Assembly: GCF_001905735.1 (NCBI RefSeq)
Contig: NZ_LISW01000007.1
Coordinates: 85,600-149,599 of the forward strand
DNA: 64,000 nt
Origin: Streptomyces sp. CB01249
Lineage (GTDB): Bacteria; Actinomycetota; Actinomycetes; Streptomycetales; Streptomycetaceae
Direction: 5' to 3'
In this document: in pieces, positions 1-64,000 of the stretch
Layout: each line of letters starts with the position of its first letter
How positions within the stretch are numbered: the first letter of the stretch is position 1
Notes under the pieces: model-generated
What the model saw: the letters and a program-made list of their open reading frames with translations, nothing else
Database searches by the model: none
What the model was told of the DNA's origin: nothing
Program-made: the position numbers and the translations under genes

Positions 1-361
1 CGGCCAGGAAGCCGACGAGCATGGCGATCACGGCGGCGATGGCCCCGCCGACGACACCGACCAGGAACGTCGAGCGCAGCCCGTGCACGAACTGGGCGTA
101 GACGTCCTGCCCGAAGGTGGTGGTGCCCATCCAGTACGTACCGTCCGGCGGGGCGGCCTGCGGGCCGACGTATTCGTTGGGGTCGGCGTTGTCGAGGAGC
201 GGGGGGCCGACGATCCCGACGAGCAGGAGCAGCACGACGACGGTGAACCCGATGAGCAGCTTCGGGTTGCGGACGGCGTAGTGCAGCGTCTCGCGGCCGG
301 GCCGGGCGGCGGGGGCGGAGGGCGCGGCGGGCTCGGTGGCCGGTTCGGGCACGGTGCTCAT
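1..361 (-). CDS. Dipeptide/oligosaccharide-type ABC permease, DppC-like (3' part missing)
   Basis: Second inner-membrane permease of a family-5 (Dpp/Opp-type) importer. The start is the ATG at 361, which overlaps the stop of the upstream permease by four bases, showing translational coupling. The visible 120 residues give a Pro/Ala-rich cytoplasmic N-terminus, a first membrane segment (about residues 35-50, LLIGFTVVLLLLVGIVG), a loop containing GTTTFGQDVYAQ, which is the conserved start of DppC-type permease domains, and the beginning of the next membrane segments. The gene runs off the left edge, so the EAA loop and any ATPase genes are outside the window. Family assignment is firm; the substrate is inferred from the neighbouring regulator and operators. 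Confidence 0.9.
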   Translation of the reverse strand, partial: MSTVPEPATEPAAPSAPAARPGRETLHYAVRNPKLLIGFTVVVLLLLVGIVGPPLLDNADPNEYVGPQAAPPDGTYWMGTTTFGQDVYAQFVHGLRSTFLVGVVGGAIAAVIAMLVGFLA

Positions 362-1353
362 GACTGGCCTCCCGCCATGCCGGTACGGGTACGGGGATCG
401 ACCACGACGTACACGATGTCGATCAGGAAGTTGGCGATCAGGACGCCGATGACGATGAACAGGAACGCGCCCTGGAGCAGGAAGAAGTCCTGGTTCTGGA
501 TCGCGGCAAGGATGAGCGAGCCGAGTCCGGGGTACGCGAAGACGATCTCCGTGACGAGCGCTCCGGCGACCAGGACGCCCAGTTGGAGGGCGAGCCCGGT
601 GATCTGGGGCAGGACGGCGTTGCGGAAGGCGTAGCGGCGGATGAGGCGCTGGGGCGCGCCGAGGGCCGAGAGGTAGTTGGAGTAGTCCGACTCCAGCTCG
701 TAGATGATCATGTTGCGCATGCCGATGGCCCAGCCGCCGAGCGCGACCAGGAAGAGCGACAGGAACGGCAGCACCCAGTGCTGGAACAGGTCCGCCGCGA
801 AGTCGAAGGACCAGGTGGGCTGGATGTCGAGGCTGTAGCCGCCGGAGAGCGGGAACCAGCCCGCCTTGGAGCCGAGCGCCCAGGCGAGGATGACGGCGAT
901 CCACATGTAGGGCATGGCGGTGAGCAGATAGCCGGCCGGGAGCACGGTGTTGTCGAGCACCTTGCGCCGGGCGGCGAGCGCCCCGGCCCAGTTCCCGACG
1001 AACCAGCTGAGCAGGACGGCGGGGATCATCAGCCCGAGCGTGTACGGGAGCGCGTCGAGCAGGACGTCGGCCACGGGTTTGGGGAACACCCAGATGGAGA
1101 GACCGAAGTCGCCCTGGAGGAGGGCGCTCCAGAAGTGCAGGTACTGCTGCCAGACGGGCTCGTCGAAGCCGAAGAGGTTGTTGTAGTAGGCGCGCATGGC
1201 CTCGACGGCCTCGGGCTGCGAGACCCGGGCGCGGGCCACCATGGCGGCGACCGGGTCGCCGGGCATGAAGCGCGGGATCATCCAGTTGACGGTGACGGCG
1301 ACGACGAAGGTCAGCGCGTAGATGAGTAGTTTGCGGGCGAAGTAGCGGCGCAA
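358..1353 (-). CDS. Dipeptide/oligosaccharide-type ABC permease, DppB-like
   Basis: First permease of the family-5 importer, 331 residues, about six membrane segments. It starts with a short cytoplasmic stretch and a membrane helix (about residues 8-25), followed by the usual DppB periplasmic loop with the PGDP motif. The transmembrane core carries the EAA-type loop near residues 225-245 (YLSALGAPQRLIRRYAFRNA) that contacts the ATPase. It is transcribed after the binding-protein gene, with a 134-base gap, and overlaps the second permease by four bases. Length and layout are normal for the family. Peptide transport is the default annotation, but several actinobacterial and Thermotoga members carry oligosaccharides, which suits the LacI regulator here. 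Confidence 0.93.
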   Translation of the reverse strand: MRRYFARKLLIYALTFVVAVTVNWMIPRFMPGDPVAAMVARARVSQPEAVEAMRAYYNNLFGFDEPVWQQYLHFWSALLQGDFGLSIWVFPKPVADVLLDALPYTLGLMIPAVLLSWFVGNWAGALAARRKVLDNTVLPAGYLLTAMPYMWIAVILAWALGSKAGWFPLSGGYSLDIQPTWSFDFAADLFQHWVLPFLSLFLVALGGWAIGMRNMIIYELESDYSNYLSALGAPQRLIRRYAFRNAVLPQITGLALQLGVLVAGALVTEIVFAYPGLGSLILAAIQNQDFFLLQGAFLFIVIGVLIANFLIDIVYVVVDPRTRTGMAGGQS

Positions 1354-1487
1354 GAGGGCTCCCCGGGGAGAGCCCCGCCGTACGGTCGGCGGTCAGGTCG
1401 GCGCGCACGGCGGGGCGGTCGTGGAATGGGAGCGGCCGGCCGGGGGAAGAGCCCCCTCGGGAACCGGCCGCTCTCAGAACTGCCGTG

Positions 1488-3221
1488 TCACTTGGCGGGC
1501 TTCAGCTGCGTGAGCGCTTCGAAGCCGCCCATCTCCAGCCAGTTGCGCCACATCGCGGGGGCGTACTTGGGCGCTCCGGGCGCGTCCGAGGGCCAGTTGG
1601 TCCAGGTGCCGGTGGTGGACTGGGCCCACAGGCCGTTGTACCAGAGGGGGATGACGGGCATCTCCTTCAGCTGGATGTCCTGGATCTTGGAGATGACCTT
1701 CTTCATGCCCTCGGTGTCGTCGGTCTTCACCGCGCCGAGCTGCTGGACGAGCTTCCAGGCGTCCTCGTTCTCGTAGCGGCCGAAGTTGACGGTGTTCTGC
1801 TGCTTCTGGACGGGCAGCTGGAACATGTACTCGTAGTACGTCCACGGGGTGCTGGAGAGCTGGCGCTCGTTGTTGACGACGAGGTCGAAGTTGCCCTTGC
1901 CGCGCTGCTCGTTGAGGGCGTTGGCGTCGGGGAACTCGGTGGTGACCTTGATTCCGGCGGCCTTGGCGGACGAGGCGATGACCTTGGCGGCCTCCATCCA
2001 GTCGGTCCAGCCGGTGGGCACGGCCAGCTTCAGGCTGATCTTCGAGCCGTCCTTGTTCTCCACCAGGCCGTCGCCGTCGGTGTCCTTGTAGCCGGCGTCC
2101 GCGAGGATCTGCTTGGCCTCGGCGGTGTCGAAGGTGAAGCCCTCGCTCGCGACGAGGCCCTTGTCTATGTACTTGTCCCACTGCGGGAGCAGCCCGGTCG
2201 GGTCGGCGCCCTTGACCAGGCCCCCGTACACGCCCTTGACGATCTTCCCGGTGTCGACGGACGCGGCGAGCGCCCTGCGGAAGGCCGCGTCGTCCATCGG
2301 CTTCTTCGTGGTGTTGGGCACCAGCCAGGCGGTGTTGGCGGAGAGCATGTAGGGCGGCTCGTCGTAGTACGAGACGACCTTCTTGCTCTTGACCAGGGAG
2401 GCGGCGCCGGGCAGGAAGTTGTTGCTCAGGTCCAGCTGGTTCTGGCCGAGCTGGCCGATGACGACCTCGTTGCTGGGGTTGGAGACGTCCACGATGTAGC
2501 GGGGCGCGGGCTTCATGGAGAGCGCCTTGACGCCCCACCAGTCGTCGCGCCGCTGCCAGACGACCCGGTCCTGGGTGTGGCTCTTGAGCGTGTACGCGCC
2601 GGTGCCGACGGGCTTGTCGTTGACGCCGTCCAGGACCTCCTTGTCGGAACGTTTGCCCCAGATGTGTTCGGGAACGACGGGCTGCCCGTAGAGCGTGAAG
2701 TCCCACTCCTGGTAGCGGGCCTCCTTGAAGGTGAAGCGGACCGTGGTGGCGTCGACCGCCTCGGCACCGGAGAGCCAGCTCCACAGGCTGTGGAAGGCGG
2801 ACGCCTCGATCTTCCCGATCCCGTAGGAGTAGGCGACGTCCTTCGCGGTGAGGGGTTTGCCGTCGGACCACTTGATGCCGGGGCGCAGCTTCACCTCGTA
2901 GGTCTTGTCCCCGGTCCAGCTGCCGGACTCGGCGAGCCAGGGCGTGAGCTTTCCCGCGTCGGGGTCGAAGTGGAACAGGGTCTCGTAGACGAGGCCCTTG
3001 GTGCCGGTGGCGTGGTCCCAGTTGTGCAGCGGGTTGTAGTTGGCGGGCGGCCCCCACTGGGTGCCGGTGGTGTAGAGCGTCTCGTTACGGGGAAGAGCGC
3101 CGCCTCCCCCACCGCCGGTACCGCCCGAGCCGCCCGAAGAGCCGCCCCCCGTGCACGCGGTGGCGGCGAGTGCGATCACGGCGAGCGTGGCCGCGATCCG
3201 TCCCCGGAATCCCGTGCCCAT
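1488..3221 (-). CDS. Family-5 extracellular solute-binding lipoprotein
   Basis: Substrate-capturing lipoprotein of the importer, 577 residues. The N-terminus is a lipoprotein signal (charged start, hydrophobic stretch, lipobox LAATAC with the modified Cys near residue 23) followed by a Gly/Ser linker. The rest is one SBP_bac_5 fold, recognisable from the early NPLHNWDHATGTKGLVYETL region and the conserved ending with VIPLWYNGLWAQ. A strong ribosome site (AGGAGGG) precedes the ATG. It heads the transcription unit that continues into the two permeases. Family-5 proteins bind peptides, nickel, opines or oligosaccharides; the divergent LacI gene and the operator palindromes favour a carbohydrate, which is inference. 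Confidence 0.93.
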   Translation of the reverse strand: MGTGFRGRIAATLAVIALAATACTGGGSSGGSGGTGGGGGGALPRNETLYTTGTQWGPPANYNPLHNWDHATGTKGLVYETLFHFDPDAGKLTPWLAESGSWTGDKTYEVKLRPGIKWSDGKPLTAKDVAYSYGIGKIEASAFHSLWSWLSGAEAVDATTVRFTFKEARYQEWDFTLYGQPVVPEHIWGKRSDKEVLDGVNDKPVGTGAYTLKSHTQDRVVWQRRDDWWGVKALSMKPAPRYIVDVSNPSNEVVIGQLGQNQLDLSNNFLPGAASLVKSKKVVSYYDEPPYMLSANTAWLVPNTTKKPMDDAAFRRALAASVDTGKIVKGVYGGLVKGADPTGLLPQWDKYIDKGLVASEGFTFDTAEAKQILADAGYKDTDGDGLVENKDGSKISLKLAVPTGWTDWMEAAKVIASSAKAAGIKVTTEFPDANALNEQRGKGNFDLVVNNERQLSSTPWTYYEYMFQLPVQKQQNTVNFGRYENEDAWKLVQQLGAVKTDDTEGMKKVISKIQDIQLKEMPVIPLWYNGLWAQSTTGTWTNWPSDAPGAPKYAPAMWRNWLEMGGFEALTQLKPAK

Positions 3222-3262
3222 CGTCCCTCCTTCTCCCCGCCGTCCCTGCCGAGCGGAGTTAC

Positions 3263-3275
3263 TGAACCGGGTAAG
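3263..3275. promoter_or_regulatory. Putative LacI operator, distal copy
   Basis: TGAACCGGGTAAG lies 42 bases upstream of the binding-protein start codon. Twelve of thirteen bases match a second copy just before the lacI gene. The central CCGG with flanking A/T steps suits the CG-centred operators of LacI-family proteins. A site beside each divergent start suggests joint control by the local regulator. Confidence 0.5.
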
Positions 3276-3316
3276 TGCCGTGAAGTTAAGGCCACCTCAT
3301 GCCCCTGTCAAGGGTG

Positions 3317-3330
3317 CGGGAGCGCTCCCA
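3317..3330. promoter_or_regulatory. CebR-box-like palindrome
   Basis: The sequence CGGGAGCGCTCCCA contains the perfect 12-base palindrome GGGAGCGCTCCC. It matches 13 of 14 positions of the Streptomyces CebR operator TGGGAGCGCTCCCA (recalled from the literature), the box through which cello-oligosaccharides control cellulose-utilisation genes. It sits midway between the divergent importer and lacI genes, so it could regulate either or both. Confidence 0.6.
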
Positions 3331-3421
3331 TTTCATGTACCGCGCAGGTGCGTTGCGCGATCACGGGCGCCGAAGGGGGCCGCGCGGACCCGTCGTGCCG
3401 GTTAGGATGTGCACGCTGCAC

Positions 3422-3433
3422 GAACCGGTTAAG
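3422..3433. promoter_or_regulatory. Putative LacI operator, proximal copy
   Basis: GAACCGGTTAAG contains the palindrome AACCGGTT and lies 9 bases before the lacI start codon. It repeats the site at 3263-3275 in direct orientation. Its place over the leader of the regulator gene suggests autorepression. Confidence 0.5.
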
Positions 3434-3442
3434 CGAGGTCAC

Positions 3443-4471
3443 ATGCCCAAGCACCGCCCCACGATCGCCGACATCGCGGCCCGCGCCGGGGTGTCCAAGG
3501 TCGCCGTGTCCTACGCGCTGAACGACCGGCCGGGCGTCTCCCCCGCGACCCGGTCCGCCATCAAGGCCATCGCGCAGGAGATCGGCTGGCGCCCCAACAG
3601 CGCGGCCCGCGCCCTCACCCGGGCCAGGGCCGACGCGGTGGGCCTCGCACTGTGCCGGCCCGCCCGGCTGCTCGGCGTCGAGCCGTTCTTCATGGAGCTG
3701 ATCAGCGGCATCGAGTCCGAGCTCTCGCCGCGCGGCTGCGCCCTGCTCCTCCAGGTCGTCACGGACCCGGCCCAGGAGCTGGAGGTCTACCGCCGCTGGT
3801 GGGGCGAGGGCCGGGTGGACGGCGTCTTCCTCACCGACCTGCGCGGCTCCGACCCCCGCATCGAGGGCGTCGCCGGACTCGGCCTGCCCGCCGTGGCGAT
3901 CGGCCACCCCTCGGCGTCCGGTCCGCTGCCCGCCGTGTGGTCCGACGACGCGGCGGCGGTCCGCGACACCTTCGCGTATCTCGCCGCCCTCGGCCACCGC
4001 TCGGTCGCCCGGGTCGCCGGGATGCCGGAGCTGAACCACACCGCCGTGCGCGACCGGGCCCAGCGCGAGGTCTGCGCCGAACTGGGCCTCGGCGAGCCGG
4101 TCGTCGTGCACACGGGCTACTCCGGCGACGACGGGGCGCACGCCACGCGCCGCCTGGTCAGCTCACCGGGGCGCCCCACCGCGATCGTGTACGACAACGA
4201 CATCATGGCCGTCGCCGGGCTCTCGGTCGCCCAGGAGATGGGCCTCGACGTGCCGGGCGACCTCTCGCTCGTCGCCTGGGACGACTCCCAGCTCTCCCGG
4301 GTCGTCCGCCCCCCGCTGACCGCGCTGAGCCGCGACATCCCGGCGTACGGGGCTCTCGCGGCCCGGACCCTGCTGTCCCTGGTCACGGACGGCGGCGCGG
4401 AGGGGCGCGAGGACAAGGCGGCCCGGCTGGTGCCGCGCGGTTCGACGGGGGCGCCGAACAAGGCCCCCTAG
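3443..4471 (+). CDS. LacI-family transcriptional regulator
   Basis: Sugar-responsive DNA-binding regulator, 342 residues. The ATG at 3443 is chosen because the LacI headpiece begins directly after it: TIADIAARAGVSKVAVSYAL is the helix-turn-helix (about residues 6-25), followed by the hinge region GWRPNSAARALTRARA. Residues from about 60 form the periplasmic-binding-protein-like effector domain, ending with the conserved SLVAWDDSQLSRVVRPPLTAL region. The gene is divergent from the ABC importer. The recognition-helix residues (SKVAVSYAL) differ from the CebR type as I recall it, so this protein may bind the GAACCGG sites while another repressor uses the GGGAGCGCTCCC box. Effector sugar is unknown. 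Confidence 0.92.
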   Translation: MPKHRPTIADIAARAGVSKVAVSYALNDRPGVSPATRSAIKAIAQEIGWRPNSAARALTRARADAVGLALCRPARLLGVEPFFMELISGIESELSPRGCALLLQVVTDPAQELEVYRRWWGEGRVDGVFLTDLRGSDPRIEGVAGLGLPAVAIGHPSASGPLPAVWSDDAAAVRDTFAYLAALGHRSVARVAGMPELNHTAVRDRAQREVCAELGLGEPVVVHTGYSGDDGAHATRRLVSSPGRPTAIVYDNDIMAVAGLSVAQEMGLDVPGDLSLVAWDDSQLSRVVRPPLTALSRDIPAYGALAARTLLSLVTDGGAEGREDKAARLVPRGSTGAPNKAP

Positions 4472-4680
4472 GCCGCGCGGAGGTGCATGTCATACCGGAG
4501 GAGGACGCCGGGGGGCGGGTCGTGCGACTCAAGAGGGCCCCGGGAACGGGCACCGGGAGTGACGTCCGGGGGCCGTCCGGCGGGGACGATGGAGTGGTAC
4601 CCCTGACCCGGGGGCCCACGCCGACGCGGCGGGCCGCCGGGCGGGCTCCGTCCCGTACGCACCCCACCCTGGAGTCTGCT

Positions 4681-5451
4681 GTGACCACCATGTCCACCGC
4701 TCACCGCGCCACCGCGGTGGCCGCCCGCGCCACGGAACTGTCCAAGGTCTACGGCGAGGGCGAGACCCGGGTGACCGCTCTCGACCGGGTCACCGTGGAC
4801 TTCCCGCAGGGCGAGTTCACCGCGATCATGGGCCCGTCGGGCTCCGGCAAGTCCACGCTGATGCACTGCGTGGCCGGCCTCGACAGCTTCAGCAGCGGTT
4901 CGGTGCGCATCGGCGAGACGGAGCTGGGCTCGCTCAAGGACAAGCAGCTCACGCAGCTGCGCCGGGACAAGATCGGCTTCATCTTCCAGGCGTTCAACCT
5001 GCTGCCGACGCTCACCGCCCTGGAGAACATCACGCTCCCGATGGACATCGCGGGCCGCAAGCCGAACCAGGAGTGGCTGCACCGGGTCATCGACATGGTG
5101 GGCCTCTCCGACCGGCTGAAGCACCGCCCCACCGAGCTCTCCGGCGGCCAGCAGCAGCGCGTGGCGGTGGCCCGCGCCCTGGCCTCCCAGCCCGAGATCA
5201 TCTTCGGGGACGAGCCGACCGGCAACCTCGACTCCCGCTCCGGCGCCGAGGTCCTGGGCTTCCTCCGCAACTCCGTGCGCGAACTGGGCCAGACCGTGGT
5301 GATGGTGACCCACGACCCGGTCGCCGCCTCCTACGCGGACCGGGTCATCTTCCTGGCCGACGGGGCGATCGTCGACCAGATGATCCACCCCACCGCGGAC
5401 GGGGTGCTGGACCGGATGAAGGCGTTCGACGCCAAGGGCCGCACCAGCTGA
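4681..5451 (+). CDS. ABC transporter ATP-binding protein (MacB/LolD type)
   Basis: Cytoplasmic ATPase of an exporter or mechanotransmission-type complex, 256 residues. The GTG at 4681 is preferred over the ATG at 4690 because GGAG lies six bases upstream. Walker A is GPSGSGKST (about residue 53), the Q-loop is FIFQAFNLLPT, the signature is LSGGQQQRVAVARAL, and Walker B is IIFGDEPTGNLDSR, followed by the H-loop VMVTHD. The insert and length are typical of ATPases partnering FtsX-like permeases. It is followed after 79 bases by its permease gene. It is closely related to the ATPase at 40101-40889, including a shared C-terminus ending in GRTS. Confidence 0.95.
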   Translation: MTTMSTAHRATAVAARATELSKVYGEGETRVTALDRVTVDFPQGEFTAIMGPSGSGKSTLMHCVAGLDSFSSGSVRIGETELGSLKDKQLTQLRRDKIGFIFQAFNLLPTLTALENITLPMDIAGRKPNQEWLHRVIDMVGLSDRLKHRPTELSGGQQQRVAVARALASQPEIIFGDEPTGNLDSRSGAEVLGFLRNSVRELGQTVVMVTHDPVAASYADRVIFLADGAIVDQMIHPTADGVLDRMKAFDAKGRTS

Positions 5452-5530
5452 ACCGGCGCGTACCGGCGCTTCGTACCCCTTCCTCCGGCACCTCCTCACC
5501 CGGGCCGGCAGACACCCAGGACTGACTGAC

Positions 5531-8059
5531 ATGTTCCGTACCGCCCTGCGCAATGTGCTCGCGCACAAGGCCAGGCTGCTGATGACGATCCTCGCCGTGA
5601 TGCTCGGCGTGGCCTTCGTCTCCGGCACCCTGGTCTTCACCGACACCCTCGGCAACGCCCTCCGCAACCAGTCGGCCAAGAGCTACGACGACATCGCCGT
5701 CGCCGTGACCACCTACGCCGACCAGCGCGACGAGAAGTCCCGCGCCATCGACGCGGCCACCCTGGAGAAGATCCAGGGCCTGGACGGCGTGGCCGAGGCC
5801 ACCGGCCGGGTCGACGGCTTCGCCGGGGTCGCCGACCCCGACGGCAAGCTGATCGGCAACGGCTGGTCCAACACCGGCTCCAACTTCGCCCCCGGCAAGG
5901 ACGGCAAGGACGCCGCGTACACCTTCACCGACGGCACCGGCCCCACCGAGCCCGGCAGCATCGCGCTGGACCGCGACACTGCGGACAAGGGCGAGTACAA
6001 GGTCGGCGACACCGTCCGCGTCGCCACCAACGGGCCGGTGAAGGAGTACACCCTGTCGGGCGTCTTCACCACCCAGGACGGCGCGGTCAACGCCGGCGGC
6101 AGCCTGGTCCTCTTCGACACCCCCGTCGCGCAGAAGCTGTTCCTGCGCCCCGGTGAGTTCAAGGACGTCTCCGTCACCGCGAAGCCCGGCGCCTCCGACC
6201 GGGAGCTGCTGGCCGCCGTGAAGCCGCTGCTGCCCGAGGACGCCGAGGCCAAGACCGGCAAGGCGCGCTCCGACGAGCAGGCCGAGGAGATCGAGAAGGG
6301 CCTCAGCGGGATCAACTGGGTGCTGCTGTCCTTCGCGGGCGTCGCCCTCTTCGTCGGCATCTTCCTGATCGCCAACACCTTCACCATGCTGGTCGCCCAG
6401 CGCACCAAGGAACTGGCCCTGATGCGCGCGGTGGGTGCCTCGCGCCGCCAGGTCAAGCGCTCGGTGCTCCTGGAGGCCGCCGTGGTCGGCCTCATCGCCT
6501 CCGTCGTCGGCTTCGCGCTGGGCCTCGGGCTCGCCGTCGGACTGCGCTCGGCCATGAGCCTGTTCGGCGCCAAGATCCCGGCCGGCCCGCTGGTGGTCGC
6601 CCCGCTCACCGTCGCCGTCGCCTTCGCCGTCGGCGTCCTGATCACCGTGCTGGCCGCCTGGCTGCCCGCCCGCCGCGCCGCGAAGATCCCCCCGGTCGCC
6701 GCGATGAGCAGCGCGCACGCGGTGGCCACCGTCAAGTCCCTGGTCGTACGCAACACCATCGGCGGCCTCATCACGCTGCTCGGCACCGCCGGGATTCTCG
6801 GCGGCGCGGCCAAGGGCGGTACGGACGGACGCCTGCTCGTCGGGGGCGGCACGTTCCTGGCGCTGATCGGCGTCATCATCCTGATCCCGCTGCTGTCCCG
6901 CCCGGTGATCGCCCTGGTCCGCCCGCCGCTGCGCCGGCTGTTCGGGGTCTCCGGCAAGCTCGCCGCGCAGAACGCGGTCCGCAACCCCCGGCGCACCGGT
7001 GCCACCGCCTCCGCGCTGGCGATCGGCCTCACCCTGGTCACCGGCATCTCGGTGCTCGGCGTCACTCTCGGCCGGGCGGTCGACAAGGTGACGACGGACA
7101 ACATCAAGGCCGACTACATGATCTCGATGGCCAGCGGCGACGCGCTCGACGAGTCCGCGCTGACCGCCCTGGAGAAGGCCAAGGGCGTCACCGCCGTCTC
7201 GCCCCAGCAGGCCGTCTGGCTGACGATCGGCGGGCAGGGCGTCTCGGCGTCCGGCGTCACCCCGGGCGACGTGCAGCAGGTGCTGGCCGTCGACACCGTC
7301 GCGGGCTCCCTGAACACCCTGGAGAAGGGGCAGATCGCAGTCGCGGAGAAGACCGCGAAGTCGCACGGCTGGAAGCCCGGTGACACCGTCGCCGTCACGT
7401 ACGACGACAAGAAGAAGGAGACGCTGAAGGTCGGCGCGCTCTACAAGGACAACGAGTTCCTCTCGCCCGTCCTCGTCCCCCGCGACACCGTCGCCCCGCA
7501 CGAGGGCAAGGGCGACATCCGCGAGATCTGGGTGAAGACGGAGGGCGGCGCGAGCGCGGCCCACGAGCAGGCGCTGGTGGACGCCTTGGGCGACAACCCG
7601 GGCATGAGCGTCATGGACCGTCAGGACATCCGCAACATGTTCGGCGGCGGCGTCAACCTCGCCATGAACATCATGTACGGCCTGCTCGGCATGGCCCTGA
7701 TCATCGCGGTGCTCGGGGTCGTCAACACCCTGGCCATGTCGGTGTTCGAGCGCCAGCAGGAGATCGGCATGCTGCGGGCGATCGGCCTGGACCGGCGCAG
7801 GGTCAAGCGGATGATCCGCCTGGAGGCGGTCGTGATCTCGCTGTTCGGCGCGGTCATCGGCATCGGGCTCGGCCTGTTCCTCGGCTGGGCGATCGGACAG
7901 ACCGTGTCCGCGAGCATCCCGCAGTACGTGCTGGTCGTGCCGTGGGGCCGAATCGCGCTGTTCCTGCTGCTGGCCGGTCTGGTCGGCGTACTGGCCTCCC
8001 TCTGGCCCGCCCGCAGCGCCGCGAAGCTCAACATGCTGACGGCCATCAAGACCGAATAG
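5531..8059 (+). CDS. FtsX-like ABC transporter permease, duplicated form
   Basis: Membrane partner of the preceding ATPase, 842 residues. It holds two FtsX units: an N-terminal helix (about residues 15-32), a large extracytoplasmic MacB-like domain, three helices around residues 262-385 including LMRAVGASRRQVKRSVLLEA, a central helix pair (about 410-460), a second extracytoplasmic domain, and three terminal helices with LRAIGLDRRRVKRMIRLEA. The repeated RAxGxxRxxV motif is the coupling site to the ATPase. Such pairs in Streptomyces export lipids, antibiotics or signal peptides, or sense envelope stress. No MacA-like adaptor or two-component system is adjacent. A paralogue lies at 37525-40104. 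Confidence 0.93.
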   Translation: MFRTALRNVLAHKARLLMTILAVMLGVAFVSGTLVFTDTLGNALRNQSAKSYDDIAVAVTTYADQRDEKSRAIDAATLEKIQGLDGVAEATGRVDGFAGVADPDGKLIGNGWSNTGSNFAPGKDGKDAAYTFTDGTGPTEPGSIALDRDTADKGEYKVGDTVRVATNGPVKEYTLSGVFTTQDGAVNAGGSLVLFDTPVAQKLFLRPGEFKDVSVTAKPGASDRELLAAVKPLLPEDAEAKTGKARSDEQAEEIEKGLSGINWVLLSFAGVALFVGIFLIANTFTMLVAQRTKELALMRAVGASRRQVKRSVLLEAAVVGLIASVVGFALGLGLAVGLRSAMSLFGAKIPAGPLVVAPLTVAVAFAVGVLITVLAAWLPARRAAKIPPVAAMSSAHAVATVKSLVVRNTIGGLITLLGTAGILGGAAKGGTDGRLLVGGGTFLALIGVIILIPLLSRPVIALVRPPLRRLFGVSGKLAAQNAVRNPRRTGATASALAIGLTLVTGISVLGVTLGRAVDKVTTDNIKADYMISMASGDALDESALTALEKAKGVTAVSPQQAVWLTIGGQGVSASGVTPGDVQQVLAVDTVAGSLNTLEKGQIAVAEKTAKSHGWKPGDTVAVTYDDKKKETLKVGALYKDNEFLSPVLVPRDTVAPHEGKGDIREIWVKTEGGASAAHEQALVDALGDNPGMSVMDRQDIRNMFGGGVNLAMNIMYGLLGMALIIAVLGVVNTLAMSVFERQQEIGMLRAIGLDRRRVKRMIRLEAVVISLFGAVIGIGLGLFLGWAIGQTVSASIPQYVLVVPWGRIALFLLLAGLVGVLASLWPARSAAKLNMLTAIKTE

Positions 8060-8073
8060 CCGCACCCGTACGA

Positions 8074-8109
8074 CGAAGGGGCCGGTGTCCATGGACACCG
8101 GCCCCTTCG
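8074..8109. terminator. Bidirectional terminator, 36-base perfect palindrome
   Basis: Arms 8074-8090 and 8093-8109 (CGAAGGGGCCGGTGTCC and its complement) pair over 17 bases around a central AT. It lies between convergent genes (permease ending 8059, methyltransferase ending 8130) and so can stop both transcripts. Confidence 0.85.
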
Positions 8110-8129
8110 CTCTGCGGCAGCACGGCGGC

Positions 8130-9434
8130 TCAGCCGTTCGCGTCGGCCTTCCAGGCGCGGGCGCGCAGCGGCATGCGCGAGGCGCCGTCCGCCTCCGGGC
8201 GCACCGCGAGGATCTGGTTGACGCCGATCTTGTTGCGCTCGAAGGACAGCGCGGACGCGGCCATGTAGAGCCGCCAGACGCGGGCCCGGCCGGGCGAGAC
8301 CATCTTCACGGCGCTCCCCCAGCCCCGCTCCAGGTTGGCGACCCACTGGCGCAGGGTCAGCGCGTAGTGCTCGCGCAGCGCCTCGACGTCCCGGGCCTCG
8401 AAGCCGGCCTCCTCCAGGAGGGCGAGGGTCCGGCCGACCGGGGCCAGCTCTCCGTCCGGGAAGACGTAGGCGTCGATGAACGCGTCGATCTCGTACGCCG
8501 ACTCGTCCCGCTCCGGGCGGCGCCCGATCTGGTGGTTGAGGAGGCGCCCGCCGGGCTTGAGGAGGGCGAAGAGGTCGTCGGCGTACTCCCGGTAGCGGAC
8601 GGAGCCGACGTGCTCCGCCATGCCGATGGACGAGATGGCGTCGTAGGGCCCGTCGCGGACGTCCCGGTAGTCCTGGACCCGGATCTCCACGCGGTCGGTC
8701 AGGCCCTCGTCGGCGATGCGCTTGCGGGCGTAGGCGGCCTGTTCGGTGGAGAGGGTGATGCCGGTGACGTGGGCGCCGTACTCGCGGGCGGCGTGGATGG
8801 CCATGGAGCCCCAGCCGCAGCCGACGTCCAGCAGGCGGTCGCCCTCCTTGAGGGCCAGTTTGCGGCAGACGAGGTCGAGTTTGTCGCGCTGGGCGTCCTC
8901 CAGGGTCCCGGCGTCCTCCCAGTAGGCGCAGGAGTAGACCATGGACGGCCCGAGGACCAGTTCGTAGAAGTCGTTGCCCACGTCGTAGTGGTGGCTGATG
9001 GCCTCCTTGTCGCGGCGTCTGGTGTGCAGGGGACCGCTGCGGCGGCGCACCTCCTCGGGCGGCGGGGCGGGCGGCAGCCAGGGCCCGGACAGCTTCAGCA
9101 GGTCCGCGGCGGCGGCGCGCGACTTCGGGTCGCGCAGGGCCTGGAGGCCGCCCGGCGCGTCGGAGGTGCGCTCCCAGATGAGCCCGGCCATCAGGTCCAG
9201 AGCCTCGTAGAGGTCGCCCTCGATGTCGAGTTCGCCGGCCACCCAGGCGCGGGCCAGGCCGAGTTCGCCCGGCTTCCACAGCAGCCGGCGCAGGGCCCGG
9301 CGGTTCCGGATGACGAGGACGGGGGCTCCGGGCGGTCCGGATTCGCTGCCGTCCCAGGCCCGGATGCGGACCGGTAGGGGTTGGCCCAGCAACTGCTGGG
9401 CGAGAGCGGTCAGCCGCAATGCGGCGTCTGCCAT
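8130..9434 (-). CDS. Cyclopropane-fatty-acid synthase family SAM methyltransferase
   Basis: Soluble or membrane-associated enzyme that transfers a methyl or methylene group from S-adenosylmethionine to the double bond of phospholipid acyl chains, 434 residues. The ATG at 9434 is preceded by GGAGG at eight bases. The first roughly 130 residues form the lipid-interacting domain seen in bacterial Cfa proteins, and the SAM-binding motif is LLDVGCGWGSMAIHAA (about residue 203). Other family landmarks are HHYDVGNDFYELVLG, SMVYSCAYW and ISSIGMAEHVG. Closely similar actinobacterial proteins make either cyclopropane or 10-methyl branched acids, and the sequence alone does not settle which. The gene has its own terminator and promoter region. 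Confidence 0.92.
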   Translation of the reverse strand: MADAALRLTALAQQLLGQPLPVRIRAWDGSESGPPGAPVLVIRNRRALRRLLWKPGELGLARAWVAGELDIEGDLYEALDLMAGLIWERTSDAPGGLQALRDPKSRAAAADLLKLSGPWLPPAPPPEEVRRRSGPLHTRRRDKEAISHHYDVGNDFYELVLGPSMVYSCAYWEDAGTLEDAQRDKLDLVCRKLALKEGDRLLDVGCGWGSMAIHAAREYGAHVTGITLSTEQAAYARKRIADEGLTDRVEIRVQDYRDVRDGPYDAISSIGMAEHVGSVRYREYADDLFALLKPGGRLLNHQIGRRPERDESAYEIDAFIDAYVFPDGELAPVGRTLALLEEAGFEARDVEALREHYALTLRQWVANLERGWGSAVKMVSPGRARVWRLYMAASALSFERNKIGVNQILAVRPEADGASRMPLRARAWKADANG

Positions 9435-9663
9435 GGCGCACACCTCCGTGACGGTGTTTCCCGACGTGCCCAGACATGCCCACACATGTCCCGGACCACG
9501 CCCCGGCACCCGGGGCGCCTTGGCGTGGTACATCCCCCACAACAGTCTGAGGCGGCCCGGCCATCCCGCTACCGGGCAAGGGAACGGCAAAATGCGTGCA
9601 CGGCACATGCATCCGCCGGGGGTGCGGCCCGTGCCGCGCGCCGCCCTTTCGTACCCGGATACG

Positions 9664-9707
9664 CCGAAGGGGCCGTCCGCACCACGGATGGCGGACGGCC
9701 CCTTCGG
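9664..9707. terminator. Terminator downstream of ndh
   Basis: A 17-base perfect stem (9664-9680 with 9691-9707, CCGAAGGGGCCGTCCGC) closes a ten-base loop, just past the NADH dehydrogenase stop codon on the minus strand. The rest of 9435-9740 holds the leader and promoter of the methyltransferase gene and no further gene that I can support. Confidence 0.8.
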
Positions 9708-9740
9708 GCGTCGTACTGCGGCCGTTACGGCCCGGTGGAG

Positions 9741-11126
9741 CTAGGAGGCCTTGGCCTTCTCGCCCACGGGCTTGGCGGCGGCCGGCGCGGGCGCCGGCTT
9801 GGCGGCCTCGTAGAACTCCTCGCGCGGCGTCTCCATGGCACCCAGGGAGACGACCTCGCGCTTGAGGAACATCGCGAGGGTCCAGTCGGCGAAGATCCGG
9901 ATCTTGCGGTTCCAGGTCGGCATCGCCAGACCGTGGTAGCCACGGTGCATGTACCAGGCGAGACGGCCCTTGAGCTTGATCTTCATCTTGCCCATGACGA
10001 TCATCGCGACGCCCTTGTGCAGGCCCAGACCGGCGACCGCGCCCTTGTTGGCGTGGCTGTAGTCGGCCTGCGGGAAGCCGCGCATCCCGGAGATCACGTT
10101 GTCACCGAGGACCCGGGCCTGACGCAGCGCGTGCTGGGCGTTCGGCGGGCACCAGGCGTTGGGGTTGCCCGCCTTGCGGCCGACCATGTCCGGGACCTGG
10201 GCGTTGTCGCCCGCGGCCCAGATGTAGTCGGTGCCCTGCACCTGGAGCTTCTCGGTGGTGTCCACGTGGCCGCGGGGGCCGAGCGGCAGGCCGAAGCGGG
10301 CCAGCGCCGGGTTCGGCTTCACACCGGCGGTCCACACGATGGTGTTGGAGTCGACCTCCAGGCCGTTCTTCAGCACCACGTGGCCGTCGACGCAGGAGTC
10401 CATGGAGGTCGAGAGGAAGACCTCGACACCGCGGGACTCCAGGTGCTCGCGGCCCCAGGTCCCGAGCTTCGGACCGACCTCGGGGAGGATCTTGTCGGCG
10501 GCGTCGACCAGGATGAAGCGCATGTCCTCGCGCTTCACGTTGGTGTAGTACTTGGCCGCGTCGCGGGCCATGTCCTCGACCTCGCCGATGGTCTCCGCAC
10601 CGGCGAACCCGCCGCCCACGAAGACGAAGGTGAGGGCCCGGCGGCGGACGTCCTCGTCCGTCGTGGAGTCGGCCTTGTCCAGCTGCTCCAGAACGTGGTT
10701 GCGCAGGCCGATGGCCTCCTCGATGCCCTTCATGCCGATGCCCTGCTCGGCGAGGCCGGGGATCGGGAAGGTGCGGGAGACCGCGCCGAGCGCGATGACC
10801 AGGTAGTCGAAGGGCAGCTCGTAGGCCTCGCCGACGAGCGGCGCGACCGTGGCGACCTTGCGGTCCTGGTCGATCGTGGTGACGCGACCGGTGAGCACCT
10901 CGGCCTTGGGCAGGACGCGCCGCAGCGGGACGACGACATGCCGAGGGGAGATGCTGCCGGCGGCAGCTTCGGGGAGGAAGGGCTGATAGGTCATGTACGA
11001 CCGGGGGTCGACGACCGTGACGGTCGCCTCGCCGTAGCGCATCTTCTTGAGGATGCGCCGAGCTGCGTACAGACCTACGTACCCACCGCCTACTACGAGG
11101 ATCCTGGGACGCTCCGTGGTGCTCAT
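9741..11126 (-). CDS. ndh: Type II NADH dehydrogenase (NDH-2)
   Basis: Non-proton-pumping flavoenzyme that passes electrons from NADH to menaquinone at the cytoplasmic face of the membrane, 461 residues. The first dinucleotide motif ILVVGGGYVGLYAARR (about residue 10) binds FAD; the second, FVFVGGGFAGAETIGE (about 165-180), binds NADH; IWAAGDNAQVPD closes the FAD site. The C-terminal part after about residue 390 (YMHRGYHGLAMPTWNRKIR and the following hydrophobic stretch) is the amphipathic membrane-anchoring end of NDH-2 proteins, with an Ala/Pro/Lys tail. Start is ATG at 11126. The long upstream region carries a Rex-type site, which suits control by the NADH/NAD ratio. It matches the position of SCO3092. 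Confidence 0.95.
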   Translation of the reverse strand: MSTTERPRILVVGGGYVGLYAARRILKKMRYGEATVTVVDPRSYMTYQPFLPEAAAGSISPRHVVVPLRRVLPKAEVLTGRVTTIDQDRKVATVAPLVGEAYELPFDYLVIALGAVSRTFPIPGLAEQGIGMKGIEEAIGLRNHVLEQLDKADSTTDEDVRRRALTFVFVGGGFAGAETIGEVEDMARDAAKYYTNVKREDMRFILVDAADKILPEVGPKLGTWGREHLESRGVEVFLSTSMDSCVDGHVVLKNGLEVDSNTIVWTAGVKPNPALARFGLPLGPRGHVDTTEKLQVQGTDYIWAAGDNAQVPDMVGRKAGNPNAWCPPNAQHALRQARVLGDNVISGMRGFPQADYSHANKGAVAGLGLHKGVAMIVMGKMKIKLKGRLAWYMHRGYHGLAMPTWNRKIRIFADWTLAMFLKREVVSLGAMETPREEFYEAAKPAPAPAAAKPVGEKAKAS

Positions 11127-11255
11127 GCCATCGAGTATCCACCCCACTCGGGGGGCATGCTCGTGAGCCCCTTCACAAGGTTGTGGCCACCCTCTGCTAT
11201 AGTTCGCCGCCCACGTGACCCAGGTCATGACCCGCACCGGGAACCCCGTTACAGT

Positions 11256-11272
11256 GGTGAACGTTGTTCACC
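11256..11272. promoter_or_regulatory. 17-base palindrome upstream of ndh
   Basis: GGTGAACGTTGTTCACC is a perfect inverted repeat with seven-base arms around GTT, 130 bases before the ndh start. Arm sequence resembles the Rex half-site, but the distance between GTGAA and TTCAC is five instead of four, so another dimeric regulator (TetR or MarR type) is as likely. A possible minus-strand -10 (TATAGC) lies nearer the gene, around 11194-11199. Confidence 0.5.
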
Positions 11273-11433
11273 GCCTGCGAGCTGGCCCTTGGCCCTCGGC
11301 CCCGGGCGAAGGGGCCTTCCGGTCCACCTGGGCGTAACACTCCCGGAACCTGTCGGTCCGGCCCCCGAGTGACCCCGCTCACCTCCTGCGCGACCCATCC
11401 GGAGCAGAAGACGGGCCCGGGGTGGGCAATTCC

Positions 11434-11451
11434 TTGTGAAGAAGTTCACGA
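11434..11451. promoter_or_regulatory. Putative Rex operator upstream of ndh
   Basis: TTGTGAAGAAGTTCACGA matches the Streptomyces Rex consensus TTGTGAANNNNTTCACAA at every defined position but one. Rex is a redox-sensing repressor that leaves DNA when NADH/NAD rises and is known to control respiratory genes. The site is about 308 bases before the ndh start and just past the ppx terminator, so a long leader or an upstream promoter is implied. The 11127-11491 stretch shows no convincing gene. Confidence 0.6.
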
Positions 11452-11491
11452 AGTTGGTGGCGAGGCGGCCCGAAAGCCGCCCCACCAGGCA

Positions 11492-11523
11492 CGTCCCGCC
11501 CTCTCAACGGTGCGGGCGGGACG
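11492..11523. terminator. Terminator downstream of ppx
   Basis: Ten-base perfect stem CGTCCCGCCC (11492-11501) with GGGCGGGACG (11514-11523) and a 12-base loop, just beyond the ppx stop codon on the minus strand. It separates the enolase-to-ppx gene group from ndh. Confidence 0.75.
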
Positions 11524-11540
11524 ACGCATGAGCGCCCGGC

Positions 11541-12482
11541 TCACGCCAGCGAAAAGGCGATTCCATCCAGAATGTCGTGCTCGCTGACCACGACCTCGCG
11601 CGCCCCGGTCCGCTCCATCACGGCCTGCAGGATCAGCGCACCGGACGGGATCACGTCGACCCGGCCCGGGTGCATCGCGCCGATCGCCGCGCGCTCCGCA
11701 TGGGTCGAGGCCAGCAGCCGCGCGGTGATCTCCCGGACCTGCTCCAGGGAGACCCGGGAGTGGTGGATCGCCTCGGAGTCGTACTCCTCCAGGCCCAGCG
11801 CCATCGCGGCCACCGTGGTGACCGTCCCGGCGAGGCCCACCAGCGTGGCCGCCGAGGCGATCGGCACGGTCTCCTCCGCCAGGTCCAGGGCGGCGGCCAC
11901 GTCGGCGCGGACCGCGTCGATCCCCTCACGCGAGGGCGGATCGGCGAAGACGCCGTCGCGCACGAAGTGGCGCTCGGTCATCCGGACGCAGCCGATGTCC
12001 ACGGACCGGGCGGCCCGCACCCGGTCGTCGCCCACGACGAACTCGGTGGAGCCGCCGCCGATGTCCACGACCAGGTACGGCTTCGCGAGGTCGTCGCGCC
12101 CGGTGAGCTCCTTGGTCGCCCCGGTGAACGAGAACGCGGCCTCCTGGTCCCCGCTGATCACCTCGGGCTCGACGCCCAGGATGTCCCGCACCCCGCGCAC
12201 GAAGTCGTCGCGGTTCTCCGCGTCCCGGGAGGCGGAGGTGGCGACGAAGCGCACCTTGTCGGCACCGTGCTCCTGGATCACCGCCGCGTACTGTCGGCAG
12301 GCGGCGAACGTGCGCTCCAGCGCCTCGGGGGCGAGCCGGCCGGTCCGGTCGACGCCCTGCCCCAGCCGGACGATCTCCATGCGCCGGGCGTGCTCGACGA
12401 GCTCCCCGGTGACCGGGTCGGCGTCCGCGACCAGCAGGCGGATCGAGTTGGTGCCGCAGTCGATGGCGGCCACGCGCGTCAT
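11541..12482 (-). CDS. ppx: Exopolyphosphatase / GppA-type phosphatase
   Basis: Cytoplasmic enzyme of the ASKHA phosphatase fold that removes terminal phosphate from polyphosphate and possibly from pppGpp, 313 residues. The phosphate-1 motif is AIDCGTNSIRLLV (residues 6-18), the catalytic-Glu region follows around residues 110-120 (TGATKELTGRD), and the phosphate-2 motif is VVDIGGGSTEFV (about 130). It is the short, single-lobe-pair form typical of actinobacteria, without the C-terminal HD extension of E. coli Ppx. The start codon lies 13 bases after the DUF501 gene, so it is the last gene of the enolase/divIC/DUF501/ppx group, a conserved actinobacterial order. Confidence 0.93.
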   Translation of the reverse strand: MTRVAAIDCGTNSIRLLVADADPVTGELVEHARRMEIVRLGQGVDRTGRLAPEALERTFAACRQYAAVIQEHGADKVRFVATSASRDAENRDDFVRGVRDILGVEPEVISGDQEAAFSFTGATKELTGRDDLAKPYLVVDIGGGSTEFVVGDDRVRAARSVDIGCVRMTERHFVRDGVFADPPSREGIDAVRADVAAALDLAEETVPIASAATLVGLAGTVTTVAAMALGLEEYDSEAIHHSRVSLEQVREITARLLASTHAERAAIGAMHPGRVDVIPSGALILQAVMERTGAREVVVSEHDILDGIAFSLA

Positions 12483-12495
12483 GTCCGGCGCCCCC

Positions 12496-13035
12496 TCAGC
12501 CCTCGTCCGTACCCTGCTCGCCGCACGGCGACACGCAGGGTCCCTTGCGCCACCACTCCGGCAGCATCGCGATCGCCTCGTCGCCCAGCGGGTTGACGCC
12601 GGGACCGGCCGCCAGCGAGTGCCCGACGAGCACGTGCAGGCACTTCACCCGGTCCGGCATGCCGCCGGCGCTCGGGAAGCCCTCCAGGACCTCGATGGCG
12701 TCGCGCCGCGCGATGTAGTCCTCGTGCGCCGCCCGGTAGGCCGCCGCGAGCTCGGGGTCCTTGCCCAGGCGCTCGGTCATCTCCTTCATGACCCCGTTCG
12801 CCTCCAGCGTGCCGATCGCGGACGCGGCGCGGGGGCACGTCAGATAGAACGTCGTCGGGAACGGCGTGCCGTCCTCCAGCCGGGGCTGCGTCTCGACCAC
12901 GTCCGGGTTGCCGCACGGACAGCGGTGCGCGATGGCGCGCAGCCCGCGCGGCGGGCGGCCCAGCTGCTGCTGGAACGCGGCGATGTCCGCCTCGGTGGGG
13001 ACGGTGGGCTCGGTCTGGGGAGGGGGCGTTTCCAT
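12496..13035 (-). CDS. DUF501 domain protein
   Basis: Conserved actinobacterial protein of unknown function, 179 residues, found between divIC and ppx in this lineage. DUF501 spans nearly the whole chain: the start contains a Cys-bearing segment (AHRCPCGNPDVVETQPRLED), then FPTTFYLTCPRAA and a helical middle, and the end has LHVLVGHSLAAGPGVNPLGD. The Cys and His residues (CPCG, TCP, CLH) could bind a metal, but nothing demonstrates this. The Pro/Thr-rich N-terminal 20 residues appear flexible. Its constant placement beside divIC and eno suggests a role linked to growth or cell wall, which is inference only. Confidence 0.85.
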   Translation of the reverse strand: METPPPQTEPTVPTEADIAAFQQQLGRPPRGLRAIAHRCPCGNPDVVETQPRLEDGTPFPTTFYLTCPRAASAIGTLEANGVMKEMTERLGKDPELAAAYRAAHEDYIARRDAIEVLEGFPSAGGMPDRVKCLHVLVGHSLAAGPGVNPLGDEAIAMLPEWWRKGPCVSPCGEQGTDEG

Positions 13036-13105
13036 GCCTGCCTAGGGTGCTGATCGGACTGCTCGAACCGCGGGTTCTGCAGAGGTACGGGGATGGGGAC
13101 GGCCG

Positions 13106-13576
13106 TCAGCCGCGGTCGGCGCTGTCCACGCCGTCCCACAGGTTGGAGTGCCAGGGCCGGTCCGTCTCGGCCGGCTTCCCGTTGCGCTCCTTGACCGCGT
13201 CGGGGTCGACCACGGTGTAGCCGGTCTCCCCCGGAAGAACGTAGTGCAGGTGCTCGCGGGCCAGCCGCTTGATGTACGCGTCGTCCTGGAGCCGGGCCTT
13301 CTGGTCCCGCAGCTCCTCGGTGCGCGCCTCGGCCTCGCGGGCCAGCCTGCGCTGGTCGGCGATCTCGTCGCGCTGCGACACGTACTGACGCATCGGGTAC
13401 GCGAGGGCGACGACCAGGGAGCAGACGACCAGGGCCAGGAAGGCGGCCCGGCCGGTGAGCCGGGAGCGGCGGGCCTGGCGCCGGTTCTGGGACCGGTAGA
13501 CGCGGGCGGCGGTCTGCTCACCGAGCAGCCGCAGCCGGGTCGCGGTGGAGAACCGGTCCCTGTCCTTCACGGCCAT
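13106..13576 (-). CDS. divIC: FtsB/DivIC-family septum formation protein
   Basis: Bitopic divisome protein, 156 residues, that with FtsL and FtsQ links early and late division proteins. The cytoplasmic N-terminus is Arg-rich (about 40 residues), one membrane helix follows (AAFLALVVCSLVVALAYPM, about 43-61), and then a coiled coil (about 66-100, rich in Gln, Glu and Arg: QRDEIADQRRLAREAEARTE). The conserved DivIC ending reads YIKRLAREHLHYVLPGETGY. It sits between eno and the DUF501 gene. Streptomyces divIC is dispensable for growth but needed for full sporulation septation, which is known for the family and not shown here. Confidence 0.92.
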   Translation of the reverse strand: MAVKDRDRFSTATRLRLLGEQTAARVYRSQNRRQARRSRLTGRAAFLALVVCSLVVALAYPMRQYVSQRDEIADQRRLAREAEARTEELRDQKARLQDDAYIKRLAREHLHYVLPGETGYTVVDPDAVKERNGKPAETDRPWHSNLWDGVDSADRG

Positions 13577-13597
13577 GTTCCCGCCTCCCCATTACGA

Positions 13598-13642
13598 CGT
13601 CCGTCCCCGCACACGGTACGTGACCGGGCGCGGGGACGGACG
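13598..13642. terminator. Hairpin terminator after eno
   Basis: Thirteen-base perfect stem CGTCCGTCCCCGC (13598-13610) with its complement at 13630-13642 and a 19-base loop, lying between the enolase stop and the divIC start on the minus strand. It probably attenuates read-through so that eno is made in excess over divIC. Confidence 0.75.
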
Positions 13643-13674
13643 GAGGCGGGGGCGGTCGCCCTGCCGGGCTGTGG

Positions 13675-15144
<1,470 letters not shown>

Positions 15145-15176
15145 TCACGGGTCGCCCGGCGGCCCCAACGCGGCGT

Positions 15177-15224
15177 GCCCCGGCCCGGCAACACACGGGG
15201 GGAGAGTGCGTGCCGGGCCGGGGC
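15177..15224. terminator. Terminator downstream of rpfA
   Basis: A 14-base perfect stem, GCCCCGGCCCGGCA (15177-15190) with 15211-15224, closes a 20-base loop 40 bases past the rpfA stop codon on the minus strand. Confidence 0.8.
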
Positions 15225-15263
15225 GGCCTGAGCGATCAGCGAGGAGGGATCGCGGTTGCTTCG

Positions 15264-16190
<927 letters not shown>

Positions 16191-16365
16191 GACGGTCGAC
16201 GGGGCCCGCGGTGCGAGCGGTTCTGACCGTAATCACACCCACCGGCCATATTCAAAGAAGGACATACCGGATAATCATCCCGTAAGAGCATCCGATGAAC
16301 CCTCATTTGTGCAGGTCGGAACGGATGCGGCGGGACCTCCCGGACAAGGGGCGTGAGTTCACGCA

Positions 16366-16411
16366 AAGAGACCCATGTCTCACTCGGTCAAAAGTGGGAC
16401 ATGGGCCTCTT
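16366..16411 (-). terminator. Rho-independent terminator of the second rpf gene
   Basis: On the minus strand a near-perfect 18-base stem (16394-16411 pairing with 16366-16384) with a loop of about nine bases is followed by a short T-containing tract. It lies 33 bases past the stop codon of the Rpf-LysM gene and insulates the rpfA leader. Between it and the riboswitch (16191-16365) only the presumed rpfA promoter region is present. Confidence 0.8.
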
Positions 16412-16443
16412 AAACCACCCAAAGCACAGGGGGCTCTAACGGC

Positions 16444-17505
16444 TCATCCGGCGCTCTCGGCGACCTGGTCCGGGGCCGGGTCACCCAGGCCCAGATCGAG
16501 GTTCTGGCCGGGCAGGATGAGGTCCGGGTCGGAGCCCACCTCGGCCTTGTTCGCCTCGTACAGCTCGGGCCAGCCGCCGGGCAGGTCCTGCGCGTCGGCG
16601 ATCGCCCAGAGGTTGTCGCCCGGCCGCACGGTGTACGTGCCGTCGCCCGGCCCCGTGGCGCTGTCGCGCGCGTCGCCGTCGCCCCGCGAGGCGTGCCGGC
16701 CCGTGTCGCGCCCGTCGGCCGTCCCGGTGGCGTCGTCGGCGGCCGGGGCGCCCCGGTGCTTGCCGCCCTTCGCCCGCGCGTCGTCCGTCGCACCGGCCGA
16801 GGGGTCGGCCGAGGGCGTGGTGGACGGGTCGTCCGAGGCGGACGGGGTGCCGGAGGGGTCGGCGGACGGGTCGGCCGAAGCGTCGCCCGACGGGGAGGCG
16901 GAGGCGTCCGCCTTCTCCTCGGCGCTCCTGCCCGCGTGCTTGCCGGAGCTCTTGGCGGCCTCCTTGCCCGTGGTGGCCGCGTCGGACGCCTCGTCCGAGG
17001 GGGTGGCCGACGAGCCCGAGGAGGCGTCGTCCACCGGGTCGGTGCCGAGACCGGCGTCGAGGCCCGAGTCGGCGCCCCGGGCGGGGTCGTCCTCGTCCTT
17101 GTCGCCCGGGTCCACGTCCGCCTTGCCCGCGGCCTTGCTGAGCCCGGAGATCACCGCGCAGCTCGGCCACGCCTTCGGACCCTTGGCGGCCAGGACCCGC
17201 TCGGCCACCGCGATCTGCTGCGAGCGGCTGGCGAGGTCGGCGCGCTCGGCGTACGACTCACCGCCGTACGCCTTCCACAGCTCCGGCGTGAACTGGAGAC
17301 CGCCGTAGGAGCCGTTGCCGAGGTCGGCGCTCCACATGCCGCCGCTCTCGCACTCGGCCACCCGGTCCCAGGTCGCGGTGTCCGCGGCGTGTGCGCTTGC
17401 CGCGCCGAGCAGCGGGATGGCGATGGCCGAGCCGGTGACGCCTGCGGCGACCACGATGGCGGGTGCCTGACGAGGGCGGCGGTGTCTGCCGTTCGCGGAG
17501 CCCAT
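16444..17505 (-). CDS. Secreted Rpf-type muralytic enzyme with long acidic linker and LysM
   Basis: Second peptidoglycan-cleaving resuscitation factor, 353 residues, at the position of SCO3098. The ATG at 17505 follows GGAAGG. A signal peptide (about 1-38, ending in SAHA) precedes the Rpf domain (about 40-118, TWDRVAECESGGMWSADLG with the catalytic Glu, then YGGLQFTPELW). The next 180 residues are low-complexity and acidic, rich in Asp, Ser, Pro and Ala, with imperfect repeats such as ADPSADPSGTPSASDDPST. The end is a LysM domain (YTVRPGDNLWAIADAQDLPG). The linker may space the catalytic domain across the wall. It lacks the riboswitch leader of rpfA. It could be regulated from the promoter at 17555-17584. 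Confidence 0.93.
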   Translation of the reverse strand: MGSANGRHRRPRQAPAIVVAAGVTGSAIAIPLLGAASAHAADTATWDRVAECESGGMWSADLGNGSYGGLQFTPELWKAYGGESYAERADLASRSQQIAVAERVLAAKGPKAWPSCAVISGLSKAAGKADVDPGDKDEDDPARGADSGLDAGLGTDPVDDASSGSSATPSDEASDAATTGKEAAKSSGKHAGRSAEEKADASASPSGDASADPSADPSGTPSASDDPSTTPSADPSAGATDDARAKGGKHRGAPAADDATGTADGRDTGRHASRGDGDARDSATGPGDGTYTVRPGDNLWAIADAQDLPGGWPELYEANKAEVGSDPDLILPGQNLDLGLGDPAPDQVAESAG

Positions 17506-17554
17506 GGGAGATGCCTTCCGTGTGACTGACAAGCGACTGGTGAGTCGAACGGTG

Positions 17555-17584
17555 AACCTAGCGAAACTCGAACGTGAGTCACAA
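17555..17584 (-). promoter_or_regulatory. Candidate promoter of the second rpf gene
   Basis: On the minus strand TTGTGA (17579-17584) and TAGGTT (17555-17560) are separated by 18 bases, a reasonable match to the housekeeping sigma pattern, and lie about 50 bases before the rpf start codon. No experimental support is visible in the sequence. Confidence 0.4.
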
Positions 17585-17611
17585 GTCGATGCAGTAGAGA
17601 TCACGCGAAAG

Positions 17612-18994
17612 TCACAGAGTTGACAGAGTGTCACTTTCCTCGGTGCGCGCCCCGGGCGTGAAATGCACCGGCAGCGTGCGCAGTCCGCGCATGATGAGCC
17701 CGCCGCGCCACCGCAAATCGCCTGATTCTCCCGCAAGTCGCAGGTCCGGAAGGCGTGTCAGCAGGGTGGCGAGCGCGGCCTGTCCCTCCAGCCGGGCGAG
17801 CGGCGCTCCCAGACAGTAATGAATGCCGTGGCCGTAGCCGAGGTGCTGATTGTCACTCCGCGACAGGTCCAGCGTGTCCGGCCCGGCGAACCGCTCGGGG
17901 TCCCGGTCGGCCGCCGCGAGCACCACGAGCACCGGATCGCCCTCCGCGACGCGCTGCCCTCCGATGGTCAGCGGCTCGGTGGCGAACCGCCAGGTGGCGA
18001 GCTCCACCGGGCCGTCGTAGCGCAGCAGTTCCTCGATCCCGGTGGCCAGCAGCCCGCTGTCGCCCGCCGCCAGCGCGCGTTGCAGCCGCTCGCGTTCGGC
18101 GGGGTGGTTGAGCAGGGTGTGGACGCCGTTCCCGATCAGGTTCACGGTCGTCTCGAAGCCGGCGAACAGCAGGATGAAGGCCATCGCCGCGGCCTCGTTC
18201 TCGGTCAGGTGCTCGCCGTGGTCGCTCGCCCGGATCAACCCGGAGATCAGGTCGTCGCCCAAGTCCTCGCGCTTGCGGTGGATCAGTTCGAGCAGATAGG
18301 CGCGCATCTTCTTCACGGACCGGGCGACCCCGCCGCGCGGCCCGCCGCCGTGCCGGATCATCATGCCCGCCCAGTCCCGGAAGTCGTCCTGGTCCTCGCG
18401 GGGCACGCCGAGCAGGTCGCAGATCGCGTAGATGGGAAGCGGGAAGGCGAACTCGTGGATCAGGTCGACCTCCCCCTTCTCCACGAACCCGTCGATGAGG
18501 CGGTCCGTCAGCTCCTGCACCCGGGGCGCGAACTGCGCGATGCGCCGGGGCGTGAACGCCTTGGAGACCAGGCGGCGCAGCCGGGTGTGGTCCGGCGGGT
18601 CGATGTTGAGCAGGTGCGTCATCAGCTCGGCCTTGCGCTCCCCGGGGATGCCTGTCTTCCCCTTGGCGTGCGCGGGCTCGGCGTGGTGCGCCGGGTTCTT
18701 GGACAGCCGGGAGTCGGCGAGGGCCTGCCGGGCGTCCGCGTACCGGGTGACGAGCCACGCCTCGACCCCGCTGGGCAGCGTGGTGCGGTGCACGGGGCTG
18801 TGCTCGCGCAGCCAGGCGTACGCCGGGTACGGGTCGGTGGCGAACTCCCAGGTGAAGAGCTCGGGCGCGGGCGGCACGGCGGCGGACGAGGTGTGGGCGG
18901 GGCAGCCGGCGGGTACGGACGCGGCTTCGGCGGGACGGTCGGCTGGGCGCTCGGAGGGGCGCTCAACGGGGCTGTCGGCGGGGCTGTCGTTCAC
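17612..18994 (-). CDS. Cytochrome P450, CYP107-like
   Basis: Soluble heme monooxygenase, 460 residues. The N-terminus (about 45 residues) is Pro/Ala/Ser-rich and probably disordered. The I-helix oxygen-activation motif is LLFAGFETTVN (Ala-Gly-x-Glu-Thr), the K-helix Glu-x-x-Arg is EELLRY, and the heme-thiolate loop is GYGHGIHYCLGAPLARLEGQ with the axial Cys. The start lies nine bases after mazG, so the two are probably cotranscribed, and the rpf gene follows. Position matches S. coelicolor SCO3099, which I recall as CYP107U1, reported to be needed for sporulation and antibiotic production; orthology is inferred from order and family. No ferredoxin gene is adjacent. Confidence 0.93.
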   Translation of the reverse strand: MNDSPADSPVERPSERPADRPAEAASVPAGCPAHTSSAAVPPAPELFTWEFATDPYPAYAWLREHSPVHRTTLPSGVEAWLVTRYADARQALADSRLSKNPAHHAEPAHAKGKTGIPGERKAELMTHLLNIDPPDHTRLRRLVSKAFTPRRIAQFAPRVQELTDRLIDGFVEKGEVDLIHEFAFPLPIYAICDLLGVPREDQDDFRDWAGMMIRHGGGPRGGVARSVKKMRAYLLELIHRKREDLGDDLISGLIRASDHGEHLTENEAAAMAFILLFAGFETTVNLIGNGVHTLLNHPAERERLQRALAAGDSGLLATGIEELLRYDGPVELATWRFATEPLTIGGQRVAEGDPVLVVLAAADRDPERFAGPDTLDLSRSDNQHLGYGHGIHYCLGAPLARLEGQAALATLLTRLPDLRLAGESGDLRWRGGLIMRGLRTLPVHFTPGARTEESDTLSTL

Positions 18995-19003
18995 TCCCCG
19001 ACG

Positions 19004-19978
19004 TTATCCGGTGCCCTCCGCCGTCCGGATCGCGTCCCGGTACGCGCGTCCCGCGGCGCGCAGCGCGGCCTCCGGGTCGACGCCCTCCTCCTGGGCGCGC
19101 ACGGCGAGGGCGAGGAGGCGGTAGCCGATGTCGTCGCCCTCGGGGAGCGGCACGTCGAGTCCGGCGGTACGGACCCGGCTCGCGAGCTTCGCGGCGAGAG
19201 CCAGGCCGGGCTGGCCGAGCGGTACCCCGTCGGTGACGGATTCACGCTGCTTCTCGATCGCCTTGGTGCGCAGCCAGTGCGCGTGGACGTCCTCCGGGGT
19301 CTCGGCGGTCTCGTCGCCGAAGACGTGCGGGTGGCGGTGGATCAGCTTCTCGATGAGGGTGCCGGCCACGTCGTCCACGGAGAACGGCTCCTCACCACTT
19401 CCTGGAAGGCCTTCCTCCGCGATGCGCGCGTGGAAGACGACCTGGAGCAGTACGTCCCCGAGCTCCTCGCGCAGCTCCTCGCGGTCGCCGTCCTCGATCG
19501 CCTCGACCAGCTCGTACGCCTCCTCAATGGCGTACTTGGCGAGGCCCTTGTGGGTCTTCTGCGAGGTCCAGGGGCACTCGACGCGGATGCGGTCCATGAC
19601 CTGGACGAGGTCGATGAGCCGGGCGCCCGGCAGGTCGTACGAGCCCGGCAGCAGCTCCAGGTCCGGCATCCGGACCCGCCCCGAGCCGGCCAGCCGGGCG
19701 AGGCCGTCGGTGAGCGGCTGGTCGCCCGCGCCGCCGGTGAGGACGACCACGGTGCGGCCGCCCGCGCAGGCGTCCACGAGCTCCCGGGCGTCCGGGACGC
19801 CCGGGGTGACGGCGACGCCGGCCTCGCTCAGATACGGCAGCTGCGGCTGCTCCGGCTCGCCGCAGCGCACCTCGTCGGCGCCGTGCAGCGCCTGCCAGGC
19901 GGGCCAGGACAGCAGTCCGGGCGCGACCCGGTGGCTGACGGTGAGCAGGACGATGCGGCCGGGGTCTTCAGCGTTCAC
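19004..19978 (-). CDS. mazG: MazG-family nucleoside triphosphate pyrophosphohydrolase
   Basis: House-cleaning enzyme that hydrolyses (d)NTPs, particularly damaged ones, to NMP and pyrophosphate, 324 residues. The first roughly 110 residues form the methyltransferase-like Rossmann part seen in long actinobacterial MazG proteins (VVLTGGAGDQPLTDGLARLA). The MazG helical domain starts near residue 115: CPWTSQKTHKGLAKYAIEEA, then EEAYELVEAIEDGDREELREELGD, here split as EEAYEL and EELREELGDVLLQVVFHARI, which carry the metal-binding Glu and Asp residues. A C-terminal helical segment with HPHVFG follows. Start ATG at 19978. It precedes the P450 gene in what looks like an operon. Confidence 0.93.
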   Translation of the reverse strand: MNAEDPGRIVLLTVSHRVAPGLLSWPAWQALHGADEVRCGEPEQPQLPYLSEAGVAVTPGVPDARELVDACAGGRTVVVLTGGAGDQPLTDGLARLAGSGRVRMPDLELLPGSYDLPGARLIDLVQVMDRIRVECPWTSQKTHKGLAKYAIEEAYELVEAIEDGDREELREELGDVLLQVVFHARIAEEGLPGSGEEPFSVDDVAGTLIEKLIHRHPHVFGDETAETPEDVHAHWLRTKAIEKQRESVTDGVPLGQPGLALAAKLASRVRTAGLDVPLPEGDDIGYRLLALAVRAQEEGVDPEAALRAAGRAYRDAIRTAEGTG

Positions 19979-20011
19979 GCCACCGAATCTACCCCGGCCG
20001 TCACAGGGGGC

Positions 20012-20668
20012 TCAGGCCCCGGCCTCGGCGGCCGCCTGGGCGGGCTTGGTGACCTGGGAGATCCACGGGGCCTTGTAGTCGCCCAGCTGGATCTGCTGGT
20101 TGTCCCAGGTGCCGTAGCGGGGGTTGACGTCGACGTGGAGCGCCTTGGACGCCTTGGTCAGCGCGTCGCCGATGGCCTTGGTGCCCTCGGGCGTCGACGG
20201 GTCGGCGCCGAGGGCCTGGCCGAGCTTCGTGATCTGGATCTGCTCGCGCAGGAAGGCGTCGATCTGGCCCGGGGCGAGCCAGCGCTCCTGGAGGACGGCC
20301 TGCCGCAGCCCCTTCTCGCCGCTGTACTGGGCGACGGCCGACGCGCGCATCTGCTGGATCTCCGCGCGGCTCACCGTGACGCCCGCGTCCGCCGCGGCCC
20401 GGTCGAGGACGCGGTCCAGGATCAGCCCGTGCAGCTTGGCGCGGGCCAGCTGGCCGGACTGGTCGGTGAGCTGGGCGGACTGCGGGGACGAGCCCTGCGC
20501 CTCGCGCACGTCGGCCACCTGCGCCTGCACGGTGGACACCGTGATCCGGTCGCCGCCGACGACGGCCGCGGCGCCGGGGTGGGCCTGGCTGCCACAGGCG
20601 GAGAGGAGCGGCGCTGCGGCGAGCAGCGCGGCGGAGACGGTGAGCGCGGTGCGACGGCGGCGGTGCAA
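20012..20668 (-). CDS. SurA N-terminal-domain lipoprotein, TTG start
   Basis: Envelope lipoprotein resembling the chaperone part of SurA/PrsA, 218 residues. The TTG at 20668 is chosen because GGAGG stands six bases before it and the protein then opens with a signal peptide (HRRRRTALTVSAALLAAAPL) ending in lipobox LLSAC, with Cys near residue 24. The mature part has the SurA_N pattern: AAAVVGGDRITVSTVQAQVADV followed by helical segments with VTVSRAEIQQMRASA, but no PPIase (rotamase) domain. It probably assists folding of exported proteins, which is inferred from the family. It is just upstream of mazG with a 33-base gap and corresponds by position to SCO3101. Confidence 0.88.
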   Translation of the reverse strand: MHRRRRTALTVSAALLAAAPLLSACGSQAHPGAAAVVGGDRITVSTVQAQVADVREAQGSSPQSAQLTDQSGQLARAKLHGLILDRVLDRAAADAGVTVSRAEIQQMRASAVAQYSGEKGLRQAVLQERWLAPGQIDAFLREQIQITKLGQALGADPSTPEGTKAIGDALTKASKALHVDVNPRYGTWDNQQIQLGDYKAPWISQVTKPAQAAAEAGA

Positions 20669-20804
20669 AGGAGCCTCCCGAGGAGATTGTGCGGCGGTGC
20701 ACAAAGCCTTGCGGTGATCGATGTTAGGGAGTGGAACCGGTCCGGGCCACTGATTCGACCAACGATTCGGGAGGAGTTGGGGATGCGGGCCGCCCCGGGG
20801 CGGC

Positions 20805-21206
20805 TCAGCCGACGCGTTCGGCCGTCTTCGGCGGTATGTCCGGCCGCAGCATGATCGTGCGCGACACCACGAACGTGATCGGAATGGCGGCCGCGGCGGC
20901 AACCAGCGGGGCGTAGCGGTCGCTGAATCCGGCCAGGTCGACCAGGAGGTAGACGCCGCCGGTGGTGATGACGAAGTTGGCCGCGTTGGTGAGGGGGAAA
21001 AGCAGGAACTTCCGCCAGGTGGGCCGGGTGCGGTACGTGAAGTACGAGTTCAGGAAGAACGAGCCGGTCATGCTGAGCGCGAAGGCGAGCACATGGGCGG
21101 CGATGTACGGCAGCCAGTGCAGCAGGAGCAGGTAGAAGCCGTAGTACGTGCCGGTGTTCACCGCGCCGACGACCGCGAAACGTGCCATTTGTGCGGTGAC
21201 CGTCAT
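20805..21206 (-). CDS. GtrA-family membrane protein
   Basis: Small four-helix membrane protein, 133 residues, of the GtrA/DPMS family, thought to flip or hold polyprenyl-phosphate-linked sugars. Helices fall at about residues 8-28, 35-55, 68-90 and 98-118; the family motif FxVVGxxNTxxxxxxY appears as FAVVGAVNTGTYYGFYLLL, and NSYFTYRTR marks the second helix end. The start overlaps the stop of the glycosyltransferase gene by four bases, as expected for a GtrA/GtrB pair working on one lipid-linked sugar. Final residues PKTAERVG are cytoplasmic. The acceptor (teichoic acid, polysaccharide or glycoprotein) cannot be told from sequence. Confidence 0.9.
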   Translation of the reverse strand: MTVTAQMARFAVVGAVNTGTYYGFYLLLLHWLPYIAAHVLAFALSMTGSFFLNSYFTYRTRPTWRKFLLFPLTNAANFVITTGGVYLLVDLAGFSDRYAPLVAAAAAIPITFVVSRTIMLRPDIPPKTAERVG

Positions 21207-22171
21207 CGGCGTACGAACTCCCGGGGCTCCGGCTCGGCGGCCGCTTCGCGGGTCCGGGTGTTGGTGGCCTTGACCAGGAAGTGCGGGCGGCGCTTGACCT
21301 CGTAGTAGATGCGCCCGACGTATTCGCCGACGACCCCGGCGAGGACCATCTGGACGCCGGCGAGCGCGGTGACGACGACGAGCAGGGTGACGTAACCGGG
21401 GGTGTCGACGCCCCGCACGAGGGCGACGCCGACGATCCAGGCGGCGTAGGCGAGGGCGACGGAGGTGAGGAGCAGGCCGAGGTAGAGGGCGGCGCGCAGG
21501 GGCTTGTTGTTGAAGGAGAGCAGCCCGTCGAGCCCGTAGTTGAGGAGCTTGCCGAAGGTCCAGGCGGAGCGGCCCTGTTCCCGTACGGCGTTCTCGTAAC
21601 TGAACGTCGTGGTGGGGAAGCCGACCCAGGAGAAGAGGCCCTTGGAGAAGCGGTTGTACTCGGTGAGCGAGAGCACGGCGTCGGCCGCGCGGCGGGAGAG
21701 GAGCCGGAAGTCCCCGACGCCGTCGACCAGTTCGACGTCCACGAGGCGGTTGATCAGCCAGTAGTAGGCGCGTGCGGAGAGGGTACGGGTGACGCGGTCG
21801 CCGGCGCGGGTGCGGCGGGCGATGACCTGGTCGTAGCCCCGGGCGTGCTCCTGGAGCATGCGTCCGACCAGCTCCGGCGGGTGCTGGAGGTCGGCGTCCA
21901 TCAGGACGACGGCGTCCCCCTCGGCGTGCTGGAGACCGGCCAGCATGGCGGCCTCCTTGCCGAAGTTGCGGCTGAAGGAGACGTACCGGACGCGCGGGTC
22001 GGCGGTCGCCAGCTCCTGGATGAGGGGCAGGGTCCGGTCGGCGCTTCCGTCGTCGACGTAGACGACCTCGAACGCGTCCCCGAGACGGGACATTTCGTCC
22101 GTGACGCGTTCATGGAAGCGTTCGAGGATCTCTTCCTCGTTGAAACAAGGCACCACCAGCGAGATCAGCAC
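21203..22171 (-). CDS. Family 2 glycosyltransferase, GtrB/DPM1 type
   Basis: Membrane-bound transferase that loads a sugar onto undecaprenyl phosphate, 322 residues. The GT-A fold starts at the N-terminus (SLVVPCFNEEEILERFHERV), with nucleotide-sugar-binding VVYVDDGSADRT, the metal-binding DXD-type VVLMDADLQHPPEL and acceptor region GDFRLLSRRAADAVLSLTEY. Two C-terminal membrane helices (about residues 232-255 and 265-290) anchor it. It is translationally coupled to the GtrA gene. The upstream gap to the kinase gene is 87 bases, so all may share a transcript. Sugar identity is unknown; glucose or mannose are usual for this type. Confidence 0.92.
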   Translation of the reverse strand: MLISLVVPCFNEEEILERFHERVTDEMSRLGDAFEVVYVDDGSADRTLPLIQELATADPRVRYVSFSRNFGKEAAMLAGLQHAEGDAVVLMDADLQHPPELVGRMLQEHARGYDQVIARRTRAGDRVTRTLSARAYYWLINRLVDVELVDGVGDFRLLSRRAADAVLSLTEYNRFSKGLFSWVGFPTTTFSYENAVREQGRSAWTFGKLLNYGLDGLLSFNNKPLRAALYLGLLLTSVALAYAAWIVGVALVRGVDTPGYVTLLVVVTALAGVQMVLAGVVGEYVGRIYYEVKRRPHFLVKATNTRTREAAAEPEPREFVRR

Positions 22172-22258
22172 CCATGTACATCAACCGGTCGATGTGTCGC
22201 CCTCCGGAGCCCGGTGTGGCCGGTGGGCGGCCATCGGGTGAACGGCCCGTCCCGGGCC

Positions 22259-23791
22259 TCAGCCGCCCCGGACCTCCATCTGGCGTTCCAGCTGCCGGCG
22301 CAGCTCGACGGGCAGCGGGTGGTGCGGTCCGTAGGTGCGCTCGGTGTCGTACAGCAGGGACTGGAGCTGGGCGCGCGCGTTCGCGTGGTCGCCGAGGGCG
22401 AGCAGCAGCTGCCCGATGCGGTGGCGGATCTCGTACGAGCGTGCCGGGTCGTTGCCCGTGGCGTACTGGTTCTCGTAGTACGGCAGCACCGCGCGGTACT
22501 CCGCGAGCGCGGCGGCGGGTTCGCCGAGCTGTTCCAGGCACTGGGCGACGTCGCAGCGGTAGCCGAGGGTCTGCGGGTCGGCGGAGCCCGCCTCGGCGGC
22601 CCGGTCGTCGGCGAGCCGGCGCAGTTCGGGCAGGGCGCGGCGGTACTGCCCGTCGTCCATGAGGGTCGCCGCGTACTGCTTGCGCAGGATGCGGACCACC
22701 GGGGAGCCGGAGCCGTGCTGTTCGGCGGCGACCGGGAGGAGCCCGCCGAGCATGTCCACGGCCTGGGTGATGCGGCCCTCGCCGAGGAGCCGCTTGACCT
22801 CGTCCACGGCGGCGGCGACGTCCGTACGCGCGGGCGGGGTGGCGGGCATGGCGGGCGGCGGGACCGTGGCGCGGTCGGGCCAGGGGGCGTGCGGGCGCAG
22901 GAAGGGGCGGGTGGGGTCGAGCGGCCCGGCGGGCGGCCGGGAGCCGCGCGCGGGCAGCAGCGGGGCGAGGTGTTCGTACACCTCCTGGGCGCTGTCCGGG
23001 CGGTGCTGCGGGTCCTTGGCGAGCAGCCGCAGCACGAGCGCTTCCAGCGCCTCGGGGATGTCGGGCCGGATCCGGCGGACCGGCAGCGGCGGTTCGTACA
23101 GGTGCCGGTGCAGCACCCCGAGGGCGGTGGACCCGGCGAACGGCACGTCACCGCTGAGCAGTTCGTGCAGCAGGACGCCGAGTGCGTAGAGGTCGGTGTA
23201 CGGGCCGACCGCGCCGCCCATGGCCTGCTCGGGGGCCATGTAGGCCGGGGAGCCGATGGGCGAACCGGTGTGCGTGAGGCGGGTGGTGTCGGTGTCGAGG
23301 ACGGACGCGACGCCGAGGTCGAGGACGAGCACGGTGCCGTCCGGACGGACCATCACGTTACGGGGCTTGAGGTCGCGGTGGACGATCGGCACGGCGTGAA
23401 CGGCGCTGAGGACGGCGCACAGCTGCGCGGCCACCGCGACGGCCCAGGGCCAGGGGTACGGATCGTGCTCGGCGAGGTGGTCGCCGAGGTCGGCGCCCTC
23501 CACGTACTGCATGACGAGGAACAGGTCGTCGCCGTCGCTTCCCGCGTCGTGCACGGTGACCAGGCCCGGGTGGTCCACCTGCGCGGTGACCCGGCACTCG
23601 CGGACGAAGCGGCGGCGCAGTTCCTCGGCGGCCTCGCTGCCGATGGGACCGGTGACCCGGTCGGGGCGCAGCAGCTTGACCGCGACCCGGCGGTCGAGGC
23701 GCTGGTCGTAGGCCGTCCAGACCTGGCCCATGCCGCCCTGGCCGAGGATCGTCGCCAGCTCGTACCGCCCGCCGATGAGGCGACCGTTCAC
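22259..23791 (-). CDS. Hanks-type Ser/Thr protein kinase with C-terminal repeat region
   Basis: Cytoplasmic protein kinase, 510 residues. The GTG at 23791 is preceded by GGAGG and overlaps the stop of the upstream membrane-protein gene. The kinase domain covers about 9-270: glycine loop GQGGMGQVW, catalytic Lys in VAVKLL, catalytic loop VHRDLKPRN (138-145), metal site VLDLGVAS where DLG replaces the usual DFG, and activation segment ending SPAYMAPEQ. After a Pro/Ala linker, residues from about 335 are helical with Ala/Leu patterns like tetratricopeptide repeats (LRKQYAATLMDDGQYRRAL, CLEQLGEPAAALAEYRAVL). There is no membrane helix or PASTA domain. Coupling to the small membrane protein suggests they act together. 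Confidence 0.92.
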   Translation of the reverse strand: MNGRLIGGRYELATILGQGGMGQVWTAYDQRLDRRVAVKLLRPDRVTGPIGSEAAEELRRRFVRECRVTAQVDHPGLVTVHDAGSDGDDLFLVMQYVEGADLGDHLAEHDPYPWPWAVAVAAQLCAVLSAVHAVPIVHRDLKPRNVMVRPDGTVLVLDLGVASVLDTDTTRLTHTGSPIGSPAYMAPEQAMGGAVGPYTDLYALGVLLHELLSGDVPFAGSTALGVLHRHLYEPPLPVRRIRPDIPEALEALVLRLLAKDPQHRPDSAQEVYEHLAPLLPARGSRPPAGPLDPTRPFLRPHAPWPDRATVPPPAMPATPPARTDVAAAVDEVKRLLGEGRITQAVDMLGGLLPVAAEQHGSGSPVVRILRKQYAATLMDDGQYRRALPELRRLADDRAAEAGSADPQTLGYRCDVAQCLEQLGEPAAALAEYRAVLPYYENQYATGNDPARSYEIRHRIGQLLLALGDHANARAQLQSLLYDTERTYGPHHPLPVELRRQLERQMEVRGG

Positions 23792-24387
23792 CGGCCCTCC
23801 TCCTTGCGGAGGTAGTCGCTCAGCTCGTCCAGCTCGGCCCGGACCTGGTCGATGCGCTGGGGCGGGGCGGGGCGGGCGTCCTCCGGCTGGGGGCAGCGCG
23901 TGAGGGGAAGCGGGTAGGGCTGCTGCTGTCCGGGGTGCGGCGGGTAGGGCTGCTGCTGTCCGTACGGAGGCGTGGGCACGGGCACGGTGGTGACGTACGC
24001 GTGGCCGGGCCCCTGGTGCGGGAGTCCGGCGCCCTTCCCGGTCAGGCGCGCGTGGAAACGTACGTCGGCGACGAGGTAGTACACGCAGGCGGCCGCGAGG
24101 ACCAGGAGCTGCAGCGCTATGAACGCGTTGTCGAGGCTGTCCGCCTCCACCTTCGGCTCGTTCCTGCCGAGCACGGCGACCACCACACAGACGAACGCGA
24201 AGCCGGCGCCGGCCGTCCACCAGTCGAGGGTGCGGCGGCGGACGTACGCGAGCCTGATCAGCGGCGCCCACAGCAGAAAGCCCAGGGAGCAGACCGCGAT
24301 CAGGACGAACAGCACGCGCATGGAGACGATCCAGGCCCTGCCGGGGACTCGGCGCGGCGCCGTGGGCGGAAGACCCGGGGCGTACAT
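23788..24387 (-). CDS. Four-helix membrane protein with Gln/Pro-rich tail
   Basis: Conserved protein of unknown function, 199 residues. Start ATG at 24387 with GGAG five bases before. Hydrophobic segments lie at about residues 20-40, 52-70 and 78-100, with a further one near 88-100, preceded by a short Pro-rich N-terminus. The cytoplasmic tail has repeats of the form QQQPYPPHPG (GQQQPYP three times), followed by a charged amphipathic helix (RIDQVRAELDELSDYLRKEEGR region, Asp/Glu/Arg-rich). The stop overlaps the kinase start, so translation is coupled. Possible kinase anchor or substrate; this is inference from adjacency only. Confidence 0.75.
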   Translation of the reverse strand: MYAPGLPPTAPRRVPGRAWIVSMRVLFVLIAVCSLGFLLWAPLIRLAYVRRRTLDWWTAGAGFAFVCVVVAVLGRNEPKVEADSLDNAFIALQLLVLAAACVYYLVADVRFHARLTGKGAGLPHQGPGHAYVTTVPVPTPPYGQQQPYPPHPGQQQPYPLPLTRCPQPEDARPAPPQRIDQVRAELDELSDYLRKEEGR

Positions 24388-24509
24388 GGCTGCTCCTGGA
24401 TTGCCTGGTCGTGAAACGTCCGCGCGCACACGGGCGTGCGTGCGGATCCGAGCGTAAGGGGCGACACCGACAGACGCCTCGGGGTTGTGCGGAACCGTTG
24501 TGGTTCCGG

Positions 24510-26645
24510 TCACTCCGGCGTGACCGTACCGTCCGTCAGTCCGTCGTAGAGGCCCTGGACGAGCTGTCCGCCGAGGCGTCCGGCGAGCCGCAGCGCGTCC
24601 TCGAACGCGGCGAGCGCGCGGAACCGTTCGCCGTACCGCCGCTGCTCCGCCAGGGGCAGGCGCGGCAGTTGGAGGCGGCGGGCGTCGAGCCGGGTCGCGG
24701 TGGAGGCGTGGCTGCTGGCCTGCCGGTTGTTGGTGGTGCCGCGCAGGAAGCCGGCGAGGAACCAGGGGTCGAGCACGGCCGGGTCGGGGCGCAGCAGCTG
24801 GAGGTTGCGGCCGAGCGCGGCGCCCGCGGTGGCCTCGTCCACGACCCGGACGACGGTGACGCCGCCGAGCACGGGAACGACGACGTCGCCCGCCTCGACC
24901 AGGACGGGCTCCTCGGGGGCGCCGGTGGCCGGGGCGCCGGAGGGCGGTGTGCCGCCCAGCACGTCGTGCTCGGTGAGAACGGGGCCGGTCCCGGTGCCGG
25001 CGCCTCCGTGGCGCAGCTGGAGGGCACCCGCGCGGGCGAGTTCGCCGAGGGTGGTGAGCGGGCGGTGTGCGGGTGCGGTGGGCGCGGGGGGCGGCGGGGT
25101 GAGGCTCGTGGCGAGGCCCAGGGTCGTGGTCAGCCGCTCCCGTACGACGACGAGCTCGGCGGGTCCGCCGGTGGCTGCGGGGGACGGGAGGTGGCGGGCG
25201 GGGGCGAGGTCCACGTCGTCGTCGAGGAGTTCGATGACGGGGACGGTGCGGGAGGCGGCGGAGTGCGGTGCCGTGGGCTGCGGCTGCTGTCCCTCGTACG
25301 CGTGCCAGGCGTCGAGCACCGCGTGGCGCAGGGCGGTCAGGTCGAGGCGGTCCCGGCCGCCGCCGGTGGTCTGCTCGGCGGGCTCCGCGGTGTCGATCAG
25401 CAGCAGTTCGGGCGTGGGCTGCGGCTCGGCGCCGGGCCTGCGGAGCACCCACAGGTGGAGCGGGATGCCGTACGGGGGCGCGGCGCCGGCCGGGAGCGCG
25501 ATGACGGCGCGCAGGGCTCCCCGGCGCAGGAGGTCGGCGCGGATACGGCGGCCGGAGCGGCGGGAGGCGGCGGCGGGCGGCATCAGGAGGACGGCGGTGC
25601 CGCCGTCGCGCAGCCGGGCCAGCGCGTGCTGCACCCAGGCGAGTTCGGACTCGGTGCGGGCGGGGAAGCCGTACTCCCAGCGCGGGTCGTAGGCGAGTTC
25701 GTCGTGGCCCCAGTTGCGCTCGTTGAACGGCGGGTGGCAGAGCACCGCGTCGGCGGCCAGGCGCGGGAAGGCGTCGGTGCGCAGGGTGTCCCCGGTGCGC
25801 ACGTCGAGGGTGCGCTCGCCGGGGGCGGTGCGCGGGGTGTCCGCGGTGCGCAGGGCGAGGCGGAGCGCGGTGACGGCGGCGAGGCCGGGGTCGCTCTCCT
25901 GGGCGTGGAGGGCGGTGGGGCTACTCGTGGCGTCGGGGGCTCCCGCGGCGTCCGCCGGGCCGAGGGCCGCGGTCAGCAGGGCGCCGGTGCCCGCCGCCGG
26001 GTCGAGCACCGTGCGCACGCCGGGTCCGCCGGTGCCGGCCAGCTCCGCCATCAGTTCGGCGAGCCCGGGCGGGGTGAGCGTGTACTGGCGCGGGTTGGCG
26101 TCGAGCTGACGGCCGAGCAGGAACTCGTACGTCTCGTGGACGCCGGTCCCGGCGGTCCCGGCGGCCAGCTCGGCGGCGCCGCGCAGCAGCGGCACGGACG
26201 GCAGGAGCTCGGCGCGGTCCGGGGTGCGGACGGCGCGCCCGTTCCCTGCGGGGCCGAAGCGGTCGGCGAGGGCGTCGTCCAGGGCGAGCGAGAGCACCCC
26301 GGCCATCCGCTCGTCGGACACACCGGTGATCTCCCGCCAGGCGGCGGGGCTGCGGTTCACCAGGAGCAGGGCGCAGCCGGTGTGGACGAGGGCGGTGACG
26401 GGGCCCGCCGGGTGGCCGGCGAGCTGCTGCCAGACGCGTTCGCGGAGGGGGACCTCGACCAGCTTGCCCTGGTCGCGCAGCCACCGCTCGACCTCGGACA
26501 GGGCGAAGGACGGGCTGGTCTCGGTGCCGCCCACGGGCTGGGGGAAGTCGGCGTGCCGGCGGCGCCAGTTGCTGACGGCGGCGCGCCCCACGCCCGCCAG
26601 GCGGGCGATCCCGGCGGCGGTCACCTCTGTCGCGTTCTCCGGCAC
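24510..26645 (-). CDS. HTH - N6-adenine DNA methylase - specificity-domain fusion
   Basis: Type I-like modification protein, 711 residues, start GTG at 26645 (GGGAGA upstream). Residues 8-60 form a DNA-binding helix-turn-helix (GIARLAGVGRAAVSNWRRR). The HsdM-type methylase follows: SAM motif VLDPAAGTGALL (215-221) and catalytic region VLCHPPFNERNWG near 304, where the Asn of the normal NPPF motif is His (codon CAC at 25734-25736). The C-terminal 180 residues look like half an HsdS target-recognition unit (GDVVVPVLGG, LQLLRPDP, RLQLPRLPLAEQRRYGERF). No restriction subunit is nearby. Either an orphan methylase with an altered active site or a DNA-binding protein that no longer methylates. Family is certain; activity is not. 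Confidence 0.85.
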   Translation of the reverse strand: MPENATEVTAAGIARLAGVGRAAVSNWRRRHADFPQPVGGTETSPSFALSEVERWLRDQGKLVEVPLRERVWQQLAGHPAGPVTALVHTGCALLLVNRSPAAWREITGVSDERMAGVLSLALDDALADRFGPAGNGRAVRTPDRAELLPSVPLLRGAAELAAGTAGTGVHETYEFLLGRQLDANPRQYTLTPPGLAELMAELAGTGGPGVRTVLDPAAGTGALLTAALGPADAAGAPDATSSPTALHAQESDPGLAAVTALRLALRTADTPRTAPGERTLDVRTGDTLRTDAFPRLAADAVLCHPPFNERNWGHDELAYDPRWEYGFPARTESELAWVQHALARLRDGGTAVLLMPPAAASRRSGRRIRADLLRRGALRAVIALPAGAAPPYGIPLHLWVLRRPGAEPQPTPELLLIDTAEPAEQTTGGGRDRLDLTALRHAVLDAWHAYEGQQPQPTAPHSAASRTVPVIELLDDDVDLAPARHLPSPAATGGPAELVVVRERLTTTLGLATSLTPPPPAPTAPAHRPLTTLGELARAGALQLRHGGAGTGTGPVLTEHDVLGGTPPSGAPATGAPEEPVLVEAGDVVVPVLGGVTVVRVVDEATAGAALGRNLQLLRPDPAVLDPWFLAGFLRGTTNNRQASSHASTATRLDARRLQLPRLPLAEQRRYGERFRALAAFEDALRLAGRLGGQLVQGLYDGLTDGTVTPE

Positions 26646-26751
26646 TTGCTGTCTCCCTGTGCTGTACCGCTGGCGGGTCGGGGCGAGCATACCGACCCGT
26701 ACACAGCAGCGCACTCGCCATCGATTCACGGCGTGCACGAACCTGTTTCGC

Positions 26752-26790
26752 GTGAACCGTGTTGACTCGGTTCACAGATGATGCTGTGAT
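26752..26790 (+). promoter_or_regulatory. Promoter with overlapping palindromic operator
   Basis: TTGACT (26762-26767) and TGTGAT (26785-26790) are spaced by exactly 17 bases, a strong housekeeping-type promoter for the gene at 26866. The inverted repeat GTGAACCG (26752-26759) and CGGTTCAC (26768-26775) surrounds the -35 element, so a dimeric regulator bound there would block polymerase. It lies in the divergent region with the methylase gene. Confidence 0.6.
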
Positions 26791-26865
26791 TGACCCGTCG
26801 CTGAACGAGCGGCATCAGGTGGATCCGCTCACCACTTCATCCCGTACTTGCCGAAGGGCACAGCC

Positions 26866-27744
26866 ATGTCCCAGTTCACGCAGCCGCCGCAGTCCCCGCA
26901 GCCCCCGCACTCCCAGCCGCAGCAGCCGTACGGCCCCGCTCACGCGCCCGGCCTGCGCCCCGCGCGCAACGGACTGGGCATCGCCGCCCTGATCCTCGGG
27001 CTCATCGGTGCGGTGTCGGGCCTGATCCCGTTCCTCTTCTGGCTGGCGGGCATCCTCGGGACGATCGCGCTGATCCTGGGGCTCGTGGGCCGGGGCCGCG
27101 CCAAGAGGGGCGAGGCGACGAACAAGAAGATGGCCACGTTCGGCACGGTCCTCGCGCTGATCGCGCTGATCATGTCGGTGGTCGGCGCGGTGATCACCTT
27201 CAAGGCGGTGGACGACGCGGTGGACGACCTGAACAAGGCGGTGTCGGACACGAAGACGTCCGCGAAGCCGAAGGCGGGCGAGGACGCCGGCAAGGGCGCG
27301 GAGAAGGAGAAGTCCGGCGACGACAAGGCCGGCAAGGAGGAGAAGCCCACCGGTGAGGCACTGGAGGCCGGTGACGCGATCGTGTACGACGACGACCTCA
27401 CGGTCACGGTGGGCGACGCGACGAAGTACTCCCCCGGCGAGTTCGCGGCCGGTCACACCAAGGGCAACAAGGCGTACCAGGTCGCCGTGGTGATCGAGAA
27501 CGCGGGCAAGGAGAAGTTCGACTCGGCGCTGGTCACCGTCGAGGGACGGGCCGGGAAGGACGGGGTCGACGCGGAGCAGATCTTCGACGACAAGGTCGGC
27601 TCGGGCTTCACCGGCACGATCCTGCCGGGCAAGAAGGTCACGGTGCTCTACGCGTTCGACGCACCGGCCGACGCGAAGAACCTCACCGTGGAGGTCAGCC
27701 CCAGCTTCACGTACGACTCGACGCAGTGGGACCTGAAGCTCTGA
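26866..27744 (+). CDS. DUF4190/DUF4352-type membrane-anchored protein
   Basis: Exported, membrane-anchored protein of unknown function, 292 residues. The ATG at 26866 is chosen over one six codons earlier because AAGG precedes it and the Gln/Pro-rich opening (SQFTQPPQSPQPP) is typical. Two membrane helices (about 37-62 and 80-105) form a DUF4190 unit with a Lys/Arg-rich loop between (GRGRAKRGEATNKK). A Lys/Glu-rich linker (about 118-165) leads to a beta-rich DUF4352-like domain (about 170-292) presumably outside the membrane (VTVGDATKY, YQVAVVIENAG). Transcribed alone from a clear promoter and ended by a strong hairpin. Confidence 0.82.
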   Translation: MSQFTQPPQSPQPPHSQPQQPYGPAHAPGLRPARNGLGIAALILGLIGAVSGLIPFLFWLAGILGTIALILGLVGRGRAKRGEATNKKMATFGTVLALIALIMSVVGAVITFKAVDDAVDDLNKAVSDTKTSAKPKAGEDAGKGAEKEKSGDDKAGKEEKPTGEALEAGDAIVYDDDLTVTVGDATKYSPGEFAAGHTKGNKAYQVAVVIENAGKEKFDSALVTVEGRAGKDGVDAEQIFDDKVGSGFTGTILPGKKVTVLYAFDAPADAKNLTVEVSPSFTYDSTQWDLKL

Positions 27745-27771
27745 CCCGCGCAGCGTGCCCGGCCCCCGCGG

Positions 27772-27794
27772 AACCCGCCCCCAGGGCGGGTTTT
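27772..27794. terminator. Bidirectional terminator between convergent genes
   Basis: AACCCGCCC (27772-27780) pairs with GGGCGGGTT (27784-27792) around a three-base loop, flanked by T on the plus strand and A on the other side, between genes ending at 27744 and 27805. Confidence 0.85.
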
Positions 27795-27804
27795 CCGCGT
27801 CGGC

Positions 27805-28425
27805 TCAGCCCTCGCGCTCCCCCGGCCAGGCGGCCAGCGCCAGTTCGGCGATCTCGGCCAGCTCCTCCGGGCCCGCCCCGTCGCAGGAGCGCTGCGACAT
27901 GCCCTGGACGACTGTCGCGAAGTACCCGGCGAGGGCCCGGGGGTTCACCCGCGCCGGCAGTTCGCCCGCGCGCTGCGCGTCCCGCAGCCGCGCTTCCCAG
28001 GCCGTGATGTTGGAGTTGCGCACGCCCCTCAGACGGTCGGCCACCCCGGCGTCCTGCGGGGTGACGTTCGCGGCCCCCCTGATCACCATGCAGCCCGCCG
28101 GGTGCGAGCGGTCCGCGTAGATCCGCGCGGCCTCCCGCAGGAGGCGTGCGAACGCGCGGTAGGCCGTGGGCTCCTGTTCCAGGGCGTCGCGCATGAAGGT
28201 CCCGACGGGCGTCCTCCCGTACGCGGCGACCGCCTCCTCGAAGAGCGACCGCTTGTCGCCGAACGCGGCGTAGAGGCTCGCGGGCCGGATGCCCATCGCC
28301 TCCGTCAGCTCACCGATCGAGGTCGCCCCGTATCCCCGCTCCCAGAACAGCCGGACGGCCGCCGCGAGCGCGGCGTCCCGGTCGAAGGAGCGCGGCCGTC
28401 CGCGCACCGCACCTGTCTCACCCAT
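27805..28425 (-). CDS. TetR-family transcriptional regulator
   Basis: Repressor of the adjacent dehydrogenase gene, by position, 206 residues. The ATG at 28425 places the helix-turn-helix at the N-terminus (about 15-60: RDAALAAAVRLFWERGYGAT, SIGELTEAMGIRPASLYAAF, GDKRSLFEEAV). The C-terminal effector domain resembles the AcrR/TetR_C_16-like type (AFARLLREAARIYADRSHPAG, CMVIRGAAN, AGYFATVVQGMSQRSCDGA). It is divergent from an SDR oxidoreductase, a common one-target arrangement. The palindrome CGTTC/GAACG between the two genes is a likely operator. Ligand unknown. Confidence 0.9.
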   Translation of the reverse strand: MGETGAVRGRPRSFDRDAALAAAVRLFWERGYGATSIGELTEAMGIRPASLYAAFGDKRSLFEEAVAAYGRTPVGTFMRDALEQEPTAYRAFARLLREAARIYADRSHPAGCMVIRGAANVTPQDAGVADRLRGVRNSNITAWEARLRDAQRAGELPARVNPRALAGYFATVVQGMSQRSCDGAGPEELAEIAELALAAWPGEREG

Positions 28426-28464
28426 GCCCCACATTCTAGAGCGCCCGCTCAAGAAGTCGTGCTA

Positions 28465-28480
28465 CGTTCTTTCTGGAACG
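28465..28480. promoter_or_regulatory. Candidate TetR operator
   Basis: CGTTCTTTCTGGAACG has five-base inverted arms with a six-base centre and lies in the 87-base gap between the divergent TetR and SDR genes, 32 bases before the SDR start. Confidence 0.5.
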
Positions 28481-28512
28481 ATCACTCAACAAATAGCTGA
28501 GGGGTAACAGTC

Positions 28513-29286
28513 ATGCCTGCACACGCACTTGAGGGCAAGGTCGCACTGGTCACCGGTGGCAGCCGGGGCATCGGCAGGGGCATCGCGGAACGCCTCGGAC
28601 GCGAGGGCGCCGTCGTCGCCGTCGCCTACGCCAGGGACGCGGCAGCGGCCGACGAGGTCGTGGAGGTCATCCGGAAGAACGGCGGCTCGGCGTTCGCCCT
28701 CCGGGCAGAGCTGGGCACCCATGGGGACGCGGCCGCGCTGTGGGAGGCGTTCGACGCGGAGATCACCGCGCACGCGCCCGACGGCGGGGTGGACATCATC
28801 GTGAACAACGCGGGCGCCGGGCTCTACTCCGAGCTGTCCTCGCTCACCGAGGAGGCGTTCGACAAGGTCTTCGCCGTCAACGTGCGGGCACCGTTCTTCA
28901 TCGTCCGCCACGGGCTCGGCCGGCTGCGCGACGGCGGCCGGGTCATCAACATATCCAGCGGCGCGGCCCGGATCGCGATGCCGAACATCATCGCCTACAG
29001 CGCGACGAAGGGCGCCCTGGACAACTTCACGCTGACCCTCGCCAAGGAGCTGGGCCCGCGCGGCATCACGGTCAACTCGGTGGCCCCCGGCATCATCGAC
29101 ACCGACATCAACGCGGACTGGCTGCGCGGCGACGCGGAGGCGGAGGCCCGGTCCGCGTCCCTGGCCGCCCTGGGCCGCGTCGGACAGCCGCGCGACGTCG
29201 CGGACGTCGTGGCGTTCCTCGCCTCGGACGACTCCCGCTGGGTGACGGGCACGGTGATCGACGCGACGGGGGGCTCGGGGCTCTGA
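28513..29286 (+). CDS. Short-chain dehydrogenase/reductase
   Basis: Classical SDR oxidoreductase, 257 residues, probably NADP(H)-dependent 3-oxoacyl-reductase-like. The cofactor motif is VTGGSRGIGRGIAERLG (TGxxxGIG), the structural motif NNAG is in IIVNNAGAGLYSE, and the catalytic Ser and Tyr-x-x-x-Lys appear in INISSGAARI and AYSATKGALDN. The C-terminus has the usual APGIIDTDINADWL and the ending DATGGSGL. AGGGG precedes the ATG at 28513. It is divergent from the TetR gene and is presumably derepressed by a small molecule that the enzyme may reduce. Substrate unknown. Confidence 0.93.
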   Translation: MPAHALEGKVALVTGGSRGIGRGIAERLGREGAVVAVAYARDAAAADEVVEVIRKNGGSAFALRAELGTHGDAAALWEAFDAEITAHAPDGGVDIIVNNAGAGLYSELSSLTEEAFDKVFAVNVRAPFFIVRHGLGRLRDGGRVINISSGAARIAMPNIIAYSATKGALDNFTLTLAKELGPRGITVNSVAPGIIDTDINADWLRGDAEAEARSASLAALGRVGQPRDVADVVAFLASDDSRWVTGTVIDATGGSGL

Positions 29287-29351
29287 GGACGCGGCCGGGG
29301 CACGGGGAGGGCGGCGGACCGGGCCCGCCGCCCCTCGTGACTACCGCCGCG

Positions 29352-30134
29352 TCAGCCGCCGCACTGCTTCAGCATCATGTCCTTGTCCGCGCTCGTCACC
29401 GGCAGGTCGTACTTCAGGGAGACCTGCGCGAAGCGGAGCACGTACGCGCAGCGGATCGGCTTGTACGGGGGGAGCCAGGTCGCGGGGCCCGCGTCGCGTT
29501 TGGCGTTGTTGGCCGGGCCGTCGACGGGGATGAGGTTGAGCGGGTCGTTGGCGATCTGCTGGCGCTTGGACTCGTTCCAGTGGGCGGCGCCCATCTGCCA
29601 GTCGTACGACAGCGGCATCACGTGGTCGATCTGGACCTTGGTCGCCTGCTGCTTGCGCCACTCGATGGTCTTGCCGGTGTACGGGTCCTTGAGCGTCATG
29701 GAGACGACCACGCACTTCGAACCGGAGCGCAGCTCGACGTCCTTGCCGTCCCGGGCGAGCAGGTCGTTGCGGGTGTCGCAGCCGTTGTGGGACAGGGGGA
29801 CGTCGTCCACCGAGTCCTTCCACGCGTACCCGAACTTGTCCCGCTCGTAACCGGTCTTGGGGCCGCGCCCCTTGGTGGCGACCTTCTCGATGATCTTCCG
29901 TGCCGCCGCACGGTCCTTGTCGGAGGTGAGGGGCGCGAGGCCGGGCTTCGTCCCGTCGTCGTTCGTCAGCGGGCTGGCGCCGAAGCCGGTGGCGGACTGG
30001 CCGCCGCCGTCCGCGCCGCCGCCGGTGGTGTCGATGTCCTTGGGCAGTTGGTCGGGGTCGCAGCCGCTCAGCGTCAGCACGGCCGTGGCGGCCAGGGCGG
30101 GGACCATCACTCGACACACGCGGGGAGATATCAC
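29352..30134 (-). CDS. Secreted HNH (DUF1524-type) nuclease lipoprotein
   Basis: Extracellular or envelope-anchored nuclease, 260 residues. The signal sequence (about 1-24, PALAATAVLTLSGC) ends in a lipobox whose Cys is near residue 25, so the protein is probably a lipoprotein. A Gly/Asp-rich linker is followed by a conserved domain with Cys pairs (NGCDTRND, GSKCVVVS) and the HNH/DUF1524 core: QIDHVMPLSYDWQMGAAHW, then IANDPLNLIPVDGPANNAKR and GPATWLPPY, ending in a Cys-containing helix. The Asp-His and the Asn-containing segment are the expected catalytic and metal residues. Streptomyces encode many such secreted nucleases; roles in DNA scavenging or mycelial turnover are inferred. Start at 30134 is tentative; a GTG at the CRVMV segment is an alternative. 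Confidence 0.88.
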   Translation of the reverse strand: MISPRVCRVMVPALAATAVLTLSGCDPDQLPKDIDTTGGGADGGGQSATGFGASPLTNDDGTKPGLAPLTSDKDRAAARKIIEKVATKGRGPKTGYERDKFGYAWKDSVDDVPLSHNGCDTRNDLLARDGKDVELRSGSKCVVVSMTLKDPYTGKTIEWRKQQATKVQIDHVMPLSYDWQMGAAHWNESKRQQIANDPLNLIPVDGPANNAKRDAGPATWLPPYKPIRCAYVLRFAQVSLKYDLPVTSADKDMMLKQCGG

Positions 30135-30210
30135 TCGTAGCCGTCCTGACGGTGAGAAAGCCGAACCAACCAGGGAATTCTACGAACGTCTTCCCCGCCA
30201 GGAGGATTTC

Positions 30211-30243
30211 ATGGCTGCGATCCGTTCCCGCGTGCGGGCCTGA
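30211..30243 (+). CDS. Possible ten-residue small peptide
   Basis: A ten-codon reading frame (MAAIRSRVRA) follows a perfect AGGAGG ribosome site with correct spacing (ATTTC to the ATG at 30211). Its TGA is adjacent to the stop of the convergent gene at 30244. Length and Arg content suit a small regulatory or leader peptide, but no downstream plus-strand gene follows for almost 1 kb. It may be a chance frame. Confidence 0.35.
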   Translation: MAAIRSRVRA

Positions 30244-31110
30244 TCACACCTTGCCGATGCCCAGCGTGTTCTCGGACGGCAGCAGCCCCGACCCGATCGC
30301 CGCCACCCACAGCGGGCCCAGCAGTGCGACCAGCCGTTCCCGCTCCGCGTACGTGAGCACCCGCCACGGACCCGCCGCCGCCTCGTCCGTACGCCGCTCG
30401 ACCTCGGCCCGCAGCGCCCGGCCCGCCTCGGTCGCCGTGCCGTCGGCGGTCACCAGGCCCCGCTTCTCCAGCCGGTCGAGCGCCGCCTGCCACTCCCCCT
30501 CGTCCCAGCCCCGGCTGCCGAAGACCTCGCGTCGGGCCGCCCCGATCGCCGCGAAGGAGACCAGCGACTCGACGGGGTCCAGCTCCGCGTGCGCGAGGGC
30601 CGCGAGGTGGCCGTCGCCCCGGTGTTCGCGCAGGACGGTCGCCGCGTGCCACAGGGCGAGGTGGGGTGCGTCGGGCCAGGGCAGCGCGGCGTTCGCGGCG
30701 GCCATCGGCCGGTCCGCCGTATCGGCCGCCTCCGCGACGCGCCGCAGCAGCGCGGCGGCCTCGGCCGTGTCCGGCGAGGCGGTCCCGTCGCCCAGGAGCG
30801 CCTGGTACGTACGGTCGACGGCCCGCTCCCGCGCGGCCAGCACCGCGTCCGGCGAGGCGACCGACCAGACGGCGGGGACGTACGCGCCGACCATGCGCGG
30901 GCTGAAGCTGTGGAACGTCTCCCCGACCCGGTCCGCCCCCGCCGCGCCCAGCGGCGCCGCGCGCCAGGCGAAGTAGCTCGGCCACCGCTCATCGACCGCG
31001 TATCCGAGCGCGGCGGCCTCCTCGAACGCCTCCGGCGCGTAGTACAGGACGGCGTGCACCGGCTCCAGCAGGTGCCACAGCTGCCGTACACGCATCAGGT
31101 CCTCAGACAT
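30244..31110 (-). CDS. SCO6745-family helical protein
   Basis: Uncharacterised actinobacterial protein, 288 residues, start ATG at 31110 with GGAAGG seven bases upstream. It is all-helical and begins with LWHLLEPVHAVLYYAPEAF, typical of the SCO6745 family, followed by YFAWRAAPLGAAGADRVGET and VSLLEPV-like repeats. The C-terminal third resembles a winged helix (WQAALDRLEKRGLVTADGTA, VERRTDEAAAG). The family has been grouped with HTH-containing proteins, but no ligand is known. It is divergent from a TetR gene, which probably regulates it. No membrane helix or signal peptide is present. Confidence 0.82.
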   Translation of the reverse strand: MSEDLMRVRQLWHLLEPVHAVLYYAPEAFEEAAALGYAVDERWPSYFAWRAAPLGAAGADRVGETFHSFSPRMVGAYVPAVWSVASPDAVLAARERAVDRTYQALLGDGTASPDTAEAAALLRRVAEAADTADRPMAAANAALPWPDAPHLALWHAATVLREHRGDGHLAALAHAELDPVESLVSFAAIGAARREVFGSRGWDEGEWQAALDRLEKRGLVTADGTATEAGRALRAEVERRTDEAAAGPWRVLTYAERERLVALLGPLWVAAIGSGLLPSENTLGIGKV

Positions 31111-31142
31111 GTCCACACCTTCCGCCACGCCACGCACCGGCC

Positions 31143-31207
31143 ATCTAGCCACTGCCTAGATCCCCAGAGTGCGCGTCATCGGCGAACTTGTCAACGACTA
31201 GATCCCG
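31143..31207. promoter_or_regulatory. Repeated CTAGAT operator sites between divergent genes
   Basis: ATCTAG (31143-31148) and CTAGAT (31156-31161) form a perfect inverted repeat with a seven-base centre. CTAGATCCC occurs at 31156-31164 and again at 31199-31207. The sites cover the region between the SCO6745-family gene and the TetR gene and probably bind the TetR protein. Confidence 0.55.
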
Positions 31208-31222
31208 CGTAACCTGCTGTCC

Positions 31223-31795
31223 ATGACCAGCGACCGCGCCTACCACCACGGCGACCTGCGGCGGGCCGTCCTCGCCGCCGCCCTCGACGTCATCCGCACC
31301 GAGGGCCCCGCCGCGCTCAGCCTGCGCGACCTGGCCCGCCGGGCGGGCGTCTCCCACGCCGCCCCCGCCCACCACTTCAAGGACCGCACCGGCCTGCTGA
31401 CCGCGATCGCCGCCGAGGGCTACGCCCTGTTCGCGGACACCCTGGCGGCGGCCCCGGACCTCCAGGAGCGGGGCGTGGCGTACGTACGGTTCGCGCGGGC
31501 GCACCCGGCCCACTTCCAGGTGATGTTCCAGCCGGACCTGTACCGCACGGACGACGAGGACCTCTTGGCCGCGAAGGACCGCGCCACGGCGGAACTACGC
31601 GCGGGGGTCGCCGACCGGCCCCCCACCGACGACCCCCGCGTGGCAGGCGTGGCCGCCTGGTCCCTCGCCCACGGCTTCGCCACGCTGCTGCTGAGCGGCA
31701 ACCTGGACGACGCGGTGGGCGACCGCGACCCGGAAGAGGTCTTCCGCCTGGTCGGCCGACTGCTGTTCAGCCCCGGGGACGTGCCCGGCCGGTGA
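31223..31795 (+). CDS. TetR/AcrR-family regulator (WHG-type C-terminus)
   Basis: Transcriptional repressor, 190 residues. The DNA-binding part is residues 8-55 (YHHGDLRRAVLAAALDVI, SLRDLARRAGVSHAAPAHHF), which is the typical start of TetR proteins with a WHG effector domain. The C-terminal domain (about 75-185) contains YVRFARAHPAHFQVMFQPDL and VAGVAAWSLAHGFATLLLSG, matching that subfamily. It is divergent from the SCO6745-family gene and preceded by repeated CTAGAT sites, so it likely controls itself and that gene. A convergent GntR gene ends five bases later. Confidence 0.9.
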   Translation: MTSDRAYHHGDLRRAVLAAALDVIRTEGPAALSLRDLARRAGVSHAAPAHHFKDRTGLLTAIAAEGYALFADTLAAAPDLQERGVAYVRFARAHPAHFQVMFQPDLYRTDDEDLLAAKDRATAELRAGVADRPPTDDPRVAGVAAWSLAHGFATLLLSGNLDDAVGDRDPEEVFRLVGRLLFSPGDVPGR

Positions 31796-31799
31796 AGGC

Positions 31800-32579
31800 C
31801 TATTCGGCCGTGAACTCGTACTGCACCTCGTACAGATGCCCGGCCTTCACCATGACCGTGGCCTCGATGGGCCGCTCACCATCGCTGTAGACGACGCGCA
31901 GCGTACGCAGAACCGGCAGGCCGCCGGGCAGGCGCAGCGCCTGGTACTGCTCCTGAGTGGGCACCCGCGCGGACACGCGGTCGACGCTGAGCCGTGGAGG
32001 GTATCCCAGCTCCGCGAGCAGCGTCGGGGTTCCACCCGGGATCTTGCGGCGAGCCGCCATCGGCGTACCGCTGACGATGTCCAGCGGGTAGTACGAGGCC
32101 ACGAGTTCGGCGGGTTCGTCGTTGATCACGAGCAACTGGCGCCGCAGCAGGGCCGGATCGCCCTCCGCAAGCCTCAGCGCCTCCGCGACATCCGCCGGTG
32201 GCCGGACCTCGGCCACTTCGAGCAGGGTGCTGTGCGCCCGAGCGCCGCCCTTCGCCGCTTCGGTCAGCCAGCGGTACGGTTCCCCCGCGCCCGCCGGGGC
32301 CATGGACGCAGCCGGGCGCACGGTCCGCTGGCGGTGCTCGCGGACGGTCACCGACGCGCCCGCCCTGCCGATCACCAGCGCCTCGTCCTTGAGCAGCTGC
32401 ACCGCCTTCTGGACCGTCGCGTTCGAGGCCTCGAACCGCTCCTTGAGGTGGGCCGTCGAGGGCAGATTCGCGCCGGGCGCGAGGTCTCCGCCCATGATCT
32501 GGTCCCTGAGATCAGCCGCGATCCGCTCATGCAACGAACGGTGGTCGGCGGCATCGGCTTCGGGTCTGGGCACAGTCAT
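31800..32579 (-). CDS. GntR-family regulator with UTRA effector domain
   Basis: HutC-type transcriptional regulator, 259 residues. The winged helix occupies about 15-80 (LHERIAADLRDQIMGGDLAPG, NLPSTAHLKERFEASNATVQ, QKAVQLLKDEALVIGRAG); the UTRA ligand-binding domain fills about 95-255 (LRLAEGDPALLRRQLLVI, YYPLDIVSGTPMA, LLAELGYPPRLSVDRVSARV, GLPVLRTLRVVYSDGERPIE). UTRA domains sense small metabolites such as sugars, histidine intermediates or antibiotics. The start overlaps the stop of a stand-alone UTRA gene by four bases, an unusual pairing that suggests hetero-oligomer formation. Ligand unknown. Confidence 0.92.
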   Translation of the reverse strand: MTVPRPEADAADHRSLHERIAADLRDQIMGGDLAPGANLPSTAHLKERFEASNATVQKAVQLLKDEALVIGRAGASVTVREHRQRTVRPAASMAPAGAGEPYRWLTEAAKGGARAHSTLLEVAEVRPPADVAEALRLAEGDPALLRRQLLVINDEPAELVASYYPLDIVSGTPMAARRKIPGGTPTLLAELGYPPRLSVDRVSARVPTQEQYQALRLPGGLPVLRTLRVVYSDGERPIEATVMVKAGHLYEVQYEFTAE

Positions 32580-33118
32580 CCGATCTTGATCTCGTAGCGC
32601 AGCTTCTGGCGTCGCGGGGGCATGGCCATGACGTCGACCTGAAGGGGCCGGTCCGCCTCGTCCAGGGTGAGTCGCGTCAGCTGGAGGACCGGGTCCCCCT
32701 CTGCCATCGCCAGCTGCTCGGCCTCGGGGCCGGTCGCGCGCCGCGCGGTCACCTCTTCACGTACGCGTACGCCGACATGACCCAGCTCCGCCAGGAGCCT
32801 GACCGCCCCACCGGGAATCTTGGCCGTACCGGCGAGGCCGGTGCCGCCAGCGATGCCCAGCGGGTAGTACGTGTCCGTCAACTCGCAGGGCACGCCGTCG
32901 AGGTACATGATCCTGCGCCGGGCGACCACGTTTTCCCCGGCCGCCACCCCGAGCAGCTCCGCGACCGCTTCCGGGGCGGCCACCTCGCCCGCCTGGACGA
33001 TGCGCTGGCTTCCCCGGCGCCCCTCGGCGGAAGCCTCGGCCGCCCAGGTGTCGCCCGGGGCGCCGGAGGACGCGGCGAGGTAGGGCGTCGACGTGCTGAC
33101 CCATTCGTTACCGCCCAT
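32576..33118 (-). CDS. Stand-alone UTRA-domain protein lacking the GntR DNA-binding domain
   Basis: Single effector domain, 180 residues. The ATG at 33118 has GGAG and AAGGAC before it. After a short unrelated N-terminus (GGNEWVSTSTPYLAASSGAPG), residues about 45-178 follow the UTRA pattern of its neighbour almost step for step: VAELLGVAAGENVVARRRIM, TYYPLGIAGGTGLA, IPGGAVRLLAELGHVGVRV, LAMAEGDPVLQLTRLTL. No winged helix can be read in any frame immediately upstream, so this is not a simple frameshift. Four-base overlap with the full-length GntR-UTRA gene implies coupled synthesis. It may tune the partner by mixed dimers; this is inference. Confidence 0.8.
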   Translation of the reverse strand: MGGNEWVSTSTPYLAASSGAPGDTWAAEASAEGRRGSQRIVQAGEVAAPEAVAELLGVAAGENVVARRRIMYLDGVPCELTDTYYPLGIAGGTGLAGTAKIPGGAVRLLAELGHVGVRVREEVTARRATGPEAEQLAMAEGDPVLQLTRLTLDEADRPLQVDVMAMPPRRQKLRYEIKIG

Positions 33119-33279
33119 GTCCTTCTCCTCCACAGCTCCCACCGACACGACACCCAGCGTGCCTCATCTCCAGGCGGGAGGCGCACTCGCATCCCCACGA
33201 GAGACAACTTGGCCGCCTTTCGCGAATAGCAGTAAGGTCATCGCCACGTTACAACCCGCAAGCAAGGCGGTGAACCACC

Positions 33280-33684
33280 GTGTCCCTGGTGCAGCAACGA
33301 CGCTTCACCCGCAGGCGCACCTCTGTCGGTGCCTCACGCGAATTCGTTACCGGCGTCCTCGCCGAGTGGCAGCTTCACACCTTGATCGAGGACATAAGGC
33401 TGTGCGTCTCGGAACTCGCCACCAACGCATTGCTGCACGGCGTCCCGCCAGGCCGGGAGTTCAGCGTCGCCCTCCACCGGGTCGAGGACCAGGTACGACT
33501 GGAGGTCCGCGACAGCGGGCCCGGTCAGCCCAGCGTCCAGCAGGCCGCCGACGACGCCTGTTCCGGACGCGGCCTGCACCTCGTGCGGGGACTCGCTGAC
33601 GACTTCGGAGTCGATGACCACGTCGTCGGCAAGACCGTGTGGCTGGTCTTCAAGACCTCAGCCACCGCAGCCGCACTTCCGTGA
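33280..33684 (+). CDS. Anti-sigma-factor-type ATP-binding protein (HATPase_c, RsbW-like)
   Basis: Small GHKL ATPase, 134 residues, GTG start at 33280. The ATP-binding motifs are N-box VSELATNALLHG, G1 VRDSGPGQP and G2 CSGRGLHLVRGLADDFGV. Proteins of this type in Streptomyces are numerous (SpoIIAB/RsbW relatives) and often phosphorylate anti-sigma antagonists or bind sigma factors. The N-terminus FTRRRTSVGASREFVTGVL is typical. It is divergent from the UTRA/GntR pair with a 161-base gap. No STAS-domain antagonist, DUF397 or sigma gene is adjacent, so its partner is unknown. Confidence 0.88.
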   Translation: MSLVQQRRFTRRRTSVGASREFVTGVLAEWQLHTLIEDIRLCVSELATNALLHGVPPGREFSVALHRVEDQVRLEVRDSGPGQPSVQQAADDACSGRGLHLVRGLADDFGVDDHVVGKTVWLVFKTSATAAALP

Positions 33685-33704
33685 CGGCTGACGCCATGCT
33701 GCAC

Positions 33705-33742
33705 CTGTCCCGGCCGCGCCTTCGGGCGAGCGGCCGGGACAG
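33705..33742. terminator. Bidirectional terminator between HATPase gene and mfd
   Basis: CTGTCCCGGCCGC (33705-33717) pairs with 33730-33742 in a 13-base perfect stem, with an inner TTCG tetraloop. It separates convergent genes. Confidence 0.85.
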
Positions 33743-33757
33743 ATCACCGTACGGCCC

Positions 33758-36700
33758 TCACGACCCCAGAATCGTCGTAAGGAACTCCCCCGTCCACGCC
33801 AGCAGTTCCCGGCCCACCACCGGCTTGCCGCCGATCTTGCCCGTCGTCGGGCGGGGGACCAGGATCTGGTGGACCGCCGGCTTGATGACCGTCTTCGGGT
33901 ACAGCCGCTTCAGGCGGAGTTCCTGGGACTCGCGGAGTTCCACCGGGGCGAAGCGGATGTTCGGGCCCTGGAGGACGATGTCGCCGACTCCGCAGGCGCG
34001 GGCCAGCATGCGCAGGCCCGCCACCAGGAGGAGGTTCTCGACGGGCTCGGGGAGCTTGCCGTAGCGGTCGGTCAGTTCCTCGCGGACCGCCTTGATGTCG
34101 TCCTCCGAGGACGCCGAGGCGATCGAGCGGTACGCCTGGAGGCGCAGCCGCTCGCCGGGGGCGTAGTCGTGCGGGACGTGCGCGTCGACCGGGAGCTCGA
34201 TCTTGACCTCCAGGGGCGGTTCCTCCTCCACGCCGCCCTCCAGGGAGGCCCGGTAGTCGGCGACCGCCTCGCCCACCATGCGTACGTACAGGTCGAAGCC
34301 GACGCCCGCGATGTGGCCGGACTGCTCGCCGCCCAGGAGGTTGCCCGCGCCGCGGATCTCCAGGTCCTTCATGGCCACGTACATGCCCGCGCCCATCTCG
34401 GTGTGCTGGGCGATCGTGGCCAGGCGCTCGTGGGCGGTCTCCGTCAGGGGCTTCTCCGGGGGGTACAGGAAGTACGCGTAGCCCCGGTCGCGGCCCCGGC
34501 CGACGCGGCCGCGCAGCTGGTGCAGCTGGGAGAGGCCGAAGTTGTCGCCGCGCTCCACGATCAGCGTGTTCGCGTTGGAGATGTCGATGCCGGACTCCAC
34601 GATCGTCGTGGAGACCAGGACGTCGAACTTCTTCTCCCAGAAGTCCACCACGACCTGTTCCAGGGCCTGTTCGGACATCTGGCCGTGCGCCGTGGCGATC
34701 CGCGCCTCGGGCACGATCTCGCGCAGCCGCGCCGCCGCCCGGTCGATCGACTCGACCCGGTTGTGGATGTAGAACGCCTGGCCCTCACGCAGCAGTTCAC
34801 GCCGGATCGCGGCGCCGATCTGCTTCTCCTCGTACGGCCCGACGAAGGTCAGGACCGGGTGGCGCTCCTCGGGCGGGGTGGTGATGGTCGACATCTCACG
34901 GATGCCGGTGACCGCCATTTCGAGCGTACGGGGGATGGGCGTCGCGGACATGGTCAACACGTCCACGTTGGCGCGCAGCTTCTTCAGCTGCTCCTTGTGC
35001 TCGACGCCGAACCGCTGCTCCTCGTCCACGATGACGAGGCCCAGGTCCTTGAACTTCGTCTCGGAGGAGAACAGGCGGTGGGTGCCGATCACCAGGTCGA
35101 CGGCGCCGTCCTTCAGCCCCGCGAGCGTCGCCTTGGACTCGGCCTCGGACTGGAAGCGGCTCAGCGCGCGTACGTTGACGGGGAACTGGGAATAGCGCTC
35201 GGTGAACGTGCCGTAGTGCTGCTGCACGAGCAGCGTGGTGGGGACGAGGACGGCGACCTGCTTCCCGTCCTGCACCGCCTTGAACGCGGCACGGACCGCG
35301 ATCTCCGTCTTGCCGTACCCCACGTCGCCGCAGATCAACCGGTCCATCGGGACCGACTTCTCCATGTCCTCCTTGACCTCGGCGATCGTCGTCAGCTGGT
35401 CGGGCGTCTCGGCGTACGGGAACGCGTCCTCCAGCTCCCGCTGCCAGGGGGTGTCCGGGCCGAAGGTGTGGCCGGGGGCCGCCATCCGGGCCGAGTACAG
35501 CTTGATCAGGTCGGCGGCGATCTCCTTGACGGCCTTCTTGGCGCGCGCCTTCGTCTTCGTCCAGTCCGCGCCGCCGAGCCGGTGCAGGGTGGGCGCCTCG
35601 CCGCCGACGTACTTGGTGACCTGCTCCAGCTGGTCGGTCGGGATGTACAGCCGGTCGCCGGGCTGCCCGCGCTTGGCGGGGGCGTATTCGACCAGCAGGT
35701 ATTCGCGCGTCGCCCCCTGCACCGTGCGCTGCACCATCTCGATGTAGCGGCCCACGCCGTGCTGCTCGTGCACGATGTAGTCGCCGGTCTCCAGCGTCAG
35801 CGGGTCGATCGTCTTGCGCCGCCGCACCGGCATCCGGCCCAGGTCCTTGGTGGCGGTGCGCTGCCCGGTGAGGTCGGTCTCCGTGAGCACGGCGAGCTTC
35901 AGGCCGGGGTGGACGAAGCCGTGGTCGATGGCCCCGCACGAGACGTGCACCACGGACGGGGTGATCTCGTCCAGGTCCGGGTCGAGCCGGGCCGCGATCC
36001 CCTCGCCGCCCAGCATCTCGACCGTACGCGAGGCGAGCCCCTGGCCCTCCGTGACGTACACCGTGCGCCAGCCGTCGGCCAGCCGGCCCTTCGTGTCGGC
36101 GAACGCCCGCGCGGTGTCCCCCCGGTACATCTCCGGCGCCTGCATGCCCAGCGCCAGCGTGTCGTCGTCCAGCTCGGCGTCGGCGGCGAACGGGGAGATC
36201 GACCACCACATCATGTCCAGCTCACGGGCCCGCTCGCGGACATCCGCGATGCCCCGCAGCGAGGCCGCGCCGACGTCGATGGGGGCCTCGCCGCCGCCCG
36301 CCGACGCCGCCCAGGACGCCTGCAGGAATTCCTGGCTGGTCGCGACCAGGTCCGCGGCCCGGGTCCGGACCCGCTCGGGGTCGCAGACGACGGCCATCGC
36401 GCCCTTGGGCAGCACGTCGAGCAGGAGCTCCATGTCGTCCACGAGGACCGGGGCGAGGGATTCCATGCCCTCCACCGCGATGCCCTCGGCGATCTTGTGG
36501 AGGAGCTCGCCCAGCTCGGGGTGGGCCTCGGCGAGCGCGGCGGCCCGCTCCCGCACCTCGTCCGTCAGCAGGAGCTCGCGGCAGGGCGGCGCCCACAGGC
36601 CGTGCTCGGCGACCTCCAGGGACCGCTGGTCCGCGATCTTGAAGTAGCGGATCTCCTCGACGTCGTCGCCCCAGAACTCCACCCGGAGCGGGTGCTCCTC

Positions 36701-37288
36701 GGTGGGCGGGAACACGTCCAGGATGCCGCCGCGCACCGCGAACTCGCCGCGCTTCTCGACCAGTTCGACCCGGGCGTACGCGGCTGCCGCCAGCGCCTCC
36801 ACGGTCTCGCCGAGGTCGGCGCTCTGCCCGGTGCGCAGCGCGACGGGTTCCAGGTCCGCGAGCCCCTTGACCTGCGGCTGGAGCACGGACCGGATGGGCG
36901 CGACGACCACCGAGACCGGCCCGGTCTCCGGGTCGTCGGCGCGCGGGTGCGCGAGGCGCCGCAGCACGGCGAGCCGGCGGCCCACGGTGTCGGAGCGGGG
37001 CGACAGGCGCTCGTGCGGCAGGGTCTCCCAGGACGGGAACTCCGCGATCGTGTCCGACGGCAGCATGGTGCGCAGCGCGGCCGCCAGGTCCTCCGCCTCC
37101 CGGCCGGTCGCGGTGACCGCGAGGACGGTCCGCCCGGCGTCCCGGGCCAGCGCGGCGACGGCGAAGGGCCGCGCGGCGGGCGGGCCCACCAGGTCGATGT
37201 GCATCCGGTGGCCGTCACCGGCGGCCTTCACCGCTTCGTCGAGCGCCGGATCACGTACGACGACATCCAGCAGACCGTTCAGGCTCAT
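33758..37288 (-). CDS. mfd: Transcription-repair coupling factor
   Basis: Large DNA translocase that displaces stalled RNA polymerase and recruits UvrA, 1176 residues. The N-terminal UvrB-like part (about 1-380) includes FPSWETLPHERLSPRSDTVG; the RNA-polymerase-interacting CarD-like module begins near residue 500 (GDYIVHEQHGVGRYIEMVQR); the RecG-type helicase motor follows (Walker A CGDVGYGKTEIAVRAA, motif II VIVDEEQRFG, and motif VI region LHQLRGRVGRGRDRGYAYF); the C-terminal TRCF domain (from about 1020) gates UvrA binding. Length is normal. Start ATG at 37288 with family-typical opening MSLNGLLD. It is flanked by terminators on both sides and corresponds to SCO3109. Confidence 0.98.
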   Translation of the reverse strand: MSLNGLLDVVVRDPALDEAVKAAGDGHRMHIDLVGPPAARPFAVAALARDAGRTVLAVTATGREAEDLAAALRTMLPSDTIAEFPSWETLPHERLSPRSDTVGRRLAVLRRLAHPRADDPETGPVSVVVAPIRSVLQPQVKGLADLEPVALRTGQSADLGETVEALAAAAYARVELVEKRGEFAVRGGILDVFPPTEEHPLRVEFWGDDVEEIRYFKIADQRSLEVAEHGLWAPPCRELLLTDEVRERAAALAEAHPELGELLHKIAEGIAVEGMESLAPVLVDDMELLLDVLPKGAMAVVCDPERVRTRAADLVATSQEFLQASWAASAGGGEAPIDVGAASLRGIADVRERARELDMMWWSISPFAADAELDDDTLALGMQAPEMYRGDTARAFADTKGRLADGWRTVYVTEGQGLASRTVEMLGGEGIAARLDPDLDEITPSVVHVSCGAIDHGFVHPGLKLAVLTETDLTGQRTATKDLGRMPVRRRKTIDPLTLETGDYIVHEQHGVGRYIEMVQRTVQGATREYLLVEYAPAKRGQPGDRLYIPTDQLEQVTKYVGGEAPTLHRLGGADWTKTKARAKKAVKEIAADLIKLYSARMAAPGHTFGPDTPWQRELEDAFPYAETPDQLTTIAEVKEDMEKSVPMDRLICGDVGYGKTEIAVRAAFKAVQDGKQVAVLVPTTLLVQQHYGTFTERYSQFPVNVRALSRFQSEAESKATLAGLKDGAVDLVIGTHRLFSSETKFKDLGLVIVDEEQRFGVEHKEQLKKLRANVDVLTMSATPIPRTLEMAVTGIREMSTITTPPEERHPVLTFVGPYEEKQIGAAIRRELLREGQAFYIHNRVESIDRAAARLREIVPEARIATAHGQMSEQALEQVVVDFWEKKFDVLVSTTIVESGIDISNANTLIVERGDNFGLSQLHQLRGRVGRGRDRGYAYFLYPPEKPLTETAHERLATIAQHTEMGAGMYVAMKDLEIRGAGNLLGGEQSGHIAGVGFDLYVRMVGEAVADYRASLEGGVEEEPPLEVKIELPVDAHVPHDYAPGERLRLQAYRSIASASSEDDIKAVREELTDRYGKLPEPVENLLLVAGLRMLARACGVGDIVLQGPNIRFAPVELRESQELRLKRLYPKTVIKPAVHQILVPRPTTGKIGGKPVVGRELLAWTGEFLTTILGS

Positions 37289-37472
37289 GAAGGGCTTCCG
37301 TCCGGGTGAGAAGAAGGGCTCTGACGGCCGGCTGCCGCCAGGGCGCGCTGCCCCGGGGGCAACGCGAAGGGCCCGACACGTGTGACGGGCCGGGGGTTAC
37401 TAGCGTACGACTCGGGGAAGCCGGCCGCTGCGCGACAGGGGTCCCATAAGCCACACACGTACCGCACACGCA

Positions 37473-37510
37473 CCGGCCCCGGCCCGCTCCGAGGAGCGGG
37501 CCGGGGCCGG
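37473..37510 (-). terminator. Terminator after the second FtsX operon
   Basis: An 18-base perfect stem (37473-37490 with 37493-37510, arm CCGGCCCCGGCCCGCTCC) around a two-base centre lies 15 bases past the permease stop codon. The remainder of 37289-37524 holds the mfd leader and no gene that I can support. Confidence 0.85.
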
Positions 37511-37524
37511 TCGAATCAGGTGTC

Positions 37525-40100
<2,576 letters not shown>

Positions 40101-40104
<4 letters not shown>

Positions 40105-40889
40105 GACGTCCGCCCGCGCGCGTCGAAGTCCTTCATGCGGTCCAGCACCTGATCGGCGGTGGGGTTGTGCATCTCGTCCACGATGCGCCCGTCGGCGAGG
40201 TAGAGCACCCGGTCCGCGTAGGAGGCGGCGACCGGGTCGTGGGTGACCATGACGATGGTCTGGCCCAGCTCGTCCACGGACCTGCGCAGGAAGCTCAGGA
40301 CCTCGGCACCGGCCCGGGAGTCCAGGTTTCCGGTCGGCTCGTCGCCGAAGATGATCTCCGGCTTGGCGGCGAGGGCCCGGGCCACCGCGACGCGCTGCTG
40401 CTGGCCGCCGGAGAGCTGGGTCGGCCGGTGCTTGAGGCGGCCGGCCAGTCCGACGGTCTCCACGACCTGGTCGAGCCAGGCGGTGTCGGGCTTGCGGCCC
40501 GCGATGTCCATCGGCAGCGTGATGTTCTCCAGCGCGTTCAGCGTCGGCAGCAGGTTGAACGCCTGGAAGATGAACCCGATGCGGTCGCGCCGGAGCTGGG
40601 TGAGCTTCTTGTCCTTGAGCCCGGTGATCTCGGTGTCGGCGACGTGGATCTGTCCGGACGTCACGGTGTCGAGGCCGGCCAGGCAGTGCATCAGCGTCGA
40701 CTTGCCGGAGCCGGACGGGCCCATGATCGCGGTGAACTGCCCGCGGGCGATGTCCACGTCGACGTGGTCGAGCGCGACGACCCGGGTCTCTCCGGTCCCG
40801 TACGCCTTGACGACCTGCCGCGCCCGCGCAGCCACGGCCGTACGCCCTCCAGTGCCCCCGTGCCTGGGAATGGTTACAGCCGTTGTCAC
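40101..40889 (-). CDS. ABC transporter ATP-binding protein (MacB/LolD type, paralogue)
   Basis: ATPase of the second FtsX-type complex, 262 residues. The GTG at 40889 has AGGAG seven bases upstream. Walker A GPSGSGKST, Q-loop FIFQAFNLLPT, signature LSGGQQQRVAVARAL, Walker B IIFGDEPTGNLDSR and H-loop VMVTHD are identical to those of the first ATPase, and most of the chain is alike. Translation of the permease is coupled to it (ATGA overlap). A TetR gene (41260-41850) lies upstream in the same direction and may control the operon; the 370-base gap between them contains several repeats. Confidence 0.95.
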
Positions 40890-41259
40890 GGTTTTTCTCC
40901 TATGTCGGTCAGCGACGGGTTGTCGCCGTCTGCTGTGAAGTCTGCTGTGGGGAGGGGGTCCGGCGCGCTGGTGCCCAGCGCAGTCTTCCGGTGGGGTTTT
41001 CCCCACCCCGTCCCCTGCGGCCCGCCCCTCGGGCGGTGTGTCTGCGGTGCCTGTGCGGTGCGTCCTGCGGTGCGTCTGCGGTACGACAACCACGCTACGG
41101 AGAGACCCCGCTCCCGCACGTCCTCCACCGGGAGGAACGGCCCCTGGCTCGCTGTAAGGAGCTCCCCCTAGGGGGCTGGACCCCCGGGTGGACCCCGGTC
41201 TCAGGGACTGCACCCAGGGGTCCACGCCCCGGGGTGGAGACGGCCCCTCCGGACAGGGG
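40890..41259. other. Intergenic region with repeats and inverted repeats
   Basis: No gene is seen in these 370 bases. The stretch 41041-41085 contains four imperfect tandem copies of TGCGGTGCGTC. A palindrome CCCCCTAGGGGG lies at 41164-41175, and GTGGACCCC (41188-41196) is inverted as GGGGTCCAC (41217-41225). The latter two are candidates for a terminator of the TetR gene or operators of the ABC operon, whose promoter must be here. Confidence 0.5.
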
Positions 41260-41850
41260 CTACCGGCGCCGGGGAGCCAGTGCCGCGCGGACCGCCGGGG
41301 TGAGGGCGGCGCGGGTCCCGGCCGGGGTGAGGGCGGCCGGGGTGGGGAGGGGGTTCAGATAGCGGGTGTAGATGATCCCGCCGAGCACGGTCACCACGGC
41401 GGTGGCGCGGGCGGTCGCGTCCGGCCCCCCGAGAAATTCAACGAGCCGCCCCAGCAGCTCCGTCTCCAGGTAGTCGCGGACGGCCTCCGCGGCGGCCTCG
41501 CCCCCGCTCGCGAGCCGCCGGAAGTCGGCGTCCTCCCACAGGCCCGTCACCGCGTCGATGAGCCGTCCGGGCAGGGTGGCCGGGTCACCGCGCAGCACCT
41601 CGTCCACCGCCAGCGCCTCGGCGCACCCGACCTGCATCACCTCGGCGAACAGGCCGCGCTTCGACCCGAAGTGATACGAGATCAGGGCCGCGTCCACCCC
41701 AGCGGCCACGGCCACGGCGCGCAGCGTGGTGGCCCGGTAGCCGCGCTCCAGGAAGAGGGCCCGCGCCGCGACGACGAGCGAGGCGCGGGTCGGCGGGTTG
41801 CCCCGGGGGCGGCCCCGGGTCCGGGCGGGGGCGGCCTGGGCGTTATTCAT
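41260..41850 (-). CDS. TetR-family transcriptional regulator
   Basis: Repressor, 196 residues. The N-terminal helix-turn-helix (about 20-65) reads SLVVAARALFLERGYRATTL, VAVAAGVDAALISYHFGSK, preceded by a flexible Arg/Pro segment (RTRGRPRGNPPTR). The C-terminal ligand domain resembles TetR_C_17/SCO1712-like proteins (VDEVLRGDPATLPGRLIDAV, EAVRDYLETELLGRLVEFLG) and ends in a Leu/Ala/Arg-rich tail. It is divergent from the NmrA-like gene and upstream of the ABC operon, so either could be its target. Ligand unknown. Confidence 0.9.
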   Translation of the reverse strand: MNNAQAAPARTRGRPRGNPPTRASLVVAARALFLERGYRATTLRAVAVAAGVDAALISYHFGSKRGLFAEVMQVGCAEALAVDEVLRGDPATLPGRLIDAVTGLWEDADFRRLASGGEAAAEAVRDYLETELLGRLVEFLGGPDATARATAVVTVLGGIIYTRYLNPLPTPAALTPAGTRAALTPAVRAALAPRRR

Positions 41851-41925
41851 CAGCGTTGAGCCTGCGTCGCGTGATCCGCACAGTCAAGGCGTTCCCACCG
41901 CACCCCGCAGGAAGCAGCCCACACC

Positions 41926-42618
41926 ATGCGCATCACGCTCTTCGGCGCCACCGGCCCGACCGGACGCCATCTCACCGAGCAGGCCGTCGCCGCCGGTCAC
42001 GAGGTCACCGCCGTCGTCCGCCGCCCCGGTTCGCTGCCGGCCCGCCCCGGGGTCACCCCGGCCGTCGCCGACGCCACCGACCCGGCGGCCGTGGACGCGG
42101 CGGTCGAGAGGGCGGACGCGGTCCTGTCCGCGCTCGGCGCCCGCTTCAGCAAGGAGCCCGTCACCCTGTACTCGCAGAGTGCGGCGGCCATCACCCGGGC
42201 CATGAACCGGCACGGCGTGGGGCGGCTGCTGGTCGTCAGCTCCAGCATCGCCGACCCTTCGTGGCGGCCCACCGGGGCGCACTTCTTCAACCACGTGCTC
42301 GACCCGCTGGTGAACCGGCGCCTGGGCCGTACCCTGCACGCGGACATGCGCCGCATGGAGGACGTCATCGGCCGCACGGCCCTCGACTGGACGCTCGTCC
42401 GCCCGTCGGGCCTCTTCGAGCACCCCGCCGTCACCGACTACCTCACCGCCCCGTCGAGCGCCGACGGCGTCTTCACGGCCCGCTCCGACCTCGCCGCGAG
42501 CATGCTGCGCGAACTGGGGGAACGACGCCATGTGCGTACGGCCATGGGCGTCGTCACCACCGCCGTGAAGCCGAACATCGCCAAGCTCATCTGGAACGAG
42601 GGCGTGAGGAAGAAGTGA
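41926..42618 (+). CDS. NAD(P)-binding NmrA-like / atypical SDR protein
   Basis: Rossmann-fold oxidoreductase or redox sensor, 230 residues. The cofactor motif is at the start (ITLFGATGPTGRHLTEQAVA, TGxxGxx type), then SALGARFSKEPVTLYSQSAA and LLVVSSSIADPSWRPTGAHF. It lacks the classical Tyr-x-x-x-Lys, as in atypical SDRs of the NmrA/BVR-B type; the Thr/Asp pattern DWTLVRPSGLF is the family's substrate loop. The next gene starts inside its stop codon (GTGA overlap), linking it to an F420-type enzyme. Divergent from a TetR repressor. A detoxification or redox role is inferred. Confidence 0.88.
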   Translation: MRITLFGATGPTGRHLTEQAVAAGHEVTAVVRRPGSLPARPGVTPAVADATDPAAVDAAVERADAVLSALGARFSKEPVTLYSQSAAAITRAMNRHGVGRLLVVSSSIADPSWRPTGAHFFNHVLDPLVNRRLGRTLHADMRRMEDVIGRTALDWTLVRPSGLFEHPAVTDYLTAPSSADGVFTARSDLAASMLRELGERRHVRTAMGVVTTAVKPNIAKLIWNEGVRKK

Positions 42619-43019
42619 GCCCGGACCGGCCCCGGCTCACCGCCGCCGCCCGCGACTTCCTCGCCCTCGACCGCACGGCCACCCTCACCACCCTGCGCCC
42701 CGACGGCACCCCGCACGTGGCCCCGGTCCGCTTCACCTATGACGCGGCCACCGGCCTCGCCCGGGTGACCACCCGGGCCGCCACCCGCAAGGCGCGGAAC
42801 GTGTCGGCGGGCGGCCCGGCGGCCCGGGTCGCGCTCTGCCAGGCGGACGGCTTCCGCTGGATCACCCTCGAAGGCCGGGCCTCGGTGACCGGTGATCCCG
42901 TACGGCTGGCGGAGGCGGTACGCCGCTACACCGCGCGCTACGGGGCGGCGCCGCCCGATCCGCCGGACCTGACGGTCATCGAGATCACCGTCGACCGGCT
43001 CCTGAGCCTCAACGTATGA
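42615..43019 (+). CDS. PPOX-class F420-dependent (split-barrel) oxidoreductase
   Basis: Small split-barrel flavin/deazaflavin enzyme, 134 residues. The GTG at 42615 overlaps the stop of the NmrA-like gene. The family pattern is FLALDRTATLTTLRPDGTPH, VAPVRFTYDAATGLARVTT, KARNVSAGGPAARVALCQAD and WITLEGRASVTGD, with the phosphate-binding TRAATRKARN. Such Streptomyces proteins reduce substrates with F420H2 or bind heme/FMN; cofactor choice is by family only. It belongs to the TetR/NmrA module and is followed by a dehalogenase gene 35 bases later. Confidence 0.87.
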   Translation: MSPDRPRLTAAARDFLALDRTATLTTLRPDGTPHVAPVRFTYDAATGLARVTTRAATRKARNVSAGGPAARVALCQADGFRWITLEGRASVTGDPVRLAEAVRRYTARYGAAPPDPPDLTVIEITVDRLLSLNV

Positions 43020-43054
43020 ATTCCCGTACAAAGAAAGCGATGTGACGCACTCTC

Positions 43055-43939
43055 ATGCCCACCGTTCCCGTCCTCGGTACCACCGTCCACTACCGCGAGT
43101 CCGGCGACCCCGGCGGTCTGCCGTTCGTCTTCCTGCACGGCAACCCGACCTCCTCCCACCTCTGGCGCGACGTCCTGCCGGGAGTGGCCGCGCCCGGCCG
43201 CCGGCTGCTGGCTCCCGACCTCATCGGCATGGGCGACTCCGGCAAACCGGACCTCGCCTACTCCTTCGAGGACCACGCCCGCCACTTGGACGCCTGGTTC
43301 GACGCGCTCGGCCTGGACGCGGCCGTGCTGATCGGCCACGACTGGGGCGGCGCGCTCGCCTTCGACCGGGCCGCCCGCCTCCCCGGAAGCGTCCGCGCGC
43401 TCGCCTTCACGGAGACGATCGTGAAGCCGCTGTACGGTGACGAGTTCCCGGCCGCCGGACGCGAGTTGTTCACCCTGCTCCGTACGCCCGGAGTGGGCGA
43501 GCGCATGATCCTGGAGCAGGACGCGTTCATCGAGGGGTTGCCGGCCACGCTCGCCACCCCGCTCGACCCGGCCGACCTCGACGCCTACCGCCGCCCCTTC
43601 CCGACCCCGGAGAGCCGCCGCCCGGTCCTGGCGTGGACGCGCATGATGCCGCTGGACGGTGAGCCCGCCGATGTCGTGGCCCGGATCGAGCGCTACGACG
43701 CCTGGCTGGCCGCGAGCCCCGAAGTGCCCAAGCTTCTGGCCGCGTTCGAGCCGGGCCCGGGTGCCATGACCGACGCGGCAACCGTGGCCTGGTGCGAGGC
43801 GAACATCGCGGGCCTGGAGGTCTTCCGGGGCGGTCTCGCCGGGCACCACGCGCCGGAGGACCGGCCGGAGGAGCTGGCCTCGGCGATCTCCGGGTGGGCG
43901 GACCGCCACGGGCTCGGCCGCCCACCGGTCACCGGCTGA
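43055..43939 (+). CDS. Haloalkane dehalogenase (alpha/beta hydrolase)
   Basis: Cytoplasmic enzyme that replaces halogen by hydroxyl on haloalkanes, 294 residues. The complete family-II constellation is present: halide-binding Asn30 in LHGNPTSSHLWRD, nucleophile Asp96 with halide-binding Trp97 in LIGHDWGGAL, catalytic Glu120 in LAFTETIVKP, and catalytic His at 264 in LAGHHAPEDRPEE, whose His-x3-Glu-Asp pattern is characteristic. The cap domain spans about 130-215. The first part VPVLGTTVHYRESGDPG is typical. It may share a transcript with the two upstream genes. Its 3' end overlaps the convergent aldo/keto reductase gene by 11 bases. Natural substrates of Streptomyces members are largely unknown. 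Confidence 0.92.
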   Translation: MPTVPVLGTTVHYRESGDPGGLPFVFLHGNPTSSHLWRDVLPGVAAPGRRLLAPDLIGMGDSGKPDLAYSFEDHARHLDAWFDALGLDAAVLIGHDWGGALAFDRAARLPGSVRALAFTETIVKPLYGDEFPAAGRELFTLLRTPGVGERMILEQDAFIEGLPATLATPLDPADLDAYRRPFPTPESRRPVLAWTRMMPLDGEPADVVARIERYDAWLAASPEVPKLLAAFEPGPGAMTDAATVAWCEANIAGLEVFRGGLAGHHAPEDRPEELASAISGWADRHGLGRPPVTG

Positions 43940-44822
43940 GCCGGTCCACCGCCTCGTCCAGCAGCGCCGACTCGGTCTCGTCCAGGTCGAGTTCGGCAGC
44001 CCGCGCCGAGTCCTGGACGGACGCCGGGCGGCTGGCTCCCGGCACGGGGACCATCGCCGGTGACCGGGCCAGCAGCCAGGCCAGGGCGACCCGCTGGGGG
44101 CTCACTCCGCGGGCGGCGGCGACGTGGTGGAAGGCGGTGCCTTCGGAGGCCGGTCCCGACGGGCCGTCGAGCGCGCTGCGGGAGATGCCGCCCAGCGGGC
44201 TCCACGGCAGGAAGGCCAGGCCCGCGCGTTCGCTCAGCCGGAGCTCGGGCTCACTGCCCCGCACGGCGGGCGAGTACTGGTTCTGTACGGAGACCAGGGC
44301 GTCGCCGAGGATGGCCCGGGCCGCGCGGATCTGCCCGGTGGTCACGTTGGAGATCCCGGCGGCGCGGATCGTACCGGCGTCGAACAGATCCCGGAGCGCG
44401 CCGACGGAGTCCGCCCACGGCACCCCGGGGTCCGGCTTGTGCAACTGGTAGAGGCCGATGGCCTCGACGCCCAGGCGCCCGGCGGACTCCTCGGCGGCCC
44501 GCCTGAGGTGCTCGGGGGTGCCGTTGACGGTCCAGCTGCCGTCGCCGGGCCGTCCGCGCCCGCCCTTGGTGGCGACCAGCACGCCGGAGGTGCCGCCGCC
44601 GTAGCTCCGCAGCGCGCGGGCGACGAGGCGTTCGTTGTGGCCTCGCTCATCGGCGTGCCAGTGGTAGCTGTCGGCGGTGTCGATGAGGGTGATGCCCGCG
44701 TCGAGCGCGGCGTGGACGGTGGCCACGGCCCGCCGCTCGTCGGGGCGTCCTTCGATGGAGAGCGGCATGGCCCCGAGCCCGATGGCACTGACCTTCAGCT
44801 CTCCGATGGTGCGGTGACGCAT
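43929..44822 (-). CDS. Aldo/keto reductase
   Basis: NADPH-dependent carbonyl reductase of the (alpha/beta)8 AKR fold, 297 residues. The ATG at 44822 has GAGGAG upstream. Landmarks: KVSAIGLGAMPLS, catalytic Asp and Tyr in LIDTADSYHWHADERGHNER, Lys in LVATKGGRGRPGDG, His in IGLYQLHKPDP, and the cofactor region AWLLARSPAMVPVPGASRPA. The gene follows the epimerase-like gene with ten bases between, so both probably form one transcript. The last 11 bases overlap the dehalogenase gene on the other strand. Substrate unknown. Confidence 0.93.
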   Translation of the reverse strand: MRHRTIGELKVSAIGLGAMPLSIEGRPDERRAVATVHAALDAGITLIDTADSYHWHADERGHNERLVARALRSYGGGTSGVLVATKGGRGRPGDGSWTVNGTPEHLRRAAEESAGRLGVEAIGLYQLHKPDPGVPWADSVGALRDLFDAGTIRAAGISNVTTGQIRAARAILGDALVSVQNQYSPAVRGSEPELRLSERAGLAFLPWSPLGGISRSALDGPSGPASEGTAFHHVAAARGVSPQRVALAWLLARSPAMVPVPGASRPASVQDSARAAELDLDETESALLDEAVDRLSR

Positions 44823-44832
44823 GGCGTACTCC

Positions 44833-45765
44833 TCAGACGGCGGGGGCGGCGGCCGCTTCGGCGACGGCGGCGGGCAGCCAGTCGGCGGTACGGGAGAAGA
44901 CGAAACCCAGCTCCTTCGCACGGCGGTTGCTCATCGCGTAGAACCGGTCGAAGGAGAACGGGCCGGTCGGCTCGCCCGGAGCGACGGTCCGCTGCACGGC
45001 CCGCCCGCCGCTCTCGGCCGCGATGGCGGCGGTCAGGCCGGTCACGTCGAGCAGGCCGTCGGAGCAGGCGTTCAGCGGACCGGTGAAGCCGGTGGCCGTG
45101 GCGGCCCAGTGGAGCAGGCCGGCCAGCTCCGCGTAATGGATGAAGACAGTGGGCCGCTCCTCGCGGTGTACGGCGATCGCCTCGCCCCGGCCGACCCGCT
45201 CCACGTAGTACGCCAGGCGGCCGGTGAACTCCTGTGTGCCGCCGCCGAGTACGTGGGCGCTGCGCACGGAGGCGAAGGCGAAGCGGCCCTCCCGGGTGAA
45301 CACCGCCTCGGCCTGCCGCTTGCCCTCGGCGTAGTGGGCCTCCAGGTAGGCCGCGTCGTGCCAGGGCAGGTCCGGCCGTACCCGCCACCCGGCCGGGTCC
45401 ACACGCTCCTCGGTTATGGGGACGCCGGGGGCGAGGGGCGGCAGCGCGGCCGTCGCCGGATCGTAGACCTCGATGGTGGAGGTCATCACGTACCGCGCGG
45501 TGCGGCCGCCGAAGACGCGGACGGCGCTCGCGGCCTGGACCGGGGTGTAGCAGACCTGGTCGACGACCACGTCGAAGGTGCGGTCCCCGAGGACGGCGGT
45601 GAGGGCGGCCTCGTCGTCACGGTCCACGACGAGGTGCTCGGCGCCCGGGGGCGGCGGAGCGGAGCCGCGGTTCACGACCGTGACCAAGTGCCCCTCATCC
45701 AGCAGCCGTTGGACCAGGAGTTTTCCGAAGTACCGGCTTCCGCCGATGACGCAGATCCTTTGCAT
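44833..45765 (-). CDS. NAD-dependent epimerase/dehydratase-family protein
   Basis: Extended-SDR protein, 310 residues, start ATG at 45765 with GGAGG just before. The cofactor motif is RICVIGGSRYFGKLLVQRLL, then VTVVNRGSAPPPPGAEHLV; the catalytic Tyr appears in AYLEAHYAEGKRQAEAVF (Tyr-x-x-x-Lys), and MTSTIEVYDPA supplies the Ser/Thr. This pattern resembles plant and bacterial CSP41/isoflavone-reductase-like proteins more than true sugar epimerases. It is divergent from a LysR gene, which likely activates it, and followed by the aldo/keto reductase gene. Function unresolved. Confidence 0.88.
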   Translation of the reverse strand: MQRICVIGGSRYFGKLLVQRLLDEGHLVTVVNRGSAPPPPGAEHLVVDRDDEAALTAVLGDRTFDVVVDQVCYTPVQAASAVRVFGGRTARYVMTSTIEVYDPATAALPPLAPGVPITEERVDPAGWRVRPDLPWHDAAYLEAHYAEGKRQAEAVFTREGRFAFASVRSAHVLGGGTQEFTGRLAYYVERVGRGEAIAVHREERPTVFIHYAELAGLLHWAATATGFTGPLNACSDGLLDVTGLTAAIAAESGGRAVQRTVAPGEPTGPFSFDRFYAMSNRRAKELGFVFSRTADWLPAAVAEAAAAPAV

Positions 45766-45782
45766 GCCTCCATCCTGGAGAC

Positions 45783-45814
45783 GTACCGTCAGCAGCAGAA
45801 GTACCGTCCTGCTG
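45783..45814. promoter_or_regulatory. Candidate LysR binding region
   Basis: Direct repeats GTACCGTC at 45783-45790 and 45801-45808 and the inverted pair CAGCAG (45790-45795) / CTGCTG (45809-45814) lie in the 70-base gap between the divergent epimerase-like and LysR genes. Confidence 0.5.
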
Positions 45815-45835
45815 AACCCGTATGAAGGAAAACTG

Positions 45836-46744
45836 TTGATCGATGTGCAGCGGCTCCGCGTGCTGCGGGCCGTGGCCGAGCACGGCAGCTTCAACCGGGC
45901 GGCCGCCGCCCTGCGCCTCACCCCCTCGGCCGTCTCCCAGCAGGTGGCCGCCCTGGAACGCGGCCTCGGCACGCAGGTCGTCTCGCGCAGCACGCGCGGG
46001 GTCACCCTGACTCCGGCGGGCCGGATCATGGTCGGCGCCGCCGAGTCGGTCGCCGCCGAACTCGCCCACGCGCAACGGCAGGTCGGCGAGCTCGCCACGG
46101 GCCGGACCCGGCTCACCGTCGCCACCTTCACCAGCGGGGGACGGCTGCTGCTCCCCGGCGCCCTCACCGAACTGACGGCGGCCCACCCGGGCACGGTCGT
46201 CCACATCCGGGAGTACGAGCCCGAGGACAGCCTCCCGCTGGTCCGCCAGGGTGCCGTGGACCTCGCGCTCGCCTACCACTTCGACGGCCCGCTGCCCGGC
46301 GGGCCGGGGCCGGAGTGGACCCCGCTCATGGACGACCCGCTGCACGTCGTGCTGGAGCGCCACCATCGCCTCGCTTCCCGGGACAGCCTCGACCTCGCCG
46401 AACTGGCCGGTGAGCCGTGGGTGCTGGGCTGCCTGAAGACGGAGGCGTACCTGCGCCGCTACGCCGGGCGGGCCGGGTTCGCCCCGGACATCCGGGCCAC
46501 GACGACCGACTACTTCTTCGCCCGGTCGCTGGTCGCCGCGGGCATGGGCGTCTCGCTGATCCCGTCCGTCGCGCTGACCCCGGACATCCCCGGCCTGCGC
46601 ACCGTCCCGGTCGGCCCGCCGGCCCCGGCGCGGCACATCGGCGCCGCGACGCTCGGTCATCCCCGCACCCGCGTCCAGGTCACCACCCTGGTCCGGGCGC
46701 TGCGGAAACAGGCCGCGGCACGGCAGGAGCGGCCCGCCGGCTGA
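45836..46744 (+). CDS. LysR-family regulator, TTG start
   Basis: Transcriptional regulator, 302 residues. The TTG at 45836 follows AAGGA and gives the family-typical opening IDVQRLRVLRAVAEHGSFNR. The winged helix is residues 3-60 (AAAALRLTPSAVSQQVAALE, RGLGTQVVSRSTRGVTLTPA). The effector domain (about 85-290) has LTVATFTSGGRLLLPGALTE and AAGMGVSLIPSVALTPDIPG. Divergent from the epimerase/reductase operon, its likely target. A GTG six bases further (at VQRL) is a less likely start. Confidence 0.9.
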   Translation: MIDVQRLRVLRAVAEHGSFNRAAAALRLTPSAVSQQVAALERGLGTQVVSRSTRGVTLTPAGRIMVGAAESVAAELAHAQRQVGELATGRTRLTVATFTSGGRLLLPGALTELTAAHPGTVVHIREYEPEDSLPLVRQGAVDLALAYHFDGPLPGGPGPEWTPLMDDPLHVVLERHHRLASRDSLDLAELAGEPWVLGCLKTEAYLRRYAGRAGFAPDIRATTTDYFFARSLVAAGMGVSLIPSVALTPDIPGLRTVPVGPPAPARHIGAATLGHPRTRVQVTTLVRALRKQAAARQERPAG

Positions 46745-46772
46745 CGGACCGCTCCCGGTGCGTACGTACGGT

Positions 46773-48230
46773 TCAGCTCTTGGCCGCCGCCGTCTCCGGG
46801 GCGGCCGGGGTGTCCGCCGCGTCCGAGGAGGTGGCGGAGCCCCGTACCGCCGGGATGAAGGCGGAGATCGCGACCGCGACCAGGGCGACCACGCAGCCGA
46901 GGACCAGGCCCGTGCGGAAACCGGACTCGGAGGTGAAGGTGTAGCCGCCCGCCTCGGTGGTCATCTGGGCGAGGACCGCGCCGATCACGGCGGCGCCGAC
47001 CGAGGTGCCGAGGGCGCGCATGAGGGTGTTGAAGCCGTTGGCGGCGGCGGTCTCGGAGGCCGGGACCGCGCTCATGATGAGGGCGGGCATCGCCCCGTAC
47101 GCGAGGCCGACACCGCTGCTGCTGACCATGAGGAACAGCATCAGGCCCCAGGCGGAGCCCATCAGCAGGATGCCCAGGCCGTAGGCGGCGGCGATGACGA
47201 GGACGCCGGAGATCAGGGTGAACTTCGGGCCGCGGGCGTCGGTGAGCTTCCCGCCGAACGGGGAGACGACCATCATCATGATGCCGCCGGGGGCCATCCA
47301 CAGACCGGCCTGGAGCATCGTCTGGCCGAGCCCGTAGCCGGTGGCCTCGGGGAACTGGAGCAGCTGGGGCGCGATCAGCATGCCCGCGTACATGCCGAAG
47401 CCGACGAAGAGCGACGCGACGTTGGTGATGAGCACCCGGGGGCGGGCGGTGGTACGCAGGTCCACCAGCGGGTCCGTGGTGCGCAGCTCCCAGAGGCCCC
47501 AGGCGAGGAGGATCACCACGGCGGCGGCGAACAGGCCGATGGTCGTGCCGGAGGCCCAGCCCCAGTCGGCGCCCTTCGAGACCGCGAGGAGCAGGCAGAC
47601 CAGACCGGCCGCGAGGCCGATCGCGCCGGGCACGTCGAAGCGCTGGCCCTTGGCGCCTGCCGGGACGTCCGGGATCAGGGCCCAGATCAGCGCGCAGATC
47701 GCGACAGCGAGCACGGCCGAGCCCCAGAACAGCACGCGCCAGCTGGCGTACTGCGCGACCGCCGAGGCGATCGGCAGGCCGAGCGCGCCGCCGATCCCGA
47801 GCGAGGCGCTGACCAGGGCGATGGACGAGCTCATCTTCTCCGGCGGCACCACGTCGCGCAGCAGCGCGATCCCGAGCGGGACCATGCCCATGCCCATGCC
47901 CTGGAGTCCGCGCCCGATGATCATCGGGACGACGGAGGACGAGAGCGCGCAGACCACCGAACCGGCGATCAGCGGCACCGAGCAGGCGAGCAGCATCCGC
48001 CGCTTGCCGAGCAGGTCGCCGAGCCGGCCGGACACCGGCACGCACACCGCGGAGACCAGCAGGGTCACGGTGATGACCCAGGCCGCGTTGGAGGACGAGG
48101 TGTCCAGGATCTGGGGCAGTTCCGCGATGAGGGGCGTGACCAGCGTCTGCATGACCGCTGCCACGGTGCCGGCGAAGGCCAGGGTGGCGACGACGGCGCC
48201 TGTCCTCGCCGTCGGCTGGGGGGCATCCAT
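46773..48230 (-). CDS. MFS drug efflux transporter, DHA2 type
   Basis: Proton-driven multidrug exporter of the cytoplasmic membrane, 485 residues with 14 predicted membrane helices. Start ATG at 48230 with AAGGAG ten bases upstream. The motif A region is GRLGDLLGKRRMLLACSV between helices 2 and 3, and motif C-like LGIGGALGLPIASAV is in helix 5. TM segments run throughout, ending in a Ser/Ala tail (SSDAADTPAAPETAAAKS). It is divergent from a MarR gene, with a MarR-type palindrome between, so it is presumably induced by a toxic compound. Confidence 0.93.
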   Translation of the reverse strand: MDAPQPTARTGAVVATLAFAGTVAAVMQTLVTPLIAELPQILDTSSSNAAWVITVTLLVSAVCVPVSGRLGDLLGKRRMLLACSVPLIAGSVVCALSSSVVPMIIGRGLQGMGMGMVPLGIALLRDVVPPEKMSSSIALVSASLGIGGALGLPIASAVAQYASWRVLFWGSAVLAVAICALIWALIPDVPAGAKGQRFDVPGAIGLAAGLVCLLLAVSKGADWGWASGTTIGLFAAAVVILLAWGLWELRTTDPLVDLRTTARPRVLITNVASLFVGFGMYAGMLIAPQLLQFPEATGYGLGQTMLQAGLWMAPGGIMMMVVSPFGGKLTDARGPKFTLISGVLVIAAAYGLGILLMGSAWGLMLFLMVSSSGVGLAYGAMPALIMSAVPASETAAANGFNTLMRALGTSVGAAVIGAVLAQMTTEAGGYTFTSESGFRTGLVLGCVVALVAVAISAFIPAVRGSATSSDAADTPAAPETAAAKS

Positions 48231-48292
48231 GAGGGGGGCTCCTTGGGGCGTGGTCCCGCCTGCCGGGACAGCGACATGCATCGTACATGCCC

Positions 48293-48309
48293 AATGTGTC
48301 ATACACATT
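48293..48309. promoter_or_regulatory. MarR-type operator
   Basis: AATGTGTCATACACATT is a perfect palindrome with seven-base arms and a three-base centre, 63 bases before the MFS start and 72 before the MarR start. Arm length and A/T content suit MarR-family dimers. Confidence 0.65.
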
Positions 48310-48380
48310 ATGTGCCACGTACACACTCCGTGCCAGAATGGGCCGCCGCTCACCAGCAGCAGAAGCAGGAGGCCGCAGCC

Positions 48381-48836
48381 ATGCCCAGGCCCACGGAAGA
48401 GGTGGAGTACGAGCAGATGCTGCTCGGCCGCCACAGCCTCGCCGACCACCGCGGCGGACGCCACAAGTACGCCCTCCTCGACCGCAGCGCGTACATCCTG
48501 CTCAGCCGGCTCCGCGTCCAGGGCCCCATGTCCAACGGCGAACTCAGCGACGCCTTCGGCCTCGACGCCTCCACCCTCAACCGCCAGACCGCCGCCGTGG
48601 CCCGCGCCGGACTCGCCGAACGCATCCCGGACCCCGACGGCGGCATGGCCCGTAAATTCCGCATCACCGACGCGGGCGCCCGGCTCCTGGACGCGGAACG
48701 CGAACGCGTCGTGCGCTCACTGGACCAGGTCATGCACGACTGGCCCGACGAGGACATCGCGGCCTTCGCCGGCTACCTCAAACGCTTCAACAGCAGCATC
48801 GAAGAGCTCTCGCGCCGTCCCTGGCCCCGCCCCTGA
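48381..48836 (+). CDS. MarR-family transcriptional regulator
   Basis: Winged-helix repressor, 151 residues, ATG at 48381 with GGAGG eight bases upstream. The DNA-binding part is central: SAYILLSRLRVQGPMSNGEL, SDAFGLDASTLNRQTAAVAR, GLAERIPDPDGGMARKFRIT. Flanking N- and C-terminal helices form the dimer (ERERVVRSLDQVMHDWPDED). It is divergent from the MFS exporter gene and probably represses it through the palindrome at 48293-48309. Eight bases beyond its stop the convergent coiled-coil gene ends. Confidence 0.92.
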   Translation: MPRPTEEVEYEQMLLGRHSLADHRGGRHKYALLDRSAYILLSRLRVQGPMSNGELSDAFGLDASTLNRQTAAVARAGLAERIPDPDGGMARKFRITDAGARLLDAERERVVRSLDQVMHDWPDEDIAAFAGYLKRFNSSIEELSRRPWPRP

Positions 48837-48843
48837 GCGCCCG

Positions 48844-49800
48844 TCAGCCCCGGGCCCGCTCCTGCGCGGGCACCCGCGCGTCCTCCTCCTGCGAGGATTC
48901 CGGCGCGGGCTCCGCCGCCGGGGACACCCGGCCCGTCAGCGCCGCGAGCGAACTGCGCACGTGGGCCATGTGGGCCTGGACCTCCTCGCGGCCCTCCTCG
49001 TGCTCCCGCAGGATGCGCTCGGTCTCGCGCACCACCCGCTCCTCACGCACCCGCGCCCGCGCGATCAGCTCGGCCGCCCGCGCCTCCGCGTCCTCCTGGC
49101 CGTGCCGCGCGGCCTCCTCCGCCTCCGCCCGGGCCCGGCGCGCGGCGGCCAGCTCCGCCTCCGCGCGCTCCATCAGCCCGGCGTGCTCCGCCGCCTGCGC
49201 AGCCTCGGCGTCCGCGAGCTCCCGCTCCGCCGCCTTCTGCCGCTCGGCGTGCTCCTGCTCCTGGTGCGCCAGCACGCTCGCGGTACGGCTGCGGGTCGCC
49301 GCCATCGCGGACTCCGCCTCCTCGCGCAACCGCGCCGCCTCCGTACGCGCCGCCTCCAGCGCCTCACCGGCCGCCGTCTCCGCCGCCGCCACCCGCTCAC
49401 CGGCCGCGCTCTCCGCGGCCGCCCGGACCGCCTCCGCGTCCGCGCGCGCCTCGCCCCGCAGGGCCCGGGCCGCCGCGTCCGCCGCGTCCCGGAGCACCTG
49501 CGCCTCCTCGCGCGCCGCGCCCAGGAGTGCCCCGGCCTCCTCCTCCGCCAGCGCCAGGATCCGCAGCGCCCGCTCCCCCAGCGGCCCGTAATCCGGCGGG
49601 GCCAGCCGCGCCACGGCCTCGTCGAGCCGGGCCGCCTCCGCCGCCAGCTCCTCCGCGCGCTCCGTCAGCCGGGCCACCCGGTCCACGGCCCCGTCCCGCT
49701 CGGCCGCCAGCTCCGCCACGAAGCGGTCCACCTGCTCCGGGCGGTACCCACGGCCCCGTACACCGACGAACCCGTACGCGGACCCCGGTGCAGAACTCAT
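48844..49800 (-). CDS. DivIVA-like long coiled-coil protein
   Basis: Cytoplasmic coiled-coil protein, 318 residues, annotated in relatives as cellulose-binding or Scy/FilP-like. The first 30 residues (YGFVGVRGRGYRPEQVDRFV) match the DivIVA N-terminal membrane-targeting module, with the Arg-Gly-Tyr-Pro-x-Gln-Val pattern. From about residue 32 to 285 nearly every residue is Ala, Glu, Arg, Leu or Gln in heptads, with a short break at PPDYGP (about 70). The last 30 residues are disordered. Such proteins organise polar growth or cytoskeletal filaments in Streptomyces; the specific role is not known. Confidence 0.85.
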   Translation of the reverse strand: MSSAPGSAYGFVGVRGRGYRPEQVDRFVAELAAERDGAVDRVARLTERAEELAAEAARLDEAVARLAPPDYGPLGERALRILALAEEEAGALLGAAREEAQVLRDAADAAARALRGEARADAEAVRAAAESAAGERVAAAETAAGEALEAARTEAARLREEAESAMAATRSRTASVLAHQEQEHAERQKAAERELADAEAAQAAEHAGLMERAEAELAAARRARAEAEEAARHGQEDAEARAAELIARARVREERVVRETERILREHEEGREEVQAHMAHVRSSLAALTGRVSPAAEPAPESSQEEDARVPAQERARG

Positions 49801-49940
49801 CCCTGACGCCTCTTTCCGATCATCCCGGCTGCGATGCTCCGGCCATCGAGCATTACGTCAAGGATGCGGCAATTGGTCGGGAAGTCTGAATCGATGCGGC
49901 GCTTTCCGGACGGAAGCGACCGGCATCACATACGGGAAAG

Positions 49941-49980
49941 GCGTGGTGCCCGGCCCCCCGAAAGGGACCGGGCACCACGC
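49941..49980 (-). terminator. Terminator after the deaminase-SUKH gene
   Basis: GCGTGGTGCCCGG (49941-49953) pairs with 49968-49980 in a 13-base perfect stem, extended inside by CCC/GGG around a GAAA loop. It is 17 bases past the stop codon. The rest of 49801-49996 is the promoter region of the coiled-coil gene. Confidence 0.85.
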
Positions 49981-49996
49981 CTCGCACACGGAACGG

Positions 49997-52474
49997 TCAG
50001 ATCAGCCCGTCCCACATCTGTTCCAGCAGCACCGACCACCAGCTCTCCGGCGACGCCAGCGCCGCCGGGTCCAGCGCCACCAGCTGCGCCTGGAAGTCCA
50101 CCGTCCAGCGGCCCGCCTGCTCCGGGTTCAGCCCGTACCGCAGCCGCCACATCCGGCCCAGCAGCGCCATGCACCGCACGAACTCGGGCAGCCCCGTGTT
50201 CACGAACTGCGGCGGCACCGGCGCACCGCCCGGACCCGCCTCCACCGGCACCGCCACGATGTGCGCGGTCCCGTACTGGACACAGATCGCCCGGCCGAAG
50301 TCCGAACCCATCACCAGATACGACCCCGCGTCCGACGCGGGCTGCACCTGCCGCTGGGCCGCCAGCTCCGCCAGCGTCGGCACCACCGGCTGACCCGGCT
50401 GCGCCCAGAAGAACGGCCCGAAGTCGGCGGGCAGCCCCGCCCACACCAGGGTCCGCCCCACGATCTCCGGCACACCCTGACGGGACACCGCGCGCTGGTC
50501 GAAGCGGAGGACACCCTGCGGACCGAAGGTCTGCATCATCTCCTCGGCCAGCGCCTCCGGCGGCACCGGCGGCGCGGGCTGCATCTGCGGCAGCGGCGCC
50601 CGCACCGGCGCCGGCCGCGCGGGCCCGTCCGCCACCTGGTGCAGCTCACCCTGATGCGTCAACAGATGCTGCATGCCCTGCTGCCGGCTCGCGTGATCCG
50701 TGCCGTACGGGGCGACGGAGGTGATCCGCACCTGCGGCCAGGTCTCCCTGATCATCCGGGCGCAGTAGCCGCCGGGCAGCTCACAGGACTCCAGCTCCGT
50801 GTGCAGCTCGATCACCTGCTGCGGCGGCACGTTCATCGCCCGCAGCTCGTGCAGCATCTGCCACTCCGGATGCGGCGTACCCGGCGCCGAGCGGCGGATC
50901 AGCTGCTGCTCGCTGCCGTCCGGCGCCCGGAAGCGCAGCACCGCCTGGTAGCCCGGACCCACGGTCGGCTGACCGGCCGGCGCCTGCGGATAGCCGTACG
51001 CGGGCGGCGCGCCCATCGGCGCACCCGGCGGGCCCGGCGGCTGCGGCGCGCCCGGACCGCCGGTCTGCGCCGGACCCGCGAGCATCGTCGCCGCGTGATG
51101 CACCCCGCCCGGGCCGGGCGGAGGCGTCGCCCCCGGCGGCGGCGGAGGCGGCTGCTGCCCGGCGGGCGCACCGGGGACTCCGGGCGGACCGGGCGGCTGG
51201 GGCGCGCCCGGCACACCCGGCGGGCCGGGCGGCTGCGGGATGCCCGCGCCGGACGACGCGTCGGCGAACATCGTGGCCGCCTGGTGCACCCCGCCACCGG
51301 GGGGCGGCGGCGTCGGCGGGCCGGGCGGCTGCGGGGCGCCGGGCGGGCCCAGCTGGGAGACGAGCTGCGTCGGCACATAGCCGCCCGCGGGCGCGCCGGG
51401 CGCACCCGGGCCCGAGGGCGGCGGCACCGGGGCACCCGGCCGGGCCCCCGGGGTGCCGGGGGCACCGGGCGGCGGCGGAGGCGTGTTCCCCCGCGAGGCG
51501 CGCGGCGGAAGGGCCGCCTTGCTCGTCGCGGCGTCGGCGATGTCCCCGGCCCCGGGGCCGCCGGGCGGACCGGGAGGCGGGGTGTGCTGGGCGGGCGGGG
51601 GCGTGTGCTGGGCGGGGGGCGGCGTGTGCTGCCCCGGGACCGGCGGACCGGGCACGGGCGGACCCGGCACGGCGGTCCCCGGCACGGGCGGACCCGGCAC
51701 CGGCGGGCGCTCGCCGCCCAGGCTCGGCGCGATCGCGGTCTTCGGCAGCGCACTGCCGCCCGACATCAGCGCCGTCGGCGCGTCCGCCGGGACGACCGGG
51801 GGCAGCTCCTCCTCGTCGTCGGCGCCCGACAGCGGCGGCGCGAACACCGTCGCCGGAAGCGCCACCTCCGCGTCGTCCGAGTCCGCGTTCACATCGGTGC
51901 CCGCCCACGGCGTGGCCCCGACGGGCGGCTGGAGCGAGGAGGCCGGTACGCCGTCCGAAGCGGTCGGCTCGTACGCCACCGAACCGCCCTGCGAGGGCGT
52001 CGGGGACGACGGGATCGGGGCGGGCGGCGGGAAGGACGACGGGGCCTGGGGCGCGGGCGGCGGGGTGTCGTCCCGCTCCGCACGCCGGTCCGGGATGCCC
52101 AGCTTGTCCGCCGCCTCCTGGAGCCATTCCGGCGGACTCAGCAGGAACGACGTCTGGTTCAGGTCCACCCGCTCGGGCGGCGCCGGGGCGGCCGGCGGAA
52201 CTTCCTGCGAGCCGTACTCCTCCTCGTACCGCCGGATCACCTCACCGACCGGCAGCCCGGGCCACAGCGTCGCCTCGCCGCTGTCCCGCGCGATCACCAG
52301 CCGCTGGCGGCCACCGTCGGAGACCGGTCCGTCCGCGCGGTCCTCGGCCCACACCACGAATCCGAGTTCGAATTCGCGTACGCACACCTCACGATGCTGG
52401 TACGCCGGAACGTCGCCGTTCACCCACTCCTCAGCGCGTTCCTGCGCCTGAGCGAAGGTCACCATCGCGCTCAC
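49997..52474 (-). CDS. Multidomain Imm35-like / Pro-rich / deaminase / SUKH-4 protein
   Basis: Fusion of toxin-type and immunity-type domains, 825 residues. Residues 1-90 resemble the Imm35/YrhB immunity fold (VREFELGFVVWAEDR, RLVIARDSGEATLWPG). About 130-500 are low-complexity Pro/Gly/Ala-rich, with tandem QHTPPPA units and repeats of QPPGPPGVPGAP. About 505-615 form a nucleic-acid/nucleotide deaminase of the XOO_2897 type: HPEW at 535-538 gives the His-x-Glu pair and HTELESCELPGGYCARMI gives the two Zn-binding Cys (564, 571). About 640-825 form a SUKH-4 immunity domain (SYLVMGSDFGRAICVQYGT). There is no signal peptide. The ATG overlaps the stop of the WHH-SUKH gene by four bases. Domain names are by pattern recognition; activity is inferred. 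Confidence 0.75.
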   Translation of the reverse strand: MSAMVTFAQAQERAEEWVNGDVPAYQHREVCVREFELGFVVWAEDRADGPVSDGGRQRLVIARDSGEATLWPGLPVGEVIRRYEEEYGSQEVPPAAPAPPERVDLNQTSFLLSPPEWLQEAADKLGIPDRRAERDDTPPPAPQAPSSFPPPAPIPSSPTPSQGGSVAYEPTASDGVPASSLQPPVGATPWAGTDVNADSDDAEVALPATVFAPPLSGADDEEELPPVVPADAPTALMSGGSALPKTAIAPSLGGERPPVPGPPVPGTAVPGPPVPGPPVPGQHTPPPAQHTPPPAQHTPPPGPPGGPGAGDIADAATSKAALPPRASRGNTPPPPPGAPGTPGARPGAPVPPPSGPGAPGAPAGGYVPTQLVSQLGPPGAPQPPGPPTPPPPGGGVHQAATMFADASSGAGIPQPPGPPGVPGAPQPPGPPGVPGAPAGQQPPPPPPGATPPPGPGGVHHAATMLAGPAQTGGPGAPQPPGPPGAPMGAPPAYGYPQAPAGQPTVGPGYQAVLRFRAPDGSEQQLIRRSAPGTPHPEWQMLHELRAMNVPPQQVIELHTELESCELPGGYCARMIRETWPQVRITSVAPYGTDHASRQQGMQHLLTHQGELHQVADGPARPAPVRAPLPQMQPAPPVPPEALAEEMMQTFGPQGVLRFDQRAVSRQGVPEIVGRTLVWAGLPADFGPFFWAQPGQPVVPTLAELAAQRQVQPASDAGSYLVMGSDFGRAICVQYGTAHIVAVPVEAGPGGAPVPPQFVNTGLPEFVRCMALLGRMWRLRYGLNPEQAGRWTVDFQAQLVALDPAALASPESWWSVLLEQMWDGLI

Positions 52475-53448
52475 CCCTCCACCGGGACGGCCTGCGCGAA
52501 GCCGCCGTCCACCATCAGGTTCGCCACCGTCTCCAGCTCCGGCGGATTGCCCGCCAGCCGCTGGAGGAACGCGTCGAAGTCCTCACCGCACGGCAGCAGC
52601 AGCCGGTCCACCCGCTCCTGCACCGTCCAGCCGTCACGGTCCCGGGCGTCGTCGTACGCGCAGAACCACACCGAACCCAGGGCCGCACCGCGCACCTTCA
52701 CCGCGAGCAGGCCGCCCTGCACGAAGGCCACACCGAGGTAGTCCTTCGTCAGGTGGTCGCGCAGGCACTTGTTGACGTACACCAGGTCGTTCACGGCGGC
52801 CTCCTCGCGCACCGTGAAGAACGGCTGGTCGATCAGGAGACCCAGCTCCGCGTCGAGCGCCGTGCCCACCGGGGCCGAACCGCCCGCCGCCTTCAGGAAC
52901 GAGCGGTACGCACCCGGCAGCCGGTAGCCGAGGTCCTCCTCGACACCCAGGATCTGCTGCTCGGTCACCGCCACGGCGCCCTTGGGCAGCCGGAAGTGCG
53001 CGGGGCGCGTCTCCTGGAGCGGGCGCGTGCCCCGCTTGTCCTGGTCGACCTCCGTGGACGCGAGCCCGCCGTGGTGGCGCAGCAGCGCCTTCACCTCGAC
53101 CGGGATCAGCTCCATCCGGCGGCCGCCCGGCACGTGGTGCCAGGTCCAGCCGTGCGGCGTCGCGACCGGCGGGATCGTGTCCCACAGCTCGTGCCCGGCC
53201 TCGGCCAGCGCCGCGTTCGCGGACACGTAGTCCGTGAGCCGCAGCTCGTCCACACCGAAACCCTGCGGAGGCTCCGCGATCTCCGCCGCGGCGCGCGCGT
53301 ACGGCGAGAAGTCCGGACAGCCGTTCTCGTCCATCCGCACCCCTCTGGGGTGCCGGGACGCCCGGACCGGGTCCGGGAAGTGCACGAGCTGCCCGGCGTA
53401 GGCCGCGTTCGGTGGCGCGGCTTGCTGCCCGAGCCGACCTGTCGTCAT
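52471..53448 (-). CDS. WHH-type nuclease domain fused to SMI1/KNR4 (SUKH-1) immunity domain
   Basis: Fusion protein, 325 residues, ATG at 53448. Residues 15-130 match the HNH/Endo VII-like WHH nuclease of polymorphic toxins: FPDPVRASRHPRGVRMDENG, CPDFSPYARAA, DYVSANAALAEAG, then the Trp-His-His signature HGWTWHHVPGGRRMELIPVE (Trp103, His104, His105) and RHHGG (125-128). Residues about 165-300 form the SUKH-1 (SMI1/KNR4) domain (VAVTEQQILGVEEDLGYRLP, GAYRSFLKAAGGSAPVG). One family His between these (normally Val-His) reads Lys120, so activity may be reduced. No signal peptide. It is the first gene of a coupled pair. Confidence 0.78.
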   Translation of the reverse strand: MTTGRLGQQAAPPNAAYAGQLVHFPDPVRASRHPRGVRMDENGCPDFSPYARAAAEIAEPPQGFGVDELRLTDYVSANAALAEAGHELWDTIPPVATPHGWTWHHVPGGRRMELIPVEVKALLRHHGGLASTEVDQDKRGTRPLQETRPAHFRLPKGAVAVTEQQILGVEEDLGYRLPGAYRSFLKAAGGSAPVGTALDAELGLLIDQPFFTVREEAAVNDLVYVNKCLRDHLTKDYLGVAFVQGGLLAVKVRGAALGSVWFCAYDDARDRDGWTVQERVDRLLLPCGEDFDAFLQRLAGNPPELETVANLMVDGGFAQAVPVEG

Positions 53449-53558
53449 GGCGGTTGCCCCCTGCTGCGTCTGGCTGATGAGGACCGACCTGCCCAGGAGG
53501 CGGTCCAGGCACAGCCTAAGCGGTGTCACCCGTACGGGGACCGGCCCCGCCAGCCCTA

Positions 53559-53721
53559 GGGGGTGCCTTGCCGGTCAGGGCCGGGTCCACGACGCCTGGC
53601 ACGGCACCTCGCCGCGTTGCCGAAACGCCCTAATCGCTCCGCGATGAGGACGCCCCGGCGCCTTGCGATGCACCGCACCAGACGCCGCGGCCTGGCCGAC
53701 CCTGACCGGCAAGGCACCCCC
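53559..53721. repeat. 163-base palindromic element with 22-base perfect terminal inverted repeats
   Basis: The arms 53559-53580 (GGGGGTGCCTTGCCGGTCAG plus two G) and 53700-53721 are exact reverse complements. The interior is itself an imperfect palindrome centred near 53640 (TAATCGC and GCGATGA), so the single strand could fold into one long hairpin. No transposase is present, and both strands encode similar short open frames only because of the symmetry. It looks like a miniature inverted-repeat element or REP-type unit. No target duplication is obvious. The remaining parts of the 53449-53916 gap are the promoter regions of the divergent genes. Confidence 0.8.
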
Positions 53722-53916
53722 TGGCCAGAACCGTCACCAAACGTCACAACGGAGTGACGGAAGAGCGACGGGAGCGCCACCGAACCGCGACACGCAGACA
53801 CGTTTCAGCGACCCAGCTTTCACAGGACCCGTCACATTTGGCAGGCTGTCACCCGCATACACGGGGGCGTGCACACTAAGCAGCGGCCGCTGCGGGCACG
53901 GGAGGGACACAGCACC

Positions 53917-54450
53917 ATGCACACCGCACACTCTGCACAGACCGTCACGACCGGGGACCCACGACTCAGCTGGAGCAGCACCGAGAAGGGCCCCGCGCCC
54001 CGGCTCGGCCAGCGCCGCGACGGCATCCTGCCCGCCGTCGCCGCCGCCCTGTCCGTACGGGGCGAAACACTCACCTGCACCGCCGGCAAGGGCGACCAGC
54101 CGCCGGTCCTGCACCACCTCGTCCAGGACTTCCTGGACACCCTCCCCAGCGCGCAGCGCGAACGGTTCACCGGCCGCTGCCCCGAGGCCATACTCCTCTC
54201 CCGGCACCTCACCGCCGCCGAGGCCGGGCGCTCCAAGCGAGCCCAGCGCAAGCCCCTCACCAACGGCGAGGCCCGCCGCGCCCTGAAGCACGCCCGGCTC
54301 ACCGCCCGCCGCATCCGCGAGGACGGCGACCCGCTGCACGGCACCTACGCGGCACCCTGCCGCTCCTGCGCCGTCATGCTCGCCCACTTCGGCGTGCGCC
54401 CGGTCGACCTCACCGCGAGCGGCGCGGCCACCACCGCAGAGAAGAGCTGA
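53917..54450 (+). CDS. YwqJ-type deaminase
   Basis: Stand-alone cytidine-deaminase-fold protein, 177 residues, ATG at 53917 with GGAGGG upstream. Motif 1 is GRCPEAILLSRHL (Cys88-Pro-Glu90) and motif 2 is APCRSCAVMLAHFGV (Cys148, Cys151), the Zn-binding and catalytic residues of YwqJ-type deaminases. The preceding segment WSSTEKGPAPRLGQRRDGIL and the helical insert GEARRALKHARLTARRIRED follow the family. There is no secretion leader, trafficking domain or toxin stalk, so it is not an effector of the usual secreted form. Nine bases later starts a SUKH-3 gene, its probable partner. Confidence 0.8.
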   Translation: MHTAHSAQTVTTGDPRLSWSSTEKGPAPRLGQRRDGILPAVAAALSVRGETLTCTAGKGDQPPVLHHLVQDFLDTLPSAQRERFTGRCPEAILLSRHLTAAEAGRSKRAQRKPLTNGEARRALKHARLTARRIREDGDPLHGTYAAPCRSCAVMLAHFGVRPVDLTASGAATTAEKS

Positions 54451-54458
54451 CCGCGCCC

Positions 54459-54983
54459 ATGCACGACCGCACCGACCTGCCCCGGCAGACCGGCCCCGAC
54501 CGCCAGTCCGCCACCCGCTTCCCCGTCGCCGTCGACGCCGCCCTGCGGGACGCCGGCTGGGCGCCCGGCCGCTGGGACATCCGCCAGGCCGAGGAATGGG
54601 CCGACGCCCTGCGCTCGCACGCCTCGCCCGCCGGGCACCAGCACGCCGTCTTCCCGGCGGCGGTCGAGGCGTGGGCCGAGTTCGGCGGCCTCCGCATCAC
54701 CGCCACCGCGCCGGGGCGCCAGATCGCGCCGCCGGCCGTCCGCATCGACCCGCTGAGCGGGCTGCACCTCGCCCGCACCCTCGGCGACCTCGGCCGCGCG
54801 CTGGCCACCGAGGTGGCGCCGCTCGGCGAGGAGGGGGACGGGCAGGCCGTCCTGGCGATCGACCTGGCCGGGCGGGTGTACTCCATCGACCACACCGGGG
54901 ACTGGTACCTCGGCCAGGACATCGACACCGCGCTGGCGACGCTGGTGACGGGGTTGCAGCCGGAGCGGTTGGTCTCGGGCTGA
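54459..54983 (+). CDS. SUKH-3 domain immunity-type protein
   Basis: Single-domain protein, 174 residues, ATG at 54459. The SUKH-3 pattern is seen from about residue 20: FPVAVDAALRDAGWAPGRWD, AVEAWAEFGGLRITATAPG, RIDPLSGLHLARTLGDLGRA, LAIDLAGRVYSIDHTGDWYL and the final helix DIDTALATLVTGLQPERL. SUKH-3 proteins are known as immunity partners of deaminase and nuclease toxins and may bind or inhibit the adjacent YwqJ-type enzyme. The two genes are nine bases apart and cotranscribed. Confidence 0.8.
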   Translation: MHDRTDLPRQTGPDRQSATRFPVAVDAALRDAGWAPGRWDIRQAEEWADALRSHASPAGHQHAVFPAAVEAWAEFGGLRITATAPGRQIAPPAVRIDPLSGLHLARTLGDLGRALATEVAPLGEEGDGQAVLAIDLAGRVYSIDHTGDWYLGQDIDTALATLVTGLQPERLVSG

Positions 54984-55040
54984 GCCGGGGTCTCCGGCGC
55001 GCGGGTTCACGCCGGGTGCGCGGTCACCACCGCGAGGGTT

Positions 55041-55068
55041 CCGTCCTCAAACGCCGGACGGGCTTGAG
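55041..55068. repeat. REP-like Streptomyces intergenic hairpin
   Basis: CCGTCCTCAAACGCCGGACG continues to GGCTTGAG. CCGTCC (55041-55046) pairs with GGACGG (55056-55061), or CTCAA with TTGAG. This motif (written TCAAGCCCGTCCGGCGTTTG on the other strand) recurs in many Streptomyces intergenic regions from memory. It lies between convergent genes and may act as a terminator. Confidence 0.6.
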
Positions 55069-55088
55069 ATGCCGCCGCCGGACGGGGT

Positions 55089-56390
55089 TCAGGCGCCGTT
55101 CTCGTCCGGGAGGACCGCCGAGACCCGGAAGCCGCCCGCGTCCGTGGGGCCCGAGACGAAGACGCCGCCCAGGGCGAGGACGCGTTCGCGCATGCCGACC
55201 AGGCCGTTGCCGCCGCTGGGCAGGCCCGCGTCGGCGGTCGCCGCGTCCGTCGGGCCGTTCTCCACCTGCATGGCGACCTCGGCGCCCCGGTGCGCCAGCC
55301 GCACCCACGTCTTCGCGCCCGCCGCGTGCTTGTGGACGTTGGTCAGGGCCTCCTGCACCACGCGGTACGCCGTCTGCTCGACCTCGGGCGCGTACACGCG
55401 GGCGGCGCCCTCGACCGAGAGCTCGACGGTCATGCCGGCGGCGCGCGACTGACCGACCAGCGCCTCCATCTCGTCCAGCCGCGGTCCGTCCTCCGCCGCG
55501 GCCTGGGCCGCCCGGCCCACGGAGGCCAGCGGCACCTGCTCCACCCGGGCGGGCGCGGGATCACCGGTGCGCAGGACGCCCAGCATCTCGCGGAGCTCGG
55601 TGAGCGCCTGGCGCCCCATGTCGCCGACCAGGGCCGCGTTGCGCACGGCCTTCGCGGGGTCCTTGGGCGCCACGGCCTGGAGCGCCGCCGCGTGCACGAC
55701 CATCAGGCTCACCCGGTGGGCGACCACGTCGTGCATCTCGCGGGCGATCCGGGTCCGCTCCTCCGTACGGGCCCACTCGGCCCGCTCCTCGGCCCGGTCC
55801 GCCAGCAGCGACAGCTCCCGCTCCAGGGAGTCCGCGCGCTCCCGCAGGCTCTCCATCAGCCGGCGCCGTGCCCCTATGTACAGCCCGAACAGGACCGGCG
55901 GGGCGGTCAGCCCGACAGCCATGAAGAGGGACAGCATGGGCACGTACCAGTCGCCGGGCCCGAAGTCGGCGTTCTCGTTCACGCCCTGGCGCAGCCGTAC
56001 GTACGTCACGATGAACGTCCCCACCAGGGACATGCTCATCAGCACCGCGGTGATCCGCCGGGGCACCTCGGACGCGGCCAGCGTGTACAGGCCGACGAGG
56101 CCCATCAGGAAGCCCATCTCGGCGGGCGTCGTCGCGATCGAGACCAGCACCACGGCGATCGGCCACCGCCGCCGCACCAGCAGCACGGCTCCCGCGATCA
56201 GCCCGAACACCACCCCGAAGGGCACCGGAAGCCCGGAGTCCCCCGCGAAGTCCACCCCTTCGAGCCCGCACTCCAGCGCCGAAACGAGCGCGAGCCCCAC
56301 ATCCAGCGCGACACTCCGTCGCCGTTCCCACCACCAGTAGCCACGGGTGGTCGGACCCGCCGCTTCCCGGTCTTCCCCCGTTGCGGTCAT
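55089..56390 (-). CDS. Orphan NarL-group sensor histidine kinase
   Basis: Membrane sensor kinase, 433 residues, ATG at 56390. After a short cytoplasmic start, about six helices lie between residues 30 and 190 (VALDVGLALVSALECGLEG, VLLVRRRWPIAVVLVSIATT). A coiled linker leads to the HisKA_3 dimerisation domain with phosphorylated His in EERTRIAREMHDVVAHRVSL (about residue 245), then the HATPase domain (EQTAYRVVQEALTNVHKHA, GLPSGGNGLVGMRERV). Normally a LuxR-type response regulator follows immediately; here the next genes are the opposite-strand SUKH-3 gene and nothing on this strand. The partner must be elsewhere. Confidence 0.92.
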   Translation of the reverse strand: MTATGEDREAAGPTTRGYWWWERRRSVALDVGLALVSALECGLEGVDFAGDSGLPVPFGVVFGLIAGAVLLVRRRWPIAVVLVSIATTPAEMGFLMGLVGLYTLAASEVPRRITAVLMSMSLVGTFIVTYVRLRQGVNENADFGPGDWYVPMLSLFMAVGLTAPPVLFGLYIGARRRLMESLRERADSLERELSLLADRAEERAEWARTEERTRIAREMHDVVAHRVSLMVVHAAALQAVAPKDPAKAVRNAALVGDMGRQALTELREMLGVLRTGDPAPARVEQVPLASVGRAAQAAAEDGPRLDEMEALVGQSRAAGMTVELSVEGAARVYAPEVEQTAYRVVQEALTNVHKHAAGAKTWVRLAHRGAEVAMQVENGPTDAATADAGLPSGGNGLVGMRERVLALGGVFVSGPTDAGGFRVSAVLPDENGA

Positions 56391-56545
56391 GGCATCCAGC
56401 GTACGGGCGCCCGCATCCCATTTTCCGGTGACCTGCACAGCACGTCGTACGTTCGACCGGAGGCCGAATGAGGAACAACCGCCCGAAATAACGAATCGAC
56501 CGCCCATTCGACCCGGACGTCCGGATTCCGGACAACGCTTGGCGC

Positions 56546-57342
56546 ATGACGGAAATCACGAGCAAGTACGCGGATTTCGAGGGCTTGCGCGAACGGGCGG
56601 TGACGTTACGGCGGGAGGGGCTGAGCCGCCGCCGGAGTGGACGAAGCGCCCGCGCGCGAAGGACGACCTGAGGGCGAAGGCGCGGGAGCTGCGACTGGAG
56701 GGGAAGACGTACGACCAGATCCAGGTGGAGCTGGGGTGCTCGAAGGGGTCGATCTCGTTGTGGGTGCGGGATCTGCCGAAGCCGCCGAAGCGCTCGCGCG
56801 AGGATGCCTCCGCCATCGCCAGGCGGGGCTGGGAAGCCACCCTTGAGCGGCGAGAGGCGGAGCGACAGCAGACCAAGCGGGACGCGGCCGCCGAGATCGG
56901 AACGGTGACCGAGCGGGAGTTGTTCATGCTCGGGGTCGGGCTCTACTGGGCCGAGGGCACCAAGGCCAAACCTCACCGTCGCCAGGAGCGGGTGACCTTC
57001 GTCAACAGCGACCCGCACATGATCCGCGTTTTCCTGGCCTGGCTCCGCCTCCTGGATGTCCCGTCCGAGCACCTTCGGTTTCACGTGCACATCCATGAGT
57101 CGGCGGATGTGCCCGAGGCAGAGCGGTTCTGGAGAGAGGAGGTCGGCCGGTCAGGATTGTTCGGCAAGACCACGCTCAAGAAGCACAATCCCGTCACCAA
57201 CCGCAAGAACACCGGCGAGGGTTACCACGGCTGCCTGGTGGTGCGCGTGAACAAAAGCGCTGAGCTGTACCGTCGCATCGAGGGCTGGTGGTGCGGCATA
57301 GTAGGTGCTGCAGAACGAACCGATCAAGGAAATCGGACATAA
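56546..57342 (+). pseudogene. HTH / LAGLIDADG-like gene broken by a frameshift or deletion
   Basis: A start at 56546 opens the frame MTEITSKYADFEGLRERAVT and continues to LRREGLSRR, then runs out at 56671. A second frame, shifted by two, resumes at about 56620 (AEPPPEWTKRPRAKDDLRAK) and continues to 57342 with no start codon or ribosome site of its own. As I recall relatives, the two parts belong to one protein with about 25-30 residues between them, missing here. The second part has a helix-turn-helix (YDQIQVELGCSKGSISLWVR) and a C-terminal domain with LYWAEGTK and FVNSDPHMIRVFLAWL, resembling solitary LAGLIDADG endonucleases. The first part has a rare TTA Leu codon at 56606. It precedes tRNA-Gln. 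Confidence 0.6.
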
Positions 57343-57353
57343 CAGAAAAGCCA

Positions 57354-57424
57354 TCCCGGGTCGTCTAATGGCAGGACAAATGGTTTTGGTCCATTGAATG
57401 AGGGTTCGATTCCTTCCCCGGGAG
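57354..57424 (+). tRNA. tRNA-Gln (anticodon TTG)
   Basis: The acceptor stem TCCCGGG (57354-57360) pairs with CCCGGGA (57417-57423), discriminator G at 57424. The anticodon loop TTTTGGT has TTG, reading CAA. The T arm is GGGTTCGATTCCTTCC-like (GGGTTCGATTCC). CCA is not encoded. It sits between the broken HTH gene and glmU, as in other Streptomyces. Confidence 0.95.
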
Positions 57425-57532
57425 CTCTTCGCGCGGGCCCCGACCGATCCGGTCGGGGCCCGCGCCCATGTCCGGGCGAACGCCCCCCGGTATCCTGCGG
57501 ATGTCCACCACCCGAAGCCGAAGGGCCTATTC

Positions 57533-58981
57533 GTGAGCTCCGTACGCCCGGCAGCCGTCGTCGTCCTCGCAGCGGGTGAGGGCACCCGCATGAAGTCGAA
57601 GACCCCCAAGGTTCTGCACGAGATCTCCGGGCGCTCGCTCGTCGGTCATGTCGTCGCCGCCTCCCGTGAGCTGGACCCCCAGCACCTCGTCGTGGTCGTG
57701 GGCCACGCGCACGAGCAGGTCACCGCCCACCTCACCGGCGCCGACGCGCAGGTGCGTACCGCCTACCAGGCCGAGCAGAAGGGCACCGGGAACGCGGTGC
57801 GGGTCGCGCTCGACGAGCTGGGCGGGGTCGTCGAGGGCACCGTCGTCGTCGTGTGCGGGGACACCCCGCTGCTGGCCGGCGAGACGCTGGCCGCGCTCGC
57901 CGCCACGCACACCGCCGACGGCAACGCGGTCACCGTGCTCAGCGCCGAGGTCCCCGACTCCACCGGCTACGGGCGGATCGTGCGCGACGCGGCCTCCGGC
58001 GCGGTCACCGAGATCGTGGAGCACAAGGACGCGAGCGACGAGCAGCGGGCGATCCGGGAGATCAACTCCGGGGTGTTCGCGTTCGACGGGAAGCTCCTCG
58101 CCGAGGCGCTCGGCCAGGTGCGGACGGACAACAGCCAGGGCGAGGAGTACCTCACCGACGTGCTGTCGATCCTGCGCGAGGCCGGGCACCGGGTCGGCGC
58201 CTGCGTGGCGGGCGACCACCGGGAGATCCTGGGCATCAACAACCGCGTCCAGCTGGCGGAGGCCCGCCGGCTGCTGAACCAGCGGCTGCTCGAGCGCGCC
58301 ATGACGGCCGGTGTAACCGTGGTCGACCCCGGCTCGACGCTGATCGACGTCACGGTGACCTTCGAGCGCGACGCGATCGTGCACCCGGGCACCCAGCTGC
58401 TGGGCGCCACGCACCTCGCGGAGGACGCCGAGGTCGGCCCGAACTCGCGGCTGACGGACACCGTCGTGCACGCGGGCGCGCGGGTGGACAACACGGTGGC
58501 GGAGGGCGCCGAGGTGGGCCCGGGCGCGCTGGTGGGCCCGTACGCCTACCTGCGGCCGGGCACCAAGCTGGGCCCGAAGGCCAAGGCGGGGACGTACGTC
58601 GAGATGAAGAACGCGACGATCGGCGAGGGGACCAAGGTCCCGCACCTGTCGTACGTGGGCGACGCGACGATCGGCGACCACACCAACATCGGTGCCGCGA
58701 GCGTGTTCGTGAACTACGACGGGGTGGCCAAGCACCACACGACGATCGGGTCGCACTGCCGTACCGGGTCGGACAATATGTTTGTGGCGCCTGTCACGGT
58801 CGGGGACGGTGTTTACACCGCCGCCGGTTCGGTCATCACGAAGGACGTGCCGTCCGGCTCGCTGGCCGTGGCCCGGGGCCAGCAAAGGAATATCGAGGGT
58901 TGGGTGGCGCGCAAGCGTCCCGGGAGCGCCGCCGCGCAGGCGGCTCAGGCGGCGGAGGAGAGGCCGGCCGGCGAAAGCTGA
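57533..58981 (+). CDS. glmU: Bifunctional N-acetylglucosamine-1-phosphate uridyltransferase / glucosamine-1-phosphate acetyltransferase
   Basis: Cytoplasmic enzyme making UDP-GlcNAc for peptidoglycan, 482 residues. The GTG at 57533 gives the family start SSVRPAAVVVLAAGEGTRMK. The uridyltransferase domain is residues 8-240 (LAAGEGTRMKSKTPKVLHE, QKGTGNAVRVAL, YGRIVRD). The acetyltransferase left-handed beta-helix is about 260-440 with hexapeptide repeats (VGPNSRLTDTVVHAG, YLRPGTKLGPKAKAG, YVGDATIGDHTNIGAAS, VNYDGVAKHHTTIGSH). The tail is Arg/Ala/Glu-rich. It is followed by prs after 120 bases. Corresponds to SCO3122. Confidence 0.98.
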   Translation: MSSVRPAAVVVLAAGEGTRMKSKTPKVLHEISGRSLVGHVVAASRELDPQHLVVVVGHAHEQVTAHLTGADAQVRTAYQAEQKGTGNAVRVALDELGGVVEGTVVVVCGDTPLLAGETLAALAATHTADGNAVTVLSAEVPDSTGYGRIVRDAASGAVTEIVEHKDASDEQRAIREINSGVFAFDGKLLAEALGQVRTDNSQGEEYLTDVLSILREAGHRVGACVAGDHREILGINNRVQLAEARRLLNQRLLERAMTAGVTVVDPGSTLIDVTVTFERDAIVHPGTQLLGATHLAEDAEVGPNSRLTDTVVHAGARVDNTVAEGAEVGPGALVGPYAYLRPGTKLGPKAKAGTYVEMKNATIGEGTKVPHLSYVGDATIGDHTNIGAASVFVNYDGVAKHHTTIGSHCRTGSDNMFVAPVTVGDGVYTAAGSVITKDVPSGSLAVARGQQRNIEGWVARKRPGSAAAQAAQAAEERPAGES

Positions 58982-59101
58982 CCGGAAACAGGTGCGTCCA
59001 GCACCGCGTACCGTGATAGATGCTCACCCCATTTCGGCTGGCTCGTTGCACATCGGGACATCTGCGTGCGGCGCCAGGAACACGTCTGAGGAGACTGTGC
59101 T

Positions 59102-60076
59102 GTGACCGGGATCAAGACGACCGGCGAGAAGAAACTGATGCTCTTCTCCGGCCGCGCCCACCCCGAGCTGGCCGAGGAGGTCGCACACCAGCTGGGTGTC
59201 GGTCTCGTGCCGACGAAGGCCTTCGATTTCGCCAACGGTGAGATCTACGTCCGCTTCCAGGAGTCGGCGCGCGGCGCGGACTGCTTCCTGATCCAGAGCC
59301 ACACGGCTCCGATCAACAAGTGGATCATGGAGCAGCTGATCATGCTGGACGCGCTGAAGCGCGCGTCGGCCCGCTCGATCACGGTGATCGTGCCGTTCTA
59401 CGGCTACGCCCGCCAGGACAAGAAGCACCGCGGCCGCGAGCCGATCTCGGCCCGTCTGGTCGCGGACCTGATGAAGACGGCGGGTGCGGACCGGATACTG
59501 ACGGTCGACCTGCACACCGACCAGATCCAGGGCTTCTTCGACGGTCCGGTGGACCACCTGTTCGCGCTGCCGATCCTGGCGGACTACGTGGGCGCCAAGG
59601 TGGACCGTTCCAAGCTGACGATCGTCTCGCCGGACGCCGGCCGCGTGCGTGTCGCCGACCGCTGGTGCGACCGTCTGGACGCCCCGCTGGCGATCGTGCA
59701 CAAGCGCCGTGACAAGGACGTCGCCAACCAGGTGACCGTCCACGAGGTCGTCGGCAATGTGAAGGGCCGGGTCTGCGTCCTGGTCGACGACATGATCGAC
59801 ACCGGTGGCACGATCTGCGCCGCCGCCGACGCCCTGTTCGCGCACGGCGCCGAGGACGTCATCGTGACGGCGACGCACGGTGTGCTCTCGGGCCCCGCGG
59901 CGGACCGCCTGAAGAACTCGAAGGTCAGCGAGTTCGTGTTCACGGACACCCTGCCGACGCCGGGTGAGCTGGAGCTCGACAAGATCAAGGTGCTGTCGAT
60001 CGCCCCGACGATCGCCCGCGCGGTGCGCGAGGTCTTCGAGGACGGCTCGGTCACGAGCCTGTTCGAGGAGCAGTAG
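59102..60076 (+). CDS. prs: Ribose-phosphate pyrophosphokinase
   Basis: Makes PRPP from ribose 5-phosphate and ATP for nucleotides, His and Trp, 324 residues. GTG start at 59102. Key motifs: the flexible ATP loop FYGYARQDKKHRGREPISAR, signature TVDLHTDQIQGFF, and PRPP-binding loop VLVDDMIDTGGTICAAADAL. It is a class I enzyme. It follows glmU as in all Streptomyces and corresponds to SCO3123. It is followed by a 195-base leader before rplY. Confidence 0.98.
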   Translation: MTGIKTTGEKKLMLFSGRAHPELAEEVAHQLGVGLVPTKAFDFANGEIYVRFQESARGADCFLIQSHTAPINKWIMEQLIMLDALKRASARSITVIVPFYGYARQDKKHRGREPISARLVADLMKTAGADRILTVDLHTDQIQGFFDGPVDHLFALPILADYVGAKVDRSKLTIVSPDAGRVRVADRWCDRLDAPLAIVHKRRDKDVANQVTVHEVVGNVKGRVCVLVDDMIDTGGTICAAADALFAHGAEDVIVTATHGVLSGPAADRLKNSKVSEFVFTDTLPTPGELELDKIKVLSIAPTIARAVREVFEDGSVTSLFEEQ

Positions 60077-60271
60077 GAAGGGGCGGCGACCACGTCGCCG
60101 TTGATCCACTTTGGGGTGCGGCCTCCCCGCCGGGTAGACTCAGCGAGTTGCTCGGCGAGGGAGGCCGTACTCATGTACGGGGCTCCGTTATCGGCGCGCT
60201 CTTCGTAGCAGGCCAGTAGGTGTTGGCCGGGTGACCGTCCGTATGTCCGTCACCCCACGAGGAGTGCCACC

Positions 60272-60859
60272 ATGGCCGAGATCAAGCTCGCCGCCCAGGT
60301 CCGTACCGAGTTCGGCAAGGGCGCCGCCCGTCGCGCGCGTCGCGCCAACCAGGTCCCCGCGGTCGTCTACGGCCACGGCGCCGAGTCCGTCCACATCACG
60401 CTTCCGGCCCACGAGCTGCAGCTCGCGCTCCGCACCGCCAACGTCCTGATCGGCCTGGAGCTCGACGGCAAGGACGCCCTGGTCATCCCGAAGGCCGTCC
60501 AGCGCAACCCGCTCAAGGGCGACATCGAGCACGTCGACCTGCTGACCGTGAAGCGCGGCGAGAAGGTCAACGTCGAGGTCGCGGTGCACGTCGAGGGCGA
60601 CCTGGCCCCGGGCGGCAACCTGCTCGAGTACGTGCAGAACACCCTCCTGGTCGAGGCCGAGGCCACCCACATCCCCGAGTCCGTCACGGTCTCCGTGCAG
60701 GGTCTGGACGCCGGTGCGTCGATCCTCGCCAAGGACATCCCGCTGCCCAAGGGCTCCGTGCTCGCCGGTGACGAGGACGCCATCGTGCTCCAGGTCGTCG
60801 CCGCGCAGGCCGAGGAGCCGGCCGCCGAGTCCGCCGAGGAGGCGGGCGAGGAGGCCTGA
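60272..60859 (+). CDS. rplY: 50S ribosomal protein L25 (CTC form)
   Basis: Ribosomal protein binding 5S rRNA, in the long general-stress (Ctc) form, 195 residues. The RNA-binding L25 part is about 1-92 (EIKLAAQVRTEFGKGAARRA, QVPAVVYGHGAESVHI); the C-terminal beta domain is about 95-180 (VHVEGDLAPGGNLLEYVQNT, ITLPKGS-like IPLPKGSVLAGDEDAI); a Glu/Ala-rich tail follows. ATG at 60272 has AGGAG upstream. A -10-like TAGACT is at 60136-60141, suggesting its own promoter in the leader. Corresponds to SCO3124. Confidence 0.95.
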   Translation: MAEIKLAAQVRTEFGKGAARRARRANQVPAVVYGHGAESVHITLPAHELQLALRTANVLIGLELDGKDALVIPKAVQRNPLKGDIEHVDLLTVKRGEKVNVEVAVHVEGDLAPGGNLLEYVQNTLLVEAEATHIPESVTVSVQGLDAGASILAKDIPLPKGSVLAGDEDAIVLQVVAAQAEEPAAESAEEAGEEA

Positions 60860-60883
60860 GCCTTCTCCCGCCTGCTTGACTGA

Positions 60884-60928
60884 CGGGGCGGTGGTCTCCC
60901 TTCACGAGGGGAGCCGCCGCCCCGTTTT
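60884..60928 (+). terminator. Terminator between rplY and pth
   Basis: CGGGGCGG (60884-60891) pairs with CCGCCCCG (60917-60924), with further pairing of CTCCC and GGGAG inside, followed by TTTT at 60925-60928. A classical rho-independent terminator. Confidence 0.85.
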
Positions 60929-60964
60929 CCTGTCCGCTCCCCCTGTACGAGGAGACTTCGCGCG

Positions 60965-61558
60965 ATGTCCGACGCCACCGACCCCTGGCTGATCGTGGGG
61001 CTGGGCAATCCCGGCCCCGAGTACGCGGCGAACCGGCACAACGTCGGTTTCATGGTCGCCGACCTGCTCGCCGAGCGGATCGGCGGGAAGTTCAAGCGCG
61101 CCCCGAAGGCGCAGGCGCAGGTGCTGGAGGGCCGGATCGGTCCGCCGGGTCCGCTGAGCCGCCGGGTGGTGGTCGCGAAGCCGATGTCGTACATGAATCT
61201 GTCCGGGGGTCCGGTGGCGGCGCTGCGGGACTTCTACAAGGTGCCGCTGGACCATGTGGTGGCGGTCCACGACGAGCTGGACATCGATTACGGGACGCTG
61301 CGGCTGAAGCTGGGCGGCGGGGACAACGGGCACAACGGGCTGAAGTCGATGACGAAGGCGATGGGCCCGGACTATCACCGGGTGCGGTTCGGGATCGGGC
61401 GGCCGCCGGGGCGGATGCAGGTCGCGGACTTCGTGCTGAAGGACTTCTCGTCCACGGAGCGCAAGGAGCTGGCGTTCGAGGTGGACCGGGCTGCGGACGC
61501 GGTGGAGTGCCTGCTGGCGGAGGGTCTGGAGCGGGCCCAGTCCGCGTACAACACCTGA
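60965..61558 (+). CDS. pth: Peptidyl-tRNA hydrolase
   Basis: Releases tRNA from peptidyl-tRNA drop-off products, 197 residues, ATG at 60965. Catalytic His is in [20 protein letters not shown], with Asn and Asp partners in [15 protein letters not shown] and [38 protein letters not shown] completes the site. Length is normal. Lies downstream of rplY, the common order in actinobacteria, and corresponds to SCO3125. Confidence 0.97.
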
Positions 61559-61612
61559 GCGGTACGGGCCCGGCTTGACCGGCCGAGGGGCTCTGGCCAA
61601 GGATCTGGGCCC

Positions 61613-62083
61613 ATGAAGCGGAACCCCTCCCACCGTGCCCTGTTGTACGGCCGCAGTGCGGCGCTCGGCCTCGTCGTCGTGGTGCTGCTGGTGGCGGGTG
61701 TGCTGACGTCGTGGGACGCGGCGCACCACATCGTGCTGGCGAAGGGCCGGGAGCACGGGACGATGACGGTGACGGGGTGCGGCGACGACGTGTGTACGGG
61801 GTCGTTCGCGCCGGGCGACGGGGCGGCGGCGCGGTCGCGGGTGTCGGTGGACAGCTCGGTGGCGGCCCGGAAGGGCGACCGCTTCCCGGTGGTGGTGAAG
61901 CCGGGGACGGACGACGTGGTGCGGACGGGGGCGCCGGGGTTCCTGCACGCGTGGGTGCCGCTGGGCGGGGCGCTGGTGCTGGCGGCCCTGGTGATCGGCG
62001 GGGGTCTGCGGCTGACGCGGACGGCCTGGGGCACCGGGATCGCGGGCGGGGTGCTGCTGGTGGCGGCGTTCATCGCGCTGTGA
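61613..62083 (+). CDS. Conserved two-helix membrane protein of unknown function
   Basis: Unknown protein, 156 residues, start ATG at 61613. An N-terminal helix (about 14-33, SAALGLVVVVLLVAGVLTS) is followed by an extracytoplasmic part with one Cys pair (VTGCGDDVCTGSF) and a beta-rich segment (RFPVVVKPGTDDVVRTGAP), and two helices near the C-terminus (about 110-130 and 138-156). The Cys pair may form a disulfide. It is common between pth and ppc in streptomycetes as far as I recall. No function can be given. Confidence 0.8.
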   Translation: MKRNPSHRALLYGRSAALGLVVVVLLVAGVLTSWDAAHHIVLAKGREHGTMTVTGCGDDVCTGSFAPGDGAAARSRVSVDSSVAARKGDRFPVVVKPGTDDVVRTGAPGFLHAWVPLGGALVLAALVIGGGLRLTRTAWGTGIAGGVLLVAAFIAL

Positions 62084-62112
62084 GATCGCGTGGTGGGCGG
62101 CCGCCGGACGTG

Positions 62113-62149
62113 CGACGGGGCGCGGGGAGGAGATCCCCGCGCCCCGTCG
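62113..62149. terminator. Bidirectional terminator between membrane-protein gene and ppc
   Basis: CGACGGGGCGCGGGGA (62113-62128) pairs with 62134-62149 in a 16-base perfect stem with a five-base loop, between convergent genes ending at 62083 and 62165. Confidence 0.9.
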
Positions 62150-62164
62150 TCGTGCGGTGCCGGG

Positions 62165-64000
62165 TCAGCCGGTGTTGCGGAGGCCCGCGGCGACACCGTT
62201 GACGGTGAGCAGCAGGGCGCGGGCGAGGAGCGGGTCCTCCTCCTCGCCGGCTTCGGCGGCCTGGCGCTGGCGAGCGAGCAGGGAGACCTGGAGGTAGGAG
62301 ATCGGGTCCAGGTAGGCGTCGCGGATGGCGAAGGTCTGCTGGAGCACCGGGTTGGTGTCGAGCAGCTTCTCGCCGCCGGTGACGCGCAGGACCTCCTGCA
62401 CGGTGAGGGCGTGCTCGGCCTCGATGACGTCGAAGACGTGCTTGAGCTCGTCGGGGACGAGGGTGTCGACGTAGTGCCGGGCGATGCGCAGGTCGGTCTT
62501 GGCGAGCGTCATCTCGACGTTGGAGAGGAAGTTGCGGAAGAAGTGCCACTGCTCGTGCATCTCTTCCAGGACCGTGTCGAGGCCGGCCTCGCGCAGGGCC
62601 TTGAGGCCGGAGCCGACGCCGAACCAGCCCGGGATGATCTGGCGGGACTGGGTCCAGCCGAAGACCCACGGGATGGCGCGCAGTCCGTCGAGCGAGACGC
62701 CGGAGCCGGGGCGGCGGGAGGGCCGCGAGCCCAGGTGCAGGTTGCCGAGCTGGTCCACCGGGGTGGAGGCCAGGAAGTACGAGGGCAGGTCGGGGTCCTC
62801 GACCAGCTTGCGGTAGGCGGCGTGGGCGGCGTCGGAGACGGTGTCCATGGCCGCGTCCCAGCGGGCCAGGGCCTCGTCGGACTGGCGGGGCGCGGTGTGC
62901 AGGGCGGACGCCTGGAGGGTGGCCGCGACGGTCAGTTCCAGGTTCTCCCGGGCGAGCGCCGGGATGAGGTACTTGTCGGAGATGACCTCGCCCTGCTCGG
63001 TGACCTTGATCTCGCCCTCCAGGGTGCCCCAGGGCTGGGCGAGGATCGCGTCGTGCGAGGGGCCGCCGCCGCGGCCGACGGTGCCGCCGCGGCCGTGGAA
63101 GAGGCGCAGCCGTACGCCGTAGCGGTGGGCGACGTCGCGCAGGCGGCGCTGGGCGCGGTGGATCTCCCACTGGGAGGTGGTGATGCCGCCGAACTTGGAG
63201 GAGTCGGAGTAGCCGAGCATGACCTCCTGGACGTCGCCGCGCAGGGAGACGAGGCGCCGGTAGGAGGGGTCGGCGAGCATCTCGTCGAGGATGACGTCGG
63301 CGGCGCGCAGCTCGTCGGTGGTCTCCAGGAGCGGGACGATGCCGATCTCGGCCCATCCGGCGTGGAGGTCGACGAGGCCGGCCTCGCGGGCGAGGACGGC
63401 GGCGGCGAAGACGTCGTCGGCGCCCTGGCACATCGAGATGATGTAGGACTCGATGACCTCGGGGCCGAAGCGCTGGAAGGCTTCCTTGATGGTGTGGAAG
63501 ACGCCGAGGGTCTTCTCACCGGCCGCGTCGAGCGGGGCCGGGGTGGGCGCGAGGGGGCGGCGGGAGCGGAGCTCCTTGGCGAGGAGCTTCTGCCGGTAGT
63601 CGCGGGGCATGTCGGCGTAGCGCCAGGATTCCTCGCCGAGCCGGTCGAAGAGCTGGCCGAGGGCGTGGTGGTGGGCGTCGGCGTGTTCGCGGACGTCCAT
63701 GGTGGCGAGCTGGAGGCCGAACGCGGAGAGCGTGCGGATGGTGCGGTCCATGCGGCCGTCGGCGACGATGCCGGCCTTGTGGCGGCGCAGCGAGTCCTGG
63801 ATGAGGGCGAGGTCGCTGATGAGTTCGGCGGTGCCGAGGTAGTCGCAGCCGGGGCGGTGGGGGCGGCCGGAGGCGAGGCGCTCGCGGGTGTTGACGAGCT
63901 TCTGGCGGATGCAGGTGGCCTTGAGCCGGTAGGGCTCCTCGGCGTTCAGCCGCTTGTAGCGGGGGCTGATCTCGGGGAGGAGGTCCAGGTCGGCCTGGAG
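62165..64000 (-). CDS. ppc: Phosphoenolpyruvate carboxylase (5' end missing)
   Basis: Anaplerotic enzyme that adds bicarbonate to phosphoenolpyruvate to form oxaloacetate. The visible 611 residues are the C-terminal two-thirds of about 900. The frame is open to the right edge, where it reads [20 protein letters not shown]. Landmarks: [20 protein letters not shown], the mobile Gly loop [36 protein letters not shown], and the invariant end [12 protein letters not shown]. The start codon is outside the window. Corresponds to SCO3127. It faces the pth-side genes across a strong terminator. Confidence 0.97.

Follow-up and report, generated by a model that had tools for sequence, protein, structure and literature searches.

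In type I-like N6-adenine methylases the asparagine of NPPF holds the target amino group, and an active N6-adenine methyltransferase is expected to have asparagine (or D, S or T) at the first position of motif IV. Pgl/BREX systems include a methylase, PglX, and a kinase, PglW. Dual-role methylase-regulators are already known among the type II C5-methylases. M.SsoII, as described in PMC6100179, is a C5-methylase with a regulatory domain at its N-terminus, and by binding a 15-bp site it represses its own gene; in that account the authors found the regulatory site only in SsoII-like systems. RptR is described as repressing a type I R-M defence island through a conserved site (PMC12255303). A 2013 paper that sets out the pPIWI-RE gene triad describes it without an associated methylase (PMC3702460). 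Three candidate methylases were deleted in S. roseosporus L30, for which one m6A motif plus scattered m6A and m4C calls are described; deletion of sroLm2 (838 aa, orphan) slowed growth on two media (PMC9240718).

The window, by which we mean the whole 64,000-nucleotide stretch of DNA analyzed here, contains a gene that the first-pass annotation read as a fusion of an HTH, an N6-adenine methylase and a half-TRD, with histidine in place of the NPPF asparagine and no restriction partner. The annotation suggested that it may be a DNA-binding regulator or a recent mutant. The features of the locus are as follows.

22259..23791, minus strand: Ser/Thr protein kinase with C-terminal TPR, 510 aa (Pkinase and TPR; matched in 40/40 orthologue loci)
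23788..24387, minus strand: small membrane-protein-like ORF, 199 aa, between the methylase-like gene and the kinase (matched in 31/40 loci)
24510..26645, minus strand: HTH - N6-adenine-methylase-like - half-TRD protein, 711 aa (ORF, Pfam, profile matches, AlphaFold model)
24576..24920, minus strand: half-TRD, residues about 576-690 (profile match, model, dN/dS 0.13)
25191..26135, minus strand: N6_Mtase domain PF02384, residues 171-485 (Pfam E 3e-31)
25734..25736, minus strand: His304 codon CAC of HPPF, replacing the Asn of NPPF (sequence, orthologue alignment)
25983..26006, minus strand: SAM-binding motif I LDPAAGTG, residues 214-221 (D215, G219 and G221 invariant in 141/141 near-full-length orthologues)
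26460..26633, minus strand: N-terminal HTH, residues 5-62, including GVGRAAVSNWRRRH (model, conservation, dN/dS 0.12)
26752..26775, no strand assigned: dyad around the element, GTGAACCG-N8-CGGTTCAC (read from the sequence)
26761..26776, minus strand: conserved 16-bp element TGTGAACCGAGTCAAC, candidate operator, 116-131 bp upstream of the start codon
26848..27744, plus strand: divergent DUF4190/DUF4352 protein on the far side of the element (homologue in 15/40 orthologue loci)

The anatomy, reading frame, strand and coordinates given in the first-pass annotation agree with the sequence, Pfam, profile matches and a structural model. Translation starts at a GTG codon at 26645, which GGGAG precedes at Shine-Dalgarno distance. 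The plus strand reads GTG at 25734-25736, confirming codon CAC at residue 304 within AVLCHPPFNERNWGHD (wider context VLCHPPFNERNWG). Type I specificity-subunit profiles match the C-terminus at about residues 580-690. The domain and SAM motif I of an N6-adenine methyltransferase are both present (PF02384; motif residues in 141/141 orthologues), and so is one feature of an autoregulating, M.SsoII-like methyltransferase, an N-terminal HTH fused to a methylase fold. Pfam matched N6_Mtase only, with neither HsdM_N nor a C5-cytosine methyltransferase domain found in the 711-aa protein; together with the HsdM-like fold this places the protein outside the M.SsoII family proper. No Rfam match at gathering thresholds was found around the gene (24000-28000), and no published name for it was found, the presumed S. 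coelicolor locus tags SCO3102-SCO3105 leading to no papers.

An AlphaFold model (48 aligned sequences, mean pLDDT 87.8) shows the HTH followed by an HsdM-like fold, with a TRD-like part at the C-terminus. In the PDB it comes closest to type I M subunits (3khk, Z 30.5; PacII 7vs4, Z 30.0), by a VIA-align structure list that spans residues 65-685 and leaves the HTH outside the fold comparison. The intact methylase 7eew was matched over model residues 69-695 with Z 27.6 and an rmsd of 22.7, indicating that the domains match and the domain arrangement does not.

The motif IV residue was compared among orthologues as the first-pass annotation had proposed. Homologues were drawn from three sources: 150 genomes of the genus, of which 124 gave some match; 80 named records, the best of 450 confirmed stretches; and further fetched regions. 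Non-redundant proteins scoring at least 600 against the query were taken as orthologues (n=143, with 141 near full length). HPPF is present in 143/143, the window's own protein included, and the histidine is encoded by CAC in 117 and CAT in 26. Same-clade rows just below a score of 600 have HPPF or HPPY, apart from a few fragments that lack the motif. A family-wide draw gave a match at E ≤ 1e-130 in 70/150 genomes and 6/17 genera. Twenty loci of other genera, picked by hand from these matches, have HPPF (14), QPPY (3), RPPY (2) or NPPF (1), and the stretch around the single NPPF locus has no kinase. In a search reaching beyond the family, 296 genomes of the phylum yielded only distant matches outside the genus (best 34%). 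The histidine is not a recent mutation. It is fixed not only in the orthologue clade and the genus but also in five further genera of the family, and is written with two synonymous codons in the genus. The asparagine (or D, S or T) of an active enzyme has given way to histidine in all orthologues and to glutamine or arginine in sister rows.

A quick tree was built from 51 rows. The kinase-linked rows with H, Q or R (n=29) form one clade without any asparagine (SH-aLRT 92), and this clade groups with a type I-linked clade with support of 100, given that we chose to root the tree on the NPPF-type clade. Single rows elsewhere have changed at the first position of motif IV too. L036, L132 and L140, none of them in the core clade, have histidine there, and further rows have Asp, Thr, Ser or Tyr; every residue seen in these single rows is one base change from AAC. 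L132 and L140 adjoin an HsdM homologue, so a working system may tolerate histidine. Two genomes of other genera, G480 (L342, L341) and G473 (L343, L344), carry an HPPF copy plus an RPPY or QPPY copy, and each copy comes with a separate kinase and with an element that deviates by at most 1 mismatch.

Selection on the protein was estimated from 60 of 139 eligible pairs. dN/dS is 0.12 in the HTH, 0.13 in the TRD and 0.21 in the MTase domain. P305, P306, R310 and W312 are invariant in 141/141 near-full-length orthologues, F307 is present in 141/141, and there is little or no variation in SAM motif I, in the TP of motif X or around motif IV. The low dN/dS and the invariance around motif IV rule out simple decay of the gene. 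TRD identity was compared at matched methylase identity, with a 'pPIWI' group that, here and in the HTH-element comparison below, includes rows without pPIWI-RE genes. At 60-70% methylase identity the TRDs of the HPPF clade are 80% identical versus 61% and 66% in the island clades, at 70-80% the figures are 82% versus 75% and 79%, and at 80-90% the three clades are alike. This pattern would fit a fixed DNA target, without proving one. That an entire clade has lost the catalytic asparagine speaks against ordinary amino methylation. The SAM motif is intact, which suggests a continuing role for SAM, perhaps that of a ligand, and conservation of the SAM pocket would fit an active enzyme equally well.

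The kinase is a constant companion of the gene. Its ORF overlaps that of the membrane-like protein by 4 bp, and a homologue lies inside the same 19-kb stretch in 40/40 genus loci with a mean identity of 79%. mfd was matched in 37/40 and a MazG-domain gene in 36/40 of these loci. All 19 H/Q/R loci of other genera have the kinase on the same strand, 543-1011 bp downstream. Judged by this conservation, the methylase-like gene and the kinase are a stable core locus, and we infer that it represents a type I-like island reduced by the loss of HsdM and HsdR. Relatives of the C-terminal region of the window kinase were found in L113, L117 and L120 (same clade) and in the type I loci L135 and L103. The idea of one kinase family for all clades held only partly, as other island loci match the window kinase in the kinase domain alone.

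Thirteen neighboring proteins in the window were scanned with Pfam. HsdM, HsdS and HsdR, which together make a type I system, were not found among them, nor were PglZ or PglY/BrxC of Pgl/BREX or a pPIWI-RE gene. The absence of a restriction partner was thus upheld among these neighbors. A 260-residue lipoprotein-like protein (29352-30134), 2.7 kb beyond the gene start, matches GmrSD_C, a domain that takes its name from type IV restriction enzymes, and was not counted as a partner. It was matched near the gene in 33/40 orthologue loci.

The upstream regions of the orthologues share the 16-bp element. The exact 16-mer is present within 450 bp upstream in 129/143, TGTGAAC-N3-GTCAAC in 133/143, and a 13-bp core with up to 2 mismatches in 140/143. 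A second, weaker conserved block adjoins the element in the aligned profile, which was anchored on the 13-bp core and owes its sharpness partly to that construction. In 15/20 loci of other genera TGTGAAC-N3-GTCAAC is exact, in 19/20 it is within 1 mismatch, and the HTH is kept. The exact 16-mer occurs once in the strain's own genome, where a conserved site upstream of its own gene with a genome-unique exact copy matches the M.SsoII arrangement. TGTGAAC-N3-GTCAAC occurs there twice, the second time about 125 bp upstream of a paralogue with NPPA; two further sites are also 2 bases off the 16-mer. Allowing up to 3 mismatches, 19 sites were counted versus 4 for the reversed pattern. Across the 150 genomes TGTGAAC-N3-GTCAAC gave 134 matches versus 1 for the reversed pattern, and 72 of the 134 lie directly ahead of the orthologue in 72/79 orthologue genomes, a set that we listed from the 150-genome homologue search. 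Since the element reads TTGACT on its other strand, a promoter of the divergent gene could account for some of its conservation, and the element may partly be such a promoter. The next gene is divergent in 34/37 loci checked, and a DUF4190/DUF4352 homologue is present in only 15/40.

Paralogues with asparagine or other residues at motif IV reside in islands. In the mostly NPPY, type I-linked clade, similarity searches of fetched 18-kb loci found an HsdM homologue in 16/17; HsdM was confirmed by Pfam for L103 alone in this clade and for L132 outside it. The same 16 loci also encode a long protein of HsdR size. At 14 loci of the clade a 663-711-residue ORF begins within about 110 bp, although gene calls in fetched loci came from a GC-frame script, which makes starts and small genes approximate. 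The NPPF-type clade contains NPPF as well as NPPS, NPPA, DPPS, TPPS, YPPT and one HPPF row. It was wrong to label it 'pPIWI-RE' as a whole, since pPIWI-RE genes are present in 9/16 loci (L102, L119, L123, L125, L129, L130, L136, L138 and L139); 7/16 are without them, and two of these, L118 and L124, have a DUF3323/DUF2399 gene instead. The NPPA paralogue of the strain itself belongs to island L102 (G000:C1:151.7-158.4 kb), with a convergent kinase and adjoining PprPDDEXK and pPIWI_RE_Y/REase genes confirmed by profile. L132 (1956-17474) has an HPPF HTH-methylase between pPIWI-RE-like genes and HsdM with a long HsdR-sized ORF. On contig C9 of the strain's own genome (L004:622-1767), the N-terminal HTH of a ParA-like ATPase resembles the one in the methylase family (39% over 49 residues).

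Sites upstream of the paralogues vary with the HTH. For 17 paralogues outside the type I-linked clade, the site closest to the 16-mer (1 to 5 mismatches) lies 77-152 bp upstream. Among random 360-bp windows taken from these loci, about 2% contain a site with up to 3 mismatches and about 15% one with up to 5, so the weakest of the 17 sites mean little alone, though TGTGAAC and GTCAA are retained in most. In the type I-linked clade TGAAAGC-N3-GTCAA is found 75-114 bp upstream, with 17/17 rows within 3 mismatches of a pattern derived from those same rows; it does not fit L132. The HTH covaries with the element. GVGRAAVSNWRRRH, shared by the HPPF and NPPF-type clades, goes with TGTGAAC-N3-GTCAA, and GVTRATVSNWRRRH or DVGRATVTNWRRRH, found in the type I-linked clade, goes with TGAAAGC-N3-GTCAA. 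It is chiefly on account of this covariation that we propose the family's own HTH as the binder.

Some copies of the element precede defence genes. Part of the remaining 62 matches in the 150 genomes was inspected (19 stretches). Sites were found ahead of drmA of DISARM and of a long protein with Mko/Hhe-like matches; others are inside genes or ahead of unrelated genes and look like chance. PADLOC identified DrmA, DrmB and DrmC at L271, the one locus where DISARM is confirmed by profile, the other six being judged by DrmA similarity. The element lies 88-129 bp upstream of drmA in the 7 closest loci (73-100% identical to the query), and no match better than 4 mismatches was found at the 14 others (21 examined of 30 returned). 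All 7 genomes with an element ahead of drmA have an island-type HTH-methylase, in 5 of them on the same contig within about 10-48 kb, and four of these methylases (L118, L124, L126 and L139) were placed in the NPPF-type clade. An HTH-methylase is also present, elsewhere in the genome, in several of the 14 with element-less drmA. Because the seven drmA genes are one lineage and all 7 genomes have the island HTH-methylase, the element goes with this island lineage, by linkage and not by seven independent gains. At L118 (6608-7939) and L124 the NPPF-type HTH-methylases near DUF3323/DUF2399 are about 33-41 kb from the element-bearing drmA. Elsewhere, L266 (3641-9541) and L263 (3824-10027) encode a protein of about 2000 aa; the element is some 230-265 bp upstream of it, with a divergent gene of 280-304 aa on the other side, and the L266 protein matches MkoC/Hhe/PDC-S37 profiles. 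A kinase and a divergent SNF2 protein, Druantia-E-like by profiles run on L267 only, flank the element in L267 (7725-11999) and in a comparable stretch of L268.

Taken together, the best explanation is a domesticated, autoregulated and kinase-linked regulator that probably does not methylate, and we consider this account reasonably likely to be right. Of the two readings in the first-pass annotation, the regulator has gained support from the HTH-matched upstream element, the H/Q/R substitution across the kinase-linked clade and the constraint on HTH and TRD; the recent mutation is refuted. That CAC is one base from AAC is what a recent mutation or sequencing error would predict, but histidine in every orthologue, two synonymous codons and low dN/dS make either of these, or a decaying gene, extremely improbable. 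An active orphan methyltransferase is unlikely, though it deserves weight. Histidine or glutamine would then hold the target amino group, the TRD would read a conserved motif and the HTH would autoregulate as in M.SsoII. The strong conservation of the TRD and of the SAM and motif IV surroundings is what such an enzyme would show. Against it stand the loss of asparagine throughout the kinase-linked clade and, to our knowledge, the lack of any active N6/N4 methylase with His, Gln or Arg at that position. The single m6A motif reported for S. roseosporus L30 also counts against it, being assigned to SroLm1 by the authors' prediction; as far as that paper describes them, SroLm1 or SroLm2 could be the orthologue of the window gene (PMC9240718).

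A non-catalytic anti-phage sensor, in which a DNA-binding pseudo-methylase works with a kinase effector, is more doubtful still. The element would then be the site of another regulator or part of a promoter, as TTGACT on its other strand would allow. Relatives sit with HsdM or pPIWI-RE genes, and the window kinase matches PADLOC PD-T4-6 profiles, though these match Ser/Thr kinases generally. The conserved core position beside mfd does not favor a defence role, and the covariation of HTH and element points to the family's own HTH.

The domesticated regulator that we prefer would be a relative of a modification protein from horizontally acquired defence islands. It would have kept the HTH, the SAM-binding methylase fold and the TRD while the motif IV asparagine became histidine, and most likely would no longer methylate adenine in the usual way. 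The HTH would bind TGTGAACCGAGTCAAC upstream of its own operon, giving autoregulation and perhaps also control of the divergent DUF4352-type gene. The co-located TPR Ser/Thr kinase would set the activity of the methylase-like protein, and where an acquired island has the same element, cross-regulation by the core protein would be possible. Direct binding, lack of methylation, phosphorylation, cross-regulation and domestication are all steps that we infer from sequence comparison. It is possible, though we hold it only tentatively, that the Streptomycetaceae core genome keeps a kinase-controlled pseudo-methyltransferase as a transcription factor that shares its operator, and with it a defence regulon, with some pPIWI-RE and DISARM islands. 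If the shared operator is real, one 16-bp site and one HTH would offer a handle on how Streptomyces controls acquired defence systems. The finding also suggests that methylome studies of Streptomyces should test this gene before listing it among the methyltransferases.

No core, kinase-linked, catalytically altered N6-type version was found in the open-licence literature, which leaves most subscription journals outside. As characterized in the source cited above, M.SsoII is alike in fusing an N-terminal DNA-binding domain to a methylase and in having a regulatory site by its own gene, here a candidate. It differs in being an active m5C type II enzyme with a restriction partner, whereas the window protein has an N6-type fold with a TRD, histidine in motif IV, a kinase partner and a core-genome position, and no restriction partner was found for it in the scanned neighborhood. 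RptR resembles it as a transcription regulator with a conserved site tied to type I systems, but from its description is a small stand-alone protein, whereas the HTH here is part of a methylase-like protein (PMC12255303). Type I HsdM, PacII M1M2S (7vru, 7vs4) and the Vibrio vulnificus methylase 7eew share the HsdM fold and a TRD part; the window protein differs from them in its N-terminal HTH, in lacking an HsdM_N Pfam match and the Asn of NPPF, and in having no HsdS or HsdR among the scanned neighbors. Pgl/BREX likewise encodes an adenine-methylase-like protein with a Ser/Thr kinase, but its architecture is different, and PglZ and PglY are absent from the 13 scanned neighbors. The likeness to pPIWI-RE systems lies in the genes carried by the own-genome NPPA paralogue and by 9/16 NPPF-type loci, and compared with the triad as published these islands have an additional HTH-methylase and, often, a kinase.
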